DNA of 42,590 bases from an uncultured Fibrobacter sp. (GTDB taxonomy: Bacteria > Fibrobacterota > Fibrobacteria > Fibrobacterales > Fibrobacteraceae): contig NZ_CAMVDO010000026.1 in NCBI RefSeq assembly GCF_947166265.1, positions 1 through 42,590 of the forward strand, written 5' to 3'. Each line of letters starts with the position of its first letter. The stretch's first letter is position 1. Shown in pieces: positions 1 through 42,590 of this stretch. Both the position numbers and the translations under genes were made by a program. Below the pieces are notes generated by a model. The model was not told where the DNA came from. It did no database searches and saw only the letters and a list, made by a program, of their open reading frames with translations.

Positions 1-1884
1 GGGGGCGGTCATGCGGGTATTGAAGCCACGCATGCGGCCTGGAAACTCGGTGTAAAAACGGCCATGCTCACGATGGATATCAATGCCATCGGTCGTATGA
101 GCTGTAACCCGGCCGTAGGCGGGGTGGCCAAAGGTCAGATTGTCCGCGATATTGATGCGCTCGGTGGCCTGATGGGGCTACTCACCGACAAGGCGGGCAT
201 CCAGTTCCGCATGCTCAATATGAGCAAGGGGCCGGCCGTGTGGGGCCCGCGTGCCCAGTGCGACATGAAATACTACAGCGAAGTGGCTCGCGAAGTCATT
301 ACGAACTTGCCTGGGCTTACGGTTATTCAGGGCGAACTGGCCTCGTTTGAACGTATGGTGGACGGCCGTCTGGAACTGTCGCTCCTGAATGGAGAACGCT
401 ACGTGACGCGCTCGCTGGTGATTACCAGTGGAACTTTCCTTGCCTCCAAGATGTTTACCGGGCTTGAAACGAGCATCGGTGGGCGAGTGGGCGAACCTAG
501 TGCGGATAAACTCTCGGAATGCCTTGCCCGTGAAGGTATTGCGCTTCGTCGCCTGAAAACAGGAACACCGAGTCGCCTGGATCCGGATTCCATTGATTTT
601 GATGAATGCGATGTGCAACGCGGTGACGATGCTCCGTGGCCTATGAGCGACCGCCATTTGGCGGAAACCGTTCCTGGTCGCGATGCGAATTATTTCTGGG
701 GAGACCCGGCAAATAAGTTTATCCGTAATGACTGTGTCTGTTGGATCACACGCACGAATCTGAAAACGCACGACATTCTGCGTAGTGGCTTTAAGGATAG
801 CCCGATGTTTAGCGGACGCATTCATGGCAAGGGACCGCGCTACTGCCCGAGTATCGAAGATAAGATTAACCGCTTTGGCGACCGCGACGGCCACCAGTTG
901 TTCCTTGAACCGGAACAGGCGGATATCGGTCGCGTGTACATTAACGGCTTTAGTTCGAGCTTGCCGGCTGACATTCAGCTTGCGGCCATTCACACGATTC
1001 CGGGGCTTACCCGTGCCCGCGTTTTGCAGATTGGCTATGCGGTGGAGTACGATTCTGTCGACGCCACGCAGTTGTTTCCGACTTTTGAATGCAAGAAGGT
1101 TCCTGGACTCTATTTTGCAGGCCAGGTCTGCGGTACGAGCGGTTACGAAGAAGCCGCCGGTCAGGGCCTTTTGGCAGGAATCAACGCGGCCCTCAAGGTC
1201 AAGGGCGAAGAACCTTTGATTCTTGGACGTTCGGATAGCTATCTGGGCGTGATGGCCGATGACTTGGTGAATATTCTGCTCGACGAACCTTACCGCATGT
1301 TCACGAGCCGCGCCGAGTATAGGCTGTTCCTCCGTAGCGACAACGCAGAGACTCGCCTCAAGGATCGCGCCCATAAGATTGGTATGATTTCGGACAGCGA
1401 CTACTCCGATTGGATGCGCCGTCAGGAATTGATGGCGACTGCCCGCACCCGCATGACCGAAGAATCGGCAACGCCCGACCAGGCTAACCCGATTCTCGAA
1501 GCCGGTGGCCAGGCTCTTTCGACTGAGCGTACCCGCTGGATCAATGTGCTGCGCCGTCCGGGAATCGACCCTGAGCAATTGTTCCGGACCGCGCTGCCCG
1601 ACTTGAATCTGACTCGCCGCGACCAGTGGTTCATGTATGCCGAAGAAATCTATGCAGGATTCTTCGACCGTCAGGCCCGCGAAATCGACGACCAGAAGAA
1701 GATGGAATCCGTGCGCCTGCCGGAAAACTTCGACTACATGCAGGTGACTGCCGTGAGTATCGAAAGCCGCCAACGTCTAAATGCCCACAAACCGCTGACG
1801 CTCGGTCAGGCGAGCCGTATTCCCGGCGTACGCCCCGCCGACATTACCGTGCTTGCTCATTGGCTTGAAAATAGGCGTTTTTAG
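1..1884 (+). CDS. mnmG: tRNA uridine-5-carboxymethylaminomethyl modification enzyme MnmG (5' truncated by window edge)
   Basis: FAD-binding subunit of the MnmE-MnmG complex that installs the cmnm5 group on the wobble uridine of several tRNAs. The reading frame is open from base 1, which encodes the tail of the dinucleotide-binding loop (GGGHAGIEA), so only about ten N-terminal residues lie outside the window. Both family signatures are present: GPRYCPSIEDKI (about bases 835-870) and AGQVCGTSGYEEAAGQG (about 1120-1170). The visible 627 codons plus the missing start match the usual family length of about 630. The C-terminal helical domain ends normally at the TAG stop. A long open frame on the opposite strand is only a shadow of its codon use. 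Identification is secure. Confidence 0.97.
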   Translation, partial: GGGHAGIEATHAAWKLGVKTAMLTMDINAIGRMSCNPAVGGVAKGQIVRDIDALGGLMGLLTDKAGIQFRMLNMSKGPAVWGPRAQCDMKYYSEVAREVITNLPGLTVIQGELASFERMVDGRLELSLLNGERYVTRSLVITSGTFLASKMFTGLETSIGGRVGEPSADKLSECLAREGIALRRLKTGTPSRLDPDSIDFDECDVQRGDDAPWPMSDRHLAETVPGRDANYFWGDPANKFIRNDCVCWITRTNLKTHDILRSGFKDSPMFSGRIHGKGPRYCPSIEDKINRFGDRDGHQLFLEPEQADIGRVYINGFSSSLPADIQLAAIHTIPGLTRARVLQIGYAVEYDSVDATQLFPTFECKKVPGLYFAGQVCGTSGYEEAAGQGLLAGINAALKVKGEEPLILGRSDSYLGVMADDLVNILLDEPYRMFTSRAEYRLFLRSDNAETRLKDRAHKIGMISDSDYSDWMRRQELMATARTRMTEESATPDQANPILEAGGQALSTERTRWINVLRRPGIDPEQLFRTALPDLNLTRRDQWFMYAEEIYAGFFDRQAREIDDQKKMESVRLPENFDYMQVTAVSIESRQRLNAHKPLTLGQASRIPGVRPADITVLAHWLENRRF

Positions 1885-1981
1885 CTTAAAAAACATAATT
1901 TTTAATTGCAAAACCTAGGAATGGCCAGAAATTTTACTATTTTTGCGCCGTCAAATTAACAATATTTCCAAGAGGTCTATT

Positions 1982-2269
1982 ATGTCAGAAGAAACTGAAG
2001 TCAAATCCACAGAAGAAGTTAAGCCTCAGGAAACAAAATCCCAAGAAAAGAAGGCCCCGGCCAAGAAGAAGCGCCCCCTGAACGCCAAGCGTAAGGGTCC
2101 TGCCGCTCCCAAGAAACCGGCTGTCTTTAGCGATTCCCTGGAAGAACGTTTCCCTGCCCTCGCCGCCAAGCTCAAGAAGAAAATTGAAGACGACATTAAG
2201 CAGAAAATCAAGGATGCCCAGAACGACCCCAAGGTCAAGAAGGCCTCTGAAAAGTTCGCTGGCAAGTAA
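1982..2269 (+). CDS. Small Lys/Ala/Pro-rich basic protein, unknown function
   Basis: Encodes 95 residues. The ATG at 1982 is preferred over an upstream TTG (1943) because AAGAGG lies about 8 bases before it and the extra N-terminal codons overlap promoter-like DNA. The N-terminal half is low-complexity, Glu/Lys first and then Lys/Ala/Pro (a KKAPAKKKRP-like tract). The second half (residues about 50-95) is predicted helical with alternating Lys and Asp/Glu. There is no signal peptide or membrane segment. The Ala/Lys/Pro-rich stretch resembles tails of bacterial histone-like and nucleic-acid-binding proteins, but no family is recognised. It stands alone between mnmG and an intrinsic terminator at 2296. 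Confidence 0.75.
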   Translation: MSEETEVKSTEEVKPQETKSQEKKAPAKKKRPLNAKRKGPAAPKKPAVFSDSLEERFPALAAKLKKKIEDDIKQKIKDAQNDPKVKKASEKFAGK

Positions 2270-2295
2270 TCGCGGATTTCTTCGACAGATTATGG

Positions 2296-2328
2296 TACCG
2301 CAGGTCTCTGAACCCGCGGTATTTTTTT
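2296..2328 (+). terminator. Intrinsic terminator after the small basic protein gene
   Basis: TACCGCAGG (2296-2304) pairs with CCCGCGGTA (2313-2321) with one A-C mismatch, followed by a T tract. It lies 27 bases after the stop at 2269. Confidence 0.75.
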
Positions 2329-2433
2329 ATCCTGTCATGACGGCATTACTTTTTTATTGAAATAAAATACCTTTTATAGACAGATTTGTATTTTGTATTT
2401 ACATTTGTTAAAAATTTTACAAGGAGAAATCTA

Positions 2434-3039
2434 ATGCGTAAATTGCTCACTATCCTCGCTCTCGGTTGCTCGCTCTGCATGGTTGCTTGCAGTAGCGGTG
2501 GTAAGTCTGTAACCCGTATCGACGAAAAGTCTACGACGGACCTTTCGGGTAAGTGGAACGACACGGACTCTCGTCTGGTGGCCGATGAAATGATCACGAG
2601 CTGCTTGTCTAGCGCCCGTATCGAAAAGATGATTGGCGAAATGGGCAAGACTCCGACAGTCGTGATCGGCAAGGTGCGCAATAAGAGCCACGAACATATT
2701 AGCGTTGAAACCTTTGTCAAGGATATGGAACGCGCCCTGTTGAATTCGGGGGCTGTAGACTTTGTTGCTAACTCTTCTGAACGCGCCGAACTGCGCGAAG
2801 AAGTGATGGATCAGCGTGGCAATGCTACCGAAGAAACTGCCAAGGCCCTGGGTATGGAATCGGGCGCCGACTGGATGCTGACCGGTACCATCAACACCAT
2901 CGTGGACCAGGAAGGCGGCCAGTCCGTTATCTTCTATCAGGTGGACCTCGAACTCACCGACCTGCAGAGCCACAAGAAGCTCTGGATGGGCGACAAGAAG
3001 ATCAAGAAGTTCATCTCTAAGGATTCCGTGAAGCTCTAA
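2434..3039 (+). CDS. LpoB-family lipoprotein (penicillin-binding protein activator-like)
   Basis: Encodes 201 residues. The ATG at 2434 follows a good AAGGAG (2421-2426), so the earlier in-frame start at 2386 is rejected. A type II signal peptide ends at lipobox MVAC (Cys at about residue 19), followed by a Ser/Gly linker, so the product is a lipoprotein. The rest matches the LpoB/PF13036 pattern: a helix-rich start with DSRLVADEMI, then a mixed domain ending in YQVDLELTDLQSHKKLW and a KIKKF tail, which is the hallmark strand of the family. In enterobacteria LpoB activates PBP1b from the outer membrane. Here activation of a class A PBP is inferred from the family only. It is monocistronic, with a terminator at 3071. 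Confidence 0.85.
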   Translation: MRKLLTILALGCSLCMVACSSGGKSVTRIDEKSTTDLSGKWNDTDSRLVADEMITSCLSSARIEKMIGEMGKTPTVVIGKVRNKSHEHISVETFVKDMERALLNSGAVDFVANSSERAELREEVMDQRGNATEETAKALGMESGADWMLTGTINTIVDQEGGQSVIFYQVDLELTDLQSHKKLWMGDKKIKKFISKDSVKL

Positions 3040-3070
3040 TCTTTTCTGTCTTCACGCGTAACCATTAAAT

Positions 3071-3096
3071 AACCTCGGGCAACCGGGGTTATTTTT
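3071..3096 (+). terminator. Intrinsic terminator after the lpoB-like gene
   Basis: AACCTCGG (3071-3078) and CCGGGGTT (3083-3090) form an 8-bp stem with one T-G wobble and a GCAA loop, followed by ATTTTT. Confidence 0.85.
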
Positions 3097-3132
3097 CTAT
3101 CTTTGGGATATTCCCACGAAACGATTTAGACT

Positions 3133-4305
3133 ATGATCAGTATTACCAAGCTTTTGATGGACACGCCGAATTACGGCGATCAGCTGCGTTACGAACCTAA
3201 GGCCCATGAATGCAAGAACGGTGTTGCGCCGGGTCGTGGCCCTGTGGTGGTGTGGAACTGCACCAAGACTTGTAATCTTAGCTGTGTGCACTGCTACGCC
3301 CGTTCCGAGGCAATCAAGTACCAAAACGAACTGACGCATGAAGAAGGTATTGCGCTGATCGACCAGCTTGCCGATTTCAAGGTTCCGGTGATTCTGTTCA
3401 GCGGTGGAGAACCGTTGCTTCGTCCGGATTTCTTTGAACTCGCAAACTATGCCGCAAGCAAGGGCATTCGTCCGACCATCAGTACGAACGGAACCTGCAT
3501 AACGCTCGATGTCGCCCAGAAACTCAAGGACATGGGGGTGGGTTACGTGGGCATTAGCCTGGACGGCTGCGAGGCGACACATGACAAGTTCCGCGGCAAG
3601 GAAGGCGCCTATAGGCTTGCACTTCGTGGTATCCGCAATTGTGTGGCTACAGGCCAGAAGGTGGGGCTCCGCTTTACAATTACGCGCTACAACGTGCAGG
3701 ACCTGAATGCGATATTTGACTTGCTTGAAGCCGAAAACATCGACCGCGTGTGCTTCTACCACCTGGTTTACAGTGGCCGTGGCTCGGCCATGGTTGCAAA
3801 CGACCTGAATCATGAAGAAAGTCGCAAGGCAATGGACTTGATTATCGACCGTACGCTCGATTTTAAGAAGCGCGGAATCGACAAGGAAATTTTGACGGTG
3901 GATAACCACGCCGATGCCGTCTATCTGTACCGCCGTATGCAACGTGAAGACCCGGCCCGTGCGGAAAAGGTGCTGGAACTTATCCAGCGTAATGGCGGTA
4001 ACCGCAGCGGTATGGCCTTTGGCAACATCGACAGCATCGGTAACGTTCACCCTGACCAGTTCACGCAGTACATTACGCTCGGGAATGTTCGCGAACGTAG
4101 CTTCGGTGAAATCTGGAGCGACGAAAGCAATCCGATTATGGCGGGCCTCAAGAATAGGAAACCCATCCTGAAGGGGCGTTGTCCCAAGTGCGCCTACCTG
4201 AACCTGTGCAACGGCAATTTCCGTACTCGCGCCGAAGCGGTGACCGGAGATTTCTGGGAACAGGATCCGGCCTGCTACCTGACCGACGAAGAAGTCGGCT
4301 TGTAG
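3133..4305 (+). CDS. ahbC: AhbC-like radical SAM enzyme (12,18-didecarboxysiroheme deacetylase)
   Basis: Encodes 390 residues. Radical-SAM motif C47-x3-C51-x2-C54 (CNLSCVHC) binds the 4Fe-4S cluster that cleaves SAM. FSGGEPLLRPD follows as the SAM-binding GGE motif. A Cys-rich C-terminal SPASM-like region (CPKCAYLNLC ... DPACYL, about residues 350-385) should bind an auxiliary cluster. The N-terminal extension starting MISITKLL and the motif PVVVWNCTKTCNLSCVHC are typical of the AhbC/NirJ group. In the siroheme-dependent pathway AhbC removes the two acetate side chains of didecarboxysiroheme to give Fe-coproporphyrin III. NirJ of heme d1 synthesis is close in sequence, but no other nir gene is here, whereas siroheme decarboxylase and AhbD genes are, so AhbC is preferred. 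Confidence 0.88.
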   Translation: MISITKLLMDTPNYGDQLRYEPKAHECKNGVAPGRGPVVVWNCTKTCNLSCVHCYARSEAIKYQNELTHEEGIALIDQLADFKVPVILFSGGEPLLRPDFFELANYAASKGIRPTISTNGTCITLDVAQKLKDMGVGYVGISLDGCEATHDKFRGKEGAYRLALRGIRNCVATGQKVGLRFTITRYNVQDLNAIFDLLEAENIDRVCFYHLVYSGRGSAMVANDLNHEESRKAMDLIIDRTLDFKKRGIDKEILTVDNHADAVYLYRRMQREDPARAEKVLELIQRNGGNRSGMAFGNIDSIGNVHPDQFTQYITLGNVRERSFGEIWSDESNPIMAGLKNRKPILKGRCPKCAYLNLCNGNFRTRAEAVTGDFWEQDPACYLTDEEVGL

Positions 4306-4308
4306 CAC

Positions 4309-4400
4309 GTCATTGCGCAGAGCGTGGCGAGCTTGCCGATTTTATTAAGGTCCCTGAGCCTGCCCGAAGGGCCGCAAGGTTCGTTGTCGAAGGATTTAAA
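4309..4400 (+). repeat. Composite short-repeat island between ahbC and ahbAB (includes TGAGCCTG-core hairpin)
   Basis: The 102-base gap contains ACGTCATTGCG (also at 22185), TTTATTAAGGTCC (a related string lies in hemA and hemC), and a hairpin TCCC-TGAGCCTGCCCGAA-GGG at about 4351-4372. It ends with GTCGAAGGAT. The island is open in frame with ahbAB, which is why a longer reading frame starting at 4324 exists. I place the real start downstream at 4408. Confidence 0.75.
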
Positions 4401-4407
4401 GAAGAAC

Positions 4408-5535
4408 ATGACAGAACTTGAATATCATCTTCTCGCCATTATCCAAGACGCCTTCCCATTAGAAGAACGTCCGTATCAGGTGTTGGCCGAGCAGCTTGGC
4501 TCCGACGAACAGATTGTTTTTGCCGCTGTCGAAAATTTGCGGCAGTCTGGCGTTATCCGTCGCATTGGGGGAGTGTACGATTCCAAGGCGCTAGGCTTTA
4601 TTTCTCGCCTTTGTGCGGGCAAGGTGCCGACGGTTCTGACCGGTGCTGCCGACGATTCTGCCTTAGAGGTGTTCGCTGCCACCGTTAATGAGATTCCTGC
4701 GATTACGCACAATTATGTGCGCAGTCATGAGTACAACGTTTGGTTCACGGTTATTGCCCAATCCGAAGATGAAATTCAGAAGCTTGTCGAAGACGTTTGC
4801 TCTAAAACGAAATTGAACGACGTTCATATACTCTCTGCAACCAAGAAGTTCAAGATCAACACGGTGATGGGTGCTGGTTTAGGCGAGAGACGTGGTTTGG
4901 CTTGCTCACCAACCAAGACTGAAGACGAAAAAGGTGTCATCCTGAGTGGAGCGCAAAGCGCGAAATCGAAGGATCTCGAGAAGAAGTCATTAACTGACTG
5001 CGACCGCATCCGGATCCACATTGCCTGCGCCGACATTCCGCATACTTTAACTCCGTTCAAGGATTGGGGCGTCTCGTGTGATGAACTCCGTGAGGACTTA
5101 TCTCTGAAACGTATGCGCCGCTTCGGAGCGATTCTTCGCCATCAAGAAGCGGGCTTCGCCTACAACGCTATGGTTTGTTTTAAACTAGACGGGATGGATC
5201 ATCAACCATGTAAGGTCCCTGCCTGCACTGTGGTTCGACAAGCTCACCAACCGTGTAAGGTCCCTGCCTGCACTGAGCCTGGTCGAAGTGATCCTGCCGA
5301 AGGGCCACAACAAGGCGGAGCAATTTTGGCGCAAAAGCCCTATATTTCGCATAGCTACAATCGCCCTGCGTTTGAAGGTTTCCCGTACACGCTTTATGCC
5401 ATGATGCATGCCCAGTCTGCCGAAGAACTGGACCGCAATATTAAAGAGGCCGCCGAATCGATCGGCAACCCTGATTACGTTGTTTTGCATTCGGTGCGTG
5501 AACTCAAGAAAACGAGTTTTCGCTTTTTCGCTTAG
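4408..5535 (+). CDS. ahbAB: Fused siroheme decarboxylase AhbA-AhbB (two Lrp/AsnC-like halves), with repeat-derived insertions
   Basis: Encodes 375 residues from ATG 4408. AhbA and AhbB belong to the AsnC/Lrp fold and together decarboxylate siroheme at C12 and C18. Half 1 (about 1-155) has a winged-helix (VLAEQLGSDEQIVFAAVENL), then SGVIRRIGGVYDSKALGF and ITHNYVR. Half 2 (about 197-375) repeats this layout: RMRRFGAILRHQEAGFAYNAM, then ISHSYNRP, FPYTLYAMMH, and a C-terminal VLHSVRELKKTSFRFF typical of AhbB. The halves are usually separate ~150-170-residue proteins. Two stretches look foreign: residues about 171-194 and 262-305, encoded by interspersed repeats; the second contains HQPCKVPACT twice. 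The second interrupts the ligand-binding domain between strands, probably as a surface loop. The gene follows ahbC on the same strand. Confidence 0.88.
   Translation: MTELEYHLLAIIQDAFPLEERPYQVLAEQLGSDEQIVFAAVENLRQSGVIRRIGGVYDSKALGFISRLCAGKVPTVLTGAADDSALEVFAATVNEIPAITHNYVRSHEYNVWFTVIAQSEDEIQKLVEDVCSKTKLNDVHILSATKKFKINTVMGAGLGERRGLACSPTKTEDEKGVILSGAQSAKSKDLEKKSLTDCDRIRIHIACADIPHTLTPFKDWGVSCDELREDLSLKRMRRFGAILRHQEAGFAYNAMVCFKLDGMDHQPCKVPACTVVRQAHQPCKVPACTEPGRSDPAEGPQQGGAILAQKPYISHSYNRPAFEGFPYTLYAMMHAQSAEELDRNIKEAAESIGNPDYVVLHSVRELKKTSFRFFA
4936..4976 (+). repeat. GTCATCCTGAG...TCGAAGGATCT repeat inside ahbAB
   Basis: Starts GTCATCCTGAG and ends CGAAGGATCT. The outer bases ATCC and GGAT are complementary, and an inner GCGCAAAGCGC is near-palindromic. 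It is read in frame as the linker between the two siroheme decarboxylase halves. The same ends recur in hemC (9649 and 9752). Confidence 0.75.
5195..5310 (+). repeat. Compound repeat insertion inside the second AhbB-like half
   Basis: Contains a direct duplication of about 46 bases: GTAAGGTCCCTGCCTGCACTG occurs at about 5210 and again at about 5255. It also carries two core hairpins in opposite orientation, TGG-TTCGACAAGCTCA-CCA (5231-5249) and CAC-TGAGCCTGGTCGAA-GTG (5271-5290, perfect 3-bp arms). The whole stretch is open and in frame, adding about 43 residues. Confidence 0.8.
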
Positions 5536-5542
5536 AAGGCTG

Positions 5543-6352
5543 TTATTTTACCCGCATTTCGATTCCTACGCGGTGTCCGGTTTCAAAGCCGAATAGCGTA
5601 CCTTCGTGCATTTCGTAATTCAGTCCGAACCCGATGGGTAGACTAAAAATGTTGAAGTAGCGCATGGCGTCGAATCTGATTTTCATTCCGCGGTACTTGT
5701 CCTTCATTCCGCGATAAGGCTTGTCCAGGTTCCTGTTTTCGGACTCTTCGATTCGTGCCTGGTACAGAAACGTTTCGCTCAGCATCCAGCCTGTGTTAAG
5801 CGAGTTGTTCCAGCCTGGTTTCCATACAAGCGATGCCTTGAATCCAAACTCATCACCGGGCTTGTAGTTCTTGTTTTCGAGGAATGTGTTGTAGCGAATC
5901 GCTGTGCCGACTGTTAAATTCTTAGAAACTCGTAGCAGCGTGAACGGTTCCACATTCAGACGGTGGAAACGGTTCTTTTGCGAACCTTCGCCGGGCGGAA
6001 ATCTCCAGCCGATATTCAACCCCAGGTAGGGGAGTATCAGGCCTTTGGCGCCAAAATAAGTTTCGTTGAATCCGTTTACGTGCAAATTGCAGTAATTGTG
6101 AAGGTACCCCTCGGTCGAATATTCGTAGCTGTAGCTCAAGAAACGGAATGCTCCGTCTAAGTAAAGGCTTAGGCGCGGGTGTACCGCATACTCCGCCGAA
6201 AGCTCCAGGTCGCCGCTGTAAACGTCTTCGTCTAATTCGACGGTCCCCTGAATGCCTAATGAGGTTGCCGGAGCTGCAATCGGGTGCAGACGCTCCGTAG
6301 CAAGGCATGCCACGCAGACAAGAAGCAAAATACATCCGATTCTATTCACCAT
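5543..6352 (-). CDS. Predicted outer-membrane beta-barrel protein, unknown function
   Basis: Encodes 269 residues with an N-terminal signal peptide (MVNRIGCILLLVCVACLA, cleavage near residue 18-26). The mature part is made of alternating short hydrophobic/aromatic strands such as DLELSAEYAV, RLSLYLDGAFRF and NLTVGTAIRYNTF, separated by polar turns, as in an 8-12-strand barrel. It ends with GIEMRVK instead of the usual terminal Phe. It is convergent with ahbAB, whose stop lies 7 bases away, and divergent from the CotH gene. No family is recognised beyond barrel character. A periplasmic beta-sandwich is the alternative. Confidence 0.7.
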   Translation of the reverse strand: MVNRIGCILLLVCVACLATERLHPIAAPATSLGIQGTVELDEDVYSGDLELSAEYAVHPRLSLYLDGAFRFLSYSYEYSTEGYLHNYCNLHVNGFNETYFGAKGLILPYLGLNIGWRFPPGEGSQKNRFHRLNVEPFTLLRVSKNLTVGTAIRYNTFLENKNYKPGDEFGFKASLVWKPGWNNSLNTGWMLSETFLYQARIEESENRNLDKPYRGMKDKYRGMKIRFDAMRYFNIFSLPIGFGLNYEMHEGTLFGFETGHRVGIEMRVK

Positions 6353-6497
6353 ATAGATAAATATATGAAATGTACTTTGCTTTTTCGAATTGCTTTTTCT
6401 AAAAAATACAGGCTAATTTGAATAAAAACATTCGTTGACCTGTACAAATGAATTTTTGGGTCTTGTTTTGTCAAGAAAACACCTATATTTTATACAG

Positions 6498-7748
6498 ATG
6501 AACGTGTCCTGTCGATATCCGTGGCTTGTGCTTGTGGCGGCTTTGCTTTGTTGCCTGTCTGCGTGTTATTGGGCCGAGACCGAAGAAAATCCCGAATATC
6601 TGCCTATGGACGATTCCTTGTACCCGTATGCAGGTGTTCCGCGTCTTGTCATTGAAACCGAAAATTTTGCGGGTATCCGTGACCGCGAAACAGAAATCCC
6701 GTCGCGAATGCAGATTTACGGTGAAAATTCACCTGAAAGCGAAGTCTTTACACTGACGGTGCGCGGACGTGGTAATTCCAGCTTCATGATGCCTAAATAC
6801 GGCATGAAACTGGAACTTGAAGATAAAGTAAACTTGCTGGGAATGCCCAAGAGCCGCGATTGGGCTCTCATTGCGAATTTTGGTGATAAGACCCATTTGC
6901 GCAACTACATGATGACTCGCCTTTCGGAATGGCTGGGGGCTCGTTGGACTCCCAGGATGCGTTTTGTCGAAGTCTATCTGAACCGAAACTACATGGGACT
7001 TTATCTGCTATCGGAATCGGTCAAGGTAGCAAAGGAACGTGTGAATATTGATAAAAACGACACGACATTTCTTGTTGAAAAGGAAGATTCGAAAAAATTC
7101 GATCCGCCGTATGTGCTCACGGATAATGACTATTACTATCACATAAAGTCGCCGAAGGATCCTTCGCCGGAAACGGAAAAATTGCTTCTGGATTTCTTGA
7201 ATGATTTTGAACATTTTATAATGCACCAGTATTTCCGTAATCGCGAAGAAATCCTGAAATGGATTGACTTGAAGGACTACCTGCTTTTTTATTGGGTTCA
7301 GGAATATTCTAAAAATGAAGATGGTAACTATGCCCGCAGCGTTTTCTTTACGTGGAAAAAAGGGGAGCCTGTTCATTTTGGGCCTCTCTGGGATTTTGAC
7401 TTGGCTTTTGGAAATGCATCACGTGAGCAAAATCAGAATCCCGAAGACTGGTTTATTCGTCGGTATCGCCTGAACTACTATATCATGGAAAATTCGCTGG
7501 TCGATAGTGCAGCTACTGTTTACTGGAATGAACATCGCGAGGTATTCAAGTCCTTGATCGATAGCATTCCTGTTTATCGCGCGATGATTGAGGATGCCGT
7601 TAAAAATGAATATCGCCGCTGGCCCGTTCTGAACAATACCGAGAACTGGGCGCTCAAGGACCCCTACGACAGTTACGACGAAGCAATTGAAGCGATGACG
7701 ACTTGGATGAAAAAACGCTTTGAATGGATCGACAAAAAGTTGAAGTAA
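6498..7748 (+). CDS. CotH-family lipoprotein (CotH kinase-like)
   Basis: Encodes 416 residues from ATG 6498. The earlier in-frame start at 6435 would add 21 non-signal residues. The signal peptide ends at lipobox LSAC, giving an outer- or inner-membrane lipoprotein. The CotH fold is evident: RGRGNSSF near residue 85, then KYGMKLEL and KSRDWALIANFGDKTHLRNYM (given in part), YLNRNYMGLYLLSESVK, FLVEKED, and the catalytic-region motif GPLWDFDLAFGN near residue 300. Spore-coat CotH phosphorylates coat proteins. In Gram-negative fibre degraders CotH-like proteins are often found with secreted or cell-surface proteins, and their substrate is unknown. It ends 23 bases before hemA and may be co-transcribed with it. 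Confidence 0.85.
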   Translation: MNVSCRYPWLVLVAALLCCLSACYWAETEENPEYLPMDDSLYPYAGVPRLVIETENFAGIRDRETEIPSRMQIYGENSPESEVFTLTVRGRGNSSFMMPKYGMKLELEDKVNLLGMPKSRDWALIANFGDKTHLRNYMMTRLSEWLGARWTPRMRFVEVYLNRNYMGLYLLSESVKVAKERVNIDKNDTTFLVEKEDSKKFDPPYVLTDNDYYYHIKSPKDPSPETEKLLLDFLNDFEHFIMHQYFRNREEILKWIDLKDYLLFYWVQEYSKNEDGNYARSVFFTWKKGEPVHFGPLWDFDLAFGNASREQNQNPEDWFIRRYRLNYYIMENSLVDSAATVYWNEHREVFKSLIDSIPVYRAMIEDAVKNEYRRWPVLNNTENWALKDPYDSYDEAIEAMTTWMKKRFEWIDKKLK

Positions 7749-7771
7749 GAAGTTTTTTCTACTTTTGAGCC

Positions 7772-9028
7772 ATGCGCAAAATTTATATGGCCGGCATGAG
7801 CCACAAGGTGGCAGAAATTGCAATTCGCGAAAAGTTCTACATTCCGATGGATGTGAAAACGGAAGCTTTGTCGCATTCCCCTTTTGATGAACTTCTCATT
7901 TTGGCGACTTGTAACCGCACCGAAGTCTACGTGGCGTCTGACCGCGAAATTTCCGAGGAGGATTTGGTTCGCTACGTTTGCGGACTTGCTCGGCAAAGCT
8001 ACGACGATTTTGCCAGTTTCTTTTACTTCAAGTCGCACGATGACGTGGCGCATCATGTCATGAATGTTTGTGCGGGGCTTGATTCCGTGGCGATGGGTGA
8101 AGATCAAATTTTGCACCAGATTGGCCGCGCCTATGAAACTGCCCACCAGTTGCATGCGACAGGGAATACCCTGAACAAGCTTTTCCAGAGTGCAATTCAT
8201 ACGACCAAACGTATCAAGACAGAAACGAATCTGAGTAAGCTCAGCTGTAATATTCCATTTTTGGCGATGAAACAGGTGCAGCGGACTTTTGATGATCTCG
8301 AAAATCGAACGGTCTACATTGTGGGACTCGGAGAAATGGGTTCTCTGATGCTCAAGTACGTGCAAGAAAATACGACAAGGATTTTTGCGAGCAGCAGAAC
8401 TTTTTCTAACGCCGAAAAGTATGCAGATGTGTTGACTCCGGTTCGCTTTGAAGACCGCTATAGCGTCATTGGAAAATGTGACGTGGTCATTCTTTGCAGC
8501 GCCTGTTCAGACCCGATTATCACCAAGGAAGAATTTGCAAACGCAACGCAAACTCTCGCTGCAAATTCGCCAACATTATTAAGGTCTCCGCGTTTGGTGA
8601 TCGATCTCGGCAGTCCTCGCAACGCCGAAGCGAGCATCGGCGAAATTCCCGGTGTCGAGTATGTTTGTGTCGATGACCTCGAAAAAATCGTATCGGAAAA
8701 TCGTCGCTTGCGTATGATAGAACTTGAGGCCGCCCAGAAGATTTTGAAGGAGGGCCTTGACGAATTTTTGCAATGGTCGCGCATGGACGAGGTCTCGAAG
8801 CAGATCAGTGTGCATGCCGAAAGAATGTTGAAGTCCGCAAATGAAGAATCCGAAAAGCTGTTGCGTTCGATGCCGGAACTTTCGGATGAGGACCGTCACC
8901 GTGTGCAGATGATGTATGAACGTTTTGCCAAGAAAATGGCGAACGATTTCTTGTATAAGGTAAAGGCGACTAATAGTTCCGAAGATGTGCAGGTGTTTTT
9001 AAAGTGCTTGGGGGCGTGCAATGAGTAA
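7772..9028 (+). CDS. hemA: Glutamyl-tRNA reductase
   Basis: Encodes 418 residues. It reduces glutamyl-tRNA(Glu) with NADPH to glutamate-1-semialdehyde, the first committed step of tetrapyrrole synthesis. The catalytic Cys lies in ATCNRTEVY (about residue 49). The substrate-domain motif is GLDSVAMGEDQILHQI, the NADPH Rossmann loop is GLGEMGSL (about residue 190), and VIDLGSPRN follows. A C-terminal dimerisation helix (about 300-418) is complete. Bases 8561-8590, between the NADP domain strands, resemble a string in the hemC insertion (see findings). It overlaps hemC by 8 bases, so the two are translationally coupled. Confidence 0.96.
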   Translation: MRKIYMAGMSHKVAEIAIREKFYIPMDVKTEALSHSPFDELLILATCNRTEVYVASDREISEEDLVRYVCGLARQSYDDFASFFYFKSHDDVAHHVMNVCAGLDSVAMGEDQILHQIGRAYETAHQLHATGNTLNKLFQSAIHTTKRIKTETNLSKLSCNIPFLAMKQVQRTFDDLENRTVYIVGLGEMGSLMLKYVQENTTRIFASSRTFSNAEKYADVLTPVRFEDRYSVIGKCDVVILCSACSDPIITKEEFANATQTLAANSPTLLRSPRLVIDLGSPRNAEASIGEIPGVEYVCVDDLEKIVSENRRLRMIELEAAQKILKEGLDEFLQWSRMDEVSKQISVHAERMLKSANEESEKLLRSMPELSDEDRHRVQMMYERFAKKMANDFLYKVKATNSSEDVQVFLKCLGACNE

Positions 9029-10058
9029 CGCTGTGCTTAAGATTGCGACTCGTAAAAGTGCGCTTGCCATTGCGCAGACAACGCTGGTGGCCGACACGAT
9101 TGTGTCTGCGAATCCGGACCTCGCCTATGAACTGGTTTCGATGACAACCGAGGGCGACCGAAGACTCGACAAGTCCTTGGCGAGCTTCGGTGGCAAGGGC
9201 GTTTTCATCAAGGAACTCGAAGTTGCTCTTTTAGAAGGTCGCGCAGATATTGCGGTGCATAGCCTTAAGGATATGCCGGCGGAGGTGCTGCCAGAATTCA
9301 AGCTTGCCGCTGTGTTGCGTCGCGAAGATCCCAGAGATGCCTTTATCGCTCGTGGGGGAGTCAACGGAGTCAAATTCATGGATTTGCCCGCGGGAGCCCG
9401 CATTGGCACCGGGAGCATTCGTCGGGTGGTGCAACTCAAGGCCCTTCGCCCGGATTTGGAATATGTACCTATCCGAGGCAACATCCAGACGCGCCTTTCA
9501 AAGCTTGCGGAGCTTGACGGAGTGGTTCTTGCCGCCGCAGGACTCAAGCGTATGGGCCTTGCCGACCAGGTGACGGAATATTTCAGTACCGATCAGGTTC
9601 TCCCCGCTTCGGGTCAGGGCATCCTCGCAATAGAGACCTTGTCGGCGAGTCATCCTGAGCATGGTTCGACAAGCTTATGCTTTGCAAACTCGCAAACCAT
9701 ATTAAGGTCCCTGAGCTTGCCGAAGGGAACGAAGTGCGAAGTCGAAGGATCTAGTCCGAAACAATCTCTAGAAGCTCTCCTAGCCCGTGTGAACGATGCC
9801 GAAACTTATTGCATTGCCGTCGCCGAAATGGCTTACCTTAAGGCATTAAACGCTGGTTGCCAATTCCCGGTTGCAAGTTTCGCCGAATTTAGCGATGTAG
9901 GCATCCTCGCGCTCCGAGGCATTTATTGGGATGAATCGAGCAAACGCCTGCTCCGTGCCCAAGTTTTTCTGCCCCTAGATACCAACGCCTCCGATGCTGT
10001 TTCGCTGGCCCGTGCCGCAGGCTTTGCCCTTGCGGAAAAAATAAAAGAACAACTGTAA
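9021..10058 (+). CDS. hemC: Porphobilinogen deaminase (hydroxymethylbilane synthase) with repeat-derived insertion
   Basis: Encodes 345 residues, against about 310 in the family. It polymerises four porphobilinogens into hydroxymethylbilane. Seen: VHSLKDMP (residues 79-86), GSIRRVVQL (131-139), IRGNIQTRL, and Cys280 in NAGCQFPVAS, which should carry the dipyrromethane cofactor. The excess length is explained by residues about 207-246, encoded by interspersed repeats (9649-9755) and lying between ILAIE and the EALLARVND helix of domain 2/3. Catalytic residues are intact and the frame is open, so the enzyme is probably functional with an extra surface loop. The start overlaps the end of hemA. 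An intrinsic terminator lies at 10176. Confidence 0.95.
   Translation: MSNAVLKIATRKSALAIAQTTLVADTIVSANPDLAYELVSMTTEGDRRLDKSLASFGGKGVFIKELEVALLEGRADIAVHSLKDMPAEVLPEFKLAAVLRREDPRDAFIARGGVNGVKFMDLPAGARIGTGSIRRVVQLKALRPDLEYVPIRGNIQTRLSKLAELDGVVLAAAGLKRMGLADQVTEYFSTDQVLPASGQGILAIETLSASHPEHGSTSLCFANSQTILRSLSLPKGTKCEVEGSSPKQSLEALLARVNDAETYCIAVAEMAYLKALNAGCQFPVASFAEFSDVGILALRGIYWDESSKRLLRAQVFLPLDTNASDAVSLARAAGFALAEKIKEQL
9649..9755 (+). repeat. Compound repeat insertion inside hemC
   Basis: Consists of GTCATCCTGAGC (9649-9660), ATGGTTCGACAAGCTTATG (about 9661-9679), and TCCC-TGAGCTTGCCGAA-GGGA (9708-9728), then GTCGAAGGATCT. The outer GTCATCCTGAG and CGAAGGATCT repeat the ends of the ahbAB element at 4936. 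Everything is in frame with hemC. Confidence 0.8.
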
Positions 10059-10175
10059 AACATTCAGGAAAACGGCCTTTCTGGACCCTATCGGTCATCC
10101 TACGGATTCCCTCCAGGGTGACTGTAAATGATAGAATAAGGCGAGCTTCGCGATAGACCGCTTGCGTCTATAAAA
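10059..10175. other. Spacer after hemC with degenerate GTCATCC-type repeat
   Basis: Holds GTCATCCTACGGATTCCCTC at about 10093-10112 and CAGGGTGAC at about 10116-10124, a worn relative of the GTCAT...ATGAC elements at 16071 and 37086. No gene is seen. Confidence 0.4.
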
Positions 10176-10205
10176 AAAGAACCCGGTTTAAAAACCGGGT
10201 TCTTT
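10176..10205. terminator. Bidirectional intrinsic terminator between hemC and the Fn3 lipoprotein gene
   Basis: Near-perfect hairpin AAAGAACCCGGTTT / AAACCGGGTTCTTT with A and T tracts on both sides. It serves both the rightward hemA-hemC unit and the leftward gene ending at 10224. Confidence 0.9.
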
Positions 10206-10223
10206 GGTTAACGAGTTTTTATT

Positions 10224-13200
10224 TTACTTGGTCTTGCAAGGCGTGTAGTCAATGGGCTTTGGCTTGGCCTTACATTTCTTATATGCCGCCACTTCTTCAG
10301 GATCTTCGCTTTCCTTATTATAAAGCTCATCACAATCTTCTTCTTCAGAATCTCCAATGTATAGGTATTCGAAGGAGTTGTAGAGCGGACCAACCGGTTT
10401 AGACCATTCAGTGGTATCGATTGCTTCGGCATCTTCCCAAATGATTCTTACCTGAGCATAGGATTTACAAAGATCATATGGAATGATGATTTCTGTGGTG
10501 GAGTAACCTTGCGATATTCCGCTTACGTCCTTGTCTGTGACTGTTACATTGTGCCACATGTCATCTGTTTCGCCATCCCAGCGGAACTGGTATTCGAGTC
10601 GTACGGTGTTCTTATAGACAATGGCGTGGTTGGGGAAGCTGTCATTGACGACTGCCTGGAATTCGAAAATATCTTTTTCTTTGCAATTTTCCGGCTCCGC
10701 TTCAATTTCTTCGGCTGAGCACTCTTTAGGCCACTTTGTGAATTGGTTCGCAACTACCTTGTTGTTTGCGTAGTCGTAGTAGTTGAATGCGTAGAAGTTC
10801 TGATATATTCTTGCCTTGGCTTCAGGAGCCTTGAACGGAACATCGGCGCTGTATGCTATCAAACGGGTGATTTGTACATCGCTGCTGAATTCTGTACGAT
10901 GGTCGCCACGCTTTGCGGCAACACGGTAGTACTGGTTCAGGTTCTTGATACCTTCAAGGTTGTAGTATCGGACGTTAACGTCTGTGGAGTCTAAATCAAT
11001 CCATTCTCTCTTAGAGCCAGTGACATCGAGTTGCTGGATGACGAAGCCTTCCTCAACGCATTTGGTATTTCTGGTGTAATTCCAGATGAGTCTCCATGCA
11101 CTCGGAGCGACGCGTTCTGCCTTGAAGCCGGTGGGCGTTGCAAATTCACCGACGCATCCCTTCTTCGGCGGATTATCCCATGCTGCAGGAACCTGAATGC
11201 TTGCGCTAAATCCAGATTCGCCCTTTTCATCCTTAGCGGCAACGCGGTAAGAAATTGCTTTTTCTCCGGCTTTGACAACAATGAACTGGACACTCTTGCT
11301 TGTCGTTAAGTTATGTGTGCGAGTCCATTCAGGAGTAGAGGCGCTTTCGTCCAATTCTTCGAGGATGAATCCGTCTTCCGGACGATCTGTCACTTCGTTG
11401 TAATTCCAGGAGATCTTGTAGTTGTTCATGCCCAAATCTTCGATAGCGAGGTTACTCGGAACGTTCAGGTCTGTCTTTACGGCTTCGGCAACGCTCGGGA
11501 TGGACATTGCGGAAGAATACTTAGACTTCGTTCCATTTGCATCTTTAGCTACCACGCGGACAAGCATTCCGCCTAGTTCGTTTTCGTGACCGTCAATGAT
11601 TACAAGATGGACGCCCTTCTGAATTTCGTATCTCGATTCGGTACGGTCTTTCCAAATGGGACTCGTGGCGAGCGGATCGAGGGTCTGCAGGATGAATCCG
11701 TCTTCGGGATGAGCAGCGATGTCGTCGTAGCTCCAGGAGAGCTGGTACATATCGTCACCGAGTGTGTCGAGCTGGAGGCCGTAGGGAACGGGGAGTTCCG
11801 GCAGTGTGTACGTGACATATTTCGGAATCTGAATTTCGGTGGAGTAATCAGAATAGTCTTCGCCGTCAGTTGCTGCAACGCGGACAAACTGTCCGCCGTA
11901 TGTTTTAACATCGGTCGCGGAGATTTCAAAGAAGTGTACCCCTGCATTAATGGGCTTGGCGTTGGGGAAGGAATCCCACTGTTTAGTGCCTTTGAGATTG
12001 AGCAGCTCGATTACGAATCCATCTTCGGGTCTAGTGGTTCTTGTGTAGCTCCAGGAGAGTCTGTACTCATTTTCCCCGATGGAATCGAGCTTGAGGCTGG
12101 TCGGCACGGCGAGCGTTCCGCTAGGCTTGGTGTAGTCGATAGCCTTCGGAATCTGAACATCGTTACTGAATTCAGAAGTGTCCGTACCGTCGATGGCTGC
12201 AACGCGGAAGAACTTTGTTCCATCATCTTCAGCATTGATGGGGTAAACGTGAACTCCTGTTGCCAGTTTCTTGTAGTATTTCCAATCGGGGCTTGCGGCG
12301 TTAATGTCCAGAACCTGGAGTACGAAACCCTTTTCTGCGTGATCCTTATTGTTGGTGTAGTTCCAAGAAAGCGTATACTTATTGCTGTCGAGGGAGTTCA
12401 GTGTCAAGTTGGTCGGTGCGGCGAGTGCGGGCTTGGATGCCGGAGCGTCATAATCGATATATTCCGGAACGTAGACTTCGCTAGAGTATTCGGAAGTATC
12501 CTTTGAATCCTTTGCCGCTACACGGAGGTATTGGTCGCTGAATTTTTTTGTGGTGTTGTCGATGTCGATGTACTTGACGCCCTTGGCGGTGCTGAGGGTA
12601 TCTGCCCACTTGGGGCTAGATTTAGAAACGTTGAGTTTCTGGATAACGAAGCCGTTTGCCGGACGATCACTGTTGTTGGTGTATTTCCAGGACAGGCGCC
12701 ACTTGTTCTTGCCAATGGAATCGAGCTTGAGGTCCGTGGGAACGGCCAGGATGTTACCGTCCTTGTCCGTACCTTCGGTAATCTTGGTGTAAGTGGGGAG
12801 GCGGAGTCCGTCGGAGTAGTCCGAGAGAGAGTCGTCGGCATCTATTGCGGCGACGCGAATCATTCTTGTGGTGGAATCTTTTTCGGTGTTTGTCATCACA
12901 AAGGAATGAACGCCTGTTTTGAGAGACTTGAATTTTGTCCATTCCAAAGTTTCTGTTTCGGGATAGAGAACTTCTACCTTGAAGCCCTTCTTTTCGGGAC
13001 GGGCATCGTTATTGGTGTAGCTCCAGGAAACCAGCCACTTGTTGTCGCCAAGAGAATCCACCTTGAGGTCGGTGGGAACGGCCATCTTGGCTACGGCTGC
13101 AGCACCCGAGGCGCCTCCGCCGACGTTCGGAATCATGATTTCTTCGGAGTACAGGGAACGCTGTTCTTTCTTGTTTACGGTGTCGATTGCCGCAACACGG

Positions 13201-14261
13201 ATGTACTGGCCTCCGAGATTGTTCTTGCTTGCGTCATAAATAATGTAGCGGACGCCTTCTCCGGTCTTGGACGTGTCTGTCCATGCAGGAGTCTTGGCAG
13301 TGAGGTCCAGCCTCTGGATGCGGAATCCCTTAGCGGGGCGCGCCGTGTTGTCGGTGTAGCTCCAGGAGAGTTTCCACTTATTGTTTCCCATGGAATCGAG
13401 CTTCAGTTCCGTGGGTACGGCGAGTGCAAGCTTGGAATCCGGGTTGGTTTCGGTGCCGTCCGAAACCCTAGGAATGCTAATCTGTTCGGAATAATCCGAG
13501 ATTCCGTTGGTGTCCTTGGCGGCGACATGGTACAGAAGTCCGCCCTTCTTGTTGCCGTCGATTACGATGACATGGACGCCCTTGTTTGTTTTGCCGTCGT
13601 CTTTCCAGACGGGGCTATCCTTGCTGAGGTCCAGGCTCTGGAGCACAAAGCCGTTTTCGGGGCGTTCCTTGTTATTGGTGTAGCTCCAGGAAAGTTGCCA
13701 CTTGTTGTCGTCCAGGGTGTCAAGCTTGAGTTCTGTCGGAATGGCGAGCTCGGTATTGGCGTTCGTGGAGCCGGAACCCGAGATTTCGACCAGGGCGGTC
13801 GGTTTGGATTCATCGCAGGCGTCCTTGGCGACAACGCGGTAGTGCTTACCGGCCTTGTCGGCTCCGACAAGGTTATACATGGTAACGGAGGTGGTGGTGG
13901 AGTCGAGAATATCCCAGCTCGGGACCTCGTCGGACATATTGAGAACCTGGATGATAAATCCGTCTTCGGTTCGTCCGCTGTTTTCTTCGTATTCCCACAT
14001 CAAAACCCACTTGGCTTCGTCGCCGGACTTGACGACGTTCAGGTCGGTCGGGGCGGCAAGGGTGGTCGAAAGGGTATCGCAGTACTTGCCCGATCCGCGA
14101 CGGGAAGAAGAGGATATATCCCATGTGGCAGAAGATGAAAGCACCGAGTTGCTGCTTTCGAAAATTTCGTTATCGTCGTCAGACGAGGTGCTGGAACATG
14201 CGCTCAGTCCGAATAACAGTGCGCAGGATGTACCCAGTTTCCAAAATGTGGATTTTTTCAT
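10224..14261 (-). CDS. Giant lipoprotein with ten Fn3-like repeats
   Basis: Encodes 1345 residues from the ATG at 14261 (complement), chosen because it starts a type II signal peptide (MKKSTFWKLGTSC ... LSAC) and GGAG precedes it; an upstream ATG at 14363 would bury the signal. After the lipobox comes a Ser/Asp-rich linker. Ten repeats of about 105-110 residues follow, each opening with a line like LAVPTELKLDS, then LSWSYTNN, RPENGF, a strand ending in LD, HYRVAAKD and a closing SxYS-x-xIxIP. This is the strand layout of fibronectin type III domains. A separate C-terminal region (about 1140-1345) carries several Cys and an acidic Glu/Asp-rich end. Likely a surface adhesin or scaffold, with no catalytic motif. 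Codon use creates a long antisense open frame, which is not a gene. Confidence 0.85.
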   Translation of the reverse strand: MKKSTFWKLGTSCALLFGLSACSSTSSDDDNEIFESSNSVLSSSATWDISSSSRRGSGKYCDTLSTTLAAPTDLNVVKSGDEAKWVLMWEYEENSGRTEDGFIIQVLNMSDEVPSWDILDSTTTSVTMYNLVGADKAGKHYRVVAKDACDESKPTALVEISGSGSTNANTELAIPTELKLDTLDDNKWQLSWSYTNNKERPENGFVLQSLDLSKDSPVWKDDGKTNKGVHVIVIDGNKKGGLLYHVAAKDTNGISDYSEQISIPRVSDGTETNPDSKLALAVPTELKLDSMGNNKWKLSWSYTDNTARPAKGFRIQRLDLTAKTPAWTDTSKTGEGVRYIIYDASKNNLGGQYIRVAAIDTVNKKEQRSLYSEEIMIPNVGGGASGAAAVAKMAVPTDLKVDSLGDNKWLVSWSYTNNDARPEKKGFKVEVLYPETETLEWTKFKSLKTGVHSFVMTNTEKDSTTRMIRVAAIDADDSLSDYSDGLRLPTYTKITEGTDKDGNILAVPTDLKLDSIGKNKWRLSWKYTNNSDRPANGFVIQKLNVSKSSPKWADTLSTAKGVKYIDIDNTTKKFSDQYLRVAAKDSKDTSEYSSEVYVPEYIDYDAPASKPALAAPTNLTLNSLDSNKYTLSWNYTNNKDHAEKGFVLQVLDINAASPDWKYYKKLATGVHVYPINAEDDGTKFFRVAAIDGTDTSEFSNDVQIPKAIDYTKPSGTLAVPTSLKLDSIGENEYRLSWSYTRTTRPEDGFVIELLNLKGTKQWDSFPNAKPINAGVHFFEISATDVKTYGGQFVRVAATDGEDYSDYSTEIQIPKYVTYTLPELPVPYGLQLDTLGDDMYQLSWSYDDIAAHPEDGFILQTLDPLATSPIWKDRTESRYEIQKGVHLVIIDGHENELGGMLVRVVAKDANGTKSKYSSAMSIPSVAEAVKTDLNVPSNLAIEDLGMNNYKISWNYNEVTDRPEDGFILEELDESASTPEWTRTHNLTTSKSVQFIVVKAGEKAISYRVAAKDEKGESGFSASIQVPAAWDNPPKKGCVGEFATPTGFKAERVAPSAWRLIWNYTRNTKCVEEGFVIQQLDVTGSKREWIDLDSTDVNVRYYNLEGIKNLNQYYRVAAKRGDHRTEFSSDVQITRLIAYSADVPFKAPEAKARIYQNFYAFNYYDYANNKVVANQFTKWPKECSAEEIEAEPENCKEKDIFEFQAVVNDSFPNHAIVYKNTVRLEYQFRWDGETDDMWHNVTVTDKDVSGISQGYSTTEIIIPYDLCKSYAQVRIIWEDAEAIDTTEWSKPVGPLYNSFEYLYIGDSEEEDCDELYNKESEDPEEVAAYKKCKAKPKPIDYTPCKTK

Positions 14262-14446
14262 AGGAACTCCATTGGAAAATTTATCTTTACGATAAATATA
14301 ACACTTTGATTTCAAAAAGGTTAAGAAAATATTTTTTTTAGCCGGAAATGCGAAAAAACTCACAAAAAAGGGCGAAAAAAGGTGTTTCTGGTGCTACATG
14401 GGGGGCTTTTTTGACTGGAAAACTCATTCTTTCTATTTTTGAGGCG

Positions 14447-16042
14447 ATGTCTGGAAAGGTTTATTTAATAGGTGCGGGTCCCGGAGACCCGGGGCTCTTG
14501 ACACTTCGCGGCAAGGAAATTCTGGAATGTGCCGCAGTGGTGGTCTACGACCGCCTTGTTTCGCCTGCAATTCTTGGAATGTGTAATCCCCGTGCGAAAA
14601 TGGTCGATGTGGGCAAGATGCCGACGCACCACAAGGTAAAACAGTCCGAAATCAATAAGCTCTTGGTTCAGTTTGCTATTGAAAATCCGTCGGGAATTGT
14701 GGCGCGCCTTAAGGGTGGCGACCCGTTTGTTTTTGGTCGCGGCGGCGAAGAGGCCTTGGAACTCGTTTCAGCTGGAGTGGAATTTGAAGTGGTTCCTGGT
14801 ATTACCTCTGCGATTTCGGTGCCCGCATACGCAGGAATCCCCGTAAGCCATCGTGGAATTGCCACGAGTTTCCACATCATCACCGGACATGAAAAAGATA
14901 ATGCGGAAATCTCCCTTGACTTCGAAAATCTTGCAAAGTGCCAAGGGACGCTCATCTTTTTGATGGGTATCGCGAACATGGACTTTATCGCCAAGCGCCT
15001 TATAGAGTGCGGAAAAGATCCGAAAACGCCGCTTGCCTTTATCGAAAAGGGGACTACCCCGTACCAGCGGACGGTGATGGCGACGCTAGAAACGGCGGGG
15101 GAGACCATTGCCCGTGAAAACGTGACGGCTCCTGCCATTACGATTATGGGTGGCGTGGTTGAACTCGGCAAGACGCTTGCCTGGAAAAAGAATTTGCCCT
15201 TGTCGGGAAAGCGACTGGTGGTGACTCGTGCCGCAAAGCAGGCGAGCGGAATTTCGGCGCGCCTTGGTGCCTTGGGTGCCGAAGTCATCGAAACTCCGAT
15301 GATCGAAACTCATACGCTCGATTGTCCGTATGTCATCCCCGCGAAGGCGGGAATCTCCTTTGAGTCCCTTGCGAATTTTGACATCCTCGCTTTCACGAGT
15401 ACGAACGGCGTGGAAAGTTTCTTTAAGCAATTGTTCGCCGCAGGTTACGATGTGCGAGTGCTTGCAGGAAAGAAGATTGCAAGTGTTGGGCGTATTACCG
15501 AAAAGAAGCTGCTCGAATATGGCATTCGTTGCGATTACGTCCCCGAAGACCACACCGGCGAAGGATTGGGAAAACTTCTTCGCTGCATTTTAGACGAGAG
15601 CGACTTAACAAGTTCCCTGAGCTTGCCGAAGGGAACTGCGTCCACGAGTTTAGATGAATCCCGCATTTTGTTGTTGCAAGGCAATCTCGCAGACGATACT
15701 TTGCTTAAAATTTTGCCGAAGGCGACTCGCTGGATTGTTTATGAAACGCTTCCTGTTACAGAACTCCCCGAATGGAAACGCGAATCGGTCGCTTCTGCTG
15801 ACGCCGTCGTATTTGCTAGCACCAGCGCTGTGGAAAATTTCGTACAGGCGGTCAGGTCTCAGGAGACTGGTGTCGGGAGCGTTTCTGGAGCCTGTAACCT
15901 GAAACCTGAAACCTCTTTCTGCATAGGCCGTATGACGGAAGCTTCTGCGAAAAAATATGGATTTGAAACGGTGACATCGGATGAAACCACGATGGATTCT
16001 CTCGTGAAAAAAATTGTAGAATATTATACAAAGGAACCTTAA
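14447..16042 (+). CDS. cobA-hemD: Fused uroporphyrinogen-III C-methyltransferase / uroporphyrinogen-III synthase
   Basis: Encodes 531 residues from ATG 14447, giving the canonical start MSGKVYLIGAGPGDPG. An in-frame start 33 codons earlier lies in promoter-like sequence. The SUMT domain (about 1-245) shows LIGAGPGDPGLLTLRG, KGGDPFVFGRGGEE (89-102), VPGITSA and AYAGIPVSHRG. It methylates uroporphyrinogen III to precorrin-2. The HemD domain (about 252-531) shows LVVTRAAKQASGISARL, FTSTNGVESFF and a final TSAVENF ... IGRMTEASAKKYGF. It closes hydroxymethylbilane with ring D inversion. Three different genomic repeats are read in frame within HemD (15332, 15611 and 15851), all between secondary-structure elements. 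The fusion channels product into the siroheme branch. Confidence 0.93.
   Translation: MSGKVYLIGAGPGDPGLLTLRGKEILECAAVVVYDRLVSPAILGMCNPRAKMVDVGKMPTHHKVKQSEINKLLVQFAIENPSGIVARLKGGDPFVFGRGGEEALELVSAGVEFEVVPGITSAISVPAYAGIPVSHRGIATSFHIITGHEKDNAEISLDFENLAKCQGTLIFLMGIANMDFIAKRLIECGKDPKTPLAFIEKGTTPYQRTVMATLETAGETIARENVTAPAITIMGGVVELGKTLAWKKNLPLSGKRLVVTRAAKQASGISARLGALGAEVIETPMIETHTLDCPYVIPAKAGISFESLANFDILAFTSTNGVESFFKQLFAAGYDVRVLAGKKIASVGRITEKKLLEYGIRCDYVPEDHTGEGLGKLLRCILDESDLTSSLSLPKGTASTSLDESRILLLQGNLADDTLLKILPKATRWIVYETLPVTELPEWKRESVASADAVVFASTSAVENFVQAVRSQETGVGSVSGACNLKPETSFCIGRMTEASAKKYGFETVTSDETTMDSLVKKIVEYYTKEP
15332..15358 (+). repeat. GTCATCCCCGCGAAGGCGGG repeat inside the hemD domain
   Basis: CCCCGCGAAGGCGGG forms a hairpin (CCCGC / GCGGG). 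It encodes VIPAKAGI in the HemD part. A nearly identical copy is intergenic at 34150. Confidence 0.85.
15611..15637 (+). repeat. TGAGCTTGCCGAA-core hairpin with 7-bp arms inside the hemD domain
   Basis: AGTTCCC (15611-15617), core TGAGCTTGCCGAA, GGGAACT (15631-15637). The arms are perfectly complementary. In frame, adding the peptide SSLSLPKGT; the related hemC copy reads RSLSLPKGT. Confidence 0.85.
15851..15914 (+). repeat. Period-7 ACCTGAA repeat with upstream partner inside hemD domain
   Basis: Ends with the units ACCTGAA-ACCTGAA-ACCT (15897-15914). The left side holds CAGGTCTCAGG, roughly complementary to the right side. In frame, it encodes a Gly/Ser-rich segment before FCIGRMTE. Confidence 0.65.
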
Positions 16043-16070
16043 ACCCTTCAACTAGAGATCCTTCGACTCT

Positions 16071-16186
16071 GTCATTCTCGACCGAAGGGAGGCCGGACAG
16101 CACTTGGTTACTTGTAACCTTAGTGCGCATGGTCTCCAGACGGGGAAAATCCAGTGCTGGATCCCGTCGCTGCGCTCCAGGATGAC
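16071..16186 (+). repeat. 116-bp MITE-like element, copy 1
   Basis: Begins GTCATTCTCG and ends CCAGGATGAC, giving 5-bp inverted ends GTCAT/ATGAC, with an internal GGTTACTTGTAACC palindrome. A second 116-bp copy at 37086 differs at about five positions by eye. No open frame of interest. It sits between cobA-hemD and cbiX-met8. Confidence 0.85.
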
Positions 16187-16210
16187 ACTGCTGCCATCGA
16201 GTGTCTAATC

Positions 16211-16264
16211 ACCAACCACTGTCTACTTTCTACCGTCTACTTCCTATTTCTAACTTCTACTCCT
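16211..16264 (+). repeat. Degenerate period-7 TCTACTT repeat abutting the cbiX-met8 start codon
   Basis: Reads as heptamers TCTACTT, TCTACCG, TCTACTT, CCTATTT, CTAACTT, CTACTCC directly before ATG 16265. No Shine-Dalgarno sequence is visible, so the repeat occupies the ribosome-binding region. Confidence 0.6.
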
Positions 16265-17203
16265 ATGAAAGCCATTTTGATTATTGCGCATCATTGCATT
16301 TTGCCGGGAGCCTATAAGGGCTTCGAAGAAATTCTAGACAAATTGCATCACGATTTGCCGGGAACGCGTGTGGCGAGTACGAGTCTTCTGGATTTAGAAA
16401 ACGACTTGCGTACGCTTTTGCGCGAAGATGTGGAATCGGTAACGCTTCTGCCGTATCTGCTATTGAATGGGCAGCATACAAAGAATGATGTTCCCAAGGT
16501 GGTGGCGCATTTACAGGCGGAATTCCCGCAAATTCCGATCACTCTGTTGCCCTGTCTTGGCGACTGGAAAGAATTTGCCGACATGGTGGTTGCCGGGGTA
16601 CGCGCCGCGCAGATAGACGAGAGAACGCCCGCTGAAGCGGGCTACAGACGAAAGACGAAAGAAAATAAGTCTTGTCAAAATAATCTCTCGTCTCTCGCCT
16701 CTCGTCTCTCGTCTAAACCGAACCTCTTTTCCATCGAATTGAATCTTGAAGGCAAGAATGTTCTTGTTGTGGGTGGTGGTCGCATAGCGCTTCGCAAGGT
16801 GAAAACGCTTTTGCCCACGGGAGCCCGCATCACCGTAGTTGCTCCGCAATTTGATCCAGATTTTTCTCTCGTCTCTAATCTCTCGTCTCTCGTCTTAATA
16901 AATCGCCCCTACGAACCGCTTGACCTTCGTGGAATTTTTATGGTGTTCATCTGCACCGACCAGCCTGCCGTCAATGCGCAAGTATCTAACGATGCCCGCG
17001 CCCGCCGCATTCTGGTGAACAATGCCTGTGACTACCTAGACGGCGACTTTATTGTGCCCGCCCGCATGGACTTTGGTGAAAACATCGCCGTGACGGTTTC
17101 TACCCAGGGACGTGCCCCTTCGCTTGCCAAAAAACTGAAACAGAAAATCCAGAGCGAATGGGCCGAAGGGCTTGAAGAAATCGAAAGAAATTTCAATAAA
17201 TAA
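16265..17203 (+). CDS. Fused sirohydrochlorin cobaltochelatase/ferrochelatase (CbiX/SirB-like) - precorrin-2 dehydrogenase (Met8/CysG-N-like)
   Basis: Encodes 312 residues. The ATG at 16265 is chosen because MKAILIIAHH is the expected chelatase start; an in-frame upstream start (16154) would read through the repeat. Domain 1 (about 1-117) is a short CbiX-type chelatase half: AHHCILPGAYKGFEEIL, then TLLPYLLLNGQHTKNDVP with a candidate metal-ligand His. Domain 2 (about 150-312) is the NAD-dependent precorrin-2 dehydrogenase: VLVVGGGRIALRKVKTLL, ITVVAPQ, ARRILVNNACD, DFIVPARM and VSTQGRAPSLAKKL. Together they turn precorrin-2 into siroheme. The linker (about 118-150) and a loop near residues 200-212 are encoded by TCTCTCG heptamer repeats. 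Gene names could be sirB/cbiX plus met8/cysG. Confidence 0.88.
   Translation: MKAILIIAHHCILPGAYKGFEEILDKLHHDLPGTRVASTSLLDLENDLRTLLREDVESVTLLPYLLLNGQHTKNDVPKVVAHLQAEFPQIPITLLPCLGDWKEFADMVVAGVRAAQIDERTPAEAGYRRKTKENKSCQNNLSSLASRLSSKPNLFSIELNLEGKNVLVVGGGRIALRKVKTLLPTGARITVVAPQFDPDFSLVSNLSSLVLINRPYEPLDLRGIFMVFICTDQPAVNAQVSNDARARRILVNNACDYLDGDFIVPARMDFGENIAVTVSTQGRAPSLAKKLKQKIQSEWAEGLEEIERNFNK
16614..16718 (+). repeat. GACGAGA / TCTCTCG inverted element with internal hairpin, encoding the interdomain linker
   Basis: Left part AGACGAGAGAACG (16615-16627), hairpin CCCGCT-GA-AGCGGG, then TACAGACGAAAGA. The right part is four heptamers TCTCTCG (one reads CCTCTCG) at 16684-16711 and TCTAA. The left AGACGAGAGA is complementary to the right TCTCTCGTCT. 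The same arrangement recurs at 23248-23400 with a different internal hairpin. Confidence 0.8.
16865..16899 (+). repeat. TCTCTCG heptamer tract inside precorrin-2 dehydrogenase domain
   Basis: TCTCTCG, TCTCTAA, TCTCTCG, TCTCTCG, TCTTAAT, read in frame as SLVSNLSSLVLI after VVAPQFDPDF. The tract replaces the variable loop of the Rossmann domain. Confidence 0.75.
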
Positions 17204-17239
17204 CGCAATTTCCTGTTACGGTTTGTGATAAAAGTCACG

Positions 17240-17256
17240 TATTCCAAATTGGAATA
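17240..17256. promoter_or_regulatory. Perfect palindrome TATTCCAAATTGGAATA upstream of a lipoprotein gene
   Basis: Eight-base arms around a central A, 70 bases before the ATG at 17326. The core TCCAAATTGGAATA is also found at 41993 upstream of the PH-domain gene. Could be an operator; no regulator is known. Confidence 0.45.
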
Positions 17257-17325
17257 TCGGCTCGTGTGTTTTTTTCTTTTGAAAAGTATAGATTTCGAAA
17301 GAATAACGTAACAAAGGAGCATCCT

Positions 17326-18414
17326 ATGCAGAAATCATTCGTTTTCGGTTTTGCCCTGGCTATGGGAATGTTGATTGGTTGTGGCGATAGTTCTTCGAGC
17401 TCCTCGCCAGAAACGACAGATGGTGATGATTCTCAAATCGAAAGTAGTAGCACGGACAGCAGTGACAGCTCCGATAAGAGTAGTGCCTCGACTAAAAAGA
17501 GTAGCTCGAGTGAAGCGGATAATCCCACTTCGGTTTCCGCGTTTTTCCCGGAGGGTTACGATGCGGACAAGGTAGTGGCCTGGTATGCTTCGGATATGGT
17601 CACTACGGAAGAAAAGGGCCAAACGATGTCATTTGTCGAAGCGGTTTATCTTTTTGAAGATGGAACTTTGCTTGCTGCCGATCAAGAAATCATAACAAAG
17701 AATAATGTCTCTACATACAAAAATTCGATTGCTGGCGAAGGAACTTGGGACGGTAATGTCAAGGACTTTGCGAACGCTACAGTGAATATTCATGCGCAGG
17801 AATGGGACATGCCGATTGAAGTGAAAAAAGGCAAGTTCACAATTACCCTATACGAAGGTGTTTCGTTGACTTTTACCTTGGCCAAAACGGATGTGCCCGA
17901 GGCGGATGTTGTCACTGAGGAAGACGACAAGGTGGTCATCGATAATCCTGATGGTACAGCGGAGCAGCTGAAATGGGCCAAATCGATTATAAAGCGTTCA
18001 AAGGAGGAGGTTTCGTCCATCGCTACATTTGAAATCTCGGAACCCACCTGGGAAAAGAATAAGGTCAATGACCGTCAGTATTTGGCGACTTTTAAGGTCA
18101 AGGTGACCTTGAGCGAAGGTGAATTCTATACCGAAGATTCGGATTACCCGACCCTTGCGATAGGGCAGTATCCGGTGCATGCGCTTGATTCGGAAAAGGA
18201 CCATCTTCCGGAGCTATGGAATAATAATGACTGGGAAATTACAAATGCCAAGGTGGTTGGAAATACCATGACGGCAACGATGACCGAAAAAATTGATAAT
18301 TTGAAGGTGGGCCGTGCTTACGTCATTGTTTCAAAAAATAATGGTATGGACGTGTCGGTACAATATAGCGAGGCGTTCTTTATCGTGCCACCTAGCTACC
18401 AAGGTGATTTGTAA
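17326..18414 (+). CDS. Lipoprotein with Ser-rich linker, unknown function
   Basis: Encodes 362 residues from ATG 17326, which follows AAAGGAG (17313-17319); an upstream in-frame start is rejected. The signal peptide ends with LIGC (Cys about residue 19), then a 50-residue Ser/Asp/Thr-rich linker (SSSSSS, SSDSSDKSS), a style shared with other lipoproteins here. The remaining ~290 residues look beta-rich. Residues about 75-175 contain EGTWDGN and ITLYEGVSLTFTLAK. The last ~150 residues (EISEPTWEKNKVNDRQYLA onward) resemble an immunoglobulin-like sandwich. It lies between cbiX-met8 and hemB on the same strand, but nothing links it to tetrapyrroles. Confidence 0.8.
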   Translation: MQKSFVFGFALAMGMLIGCGDSSSSSSPETTDGDDSQIESSSTDSSDSSDKSSASTKKSSSSEADNPTSVSAFFPEGYDADKVVAWYASDMVTTEEKGQTMSFVEAVYLFEDGTLLAADQEIITKNNVSTYKNSIAGEGTWDGNVKDFANATVNIHAQEWDMPIEVKKGKFTITLYEGVSLTFTLAKTDVPEADVVTEEDDKVVIDNPDGTAEQLKWAKSIIKRSKEEVSSIATFEISEPTWEKNKVNDRQYLATFKVKVTLSEGEFYTEDSDYPTLAIGQYPVHALDSEKDHLPELWNNNDWEITNAKVVGNTMTATMTEKIDNLKVGRAYVIVSKNNGMDVSVQYSEAFFIVPPSYQGDL

Positions 18415-18417
18415 GTG

Positions 18418-18446
18418 AAAGGGGACCCGGCAGAGTCCTTTTTTGT
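18418..18446 (+). terminator. Probable intrinsic terminator after the Ser-rich lipoprotein gene
   Basis: AAAGGGGAC and GTCCTTTTTT flank an eight-base loop. Four Watson-Crick pairs are extended by G-T wobbles and A-T pairs, so it is modest in strength. Confidence 0.55.
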
Positions 18447-18485
18447 TATATTGTGAAAAAAATCTAACCCTAATCACTTCCTACT

Positions 18486-19454
18486 ATGATTATCCGTCCT
18501 CGTCGTTTACGCAAGAATGAAACCATCCGTAACATGGTGGCTGAAACAGCCGTGAATCCTAATGCCCTCGTTTACCCGATGTTCGTGGTAGAAGGGGAGA
18601 ATGTCAAAGAAGAAATTCCTTCGATGCCGAATCAATTCCGCTTTAGCATCGATGAAATTCTGAAAGAACTCGAAGGTTGTGTCGCTCTTGGACTCAAGTC
18701 GATTCTGCTTTTCGGCATCCCGAGCTACAAAGACGAAATTGCGTCTTCTGCTTACGATGACGACGGAATTGTGCAGCGCGCGGTGCGTTCTATCAAGGCG
18801 AAGTATCCGGATCTCTATGTGATTACCGACGTATGCCTTTGCGAGTACATGAGCCACGGTCATTGCGGCATTGTCAAGGAAGACGGTGATGTGGATAACG
18901 ACCCGACGCTGGAACTGTTGGCAAAGACCGCTCTGTCCCATGCGGAAGCCGGTGCCGATATGGTGGCTCCTTCCGATATGATGGATGGACGTGTGTCTGC
19001 CATTCGCGCAAAGTTGGATGAAAACGGTTATACGAATGTACCTATCATGGCGTACAGTGCAAAATTTGCAAGCGCCTATTACGGCCCGTTCCGCGATGCG
19101 GCTGATTCGGCGCCTCATTTTGGAAACCGCAAAAGCTACCAGATGGATGTCCGCAACGGTCGCGAAGCTTTGCATGAGGTCGAACTTGATTTGGAAGAAG
19201 GTGCCGATATCGTGATGGTGAAGCCTGGACTTGCGTTCTTGGATGTGCTGCGTGGAGCGGCGGAAATGAGCAATGTTCCCGTGGCCGTGTATAATGTAAG
19301 TGGCGAGTATTCGATGGTGAAGGCTGCCGCTAAAATGGGTTGGATTGACGAAAATGCGATAATTCGCGAAAATTTGCTTGCCATGAAGCGTGCCGGGGCC
19401 GATATCATTATAACGTATCATGCAAAGGAAGCCTTGGAAAAGAATTTATTGTAA
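18486..19454 (+). CDS. hemB: Delta-aminolevulinic acid dehydratase (porphobilinogen synthase)
   Basis: Encodes 322 residues, the usual length. It condenses two 5-aminolevulinates into porphobilinogen. The Zn site is [14 protein letters not shown] (about residues 118-131) with three Cys, so this is a zinc-type enzyme. The Schiff-base lysines lie in AYSAKFAS (about residue 193) and VMVKPGLAF (about 246). SDMMDGRV and [10 protein letters not shown] are also present. It sits downstream of an unrelated lipoprotein and its terminator, so it probably has its own promoter in 18447-18485. Certain by motif. Confidence 0.97.
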
Positions 19455-19530
19455 AAATAAATTTTCGTGAATTTGTTGCAATAAATTGAATTTTTTGTGC
19501 TTTTTGAAAAAAAAAGAATTATATTTCGGT

Positions 19531-19546
19531 GTGTCTTAAGAGACAC
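19531..19546 (+). promoter_or_regulatory. Hairpin GTGTCT-TAAG-AGACAC in the leader of the small lipoprotein gene
   Basis: Six-bp perfect stem with a TAAG loop, 25 bases before the ATG at 19571 and close to GGAG (19559). The preceding TATATT (about 19520) could be a -10 box. It may stabilise the transcript or be an operator. Confidence 0.4.
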
Positions 19547-19570
19547 TAACCAATTTATGGAGAATAAAAA

Positions 19571-19891
19571 ATGAAAAAGCTTATGCTTCTCGCCGCTCTT
19601 GGCGCTGCTGCTATCCTCACTGCTTGCGGTGATGACTCTTCTTCTGGCGCTGCTGCTGACGGCTGCTCTGTTACCAGCGACGATACTTCTGTGACCATGA
19701 CTACTAGCGCTCTTGGCTACACCTCCAAGACGATTTGGAAGATTGATGGTGACAATGTTGTTACCACCTATGATCCGGCTCCGGAAGGCACTGAACCGAT
19801 TACTGTTCCGAAGGGTGATCAGACCATTGAAACCCTGAAGGCTTCTGCTGAAGAATCCTGCAAGGCATGGGAAGCTGCCGAAGTCAAGTAA
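19571..19891 (+). CDS. Small lipoprotein, unknown function
   Basis: Encodes 106 residues. The signal peptide MKKLMLLAALGAAAIL ends at lipobox LTAC (Cys19), followed by a short GDDSSSG linker. The mature part of about 75 residues contains two further Cys (GCS near residue 32 and EESCKAW near residue 97), which could form a disulfide. It is Thr/Ser-rich with no recognisable domain. TATGGAGAA precedes the start and an excellent terminator follows, so it is a stand-alone unit. The AT-rich leader and strong signals suggest high expression. Confidence 0.8.
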   Translation: MKKLMLLAALGAAAILTACGDDSSSGAAADGCSVTSDDTSVTMTTSALGYTSKTIWKIDGDNVVTTYDPAPEGTEPITVPKGDQTIETLKASAEESCKAWEAAEVK

Positions 19892-19914
19892 TCGTTTCTA
19901 GCGAATTGATTTTT

Positions 19915-19949
19915 AGAAAATCCAGCTTTCGGGCTGGATTTTCTATTTT
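19915..19949 (+). terminator. Strong intrinsic terminator after the small lipoprotein gene
   Basis: AGAAAATCCAGC (19915-19926) pairs perfectly with GCTGGATTTTCT (19933-19944) around TTTCGG, followed by ATTTTT. Confidence 0.92.
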
Positions 19950-19995
19950 TATGTAAAAGCAATTAATTCCTATGCAAGCTCTGCGGCAAAATGAA

Positions 19996-20020
19996 GTTCA
20001 TTGAGCTTGCCGAAATGAAC
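19996..20020 (+). repeat. TGAGCTTGCCGAA-core hairpin with GTTCAT/ATGAAC arms
   Basis: GTTCAT-TGAGCTTGCCGAA-ATGAAC, six perfect arm pairs. The arms differ completely from the copies at 9708 and 15611, while the core is identical. Intergenic, upstream of hemL. Confidence 0.85.
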
Positions 20021-20050
20021 ATTTGGGTCGATATGCAACACTCGATTAGC

Positions 20051-20072
20051 GTGGTTCGACAGGCTCACCAAC
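20051..20072 (-). repeat. Core hairpin, complementary orientation, upstream of hemL
   Basis: TGG-TTCGACAGGCTCA-CCA, the complement of the TGAGCCTGTCGAA core with TGG/CCA arms. It is 14 bases before the hemL start and takes up most of the leader. Confidence 0.75.
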
Positions 20073-20085
20073 CGGAGTAAGAAAA

Positions 20086-21372
20086 ATGAAACATCTTGTA
20101 AGTGAAAGAATGTTTGTTGAGGCTAAAACCTTAATGCCGGGTGGCGTGAACAGCCCGGTGCGTGCGTACGGTAATGTGGGGGCGACGCCTCCGTTTATAG
20201 CGCGTGCGAAGGGTAGCCACATTTACGATGTCGACGGTAACGATTACATTGATTACGTGGGCAGCTGGGGCCCGATGCTTTTGGGCCACGCGCATGATTC
20301 TGTAATCAAGGCAGTCTCCGAGACGGCGCAGAACGGGCTCAGCTTTGGCGCTCCGTGCGGCTTGGAATCGGAACTTGCGAAGCTTGTTATGAGCCTTGTT
20401 CCGAGTGTCGAGATGATTCGCATGGTGAACAGCGGCACCGAGGCGACGATGAGCGCTATCCGTGCGGCCCGCGGCTTTACCGGCCGAGACAAAATTGTGA
20501 AGTTTGAAGGTTGCTACCACGGCCATAGCGACAGCCTGCTCATCAAGGCGGGTTCGGGCATGCTTACGACGGGTAAGCCGAGCAGCAAGGGGGTTCCGGC
20601 CGACCTCGCCAAGTACACGCTTACGCTGCAGTATAACGATGTGACGGGCGTACGGGAATTGTTTGATAAGATCGGTGATGAAATCGCTGGCGTTATTGTG
20701 GAGCCTGTGGCGGGCAATATGGGCGTGGTGCCGGCGAAGCCGGAATTCTTGCAGGCGCTCTCCGAAGAAACCAAAAAGCATGGCGCACTCTTGATTGTAG
20801 ACGAAGTCATGACCGGTTTCCGCGTAGACATTCACTGCGCACAGAGCTTGTACGGCATCAAGCCTGACCTGACGACCTTCGGAAAGATTATCGGCGGGGG
20901 TATGCCTGTGGGAGCATACGGTGGTCGCCTTGATGTGATGCAGCAGATTGCGCCTCTCGGAGGAATCTATCAGGCGGGGACGCTTTCGGGCAATCCCGTT
21001 GCGATGGCGGCGGGGTTTGCCACGATGCGCGAACTTTCGACGCACCCGGAACTGTACGTGCATGCTGAAGCCATGACGAAACGCTTGATTGCTGGCCTCC
21101 AGGATGCGGCGAAGTCCGCGGGGATTCCGCTTGCGGCAAATCAGGTGGGGTCTATGGGCTGCATCTTCTTTACCGAAGGACCCGTGGAATGTTTTGCCGA
21201 CGTGCAAAAGTCGGACTTGGAACTGTTCCGCCGTTATTTTCTCGGAATGCTCGACGAAGGTATCTACCTCGCGCCGAGTCAGTTTGAGGCAATTTTCGTG
21301 AGCGCCGCCCACACGGAAAGCGACATTGACCGTACAATCGAAGCTGCCCGCAAGGTGTTTAAGGGACTTTAA
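20086..21372 (+). CDS. hemL: Glutamate-1-semialdehyde 2,1-aminomutase
   Basis: Encodes 428 residues, the normal length. PLP enzyme converting glutamate-1-semialdehyde into 5-aminolevulinate, the partner of HemA. Visible: [28 protein letters not shown] for phosphate binding, [18 protein letters not shown], and the PLP-binding Lys267 in [20 protein letters not shown] aminotransferases use the GGGMPVGA loop to gate the active site. No repeat-derived insertion is seen, unlike in hemC or hemD. GGAG (20074-20077) precedes the ATG. It is followed by tRNA-Lys on the same strand with its own promoter. Confidence 0.97.
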
Positions 21373-21401
21373 AAAAATCTCAAATTTTTTATTAAAATCC
21401 C

Positions 21402-21430
21402 TTGACAACAGTTGCAGATAATTCTATAAT
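21402..21430 (+). promoter_or_regulatory. Consensus housekeeping promoter for tRNA-Lys
   Basis: TTGACA at 21402-21407, 17-base spacer, TATAAT at 21425-21430. Both boxes match the sigma-70 consensus perfectly, and the tRNA begins 21 bases further on. Confidence 0.9.
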
Positions 21431-21451
21431 TGTGCGCGTCCAAGCGACAAT

Positions 21452-21524
<73 letters not shown>

Positions 21525-21528
21525 CTAA

Positions 21529-21557
21529 AAGCCGTCTCCACCCCGAGGCGGTTTTTT
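21529..21557 (+). terminator. Intrinsic terminator after tRNA-Lys
   Basis: GCCGTCTC (21531-21538) pairs with GAGGCGGT (21545-21552) through one T-G wobble, followed by TTTTT. Confidence 0.85.
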
Positions 21558-21577
21558 GTTTAAAGAGATAATTCGAG

Positions 21578-22096
21578 TTACTTTCCGTTGTCGAGCATTT
21601 TGAGGGCGATATCCGCTAATTGGTCGGAGTAGAATCCGCCTGCGTTACTGAACACCAAAACACCTTTCTTATCCCTAACGGTCAAATGCGGAACGGCGTT
21701 CTTCTTGATTTTAAATTGGGTTCGTAGTTCCTCTTGCCAATAGACGGTTTTCCAGTCCCAGGGAACGTCTCGCTTGTATTTCCAATTGTGAATCTCGTCT
21801 CTGTCGCCACCACCGATGCATAGGACGACATTGATGTCCTTCTTTCGAAAAAATTCGGATAGCGTTTTGGCTTGCTTGAGTTCTTCAACGCAGACGGAAC
21901 ACCAGGTGGTCATGTAGAAAATAAAGGTACCGTTTTTCCCGGCGAGATCGTTGAGGGTGGTTGTCTTGCCATCGAGGCTGTAAAGCGTGATGTTCCCGTC
22001 AATCTTTGTGGCGAAGGGGTTCAGGCCTTTTACGTAAAAGGCGTAATAGGCGGCGACACCGAGAATGGCTAGAATGAGGAGTGTTTTTAGGTTCAT
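21578..22096 (-). CDS. Membrane-anchored TlpA/thioredoxin-like protein
   Basis: Encodes 172 residues. An uncleaved N-terminal segment (about 4-22, LKTLLILAILGVAAYYAFYV) anchors a thioredoxin-fold domain in the periplasm. The redox motif is WCSVC (about residues 66-70) within FYMTTWCSVCVEEL, followed by a central beta-strand VVLCIGGG and the cis-Pro region AVPHLTVRD. The fold and anchor are those of TlpA/ResA-type thiol-disulfide reductases used in cytochrome c maturation or disulfide reduction. Nearby heme synthesis genes make a cytochrome-related role attractive, but this is inference. It is transcribed toward the tRNA. Confidence 0.85.
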   Translation of the reverse strand: MNLKTLLILAILGVAAYYAFYVKGLNPFATKIDGNITLYSLDGKTTTLNDLAGKNGTFIFYMTTWCSVCVEELKQAKTLSEFFRKKDINVVLCIGGGDRDEIHNWKYKRDVPWDWKTVYWQEELRTQFKIKKNAVPHLTVRDKKGVLVFSNAGGFYSDQLADIALKMLDNGK

Positions 22097-22184
22097 AAGG
22101 ATAATATACCCTTTTTTTAGAAGAAAAGGGCGATTTAGGATCTCTTTTTGGGGGCTAACTCCGCTAGATTTCTATCTTTGGGCT

Positions 22185-22213
22185 ACGTCATTGCGAAAAA
22201 CCGAAGGTGACGT
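22185..22213 (+). repeat. ACGTCA...TGACGT inverted repeat upstream of ahbD
   Basis: ACGTCA (22185-22190) and TGACGT (22208-22213) are perfectly complementary around TTGCGAAAAACCGAAGG. The left part matches the island after ahbC (4312). Confidence 0.6.
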
Positions 22214-22235
22214 GGCTCTCTAAACGAGGTTTTGA

Positions 22236-23225
22236 ATGATTGTATCTTGGATGACCACCAACAAGTGTAACCTGACCTGCAAGCACTGCTACCAGGACGC
22301 GGGCGAAAACAAGGCTGCCGAACTCACTACGTCAGAGGCCATGAAGCTGATTGACGAAATCGCGAAGGCGGGGTTCAAGATCATGATTTTCAGCGGTGGC
22401 GAGCCGATGACGCGCCCCGACATTGTAGACCTTGTGGCCCATGCTTCGAGCAAGGGGCTTCGCCCGGTATTTGGCACCAACGGTACGCTCATTACGCACG
22501 ATTTGGCTTTTGAACTCAAGAAGGCCGGTGCAATGGCCATGGGCATCAGCATCGACAGTATCGACCATGACCGCCACAATGATTTCCGCGGTCTCCCGAA
22601 TGCCTTTGAACTCACGATGATGGGCATCGAGAACTGCAAGGCGGCAGGTCTCCCGTTCCAGATCCACACGACGATTATGGACTGGAACCAGAACGAAATT
22701 TTTGACATTATGGACTGGGTCAAGGAAATCGGTGCGGTGAATCACCAGATATTCTTCCTGATTCCGGTGGGTCGCGGCAAGGAAATCGAAGGTCATGCGC
22801 TTCGTGTTGCCGAATACGAAGGACTCCTCCGCAAGATTATGGAAAAGAGCCGCACGCTCGGCATACCCGTGAAGCCCACCTGCGCTCCGCAGTTCCTGCG
22901 CATCGCCGACCAGCTCGATATCAAGACTCGTTACAGTCGCGGATGCCTCGCCGGCCTCAGCTACTGCATCGTAAGCCCCATCGGTAAGGTGCGCCCCTGC
23001 GCCTACATGATGGAAGAGGCGGGCGATGTTCACGACACTCCGTTCGACGAAATTTGGGCGAATGCCGAAGTGTTCAAGAAACTCCGCACCAAGGCCTACG
23101 CCGGTGCCTGCGGCAAGTGCAAGTTTAACGACCGCTGCGGCGGTTGTCGTGCCCGTGCCGCTTACTACCACGACGGCGACTACATGCAAGAAGATTCCTA
23201 CTGCGCCTATGGGAGAGGCCTGTAG
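22236..23225 (+). CDS. ahbD: AhbD-like radical SAM heme synthase (Fe-coproporphyrin III decarboxylase)
   Basis: Encodes 329 residues. An in-frame TGA directly before the ATG fixes the start. Radical-SAM cysteines C11-x3-C15-x2-C18 lie in TTNKCNLTCKHCYQDAG, followed by FSGGEPMTRPD. The C-terminal SPASM-like region holds many Cys (GCLAGLSYC, RPCAY, CGKCKFNDRCGGC, YCAYG) for an auxiliary 4Fe-4S cluster. AhbD oxidatively decarboxylates two propionates of Fe-coproporphyrin III to vinyls, giving heme b as the last step of the siroheme-dependent route. The opening WMTTNKCNLTCKHCYQ and the string AELTTSEAMKLIDEIAKAG are characteristic. SPASM peptide maturases are the alternative, made unlikely by the neighbours. 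It is the only heme gene beyond hemL. Confidence 0.88.
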   Translation: MIVSWMTTNKCNLTCKHCYQDAGENKAAELTTSEAMKLIDEIAKAGFKIMIFSGGEPMTRPDIVDLVAHASSKGLRPVFGTNGTLITHDLAFELKKAGAMAMGISIDSIDHDRHNDFRGLPNAFELTMMGIENCKAAGLPFQIHTTIMDWNQNEIFDIMDWVKEIGAVNHQIFFLIPVGRGKEIEGHALRVAEYEGLLRKIMEKSRTLGIPVKPTCAPQFLRIADQLDIKTRYSRGCLAGLSYCIVSPIGKVRPCAYMMEEAGDVHDTPFDEIWANAEVFKKLRTKAYAGACGKCKFNDRCGGCRARAAYYHDGDYMQEDSYCAYGRGL

Positions 23226-23247
23226 TAGACGCTAGGAAGTTAGAAAT

Positions 23248-23400
23248 AGACGAGAGAACGGCCCTACGGGCCTACAGACGAGAGAAAAAAGGGGATTATT
23301 TTAACAAAATGACGATGGTGGAAATAAGTAGGTTTTAGCATGAATAACAATACTAATGGTGAAAATCTCTCGTCTCTCGTCTCTCGTCTCTCGTCTAATC
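23248..23400 (+). repeat. GACGAGA / TCTCTCG inverted element, second copy, spanning the tadA start
   Basis: Left part AGACGAGAGAACG (about 23248-23260), hairpin GGCCC-TAC-GGGCC, TACAGACGAGAGA. The right part is four TCTCTCG heptamers at 23366-23393 and TCTAATC. Same plan as 16614, but with a different internal hairpin. The right part is read inside tadA. Confidence 0.8.
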
Positions 23401-23909
23401 CTGATGACGAACGCTACATGCGCATGGCGCTCCGCGAGGCCGAAAAAGCCTTTGACGAGGGGGAAATCCCTATCGGCTGCGTTATCGTAAAAGATGGCGT
23501 TGTTATCGGTAAAGGTCATAATCAGATCGAAATGCTCAAGGATGCGACGGCTCATGCCGAAATCTTGTCGATTGGTACGGCGGCGAGCACCCTCGATAAC
23601 TGGCGTCTAGAAGGCTGTACTTTGTATGTAACTCTCGAACCCTGTCCGATGTGTGCAGGGGCCATTCTCAACAGCCGCGTGTCTCGTGTGGTCTACGGTT
23701 CCCCGGATACACGCTTTGGCGGCTGCGGTACGACCATCGACGTGATTACGAACAATGCGCTCAAGCGCGAAGTCGAAGTGGTGGGCGGGCTCCTTGCTGA
23801 TGAATGCCTTGGAATTCTGAAGGCTTTTTTTCAGAAAATGCGCCTGCAAAAAGGCGACAGCGGCAATAAGGGGAGTGCCGTCGGCACAGTTAATAGTTCC
23901 GAGTTCTAA
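23340..23909 (+). CDS. tadA: tRNA-specific adenosine deaminase TadA
   Basis: Encodes 189 residues. TadA deaminates A34 to inosine in tRNA-Arg(ACG). Zn/catalytic motifs are present: HAE (THAEILSI, about residue 71-73) and PCPMCAG (about 100-106). MRMALREAEKAFDEGEIPIGCVIV is the usual TadA beginning. The first 26 residues (MNNNTNGENLSSLVSRLSS...) are encoded by TCTCTCG heptamers and are not family sequence. An internal ATG at 23418 would give a protein of normal N-terminus. The last ~20 residues also look non-conserved. It is downstream of ahbD by 114 bases. Because the repeat unit is 7 bases, a unit gain or loss would put the 23340 start out of frame. Confidence 0.92.
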   Translation: MNNNTNGENLSSLVSRLSSNPDDERYMRMALREAEKAFDEGEIPIGCVIVKDGVVIGKGHNQIEMLKDATAHAEILSIGTAASTLDNWRLEGCTLYVTLEPCPMCAGAILNSRVSRVVYGSPDTRFGGCGTTIDVITNNALKREVEVVGGLLADECLGILKAFFQKMRLQKGDSGNKGSAVGTVNSSEF

Positions 23910-23970
23910 GTTACTAGAAAAATCAACTAAAAAAACTAGTAGCTAGTAACTAGTAACTAGTAACTTACTA
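23906..23970 (+). repeat. Period-7 CTAGTAA repeat upstream of the motor operon
   Basis: CTAGTAA occurs three times in tandem (23943-23963), followed by the near-complement CTTACTA and preceded by AAGTTACTAG, so the tract can also fold on itself. It ends 10 bases before ATG 23981 and occupies the leader. Confidence 0.75.
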
Positions 23971-23980
23971 TATTAAAATC

Positions 23981-24811
23981 ATGAATTTCTTTAAATCTTT
24001 ATTGAGCTCCGCAGCTCTATTTGCTCTTTGTGCCTGTGACGGGAATGAATTCGTTCTTGCTTTCAATACCCAGAACGTTCAGCCTCAAACCTATTATCTT
24101 GAAGCGTCCTTGAATGCGGTTCTTCCGACGCACGATTCCATTACTGGAACGCCTGAATCGATGAATACGCACCTAAATGTACGTGCCACGAATTCGCTCT
24201 TGACTGCATACGATGACGGTTCGGCGAAATTCCAGTTGAAAATCGATTCTGTCGACTACAAGTCCGACAAACGTTCTGTCGAGGAATTCCGCAGCATGGA
24301 ACGTTACATGGCTACGGAACATTTCCAGTTTAAGATGGGGACGGATGGTGCAATCCGCGATCCGTTTATTCAGGATTCTGTGATGCTTGGAACCGAAGCA
24401 CTTGACCTGATCCGCATATTCCTTAAGGTTCAGCCGCTTCTGCCGGGCAAGGCGGTTCGACTGGGTGAAACTTGGGAACGTCCTGTTGAAATTCCGGGGG
24501 CATCCGGAAAGACGGTCGTCTACAAGTCATTCACTCTCGAAGACCAGTATGTGCATGACGGAATCCAGATGGCAAAGATCGGCATGAACCTCAAGTATAA
24601 AGAAATTGCCGATACGACCTCTGATCTCCGTATGGAAAGCAAGGGCTTTATTGTGGGAACGGGAACGATTCTTTTCGATATGACTCACGGCATTATCTCC
24701 AACGTCAAGATGGAATTGACCGGAGACCTGAGTGTGAACGATATTGTTGCGAATAGTGTCATTCCGGATATGCACGTCATCCAGAAGATCAAGTTGAGGA
24801 GTGAAATTTGA
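23981..24811 (+). CDS. Lipoprotein, first gene of the ZorAB-like motor operon
   Basis: Encodes 276 residues. The signal peptide ends at lipobox LCAC (Cys about residue 19, MNFFKSLLSSAALFALCAC), then DGNEF, so it is a lipoprotein. The mature part is beta-rich with alternating strands (THLNVRATNSL, AKFQLKIDSVDY), a central segment ETWERPVEIPGASGKTVVYKS, and VGTGTILFDMTHGIISNVKMELTGDL near the end. The strand pattern LGETW followed by a late ...GxxxFD...GxxxxxxxxL resembles uncharacterised DUF6263-like lipoproteins; this is by eye only. The stop TGA overlaps the TTG start of the next gene, which supports operon membership. Confidence 0.78.
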   Translation: MNFFKSLLSSAALFALCACDGNEFVLAFNTQNVQPQTYYLEASLNAVLPTHDSITGTPESMNTHLNVRATNSLLTAYDDGSAKFQLKIDSVDYKSDKRSVEEFRSMERYMATEHFQFKMGTDGAIRDPFIQDSVMLGTEALDLIRIFLKVQPLLPGKAVRLGETWERPVEIPGASGKTVVYKSFTLEDQYVHDGIQMAKIGMNLKYKEIADTTSDLRMESKGFIVGTGTILFDMTHGIISNVKMELTGDLSVNDIVANSVIPDMHVIQKIKLRSEI

Positions 24812-25527
24812 TTTTGAAGATTAAAAAAGTGGTGGGGGTGTTGGTTGCCTGTGCTTGTGCCTGGGCTATTGCAGGGGAAATGCCTTTTCCGCAAATCGAA
24901 AACGGCAAGGTGAAACTGGTGCTGGCGGATAGCCCTTACCTGTTGGAACAGGGTGCTGTTTTTTCGGCGAACGATACTTTGGAAATTGAACCGGGCGTTA
25001 CGGTTTTGATGGGCGAGTATGCGAAACTGATGTTCCGTGGTGCGGTCAAAATCATTGGCTCCGATTCGGCTCCGATCGTTTTCCGTAGTGCCGATTCGAC
25101 CAAGAGCTGGAATGGCCTCCATTTTGTTTCGGCGAACCGTCCGTTTGAAATAAAGAATCTCGTTATCGAGAATGCTTTCCGTAATACGGTGTTCCGTTCC
25201 AAGGGCATCCTTGAAAACGTGAAACTCGTGAACAACTACTACGGCCTTTGGATAGACGAAGCTCCTGAAGTTTATTTGGCCCGGTGCGAATTCGTGCGCA
25301 ACCGTTTTGCTCTTTCCATTCGTGCAGGGCAGGTTGTTTCGGCGGATACGAAAATTTCGAACAATGTTTACGGACTCTATCTTGAACCGGGTGGAAAGTT
25401 CGAAGGCGACAGAAGCTTGATCAAGAACAACCTTGAAGCGGATGTCAGGAACGAATCCGAAGAACTCGCCGCAAAGGGAAAGCGCGTAAACCGCAATATT
25501 TGGCACCGTATCGAAACGGCTTTCTAA
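24808..25527 (+). CDS. Secreted right-handed beta-helix protein
   Basis: Encodes 239 residues. The TTG at 24808 follows AGGAG (24797-24801) by 6 bases and overlaps the previous stop; a second TTG (24814) is possible. The signal peptide KKVVGVLVACACAWAIAG ends near residue 22. The mature part has short parallel-helix coils: NGLHFVSANRPFEIKNLVIENAF, ILENVKLVNNYYGLWI, ARCEFVRNRFALSIRAG, TKISNNVYGLYLEPGG, like NosD/pectate-lyase-type beta-helices. There is no catalytic carbohydrate-active motif. A periplasmic or surface partner of the lipoprotein and motor is inferred from the operon. Confidence 0.8.
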   Translation: MILKIKKVVGVLVACACAWAIAGEMPFPQIENGKVKLVLADSPYLLEQGAVFSANDTLEIEPGVTVLMGEYAKLMFRGAVKIIGSDSAPIVFRSADSTKSWNGLHFVSANRPFEIKNLVIENAFRNTVFRSKGILENVKLVNNYYGLWIDEAPEVYLARCEFVRNRFALSIRAGQVVSADTKISNNVYGLYLEPGGKFEGDRSLIKNNLEADVRNESEELAAKGKRVNRNIWHRIETAF

Positions 25528-25536
25528 GGGGTTTTT

Positions 25537-26445
25537 GTGCAAGAGTCTTTTCGCAGGTCCATTCGCAAGATGACGGGCAACAGCGTCCGTCTTTCGGTGC
25601 GTCCGAACCGCTCGACGATGATGGCGACTCTTTCTCAGTCGATGATGGTGACCTGGTCGATTGTTCTGCATGAACACTTGGATGCAATGTTGAACGACCC
25701 TGCGGTAAACGTGGGAACGACAGAATTGATTTCGTTTAGCGAAACCGCCTGGAAACTTTCGGATTCAAGCTTTCCGCAGATTATTGCCGATGCGAATAAA
25801 CTCTACGACGAATTCCGCACCAAGTGGATGCAGCGCTTTTCGACGGACGAGGTGATGCGCCTTCTCTTAGAAGGTGGCGATTTTCTGCATCATGACGAGG
25901 AAAAGGGCTGGGCGTTGACGGTCAAGAATAATAAGCAGGACATCAACGCGTTCTATTCGGCGACGATTCACCTGCTGGTGAGCGATGCCGAACCCTTGTT
26001 CGTCCGCATGCACGGCCGTGTGATGCAGCTCCAGGAAAAGCTCTGCAAGTATTGGCATTCCGAAAGTGCCGTGGATGCGGTTTCCAAACTGCTCCCCAGT
26101 TTGGAAGCATCGCTCCGTGACAAGGAAAACGCCATGGTGGTGTCGCTTCGCAGCTCGTTGAATAGCCTTGCGAAAAAGCGCTTTGCTGCGGCCTTCAATA
26201 CGAAGGGCCCTGCCCATTACTATAGCTCGGCAGTTTCCTGCGCAAGAAATGTAGGGCGTTTCTGGAATCCGCATTACGCTTACGAAAATGGATTCCTCGC
26301 CTTTACCGATGACTTTTGTGATTATGCCCGTGGACTCACCATTCAGATTATTGAGTGGTACCAGAGCAAGTGGGCCTTGTTCCTGCGTGGATTCTCGCGC
26401 GGTCAGTTGAATTTATTTGAAACAGCGGGACTTTCAAAGTCCTAA
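25537..26445 (+). CDS. Unknown soluble helical protein of the motor operon
   Basis: Encodes 302 residues, GTG start at 25537, 9 bases after the beta-helix stop. No signal peptide and no membrane segment, so cytoplasmic. Predicted mainly alpha-helical, with Trp/Met-rich stretches (TMMATLSQSMMVTW, KLYDEFRTKWMQRF, EWYQSKWALFLRGFSRGQ). No motif recognised. It is the only soluble cytoplasmic member upstream of the MotA-like gene and could contact the long cytoplasmic tail of that protein, which is speculation. The gene ends 13 bases before the MotA-like start. Confidence 0.7.
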   Translation: MQESFRRSIRKMTGNSVRLSVRPNRSTMMATLSQSMMVTWSIVLHEHLDAMLNDPAVNVGTTELISFSETAWKLSDSSFPQIIADANKLYDEFRTKWMQRFSTDEVMRLLLEGGDFLHHDEEKGWALTVKNNKQDINAFYSATIHLLVSDAEPLFVRMHGRVMQLQEKLCKYWHSESAVDAVSKLLPSLEASLRDKENAMVVSLRSSLNSLAKKRFAAAFNTKGPAHYYSSAVSCARNVGRFWNPHYAYENGFLAFTDDFCDYARGLTIQIIEWYQSKWALFLRGFSRGQLNLFETAGLSKS

Positions 26446-26458
26446 ATGCAGGTGTAAT

Positions 26459-28252
26459 ATGAAAAATGCATTTCACGTTATTTTGGCTCTTACGGTGGTG
26501 GGAATCCTCGCCTTGTTGGTTGCAGCTCTGTATTTTGGAGCACCGCTTTTCGGCTGGATTATCATGGTGGCCATCTTTGCCGTGTTCATCGGTGAACAGC
26601 TGGTGGCCCTCAAGACGGTCAAGCAGGTCGTTGCCGAAAACGAAATCCTTGAAACCTGCAAGAACCGTGGCGGTTATGTTTCGGGAGACGGTGTTGTCGC
26701 CAAGCGAGTCGCCCTTGCGCAGAGCCTGCTTGCCAAGAAAATTCGCCTCGATTCTTCGATGGCCTACGAAGTTCTTTCGAACAGTGTTGGAATCTCTGTT
26801 CCGCGTAGCGCCGGTGGCTCCGTGATTCTGCTTGGCCTTATGGGTACTTTCTTCGGTTTGATGTATTCCGTGGCGACAGCGGGTGGGGCTATTGACAACT
26901 CTACGACGCAGGGAACTCTCGATACGATTCAGCTCTTGTTCCAGAACATGAAGGGAATTTTTGGTACGAGCCTTTGCGGCTTGTTTGCCGCCCTGATTCT
27001 GAATGCTAGCCGCAACATGATGATTGCCTCGCGCGAAGCTTTTGTGGCGAAACTCGATGCTTACACTCTTGATTTGCAGGGGAATAGCGAGGCCGAAGAA
27101 AGTGAAGAAGCTCGTGCGAAGGATGAACTGGAACGTCTCTTTGATTCTGTCGAGAAAAATCTGTCTACGGTGGCATCTTCTGTAAAGGAAGGCCTTTCGG
27201 GCGTTGTCGCAATGGTGGGCGAGGAACTTGCCGCGACGACGGCCAAGCTGAACGACTCCCTGGCTTCCGCTGTTGCGGGCATGAACAAGTCCGTTGAAAA
27301 CCTGGGCGCCTCTGTGAGCGGTTCTCTTTCGGGTGCGTTTACTCCGATGGAACAGAATATCAAGACGCTTTCTGCTTCCGTGGAATCGATTCCTGCAAAG
27401 CTTGACGAAAAACTTAATGGAATTTCCTCGACACTGAACGGCGGCCTCGAAGGAATTTCTTCTGGAATCGAGAAATCGCTTGAAGATGTTGCTGGTAGTG
27501 TCGAATCTGCTCTTGCGAAGGTGGCGTCCGATGTGAAGGCTGGCCTTGACGGTGTTGCTGCAGCGACGGCCCAGGCGATGGAAGGTTCTACGAAGGATAT
27601 CGCTTCTGCTGTTTCGGAACAGGTCAAGCAGTCGAATGAACAGTGGAATTCCTTTATGGAACGTCTTGCTGCCGAAACTTCTGCCAATGTGGATAGCCAG
27701 AAGGAAGGTCTCGAAACGCTCAAGAATGTTGCCCTGCAGGTGGCTGAAAAGGCTCAGGCGGGTTCTGCAGAACTTTCTCAGTCCGTTGCCGAAAAGCTCT
27801 CGACACTTTCTTCCGATATCCTCGGCGCCTTCCAGAAGCTTTCCGAAACTTCTGCCGTGTTGCTTGAAGCCCAGAAGGCTCTCACCGAAAGCATCGACAA
27901 CCGCGTGGTCAAGGAAAAGGAAGCGACGGATGCGCTCGGTGGAAACATCGTGGAAACTGCAGAACTGATGCGCGTGAACCAGTCCGAACTCAGCGCGAAC
28001 CTCGAAATGTTGCGAGCCGGTCTCGAAACGATTCTCGAAAAGCTTTCGGGTGATACCGCGGAACGCGAAGAGGAAGAAAGCTTCGTGGAACACCTCAACC
28101 AGTCTCTCGAAGCATTCCACGAGCGCGCAAGCGAAGTGCTTATGGAAAATGCCGTCAAGACGCAGGAAATCTTGCTCGAAGTTTTGGAACAGACGCAGCG
28201 TAGCCCGGCGGTGTCCGCGGCTCCTGCTGAACAGCCTAAGGTCGAGGGCTAA
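26459..28252 (+). CDS. MotA/TolQ/ExbB-family (ZorA-like) proton-channel protein with long cytoplasmic tail
   Basis: Encodes 597 residues from ATG 26459; a start 14 codons earlier overlaps the previous gene. Membrane segments at about 5-26, 30-50, 119-141 and 166-184. SVILLGLMGTFFGLMYSV and GIFGTSLCGLFAALIL are the two conserved helices of the MotA/ExbB channel. Residues about 185-597 form an almost uninterrupted helical, heptad-like tail (AMVGEELAATTAKLNDSL, SVENLGASVSGSLSGAF), far longer than TolQ or ExbB and resembling the ZorA tail of Zorya systems. It lies 3 bases before the MotB-like gene, so the two would form a 5:2 stator-type motor by family analogy. No zorC, zorD or zorE is next to it. 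Confidence 0.85.
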   Translation: MKNAFHVILALTVVGILALLVAALYFGAPLFGWIIMVAIFAVFIGEQLVALKTVKQVVAENEILETCKNRGGYVSGDGVVAKRVALAQSLLAKKIRLDSSMAYEVLSNSVGISVPRSAGGSVILLGLMGTFFGLMYSVATAGGAIDNSTTQGTLDTIQLLFQNMKGIFGTSLCGLFAALILNASRNMMIASREAFVAKLDAYTLDLQGNSEAEESEEARAKDELERLFDSVEKNLSTVASSVKEGLSGVVAMVGEELAATTAKLNDSLASAVAGMNKSVENLGASVSGSLSGAFTPMEQNIKTLSASVESIPAKLDEKLNGISSTLNGGLEGISSGIEKSLEDVAGSVESALAKVASDVKAGLDGVAAATAQAMEGSTKDIASAVSEQVKQSNEQWNSFMERLAAETSANVDSQKEGLETLKNVALQVAEKAQAGSAELSQSVAEKLSTLSSDILGAFQKLSETSAVLLEAQKALTESIDNRVVKEKEATDALGGNIVETAELMRVNQSELSANLEMLRAGLETILEKLSGDTAEREEEESFVEHLNQSLEAFHERASEVLMENAVKTQEILLEVLEQTQRSPAVSAAPAEQPKVEG

Positions 28253-28255
28253 CGG

Positions 28256-28891
28256 ATGCGCTTGAAACAAGACGATAACAGCAATCCTTGGATGGCGTAC
28301 ACGGACCTGGGTGTTGCCCTGGTTTCGCTGTTCATCCTTGCGTTTGTGGCGATGGCGACCCTTAAGGAGCAGAAGGCTGAAGACCTGACGCGTACCGAAG
28401 AGGAAGTCCTCAGCTGCCAAGAAGAAATGCGCAAGATTGCGGCGGAACGCAATGCGCTATTATCCAAGAGTTTGCAAACCTCCATCGAAGCGGGCCTTAT
28501 CGCTCTTGAAGACGGTAAGATCCAGATTCAGGCTTCTTTCCTGTTCCCGATTAACGGAGCTGACCTCACCAAGGAAGGCGAGGGCGTGATTCGCGGCATT
28601 AGCAAGGGGCTTCTGGAAGCGCTGGATTCTACCGACGTGATTATGGTGAGCGGCTTTACTGACGATACTCCGGTGAAGTCCAAGACCTACACCAACTGGA
28701 ATTTGTCGACTGAACGTGCCGTGAACGTGGTAAAGACCTTGATTGCGCAGGGTTTCCCGCCGGATAGGCTTTTTGCGGCTGGCTTTGGCGAACACATGCC
28801 CAAGTATCCTAACGATAGCGAGGAACACCGCCGCCTGAACCGTCGCGTGGAAATCGGTGTCACCCCGCTGCAGAAGATGGAGACGAAGTAG
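28256..28891 (+). CDS. MotB/ZorB-like protein with OmpA C-terminal domain
   Basis: Encodes 211 residues. A single N-terminal membrane helix (about 15-36) carries Asp17 in NPWMAYTDLGVALVSLF, at the position of the proton-accepting Asp of MotB (WADMMTLL-like) and ZorB. A short linker (37-75) precedes an OmpA/MotB peptidoglycan-binding domain: FLFPINGADLT, GFTDDTPV, NWNLSTERAVNVV, FAAGFGEHMP, and NRRVEIGV, with the conserved Asn/Arg pattern for peptidoglycan. It begins 3 bases after the MotA-like gene. Complete and intact; most likely stator subunit of a membrane motor of unknown cargo. Confidence 0.88.
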   Translation: MRLKQDDNSNPWMAYTDLGVALVSLFILAFVAMATLKEQKAEDLTRTEEEVLSCQEEMRKIAAERNALLSKSLQTSIEAGLIALEDGKIQIQASFLFPINGADLTKEGEGVIRGISKGLLEALDSTDVIMVSGFTDDTPVKSKTYTNWNLSTERAVNVVKTLIAQGFPPDRLFAAGFGEHMPKYPNDSEEHRRLNRRVEIGVTPLQKMETK

Positions 28892-28945
28892 ATGTTGTCC
28901 TGGAGCGTAGCGACGGAATCCATTTTATAAGTTTGTTGATTAAGT

Positions 28946-29602
28946 ATGCAAGAGCGCCTAGAAAACATTCGTCAGAATATCGATGCTATCCGCAAGAGCG
29001 GAAAGCTGCCGCATTGGCGTATGGTCTACGCAGATAACTTGCTGAATCGAGCGGGCGAATATGTTGCCGTAGATCGGCTGCCCGAAGCCCAAATGGTGGC
29101 GGACAAGTTGGAACGCTGGCTCAAGACGCATTCTCCGCGTGTAGATTCTTCGGAACGCTTTGCCGAGAATCCGATGGTGTTCTGGAATGCAGATATGCTT
29201 TTGGCGATGTCTGCTAAGCTCAAGCAGACTCTTCTTGAAAAGCGTCAGCTGGTGCCGTCTACGGAGCGTGATTCAACGATGCGCAGGTTGACTGTTGTCG
29301 AGGAATGGATTCGTGGCGGAAACCTTCTGCAGGCCCACGACGAACTGCTCCTGCTCCGTACGGCGCTTATTGCCCGTTTAAGGCGCAGCTACCGCGCTCG
29401 CCTTGTTGCTACGGACTTGTATCGTGGAACCGTGGTGCAACCTGCCGGTAGCCTTGTCGGCCCCTATAACGCTCTGCACACATTGGAAGAAACCTTCCAC
29501 GTGGTGGGTGAGCGCGATCCGATTTGGATTGAAGACTTCCTTGAAATCTATAACGACCTGTTCCGTATCGTGGAACGCCTGGTCCCTCAAGACAAAAAGT
29601 GA
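28946..29602 (+). CDS. Unknown helical cytoplasmic protein, last gene of the motor operon
   Basis: Encodes 218 residues. No signal peptide or membrane segment. Helical throughout with heptad-like runs (ERLENIRQNIDAIRKSG, RLPEAQMVADKLERWLK, MLLAMSAKLKQTLLEKRQL), consistent with coiled coils, and an acidic/aromatic end (WIEDFLEIYNDLFRIVERL). No family recognised. It follows the MotB-like gene by 54 bases containing a fragment of the GTCAT-type repeat (CCTGGAGCGTAGCGACGG at about 28899), so membership of the operon is likely but less tight than for the first five genes. A bidirectional terminator lies at 29671. Confidence 0.7.
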   Translation: MQERLENIRQNIDAIRKSGKLPHWRMVYADNLLNRAGEYVAVDRLPEAQMVADKLERWLKTHSPRVDSSERFAENPMVFWNADMLLAMSAKLKQTLLEKRQLVPSTERDSTMRRLTVVEEWIRGGNLLQAHDELLLLRTALIARLRRSYRARLVATDLYRGTVVQPAGSLVGPYNALHTLEETFHVVGERDPIWIEDFLEIYNDLFRIVERLVPQDKK

Positions 29603-29609
29603 CCTGATT

Positions 29610-29664
29610 GTCATCCTGGAGGGGCGACGCCCCGACGGGATCCAGTGCTGGTTCCGAGAATGAC
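29610..29664 (-). repeat. 55-bp MITE-like element (short, inverted relative of the 116-bp repeat)
   Basis: GTCATCCTGG (29610-29619) to CGAGAATGAC (ends 29664). Same ends as the 116-bp elements but reversed (those run GTCATTCTCG to CCAGGATGAC), and GGGATCCAGTGCTGG matches their inner part. It contains GGGGCGACGCCCC. Confidence 0.75.
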
Positions 29665-29670
29665 TATATA

Positions 29671-29696
29671 AAAAGAGCTCCATGAGGAGCTCTTTT
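29671..29696. terminator. Bidirectional intrinsic terminator between the motor operon and the PorV-like gene
   Basis: AAAAGAGCTCC (29671-29681) pairs perfectly with GGAGCTCTTTT (29686-29696) around ATGA. It can end transcription in both directions. Confidence 0.92.
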
Positions 29697-29716
29697 AAAT
29701 ACTACTGAAAAGCGGT

Positions 29717-30964
29717 TTAGAAGCCGATACTCAGCTGGCCCATGTAGATACGTTCTTCGTCCTGGCCGGTGTAGTAACCGAGTTCTTCTGCCCAGGTAGC
29801 GAATTCAACAGTGAAGAAGCGGAGAACTTCAAGTCCGAAACCCGCCGCAGGGTAGCCACCCTTGAAACCGCCCGAAAGACGGAGGGCGAGGGCGCGAATC
29901 GCGTTGTTGTATCCGGGCCATGCAAGCAGGGTCTGTTCCACTTCCATACCGAAGTTGATGTGGGAAAGGAACTTGTAATTGTTTGTGCCGTTGATAGCGT
30001 CCGCGTAGTCTACTGCGACGTTGAACTTACGTCCGAAACCAGTATTCTTGTTGAAGAAACGGGGGCTGTAGTTGACACCTGCGGTAATGTTCGGGGTAAT
30101 TTTGTCTCCGGCTAGATCCTTGAAGTAGATGTCGCGAACGGAAAGACCTAGGCGGACTTCGCGTGCAATCTGGTAAAGAACGCCGAGATCCATACCGAAG
30201 GATATTGCATCCATGTCGATGAGTTCGTCGGCGACGTCATGATAGCGGTCTTCCAGGGTGTCTTGGATGGCGCTGTAGTTGATCACCGTGACATACATGT
30301 TTTCAACTTTATGACGCTTGGCTATTTTAAGGCCGATACCTGCGGAGAACTCGTCGGTAAAGCCGTATGCCGTACCGACCTGAGCCACACCGTCAACGTA
30401 GAAAGTGTCAATCACAATTTGCGGAATGATGAGGCCTGCATCCATATAGGGTGCAACGTTTCCGTCAATCCAGATGGCGCCACCAAAGTTGTGGAAAGCA
30501 AGTTCTGCGTCCATCTTGATTTTCATGGTCAGGTACTTGTGGTCGTAGCTGTTCATCTTGTGAATCAGCTCGGGGTGAGCCGCTAGGGAGTCCATCAGCA
30601 CGTTAGAAGAACTGAGGTGATGTTCCTTTGCGTCGTCATGAGCCTGATTGTAAAGCTTTTGAACATCTTTTGCAACGTTGTATGTAGAAAAGTATGTCTC
30701 GAAGGGGCCGGCACCACCGAGGTTCAAGCGCATATCACCGATGTTTCGGGGGTAGTAACCTTGTTCCGGGCGCTCCTCGTAGTTGCCGAGCCTGTTAATC
30801 TGGCTCAAGCCTGCGTAGTTGAAGTAGATTGCTTCTTTGTCGTCTACCAATGCCACATGGGCATTACCCATAGCTTCTGCTCTGATCGAACGGTGCGTCG
30901 GAGCCTTGGCTGCAAAAGAAATTGCCGTGAGTGTAGCAAGCAAAATAACAAGGGAACGTTTCAT
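29717..30964 (-). CDS. PorV/TraF-like outer-membrane protein
   Basis: Encodes 415 residues with a signal peptide (MKRSLVILLATLTAISFAA). The opening RAEAMGNAHVALVDDKEAIYFNYAGLSQ is typical of the PorV/TraF/UPF0164 group of FadL-like barrels (RSIAMGGAxxAxxDDxxAxxxNPAGL). The rest is beta-strand rich and ends with an aromatic SIGF strand, as OmpA/BamA-targeted barrels do. Such proteins in Bacteroidota and Fibrobacterota often serve as accessory outer-membrane proteins in secretion. Its start shares one base with the stop of the TPR lipoprotein gene, so the two are translated from one message. Function inferred from family only. Confidence 0.8.
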   Translation of the reverse strand: MKRSLVILLATLTAISFAAKAPTHRSIRAEAMGNAHVALVDDKEAIYFNYAGLSQINRLGNYEERPEQGYYPRNIGDMRLNLGGAGPFETYFSTYNVAKDVQKLYNQAHDDAKEHHLSSSNVLMDSLAAHPELIHKMNSYDHKYLTMKIKMDAELAFHNFGGAIWIDGNVAPYMDAGLIIPQIVIDTFYVDGVAQVGTAYGFTDEFSAGIGLKIAKRHKVENMYVTVINYSAIQDTLEDRYHDVADELIDMDAISFGMDLGVLYQIAREVRLGLSVRDIYFKDLAGDKITPNITAGVNYSPRFFNKNTGFGRKFNVAVDYADAINGTNNYKFLSHINFGMEVEQTLLAWPGYNNAIRALALRLSGGFKGGYPAAGFGLEVLRFFTVEFATWAEELGYYTGQDEERIYMGQLSIGF

Positions 30965-32352
30965 TAGTTGTTCCTCCCTTCAAACCACTTCTCGAAGTCC
31001 TTTTCGCTGTAGTTCTTCCAGCATCCGCCAATGTTTTTCTTTCGAAATTCCAAATCGTATTTCAAATTGTCCGGATCGGTGTCATGGGCGACGTTGTACT
31101 TGAGAATCCTGAATTCCGTATCGCTGAGATTGTTGGGGTTCCATTCGATTTCGTCTGCGACAATGAACTTGAACCGATGGTCGTTTTTCTTAACGCGGTC
31201 GGTGTATTTGGAGTAGACGAATTCCCATTCGTTGTCTTCCGCTTTTTCGCCGTTCATGTCGATGTCGATTTTTTCGTACTTCGAGTTCGGGCCCGCTTCC
31301 TTAACAACACGGAGGTCCCTGATCGAGGTCTTGTTGTGGGCGATATTGTTCATAATGGTGACGTCGTCGTACTTGATCGGATTTGTCTTGTCGCGGACAT
31401 CTTCGTCAATTTCTCCGTCGCCATCGTTGTCTTCGCCGTCGTAGACTTCTTCGTCAACGCAACCGTCGCCGTCGTCGTCGACAATGTCGCTGTAGCCGAA
31501 CTGACCGATGATGATGTTCATGGTCTTTTCTTGCTTGTCGGGATTGTCTTCGTCAATTTCTGTTTCTTGTGCAAGAGCTGCGCACATGGCCTGAATGGCC
31601 TTGTTCTTTGCATCGTCGGTTAGATTGTCGAAGCCTTCCAGGTAGGTGTCGAACAGGGTCGCCATACTTTCGGAATTGACGGCACAGGTGTTGAACACGC
31701 CGTTGAATGCTGCGACCGCTTCCTTTGAATCGCCTTTCATTCTGTTGAGAACCGTTTCCATGTCGCACTTGTTTTCGCTCTTAGAGTCGAAGGAACATTC
31801 ATCCATTCCTGAAGTCGTCTTGCGGAGGACGAGCATCGTTTTCATCATCTGGATAACCATATAGCCGTCGGAAATGTACTTGTAGGTGATTTTTCCGTCG
31901 GTCAATCCAAGCGTATCGCGTCGAATGAGTTCCTTGGCGAGGGTTTCCACCGTGTCCAGTGTCACCTCAAGGGTGACGGCCAGGGATTCCGGCATATTGG
32001 CGAAGGGAACGGTTTTGCCACCTTCACGGCTCGAGTTTACGTACTGGAGTAGCGAAAATACGTTGGTCTTCTCGTTGGAGTTCAGCTTTCGGCTGAGGAT
32101 GGACTTCATCAGGCCGAGCCAGGCTTCGGAGTAGGTGGAGTCAGCGGCGATAGCCTTGTTGAAGTATTCTTCGGCTTCGCTATATTCGTTGTCGCGGAAC
32201 TTGATGTAGCCTTCGTAGGAAAGGGCGGCAGCATCATCGCTCTTGATGTTTACGCTTTCGGTAGGGTTAAAAATGTTGCATCCAACGATGCCAAGACTTA
32301 ACACCAAGGCGGCGGATGCCCATACAATTTTGGATTTAAGTACGTTTTTCAT
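30964..32352 (-). CDS. TPR lipoprotein with calcium-loop-like (TSP3-type) acidic repeats
   Basis: Encodes 462 residues. The signal peptide ends at lipobox IVGC (Cys about residue 25). Residues about 42-90 form a TPR-like helix pair (AALSYEGYIKFRDNEYSEAEEYFNKAIAADSTYSEAWLGL, given here in overlapping pieces). In the middle, VDDDGDGCVDEEVYDGEDND and GDGEIDEDV carry D-x-D-x-D-G loops as in thrombospondin type 3/EF-hand-like calcium sites (about residues 295-320). The C-terminal ~140 residues are unassigned and end with FEKWFEGRNN. Encoded immediately upstream of the PorV-like gene with a one-base overlap, suggesting a lipoprotein/barrel pair at the outer membrane. Confidence 0.8.
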   Translation of the reverse strand: MKNVLKSKIVWASAALVLSLGIVGCNIFNPTESVNIKSDDAAALSYEGYIKFRDNEYSEAEEYFNKAIAADSTYSEAWLGLMKSILSRKLNSNEKTNVFSLLQYVNSSREGGKTVPFANMPESLAVTLEVTLDTVETLAKELIRRDTLGLTDGKITYKYISDGYMVIQMMKTMLVLRKTTSGMDECSFDSKSENKCDMETVLNRMKGDSKEAVAAFNGVFNTCAVNSESMATLFDTYLEGFDNLTDDAKNKAIQAMCAALAQETEIDEDNPDKQEKTMNIIIGQFGYSDIVDDDGDGCVDEEVYDGEDNDGDGEIDEDVRDKTNPIKYDDVTIMNNIAHNKTSIRDLRVVKEAGPNSKYEKIDIDMNGEKAEDNEWEFVYSKYTDRVKKNDHRFKFIVADEIEWNPNNLSDTEFRILKYNVAHDTDPDNLKYDLEFRKKNIGGCWKNYSEKDFEKWFEGRNN

Positions 32353-32505
32353 TACATTATTCCCATTTTGCTAAAAGATAACATTATTCTTACAAAAAAG
32401 GAATATCAATCTTTTTTCAAGGCCACTTTTGCGCATTTTATCGAAAATTTCTGGCTTTGTTTGAATTGATTTTGTACTTTGAAAAAAAAAGCTATTTTTA
32501 GGGCT

Positions 32506-33288
32506 ATGGAATCTTACCGCGAATACTTTCCGACCAAGGCTTTCCGTATCGCTGAAATGAGGCTTTCCTCGTTGCTTGGCGCTGAACGGGACAGGCTCGA
32601 TGCGGTTGCCGCAGCCCATGGAAGGGAGTCCGCCATTGGACCAGATAATCTGATGGAGGAAATGCCTCAAATTATAAAGTTTACGCGGGAATACCATCGG
32701 TTGTTTGCCGAGTATCTGGACGCGGTCTTGCCTCAACAGCCCCGCCCCATTCAGTGTAGGCCAGCCTGTGGCAATTGTTGCCATCATTATCCGATGTCCG
32801 TAGAGCCTTTCGAATTGCTTACCTTGTATAGTGACCTTCGGGGGCGGAACGACTTGCTAGATATTATGGAAGCGTGTCAGTCCAGGGCTTCGATGTTCAA
32901 AAATTTTTATGAGCAGCGCAGAACGGAGCGTGGCATCATTGATGACTTTGACGATCAGGCCGAAGATCTTGCCCTGCATGATTACTTTGCTGCCTGGAAA
33001 CCTTGCCCTTTTTCGGACAAGGTGGGGGACTGTACCGTGTACCCGTTGCGTCCGGTCTCTTGCCGGATGTATTTCAGCGAAACGGCTCCCAAGTTCTGTA
33101 CGCCAAAGTTTTTGCAGACTCCAGAAAACGACAGCTATATCGTGTATCTGCCCGACTGTATCGAAGATGCCGTTTATGGAATTTCGGAGCATTATGCGTT
33201 GCTCGAATTGCCGGAAAGTTATTTTGGAGGGCTCCTCTCGGTAAATGCTTTCGAAGGTCTGTTTAACGCAGAGGCCTGTGCCAGGTAG
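32506..33288 (+). CDS. YkgJ-like Cys-cluster protein (zinc/iron-chelating domain family)
   Basis: Encodes 260 residues from ATG 32506; a TTG nine codons earlier is unlikely. Cluster CRPACGNCCHHYPM (about residues 84-97) followed by CPFSDKVGDCTVYPLRPVSCRMYF (about 167-190) is the diagnostic layout of PF03692 (YkgJ), proposed to bind zinc or an iron-sulfur cluster. Additional Cys occur in APKFCTP and LPDCIED. No signal peptide. It ends 8 bases before the SprT-like gene on the same strand, and the two form a pair. Role unknown in the family. Confidence 0.85.
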   Translation: MESYREYFPTKAFRIAEMRLSSLLGAERDRLDAVAAAHGRESAIGPDNLMEEMPQIIKFTREYHRLFAEYLDAVLPQQPRPIQCRPACGNCCHHYPMSVEPFELLTLYSDLRGRNDLLDIMEACQSRASMFKNFYEQRRTERGIIDDFDDQAEDLALHDYFAAWKPCPFSDKVGDCTVYPLRPVSCRMYFSETAPKFCTPKFLQTPENDSYIVYLPDCIEDAVYGISEHYALLELPESYFGGLLSVNAFEGLFNAEACAR

Positions 33289-33296
33289 CGAAGAAA

Positions 33297-34085
33297 ATGA
33301 ATTTGTTCGGAGTCCAGCTAGATTTATTCGGGAACGCTCCCAAGGAACCGGAAAAACCAAAGGTTCCGAGCAGCGTTTCGATGAATGGGCTCGTTCATTT
33401 CAAGTACAATTCGCAACTCAAGAAAAGCATACGCTGCAAGGGGGGCGCCCTGTTCGGACATCCCGAAGTGATCTTGCCGCATTATATGAAAGACCCTGAA
33501 TTTGCGGCGGCGCGAGAACTGGCGGCGGAATGGGCCGAGCATGCGATACGCAGAAAAACGGCAAAGAACAAGGCGACCATCAAGGATTTGGTGAACCGTT
33601 TCTGGACTTTGGTAGACCAGGTTCTTGCGGACAGGGGGGAGTCGGCCGTTTCGAGTAAAGGTAGGCTTCCGCCGATTCGTCCGCAGGGAAAATACCATAA
33701 TTTAAATGACGTGCTTGCGGCGATCAATAGTACCTACTTTGAAGATAAATTAACTTGCCGGATTACCTGGAGTAATAGGGTTGGTGGGTTGAGCTTTCAT
33801 TCGGTTCGTAAAGACCCTGTGACGGGCGAGGAATTTCATCTGATAAGCATTAGTAAAGGCTACGATGCCGCCAATTGCCCGGAGTATGCGGTTGCAGGTG
33901 TTGTTTATCATGAATGTCTGCATATTGCAATTCCCGTTGAAATCCGGAATGGGCGACGCGTAGTCCATGGTCGAAATTTCAGGGTGCGCGAACGGCAGTA
34001 CATTTATTATGACGAATGGATCCGCTGGCACAATCAGGTGCTTCCCAAGAATATATGGGCCATGCGCCGCGGAAAAGAACTCTAA
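33297..34085 (+). CDS. SprT-like zinc metallopeptidase-domain protein
   Basis: Encodes 262 residues. The N-terminal part has a motif-like MNLFGVQLDLFGN. SprT-type features appear in the C-terminal half: AAINSTYFEDKLTCRITWSN (about residue 140-160), then VVYHECLHIAIP (HExxH-like HECLH, about residue 205) and a third His in VVHGRNFRVRERQYIYYDEW. These match predicted zinc-dependent proteases of the SprT/WLM group. Length 262 exceeds simple SprT. No signal peptide. Immediately after the YkgJ-like gene; a terminator follows the stop at 34085. Confidence 0.78.
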   Translation: MNLFGVQLDLFGNAPKEPEKPKVPSSVSMNGLVHFKYNSQLKKSIRCKGGALFGHPEVILPHYMKDPEFAAARELAAEWAEHAIRRKTAKNKATIKDLVNRFWTLVDQVLADRGESAVSSKGRLPPIRPQGKYHNLNDVLAAINSTYFEDKLTCRITWSNRVGGLSFHSVRKDPVTGEEFHLISISKGYDAANCPEYAVAGVVYHECLHIAIPVEIRNGRRVVHGRNFRVRERQYIYYDEWIRWHNQVLPKNIWAMRRGKEL

Positions 34086-34114
34086 CGCAGATTTATTTTG
34101 ATTCAAATTAAAAA

Positions 34115-34139
34115 GGCCGTCCTTGCGGACGGCTTCCTT
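34115..34139 (+). terminator. Intrinsic terminator after the SprT-like gene
   Basis: GCCGTCC-TTGC-GGACGGC (34115-34132), followed by TTCCTTT. The stem is perfect; the T tract is weak. Confidence 0.75.
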
Positions 34140-34149
34140 TATGATGCAT

Positions 34150-34176
34150 GTCATCCCCGCGAAGGCGGGGATCTCC
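34150..34176 (+). repeat. GTCATCCCCGCGAAGGCGGG repeat, intergenic copy
   Basis: Matches the copy inside hemD (15332) except at one base (GGGG versus GGGA). Confidence 0.85.
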
Positions 34177-34476
34177 GATCTTACATCTTGAGGAGAATTT
34201 GTACTCCTACGGAGTACAATGCTCTGCGGCTCGGCAATGGGAATGCAAGCATTCCCACTGCGCTCGCTTTAGGAGCATTTGGTCGCCTACGGCGCCCGAT
34301 GCTTTCGGCTCGGTCATAGGCAAGCGAGCTTGCCTGCGACACTCGCCTTAGGAGCATTTCACCGATCTTACATTTTGAGGAGAATTTGTACTCCTTCCGG
34401 AGTACAATGCTCTGCGGCTCGGTCATGCCCGTGCAAGCACGGTCGCGACTCTCGCCTTAGGAGCATTTCACCAATC
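34177..34476. repeat. Hairpin mosaic downstream of asd, with copies of the asd 3' end
   Basis: The 391-base gap between the SprT-like gene and asd has no gene. It carries two full units (34177-34362 and 34363-34473). Each opens with GATCTTACATyTTGAG, which is the complement of the asd end (LLKM-stop) and matches the true end at 34476. It then alternates hairpins whose sequence differs (GTACTCC-TAC-GGAGTAC, GGGAATG-CAAG-CATTCCC in part, GGCAAG-CG-AGCTTGCC, CCGTG-CAAG-CACGG) with conserved linkers ATGCTCTGCGGCTCGG and CTCGCCTTAGGAGCATTT. It may act as a 3' stabiliser or terminator for asd. Confidence 0.75.
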
Positions 34477-35496
34477 TTACATCTTGAGCAAGATTTCGCC
34501 AATCTGAACAGCGTTCAAAGCAGCGCCCTTGCGGATCTGGTCACCGGTGAGCCACAGCGTGTTGCTGTTTTCGTCGGCGAGGTCCTTACGGATACGGCCC
34601 ACGAAGACGTTGTCCTTGCCTGCGCTTTCGAGCGGCATCGGGTACACGTAGTTCTGCGGATCGTCCTTGAGGGTAACGCCCGGAGCGTTCTTGAGAGCGT
34701 TACGGATTTCTTCGACAGAAACCGGACGTTCGGTTTCGAACCACACGGATTCGGAGTGAGAACGCAGCGAGCTCACGCGCACGCAGGTGGCGCTCGTACG
34801 AACGTCAGAGTGCATGATCTTGCGCGTTTCGTTGAACATCTTCATTTCTTCCTTCGTGTAGTCGTTTTCCGTCATCTTGTCGATCTGCGGAATCACGTTG
34901 TAGGCGAGCTGGAAGGGGAACTTGTTGATGTGGGTGGTGGAACCCGTTTCGAGGATGTCCTTGTACTGCTGCTTGAGTTCTTCCATAGCGACGGCACCTG
35001 CACCGCTTGCGCTCTGGTAAGAAGAAATGTGAATCTTCTTGATGTGGGAAATCTTTTCGATCGGGTTGAGCACCACGACCATCATGATGGTCGTGCAGTT
35101 CGGGTTGGCGATGATGCCCTTGCCACCGAGTTCAGCCTTGTAGAGCTTGATGTCTTCGGGGTTCACTTCCGGCACGACCAGAGGAACTGCCGGATCCATA
35201 CGGAAGAAGCTTGTGTTGTCCACGACCACGGCACCGTTTTCGACGGCGATCGGAGCGAATTCCTGAGAAATGGCTGCGCCGGCGGAGCTGAGCACCAGGT
35301 CGATACCCTTGAAGGAATCCTTGTTCAGTGCTTCGCACTTGAGCGTTTCGCCCTTGAACTTGAATTCACGCCCTGCACTGCGTTCGGAGGCGAGGAGCTT
35401 CAGGCTCTGCAGCGGGAAATTGCGCTCTTCGAGGATGGAGAGGATTTCTTGGCCTACGGCGCCAGTGGCACCCATAATGGCAACGTTGCGAATCAT
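34477..35496 (-). CDS. asd: Aspartate-semialdehyde dehydrogenase
   Basis: Encodes 339 residues. Converts aspartyl-4-phosphate to aspartate-4-semialdehyde for lysine/diaminopimelate, threonine and methionine synthesis. NADP loop GATGAVGQEIL near the N-terminus, catalytic Cys134 in IANPNCTTIM, SYQSASGAGAVAMEEL in the dimerisation part, and the His-containing RTSATCVRVSSLRSHSESV. All catalytic motifs are intact and the length fits the family. Last gene of an ssb - membrane protein - asd unit (9 bases after the membrane gene). Downstream lies the hairpin mosaic containing partial copies of this gene's 3' end. Confidence 0.96.
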   Translation of the reverse strand: MIRNVAIMGATGAVGQEILSILEERNFPLQSLKLLASERSAGREFKFKGETLKCEALNKDSFKGIDLVLSSAGAAISQEFAPIAVENGAVVVDNTSFFRMDPAVPLVVPEVNPEDIKLYKAELGGKGIIANPNCTTIMMVVVLNPIEKISHIKKIHISSYQSASGAGAVAMEELKQQYKDILETGSTTHINKFPFQLAYNVIPQIDKMTENDYTKEEMKMFNETRKIMHSDVRTSATCVRVSSLRSHSESVWFETERPVSVEEIRNALKNAPGVTLKDDPQNYVYPMPLESAGKDNVFVGRIRKDLADENSNTLWLTGDQIRKGAALNAVQIGEILLKM

Positions 35497-35505
35497 AATT
35501 AACCT

Positions 35506-36450
35506 TTATTGTTCGGTTTGTTGTTGATTGTTTGATTGAATAGCTTCGATGGCGTTCCAGAATCGTTTCAGGTAAATGTTCATTTGCCCGATCTGGTCTC
35601 TGGACTGCCTGTACAAGATCAATTGCTGTTCCGGATTTTCCTGGAGCGTGTAGCTATAGAGCGCGTATGCAGAAAGGCGAACGCATTCACTTGCCTGTAT
35701 CAGTTCCTTGTGCGCGTCGCTAGCTTCGTGCGGGTGGAAAAGCCCGAGGACTTTTTTGTTGAGCGCCACGGCGTTATTGTTGATGGCGAGCGCCTGACTA
35801 CTACGAGTTTCGCGTTCTGCCTCAGAAATGTTCGCCGGAAGGGGCTCGAAATTGTTGATCGAATTGACGATGTCCGTCATTCGCTTGATTACAGTCTCGG
35901 CATCGATGGAGTAGCTGTCGCGTCTGCTCAGGGTTCCGTCGTCGCGGCTAGCCTTGCCCGAGGTAATGCCCTGGCCTTTTTTGCCGCTAGAACTTGGGAT
36001 GATCTTTCCACCTTCGCCGTTTTCGAACGAGGCGATGTAGTCCTGGTACTTGGCGTTCATCGCGGCGATTTCGGCGGGGGAGTAGTCCGATGTCGGAATG
36101 AAAGTCGGACGGTCCCAGTAGGCGATACCCATAAAGCCCGACAGCATAAAGAAGGCGAGGAATATGTTTCCCGCCTTGGCCGCGCGGTCGTCGCTACGGA
36201 TAAAGCCAATGATGGCAAAGAAGAACAGGCTCGAAAACGAGAGCAAAAGTCCGCCGTCGCAGTTGTAGGCAATGAACGAGTTCTTCGCAAAGAAGAAAAT
36301 GCAGTCCATGACTACAATCAAAAACGACAAAAAGGCACCCAACATTTTCTGGGTGCGAGTTTCCGCAGATGCGGACATGAGTATTGCCGTAAAGGTGATG
36401 CCCAGCGGCAGCACCATCATCAATGCGATATCTGCAATTTGTTGATTCAT
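35506..36450 (-). CDS. Four-helix membrane protein with C-terminal soluble domain, unknown
   Basis: Encodes 314 residues. Four hydrophobic segments at about 5-26, 36-56, 67-85 and 92-111. A polar, Gly/Ser-rich linker (about 145-180) leads to a helical domain (about 185-314) with ETVIKRMTDIVNSI, ERETRSSQALAINNNAVALN and a Gln-rich end. No family recognised. It lies 3 bases after the ssb stop and 9 bases before asd, so all three are co-transcribed; no functional link to either neighbour can be argued from sequence. Confidence 0.72.
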   Translation of the reverse strand: MNQQIADIALMMVLPLGITFTAILMSASAETRTQKMLGAFLSFLIVVMDCIFFFAKNSFIAYNCDGGLLLSFSSLFFFAIIGFIRSDDRAAKAGNIFLAFFMLSGFMGIAYWDRPTFIPTSDYSPAEIAAMNAKYQDYIASFENGEGGKIIPSSSGKKGQGITSGKASRDDGTLSRRDSYSIDAETVIKRMTDIVNSINNFEPLPANISEAERETRSSQALAINNNAVALNKKVLGLFHPHEASDAHKELIQASECVRLSAYALYSYTLQENPEQQLILYRQSRDQIGQMNIYLKRFWNAIEAIQSNNQQQTEQ

Positions 36451-36453
36451 TTT

Positions 36454-36915
36454 TTAGAAGGGCAGGTCGTCATCGACGCCTTCCGGTGCCGGAGCATCGT
36501 AAGCGGGGGCGCTTGCCTGGCTAAAGTTGTTGGACTGGCTGTAGGAGTTGCCTCCCTGGAAGTTGCCGCCGTTCTGGCCGCGCGGCGTCAAAAGCTGGAA
36601 GGTGTCCAGGTTGACTTCGGTGCTGTAACGCTTCTGGCCGGTCGTCTGGTCGGTCCAGCTGCGGTTGGTGAGAGAGCCTTCGACATAAAGGGTCATGCCC
36701 TTGTGGACGCCGAGTGTTTCCATTGTGTCGGCGATTTTGCCCCAACCTACGATGTTGTGCCAATCAGTCTGTTCTTTCTGTTCACCATTGTTGTCGCGAT
36801 AACGGCGGCTGGTGGCAAGGGAGAACGATACGCGCTTGCGACCAGTTGCGCTTGCGCTAATGACGGGGTCCTTGCCGATATTGCCAATAAGCATCACTTT
36901 GTTCAGATATGCCAT
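36454..36915 (-). CDS. ssb: Single-stranded DNA-binding protein
   Basis: Encodes 153 residues. OB-fold domain (about 1-110) opens MAYLNKVMLIGNIGKDPVI and contains FSLATSRRY, TDWHNIVGWGKIAD, and LYVEGSLTNRSW. Then a Gly/Asn/Ser/Gln-rich linker leads to the acidic tip DDDLPF, the interaction peptide for DNA repair and replication partners. Length and layout are standard. First gene of a leftward unit with a membrane protein and asd. It is divergent from namZ, with a 347-base spacer. Confidence 0.97.
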   Translation of the reverse strand: MAYLNKVMLIGNIGKDPVISASATGRKRVSFSLATSRRYRDNNGEQKEQTDWHNIVGWGKIADTMETLGVHKGMTLYVEGSLTNRSWTDQTTGQKRYSTEVNLDTFQLLTPRGQNGGNFQGGNSYSQSNNFSQASAPAYDAPAPEGVDDDLPF

Positions 36916-37085
36916 AATTAATCCTATTTGTTTTTTGTTTCTATGGCTAAAAATAAAAAAATCCGACTGTCATTTTGTGCCAATTTCGGAAATTTTTGCC
37001 TTTTGCAACTGTAGTTGTCTTTTTTTTTGAGGAAAAATAGACTTTTCTTTGCTTTTGCCCCGTAATTCATTTATATTTTAATTAT

Positions 37086-37201
37086 GTCATTCTCGACCGA
37101 AGGGAGGCCGGACAGCACTTGGTTACTTGTAACCTTAGTGCGCATGGTCCCCAGACGGGGAAAATCCAATGTTGGATCCCGTCGCTGCGTTCCAGGAGGA
37201 C
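37086..37201 (+). repeat. 116-bp MITE-like element, copy 2
   Basis: Same length and orientation as copy 1 (16071), differing at about five positions by eye, including the right end (GGAGGAC instead of GGATGAC). Confidence 0.85.
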
Positions 37202-37215
37202 TACTCGAAAAAAAA

Positions 37216-37262
37216 CTTTAACTCCTAACTCCGAATTCCGAAATCTAAATTCCGAATTAATT
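37216..37262 (+). repeat. Degenerate period-7 AACTCCG/AATTCCG tract abutting the namZ-like start
   Basis: Heptamers AACTCCT, AACTCCG, AATTCCG, AAATCTA, AATTCCG, AATTAAT end directly at the ATG (37263), without a Shine-Dalgarno sequence. Same placement as 16211 before cbiX-met8. Confidence 0.65.
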
Positions 37263-38360
37263 ATGGTCTCACTCGCGCTCTCTCGTTTTGAAAAGGTTTT
37301 CCCCGCAAATTTAAGGGGCAAGCGCCTTGGTGCTGTTCTGCACCCGGCATCGGTTCTTCCCGATTTACACTATACCCTCGATTTACTCAAGGAATACGAC
37401 GGTAAGCTCTTTAAGCTTTCTGCTCTTTTTGGCCCCCAGCACGGCATCAAGGGGCACACCCAGGACAACATGATTGAATGGGAAGGTTACACGGATCCCG
37501 AACTGGGAATTCCCGTTTATAGCCTTTACGGTGAACACCGTGAACCCACTGCCGAAATGCTTTCCCATGTGGATATGATGCTTGTGGACTTGCAGGATGT
37601 GGGGGCGCGCTATTACACGTTTATCTGGACGTTGTTTCTTTGTATGAAAGCCTGTGAAAAGGCCGGAATCCCCGTGATTGTGGTGGACCGCCCGAATCCC
37701 ATTAACTGTGTGGACGAAGAAGGTCCGGTGCTGGATTTGAACTACACGAGTTTTGTGGGGCTCCACAGTATCCGTACGCGTCATGCAAAAACGATTGGCG
37801 AACTCGCTGTCCAATTTAAGGAAGAACGTTTCCCCAAGTGCGAGCTTTACGTGCTTGGCATGGAAGGCTACGATAAAAAAATGTGGTACGACCAGACGGA
37901 ACTTCCGTGGATTTTGCCGAGCCCGAATATGCCGACGCTCGATACCGCTGTCGTTTACCCGGGCATGTGCCTGTTCGAGGCGACCAATGTGAGCGAAGGC
38001 CGCGGCACCACGCGTCCCTTCGAAATTTTCGGCGCTCCGTTCATCGATGCGGTAAAGCTCTGTAAGTACATGAACGGTCTTAAGCTTCCGGGCGTATATT
38101 TTCGCGAGAACTATTTCCAGCCTACGTTCCACAAGGGGGCGGATCAGATTTGTGGCGGTGCGCAGATTCATGTGCTCGACCGCGACAAGTTCCGTAGTTT
38201 TGATATGGCGGTAAAGCTGTTGCAATATATCTTCAACGAATACCCGAAGGATTTTGCCTGGAAACAGCCGCCTTACGAATACGAATTCAAGAAATTGCCT
38301 ATCGACATTCTGCTCGGTAACGGCACATTCCGCAAGGAGTTTATAGAAAGTTCAATCTAG
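37263..38360 (+). CDS. NamZ-like exo-beta-N-acetylmuramidase (DUF1343/GH171 family)
   Basis: Encodes 365 residues from ATG 37263; 48 upstream codons through the repeats are not real. Family hallmarks: ALFGPQHGIKG (about residues 53-63), MLVDLQDVGARYYTFIWTL, VVDRPNPIN, a late LPSPNMPT (about residue 215) and ATNVSEGRGTTRPFEIFGAP. NamZ cleaves N-acetylmuramic acid from cell-wall fragments in Bacillus and Bacteroidota relatives. Unlike many family members it shows no signal peptide or lipobox, so it looks cytoplasmic, fitting recycling of imported muropeptides. Followed 30 bases later by sodB. Confidence 0.85.
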   Translation: MVSLALSRFEKVFPANLRGKRLGAVLHPASVLPDLHYTLDLLKEYDGKLFKLSALFGPQHGIKGHTQDNMIEWEGYTDPELGIPVYSLYGEHREPTAEMLSHVDMMLVDLQDVGARYYTFIWTLFLCMKACEKAGIPVIVVDRPNPINCVDEEGPVLDLNYTSFVGLHSIRTRHAKTIGELAVQFKEERFPKCELYVLGMEGYDKKMWYDQTELPWILPSPNMPTLDTAVVYPGMCLFEATNVSEGRGTTRPFEIFGAPFIDAVKLCKYMNGLKLPGVYFRENYFQPTFHKGADQICGGAQIHVLDRDKFRSFDMAVKLLQYIFNEYPKDFAWKQPPYEYEFKKLPIDILLGNGTFRKEFIESSI

Positions 38361-38390
38361 CGGCGTAGCCGCGCAATCAAGGAGAAAAAA

Positions 38391-38990
38391 ATGATTCAAC
38401 CTATCAACGGAAAATTCGAAATGCCCGCGCTCCCGTACGCGGCGGGGGATCTCGCTCCGGCGCTCAGCCAGGAAACGATCGAGTTCCACTATGGTAAGCA
38501 TCTGCAGACTTACCTCAACAACCTGAATGCCGCTCTTCCGGGTAGCGCATTCGAGGGTAAGTCTATCGACGAAATCGTTAAAAGAGCCGAGGGCGGCGTG
38601 TTCAATAACGCAGGCCAGTTCCTGAACCATTACATGTACTTTATGCAGTTCAAGGCTCCATCTGCGGGGAACGCTCCGACGGGCAAGATTGCCGAAGCGA
38701 TTGCACGTGACTTTGGTTCTTTCGAAAAGTTCCAGGAAGAATTCCAGGCGAAGGGTGCGGGCCTCTTCGGTTCCGGCTGGGTATGGCTCTCTGCCGATGC
38801 CCAGGGCAAGCTTGTGATTACGCAAGAAGGCAACGCCCAGAATCCGCTCACCAAGGGCCTCAAGCCGCTCCTCACGTTTGATGTGTGGGAACATGCCTAC
38901 TACATCGACTACCGCAACCGTCGTCCGGATTACCTTAAGGGTCTCTGGCAGATTGTGGACTGGAACGTTGTCAACAACCGCCTTGCATAA
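38391..38990 (+). CDS. sodB: Superoxide dismutase (Fe/Mn family)
   Basis: Encodes 199 residues. Metal ligands: His33 (EFHYGKHLQTY), His80 (NHYMYF), Asp164 and His168 (FDVWEHAYYIDY). GSGWVWL (about residue 127-133) is also present. AAGGAG (38377-38382) precedes the ATG. Length fits the Fe/Mn SOD family; iron or manganese preference cannot be decided with certainty from these motifs. It is the second gene after namZ-like, with a perfect terminator at 39014, and would protect oxygen-sensitive radical-SAM enzymes in an anaerobe. Confidence 0.96.
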   Translation: MIQPINGKFEMPALPYAAGDLAPALSQETIEFHYGKHLQTYLNNLNAALPGSAFEGKSIDEIVKRAEGGVFNNAGQFLNHYMYFMQFKAPSAGNAPTGKIAEAIARDFGSFEKFQEEFQAKGAGLFGSGWVWLSADAQGKLVITQEGNAQNPLTKGLKPLLTFDVWEHAYYIDYRNRRPDYLKGLWQIVDWNVVNNRLA

Positions 38991-39013
38991 GGCTTCCTTC
39001 TAACGTATAAGAA

Positions 39014-39044
39014 AAAGTCCGCTGGGAATCCCGGCGGACTTTTT
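39014..39044 (+). terminator. Intrinsic terminator after sodB
   Basis: AAGTCCGCTGGG and CCCGGCGGACTT pair around AAT (one T-G wobble), followed by TTT. Confidence 0.9.
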
Positions 39045-39060
39045 AATTGTTGCTTTGAGG

Positions 39061-39120
39061 CCCTTCGGCAGGCTCAGGAACCTTATTCGGTTAGCGAACT
39101 TGTGAGCTTGTCGAACCAGG
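39061..39120. repeat. Pair of core hairpins forming the 3' end of a membrane-protein gene
   Basis: CC-TTCGGCAGGCTCA-GG (39062-39078) and CTTG-TGAGCTTGTCGAA-CCAG (about 39099-39119), opposite orientations of the same core. The second supplies the last codons (SSQVR) and stop of the minus-strand gene at 39091. Confidence 0.7.
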
Positions 39121-39636
39121 GCGCGGCGGCATCTTCGGCATCGCAATCTTGATGATAAGCGGCTCAAAGAGGAAAATGAGAATCTGTGCCACGACAAAGC
39201 AGATGACCTGCGAGCTGATGAACATCGGCAGGTATGGCGGCTTGTGTCCTGGGGGAATCAGGAAGAAATATACGAAGGTCACCATGACAGTTGTCATGAG
39301 CGGAGTGTAGATCAGGTTCGACACGATCGATTCCACGATGTGAGTCTTGAGCGTTCTCGGTTGCAGGTGGAATTTGCGAGCCAATGCCGCATTTACCTTG
39401 GGCATCGGAACAACGAGGCCGATACCGAAACTGACGAAGAAGCTTAAGACGAATCCCTCCAGGAATCCGATAATGATTGCTATCATCGGCATTCCAGGCG
39501 GATGTTCAGCGGTCAAGTTTCCGGTAAGCGAAAGTGCGAAACTCATCATGAGCGCCATCATGAAGGAAATCTTGAGCCCGACCTTTTTCATCTGTTTCTG
39601 GATTTCGGGGGGCATCGGTGGATTCTGATTCGTCAT
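39091..39636 (-). CDS. Small membrane protein, possibly DUF2798-like
   Basis: Encodes 181 residues. Cytoplasmic start (MTNQNPPMPPEIQKQM), then four membrane helices at about 23-42, 50-75, 109-130 and 140-160. The first helix carries MALMMSFALSLTGNL, weakly like the MSxxMSxxxxxxN pattern of DUF2798. The last residues, PRPGSTSSQVR, are encoded by the interspersed core repeat at 39099-39120, so the original C-terminus may have been replaced. It begins 3 bases after the EAL-protein stop and is likely co-transcribed with it. Function unknown. Confidence 0.68.
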   Translation of the reverse strand: MTNQNPPMPPEIQKQMKKVGLKISFMMALMMSFALSLTGNLTAEHPPGMPMIAIIIGFLEGFVLSFFVSFGIGLVVPMPKVNAALARKFHLQPRTLKTHIVESIVSNLIYTPLMTTVMVTFVYFFLIPPGHKPPYLPMFISSQVICFVVAQILIFLFEPLIIKIAMPKMPPRPGSTSSQVR

Positions 39637-39639
39637 AAT

Positions 39640-41919
39640 TTATCCTTTATTTTTATCACAAAGTTTTTCGAAGTCCGCAACGGACATGGGTTTTGCAAAG
39701 TAGTATCCCTGGAACAGGTTACAGCCCATTTCATTGAGCATTTTGTACTGATCTTCGGTTTCGACGCCTTCGGTAAGCGAGAACAGGCCGAGGTCGCTCG
39801 AGAGCCTGAGTACGTTGCGCAAGATAGTTTCGGCACGGTGGTTATCTTCGGCCTTGCTCAGGAACTTCATGTCGATCTTCAGAACGTCAAGCGGCATGTC
39901 CTTGAGCTGGTTGAGTGAAGAATATCCGCTGCCGAAGTCGTCCATTTCGACGATAAATCCCGATTTGCGGAATTTGCTCAAAATAGCCATGCGGCTTTCC
40001 GCTTCGGTCATCATCACGGTTTCGGTAATTTCGATACGGAGTCGCGACGGATCAATCTTGAATTCTTCGACAAGGGCCTTGATTTCGGCGTAGACATCCA
40101 TAAAGTAGAAGTCCTTCGGCGAAATATTCACGGAGATGAACAGGTTGGCCTTGTCGCCGTTCCACGAAGAAATAATCTCACAGGCGGAACGCCAGATGTA
40201 CTTGTCCACCTGGGCAATCATGCCATTCTTTTCGAATACCGGGATGAATTTGAATGGGGGGAGGAATCCTTCTTCGGGATGGAGCCAACGGACAAGGGCT
40301 TCGGCACCGATGATGGTTCCCTTGTTGTCTACGATGGGTTGCAGGTAGGGGACGATCTGTCGATTTTCGATAGCCCCTTCGAGTTCCGTTGAAATCTTCT
40401 GGTCCCAGAGCAACTGGTTGCGCATATTGTCGTCATAGATGGCGATATGCATGTTGTATTCGTTCTTGATGGTCGTGAGGGCTAGGTGGGCGCGGTCAAA
40501 CATGATGGACACGTCAATACTGGGATCAATAATGCGGTAGATGCCCACATGCATCAGGATGTGCTGGTCAATAGATCCGTTCGAAATCACGAACTTTGAA
40601 AGCCGGCGTTGAACAAGGTCGAGTTTTTCGGTACTTGTCGGATAGCAGATACCGAAGGCATCTCCGGAGAGTCTTCCGTATGCCCATCCTTCGGTTGCAT
40701 TTTCCCTAATCCAGTTGGCAACTCTTTTCAGAACAAGGTCTCCTGTATCGTTACCAAAGATGTCGTTGACCATCTTGAAATCTTTGATGTCGAGGTAGGC
40801 GATGGAATAGGATGTTTCCGTCTCGGAAGAAACTTTGTTCTTGATCTGGTTGAACAGGTGTTCCTTGGTGAACAGTCCCGTGAGCTTGTCGTGGGTGGCT
40901 TCGTAAATTTCCTGTTGGTGCTTGAGGATTTCTTCTGTATTGTCTTGAATGCTTAAAAAGTAACCGATTTTCTTGTTTTTTGCATCGGTAACAATGTGTT
41001 TGTCAAGGCTGAAGTATTGAGTGCCTTTTTCGAAATTGACAGATTGCTTAGAAGACCAGTTGTCTTGGCCTACGCCAAGGTCATCGAACATGGCAAAAAG
41101 TCTTTGATTTACGTGCTCCAGGTTATCGGAACGGACTTCCAGAAGTTTGCATCCGTTGCTGTTTGCCCAAATGCAGCGCTTGCTGGCATCGAAGAAGAAA
41201 ATCGCTTCGGACATTTTGGAAGCGATGTTGGCTAGCATTCGGTCCAGAAGCCTGAACGGTCTGTAGAACAGCGAAAAATAGAAGATAAGCATGCCGCAGA
41301 CGGCAAGTCCCATCATCGAACGGTCAATGGGGGTTCTGGAGAAGATGTAGTAGCTCTGCCAGATGCCTGCCAATACCATGGTGAAGAGGATGATGTAGTA
41401 TTTTTCGGCATAAATACGGGGGACGCGGATCGTCTTGTAGATGAATATGCCGAGCGATGTAATGAATGCGATGTAGACTGCGATGCGGTGGAATGTTTGA
41501 CCGAGGTAAGGGACGAGCCTATAGTAAAGGGTGCCGTCCACCGTGATGGCTTCCATGCCGAAGGCGTGTCCGAAGAAAGGGTTGAAAAAGTATTGGAGAA
41601 CGTCAATGGTGAGGAGCGTGTAAATGAAATAAATTTTCTTGTTATGCCGCCATGGAATATTGCAGTAGGACAGGGTGAAGTCGAACAGGCTGAACGCCAT
41701 GAGGTCCATGCCGATAAAATAGGTGTAGCTACCGATGGTGGAAAGAAGCTCGTTTTCGGAGAGGACGAGTATCAGGTTGCCCGCAATCGGAACGATGAAC
41801 GTGAATAGCAAATAGGAGACTGCTTTGCCAATTGCCTTTGAGGACTTCTTGGATATAACACCAAAAAGCCCAAGCAGGACTATGAGCACTATATAGATAA
41901 TGGCAAAAACTTCTCTCAT
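39640..41919 (-). CDS. 7TM-PAS-GGDEF(degenerate)-EAL c-di-GMP phosphodiesterase
   Basis: Encodes 759 residues. N-terminal seven-helix sensor (about 1-220), PAS-like segment (about 225-335, EAIFFFDASKRCIWANSNG), GGDEF domain (about 340-500) and EAL domain (about 505-759). The GGDEF signature reads SGDAF in YGRLSGDAFGI, so diguanylate cyclase activity is unlikely; GTP-binding regulation remains possible. The EAL domain is complete: GAEALVRW, SVNISP, EITET, DDFGSGYSS, LKIDMKFL, LTEGVETEDQ and QGYYFAKP, which includes the metal and catalytic residues. Net effect should be lowering of c-di-GMP in response to a membrane signal. It is first of two genes, followed by the small membrane protein; the gene at 42061 is divergent. 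Confidence 0.9.
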   Translation of the reverse strand: MREVFAIIYIVLIVLLGLFGVISKKSSKAIGKAVSYLLFTFIVPIAGNLILVLSENELLSTIGSYTYFIGMDLMAFSLFDFTLSYCNIPWRHNKKIYFIYTLLTIDVLQYFFNPFFGHAFGMEAITVDGTLYYRLVPYLGQTFHRIAVYIAFITSLGIFIYKTIRVPRIYAEKYYIILFTMVLAGIWQSYYIFSRTPIDRSMMGLAVCGMLIFYFSLFYRPFRLLDRMLANIASKMSEAIFFFDASKRCIWANSNGCKLLEVRSDNLEHVNQRLFAMFDDLGVGQDNWSSKQSVNFEKGTQYFSLDKHIVTDAKNKKIGYFLSIQDNTEEILKHQQEIYEATHDKLTGLFTKEHLFNQIKNKVSSETETSYSIAYLDIKDFKMVNDIFGNDTGDLVLKRVANWIRENATEGWAYGRLSGDAFGICYPTSTEKLDLVQRRLSKFVISNGSIDQHILMHVGIYRIIDPSIDVSIMFDRAHLALTTIKNEYNMHIAIYDDNMRNQLLWDQKISTELEGAIENRQIVPYLQPIVDNKGTIIGAEALVRWLHPEEGFLPPFKFIPVFEKNGMIAQVDKYIWRSACEIISSWNGDKANLFISVNISPKDFYFMDVYAEIKALVEEFKIDPSRLRIEITETVMMTEAESRMAILSKFRKSGFIVEMDDFGSGYSSLNQLKDMPLDVLKIDMKFLSKAEDNHRAETILRNVLRLSSDLGLFSLTEGVETEDQYKMLNEMGCNLFQGYYFAKPMSVADFEKLCDKNKG

Positions 41920-41990
41920 GGGTAAAATATCCCTCTACCACATAATACATTAAAAAAATGTTTTTTAATCATTTTTTTTACAAAAAAAAT

Positions 41991-42005
41991 ACTCCAAATT
42001 GGAAT
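41991..42005. promoter_or_regulatory. Palindrome ACTCCAAATTGGAAT in the divergent promoter region
   Basis: Lies in the 141-base AT-rich spacer between the EAL gene and the PH-like gene, 56 bases before ATG 42061. Core TCCAAATTGGA is perfect; the same sequence is at 17240. Confidence 0.45.
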
Positions 42006-42060
42006 ATTCGACAAAATAGGCTAAGAAATTCTTTGCTAATTTCTTGTCAGGAGTACTTTT

Positions 42061-42590
42061 ATGGACAACGAACTGACGCTTTTGGTCGGAAAAGGGGAAA
42101 AAATCCTTTATGCCGGTAAACCGGACAAGAAATGCTTTATTTTTGAAAGCATCTTCAATCCGTTGCTCCCGTTTGCGGTATTGTGGGGGCTTTTCGACAT
42201 GTTCTTTATCGGGGCGGCTTTCTCTTCGGATAAGGCGGACGAAGCAGCCTTCTTTATCATCCCGTTCATGGCTCTGCACATGATGCCGGTTTGGCTTTAC
42301 ATGGGCGGGGCGCTCCTTTCGTTCAGGCGGTACCGCAACACGGCCTACATCGTCACCGACAAGGGAATCTATGCCTCTGGCGGTATCTTTGGGAGAACTT
42401 ACAAGTCAAAGCCGTTCGCGGAACTTTCGCATGTGGATTTGCATCGCGGCATTTTCGATCAGTGGTTTGGTGTGGGCGACATCATTACGACCTCCGCGCA
42501 GGCCAATCCCGCAACACTGAACGGGCGTAGGACTTCTACCAACGCGGGCATTTCCATCGATAGCATCGCCAATTATGCAGAAGTGTACAA
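42061..42590 (+). CDS. Bacterial PH-domain-like membrane protein (3' end outside window)
   Basis: Open from ATG 42061 to the window edge, at least 176 residues, preceded by AGGAG (42049-42053). MDNELTLLVGKGEKILYAGKP starts like bacterial PH (bPH2/YdbS) proteins. Two hydrophobic segments follow (about residues 33-53 and 65-88), then RYRNTAYIVTDKGIYASGGIFGRTYKSKPFAELSHVDLH (in part), the beta-sandwich motif that defines the family, and a loop GVGDIITTSA. No stop is visible before the edge. Function in the family is not defined. Confidence 0.8.
   Translation, partial: MDNELTLLVGKGEKILYAGKPDKKCFIFESIFNPLLPFAVLWGLFDMFFIGAAFSSDKADEAAFFIIPFMALHMMPVWLYMGGALLSFRRYRNTAYIVTDKGIYASGGIFGRTYKSKPFAELSHVDLHRGIFDQWFGVGDIITTSAQANPATLNGRRTSTNAGISIDSIANYAEVY

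What the first reader, a model, noticed from the sequence alone, without database searches (positions are those of the whole stretch)
23981..29602. Orphan MotAB/ZorAB-like motor operon with lipoprotein, beta-helix and unknown helical partners
Six consecutive genes, mostly with gaps of 13 bases or less, combine a channel protein with ~410-residue tail, a MotB-like stator with the conserved proton-site Asp (Asp17) and peptidoglycan-binding domain, two envelope proteins and two unknown cytoplasmic helical proteins. Zorya defence systems have zorA/zorB with a similar long tail but need zorC/D or zorE effectors, none of which is present. Flagellar genes are also absent. The arrangement could be a new trans-envelope machine (surface transport, motility or sensing) powered by ion flow.
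Basis: partly seen in the sequence, partly recalled or inferred. Interest (0 to 1): 0.66.

Follow-up and report, generated by a model that had tools for sequence, protein, structure and literature searches.

The report
Resident Zorya-III-like envelope motor operon
The six genes encode an ion-driven, cell-wall-anchored rotary motor with helper proteins, laid out like the 'Zorya type III' anti-phage motor of other bacteria, but here it is a fixed core operon of the rumen genus Fibrobacter and its family, and other families of the same class keep the helper proteins without the motor itself.

Summary
In detail: six co-directional genes at 23981-29602, with a MotA/ZorA-like channel that has a ~390-residue cytoplasmic tail, and a ZorB/MotB-like partner with Asp17 and an OmpA-type peptidoglycan domain. 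ZorB's best defence model is ZorB3 (1.8e-43). Helical protein 2 is a remote DUF2894 relative: its profile ranks 13 DUF2894 proteins first among 4312 ORFs, unlike scrambled profiles. Helical protein 1 is probably a remote DUF3348 relative. Neither is recognised by Pfam or PADLOC models. Unlike typical defence systems, the operon is fixed: zorB is in all 44 Fibrobacter genomes at least 90% complete, at a conserved site beside tadA, with two envelope genes added. Other families of the class keep helical 1 - tail - helical 2 but lack ZorB and the channel helices. Best model: a resident envelope-sensing motor whose conserved tail tip docks the two helical proteins. Whether the output is anti-phage or housekeeping is open.

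The parts
23981..24811 (+). 'lip': predicted lipoprotein, 276 aa (DUF6263-like, weak)
   Evidence: lipobox ALCAC; PF19777 E=6e-4 below cut-off; first gene of the operon in the family loci and, remotely, in class-level relatives (E 1e-12 to 1e-16)
24808..25527 (+). 'bhx': secreted right-handed beta-helix-like protein, 239 aa
   Evidence: signal peptide-like N-terminus; PF13229 6e-5 and NosD 1.9e-3, both below cut-off; conserved second gene in Fibrobacteraceae loci except L064
25537..26445 (+). 'hel1': cytoplasmic helical protein in the DUF3348 position of Zorya III, 302 aa
   Evidence: no significant Pfam/PADLOC hit; remote match to DUF3348/DUF2894 proteins; AF2 helix order like DUF3348; in every >=90% complete genome of the class
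26459..28252 (+). ZorA-like channel subunit, 597 aa
   Evidence: PADLOC ZorA3 1.8e-14; hhalign to DUF802/ZorA3 5e-15 over the channel core
26831..26860 (+). ZorA TM3 channel motif LGLMGTFFGL (residues 125-134)
   Evidence: regular expression and conservation profile
26960..26983 (+). ZorA TM4 channel motif FGTSLCGL (residues 168-175)
   Evidence: regular expression and conservation profile
27899..28183 (+). conserved distal tip of the ZorA tail (residues 481-575), proposed docking site
   Evidence: mean column conservation ~0.7-0.8 against 0.21-0.37 for residues 211-390; motif NQxE...ExLxENxxKxQE kept also in motor-less homologues
28256..28891 (+). ZorB-like stator, 211 aa
   Evidence: PADLOC ZorB3 1.8e-43 against ZorB1 4.6e-20 and ZorB2 3.3e-5; NCBIfam PRK09040 4.6e-41, below its cut-off
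28304..28306 (+). ZorB Asp17, ion-site residue
   Evidence: invariant D in alignment A1; equivalent to ZorB D24, crucial for defence in Zorya I/II (PMC11890865)
28541..28843 (+). OmpA-like peptidoglycan-binding domain of ZorB (residues 96-196)
   Evidence: PF00691 5.2e-16
28946..29602 (+). 'hel2': cytoplasmic helical protein in the DUF2894 position, 218 aa
   Evidence: remote DUF2894 homologue; no significant Pfam/PADLOC hit of its own
29459..29563 (+). hel2 C-terminal motif GPYN...DPIWIEDFLEIYNDLF, aligned with DUF2894 GPLNS...SPxYLxxF
   Evidence: hhalign alignment

Best explanation
The operon encodes a divergent Zorya-III-like ZorA5B2 rotary motor with its two cytoplasmic partners (DUF3348-like hel1 and DUF2894-like hel2), plus two envelope accessory proteins. 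Proposed working: ZorB's OmpA domain engages peptidoglycan when the envelope is deformed or damaged, perhaps gated by the lipoprotein and the beta-helix protein. Ions pass Asp17, the ZorA ring turns around ZorB, and the long five-helix tail carries the motion into the cytoplasm, where its conserved tip holds or releases hel1 and hel2. In Fibrobacteraceae it is a resident, vertically inherited envelope-sensing device and not an exchangeable defence island. Shown here: the gene set, Zorya-III order, channel and proton-site motifs, tip conservation, class-wide fixation of hel1, and motor-less relatives. Inferred: 5:2 assembly, ion flow, tip docking, and the sensor role of the envelope proteins. 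The output (anti-phage or general envelope stress) is undecided.
For: ZorB3 is the best PADLOC model (1.8e-43), and ZorA3 (1.8e-14), for the pair. The same order occurs in 56 of 60 Pseudomonadota loci (annotated as DUF3348-DUF802-OmpA-DUF2894). hel2 is DUF2894-like: the top 13 hits of 4312 ORFs are all DUF2894 proteins, against scattered hits for reversed or scrambled profiles; global hhalign 8.6e-5 over 201 columns against 0.51 for the reversed control. For hel1, 18 of the top 20 hits are DUF3348 or DUF2894 proteins and AF2 gives the same order of helices as DUF3348. Fixed locus and correlated gene distances, tadA included, r 0.74-0.98. ZorA core and tip conserved, middle of tail variable. 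Zorya mechanism from PMC11890865 and PMC12904381.
Against: hel1 and hel2 are below threshold in every curated model, and hel1 against DUF3348 is not significant by profile-profile comparison (E 0.04). hel1 hits DUF3348 and DUF2894 proteins alike, so assignment to one rests on position and helix order. The hel1 model is of low confidence (pLDDT 61). No complex was modelled and no expression or phenotype data were found. Motor-less homologues show that the partners can exist without rotation, so rotation may not be the core activity.
Confidence: 0.62

Rival explanations
1. A true anti-phage defence system: Zorya III retained as a core first-line defence in Fibrobacteraceae, triggered by phage DNA injection through the envelope.
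For: A Stenotrophomonas Zorya III cloned into E. coli reduced plaquing of at least one phage tested (PMC8565338). Zorya III is given as an example of a highly conserved defence system in Ralstonia solanacearum (PMC13064858), so core presence does not exclude defence.
Against: No recognisable nuclease or effector in the operon. The window is a housekeeping neighbourhood with no defence island apparent. Present in every near-complete Fibrobacter genome with no turnover. Motor-less forms in whole families.
Confidence: 0.33
2. A housekeeping envelope machine unrelated to phages (outer-membrane/peptidoglycan homeostasis or cell-shape control) that shares ancestry with Zorya III; its apparent defence activity elsewhere would be secondary.
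For: hel1 in all near-complete genomes of the class, 68 of 68; conserved locus beside tadA; linked lipoprotein, also in some motor-less genomes; two added envelope proteins.
Against: No phenotype known. The four-gene unit in Pseudomonadota sits in varied contexts, with almost no shared flanking genes even between close relatives, which suits a mobile or autonomous unit.
Confidence: 0.4
3. A new motility, adhesion or surface-transport motor.
For: 5:2-type motors do power gliding and type 9 secretion (PMC11890865); Fibrobacter adheres to fibre.
Against: No periplasmic force-transmitting partner (TonB/TolA/GldM-like) in the operon; the tail is expected to point into the cytoplasm; canonical ExbBD/TolQR-type pairs occur elsewhere in the genome; hel1/hel2 have no recognised motility relatives.
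Confidence: 0.07
4. TolQ/TolR of a Tol-Pal locus.
For: Distant MotA_ExbB similarity (13.6 bits).
Against: ZorB is OmpA-type, not ExbD/TolR-type; true MotA_ExbB and ExbD genes lie elsewhere.
Confidence: 0.01

Closest known systems
Zorya type III (PADLOC; DUF3348 - ZorA/DUF802 - ZorB - DUF2894)
   Same: Gene order, ZorB3-class stator, ZorA3-class channel with long tail, remote relatives of both partners
   Different: DUF3348 and DUF2894 models do not hit; two extra envelope genes upstream; fixed locus and class-wide core; motor-less relatives in sister families
Zorya types I and II (ZorA5B2 with ZorC/D or ZorE)
   Same: Motor pair with cytoplasmic tail and peptidoglycan-binding ZorB
   Different: No helicase or nuclease effector; lower model scores (ZorB1 4.6e-20, ZorB2 3.3e-5)
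NCBIfam PRK09040 MotB-like 'hypothetical protein'
   Same: Best NCBIfam hit of ZorB over its full length (4.6e-41)
   Different: 140.6 bits against a cut-off of 194
Flagellar MotAB
   Same: Asp ion site, OmpA-type peptidoglycan anchor
   Different: No DEWLxxYSDM-type MotB signature such as that seen in L187 and L191; long tail; no flagellar genes in the operon
TolQR / ExbBD
   Same: TM3/TM4 GTxxG-type channel motifs
   Different: B subunit is OmpA-type; separate canonical pairs are present elsewhere in the genome

Membership tests
Zorya type III | ZorA of the ZorA3 class | tested here: met
   PDLC00647 ZorA3 1.8e-14; hhalign 5e-15 over the channel core; part of the HMM score comes from the low-complexity tail
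Zorya type III | ZorB of the ZorB3 class | tested here: met
   PDLC00651 1.8e-43, well above ZorB1/ZorB2
Zorya type III | DUF3348-domain protein (ZorF of the paper) | tested here: inconclusive
   Pfam and PADLOC models: no hit, while a known member gives 1.6e-83; remote rank test positive but shared with DUF2894; same AF2 helix order
Zorya type III | DUF2894-domain protein (ZorG of the paper) | tested here: inconclusive
   Models: no hit; remote homology well supported
Zorya type III | order DUF3348 - A - B - DUF2894 | tested here: met
   Same order as 56 of 60 Pseudomonadota loci, taking hel1 and hel2 as the two partners
Zorya type III | protection against phage | not testable with these tools
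   Needs plaque assays; shown elsewhere for a Stenotrophomonas system (PMC8565338)
mobile anti-phage defence system in general | patchy distribution, defence-island context | tested here: not met
   44 of 44 Fibrobacter genomes >=90% complete have zorB; conserved site; housekeeping neighbourhood judged from ORF sequences
Tol-Pal (TolQR) | TolR/ExbD-type B subunit with tolA/tolB/pal | tested here: not met
   ZorB is OmpA-type; ExbD genes lie on other contigs
Flagellar MotAB | MotB-type signature and flagellar gene context | tested here: not met
   MotB_plug 13.8 bits, below its cut-off of 24; no flagellar genes in the operon

The most novel reading that the evidence does not exclude
In the class that holds Fibrobacter, the two helical proteins and the tip of the ZorA tail are a universal core module with its own cellular role, and the ion-driven motor is an optional drive that was lost in several lineages. 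Zorya III would then be a widespread resident envelope-signalling device, with phage defence as only one use of it.
Probability: 0.3. Interest if true: 0.8.

Novelty: new variant of a known kind. Interest (0 to 1): 0.56.

Why it matters
Zorya III is the least understood Zorya type: the papers found here give no structure or mechanism for it, and a sequence search of PDB found no relative of its two partner proteins. A near-universal, apparently vertically inherited version in a phylum where standard models miss it, and natural homologues that lack the motor but keep the partners and the tail tip, give a direct way to ask what the partners do and whether the motor is needed. It also questions the reading of every Zorya-III locus as a defence gene set.

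Tried and rejected
Pfam, NCBIfam and PADLOC scans of hel1/hel2 and of divergent relatives: no convincing family. Pfam DUF3348/DUF2894 searched over 167 genomes of the phylum: one sub-threshold DUF3348 hit (G036, 17.7 bits, locus not examined) and no DUF2894. hhalign of the ZorA tail tips of Fibrobacterota and Pseudomonadota: not significant (E 0.05), so a shared tip motif across phyla is only suggested by eye. Fold searches: the DUF3348 model has no Foldseek hit at E <= 0.001; both it and hel1 give four-helix-bundle matches such as the MxB stalk (Z 8.2, rmsd 5.7, 175 aligned; and Z 12.2, rmsd 4.8, 202 aligned), within the background for helical bundles. Mapping to published F. succinogenes proteomics: FSU_0151 (23.9 kDa OmpA protein, PMC4619616) has the mass of zorB orthologues (23.95-24.02 kDa) but its pI 6.65 and GRAVY -0.566 do not fit (5.4-5.6; -0.27 to -0.30), so identity is not claimed.

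Full report
WHAT IS THERE. The six ORFs are real and co-directional. Gaps are -4, 9, 13, 3 and 54 nt. The ZorA-like protein (597 aa) carries LGLMGTFFGL (TM3) and FGTSLCGL (TM4), the kind of motif found in the MotA/TolQ/ExbB channel helices, and then ~390 residues of tail. The ZorB-like protein has Asp17 in the FTDL/YTDL motif, invariant in an alignment of Fibrobacterota and Betaproteobacteria, and a peptidoglycan-binding OmpA domain (PF00691 5.2e-16). Titles of related contigs place the genome close to rumen Fibrobacter.

WHICH KNOWN SYSTEM. PADLOC profiles score the ZorB as ZorB3 (1.8e-43), far above ZorB1 (4.6e-20) and ZorB2 (3.3e-5), and the ZorA as ZorA3 (1.8e-14). Zorya type III was defined as a Zorya motor pair flanked by a DUF3348 and a DUF2894 protein, and a Stenotrophomonas example protected E. 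coli against phage (PMC8565338). Annotated Betaproteobacterial loci show DUF3348-DUF802-OmpA-DUF2894, and 56 of 60 Pseudomonadota loci show this order. The window has hel1-ZorA-ZorB-hel2, the same layout.

ARE hel1 AND hel2 THE TYPE III PARTNERS? No curated model recognises them, and none of the 167 genomes of the phylum has a DUF3348 or DUF2894 match over the cut-off. I tested remote homology by rank. A profile of Fibrobacterota hel2 against 4312 ORFs from Pseudomonadota loci, of which 60 are DUF2894, gives 13 DUF2894 proteins as its top 13; nine reversed, shuffled or block-shuffled profiles give nothing similar. Global hhalign is 8.6e-5 over 201 columns, against 0.51 for the reversed control. 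For hel1, 18 of the top 20 are DUF3348 or DUF2894, the two mixed; the local hhalign hit to DUF3348 (E 0.04) is not significant. AF2 models of hel1 (pLDDT 61) and a DUF3348 protein (pLDDT 87) have the same order of elements: two short helices, one long, a loop, two long, a loop, one long. I therefore call hel2 a remote DUF2894 homologue with good confidence, and hel1 a probable DUF3348 homologue.

DISTRIBUTION. zorB orthologues (E about 1e-111 or lower) are in all 44 genomes of the genus that are at least 90% complete (my count), and in the other genera of the family except g2 and g4. hel1 is in every genome of the class that is at least 90% complete (68 of 68 after the tool's contamination filter) and in none listed from the other classes of the phylum. 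The order lip-bhx-hel1-ZorA-ZorB-hel2 is kept in nearly all the ~35 family loci, mostly with tadA upstream; L064 lacks a detectable bhx. Protein distances between the genes correlate at 0.74-0.98, tadA included. In contrast, the Pseudomonadota four-gene unit has almost no shared flanking genes even between close relatives. The window itself is a housekeeping neighbourhood (gene names inferred from sequence).

MOTOR-LESS RELATIVES. In genera g2 and g4 of the same family and in families f3, f4 and f5 of the class, hel1 is followed by a protein with a coiled-coil tail and, where I scanned it, only one or two membrane segments, and then by hel2; no zorB lies between, and the TM3/TM4 motifs are absent from those scanned. 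These motif patterns are strict: they also miss two divergent motor-bearing members (L067, L068), so the absence of zorB and of the extra membrane segments is the stronger evidence. Those genomes give only OmpA-domain or flagellar-type MotB matches to zorB. A DUF6263-like lipoprotein precedes hel1 in four f4 genomes examined. The tail tip NQxE...ExLxENxxKxQE is kept in the motor-bearing and motor-less forms aligned, with small variations. In motor-bearing ZorA the channel core and residues 481-570 are conserved (0.7-0.8), the middle of the tail is not (0.21-0.37). Because the order holding f1 and f2 and the Pseudomonadota both have the motor, I infer loss in g2/g4 and separately outside the order; gain within the order is not excluded without a tree.

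HOW IT LIKELY WORKS. By analogy with Zorya I/II, where ZorB D24, peptidoglycan binding and the ZorA tail are needed (PMC11890865) and ZorB is thought to grip peptidoglycan pushed toward the membrane (PMC12904381), I propose that ZorB senses envelope state, ion flow turns ZorA, and the tail tip passes the state to hel1 and hel2. The lipoprotein and beta-helix protein would set sensitivity on the envelope side. None of these steps has been shown in Fibrobacter.

DEFENCE OR HOUSEKEEPING. Core presence, fixed site, no effector enzyme and motor-less relatives favour a resident cellular function. The demonstrated activity of a Stenotrophomonas relative and the core Zorya III of R. solanacearum (PMC13064858) keep core defence in play. 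I put them at about 0.4 and 0.33.

VERDICT. A real, well-conserved operon; a new variant of the Zorya III architecture, not a categorically new machine. It fails the formal model-based definition of Zorya III for the two partners, so I do not file it as a full member. The most interesting part is the class-wide retention of the helical partners and tail tip without the motor.

Noticed in passing
window 28897-28921: A dispersed repeat (GTCCTGGAGCGTAGCGACGGAATCC) lies in the 54-nt zorB-hel2 gap; near-copies at 16159-16183 and 37174-37198 (- strand); none expected by chance.
   Followed up: partly
window 23934-23965: Short tandem array of AACTAGT (4.6 copies) between tadA and the lipoprotein gene.
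   Followed up: no
window 26348-28420: A 690-aa antisense ORF opposite zorA, probably a by-product of codon bias.
   Followed up: no
PADLOC-DB models PDLC00652-00658: PADLOC-DB labels DUF3348 as ZorG3 and DUF2894 as ZorF3, the reverse of the published text.
   Followed up: yes
L187 698-1378; L191 6305-6991: Flagellar-type MotB proteins (DWLISYADMVTLL / DEWLGTYSDMVTLL) in two genomes of the class.
   Followed up: no
window 29717-32352 (-): Two convergent genes downstream, an outer-membrane TraF_2-like protein and a TPR lipoprotein, are kept beside the operon in several Fibrobacter loci.
   Followed up: partly
G036 contig 26, 21660-21854 (L181): Sub-threshold DUF3348 match (17.7 bits) in another class of the phylum.
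   Followed up: no
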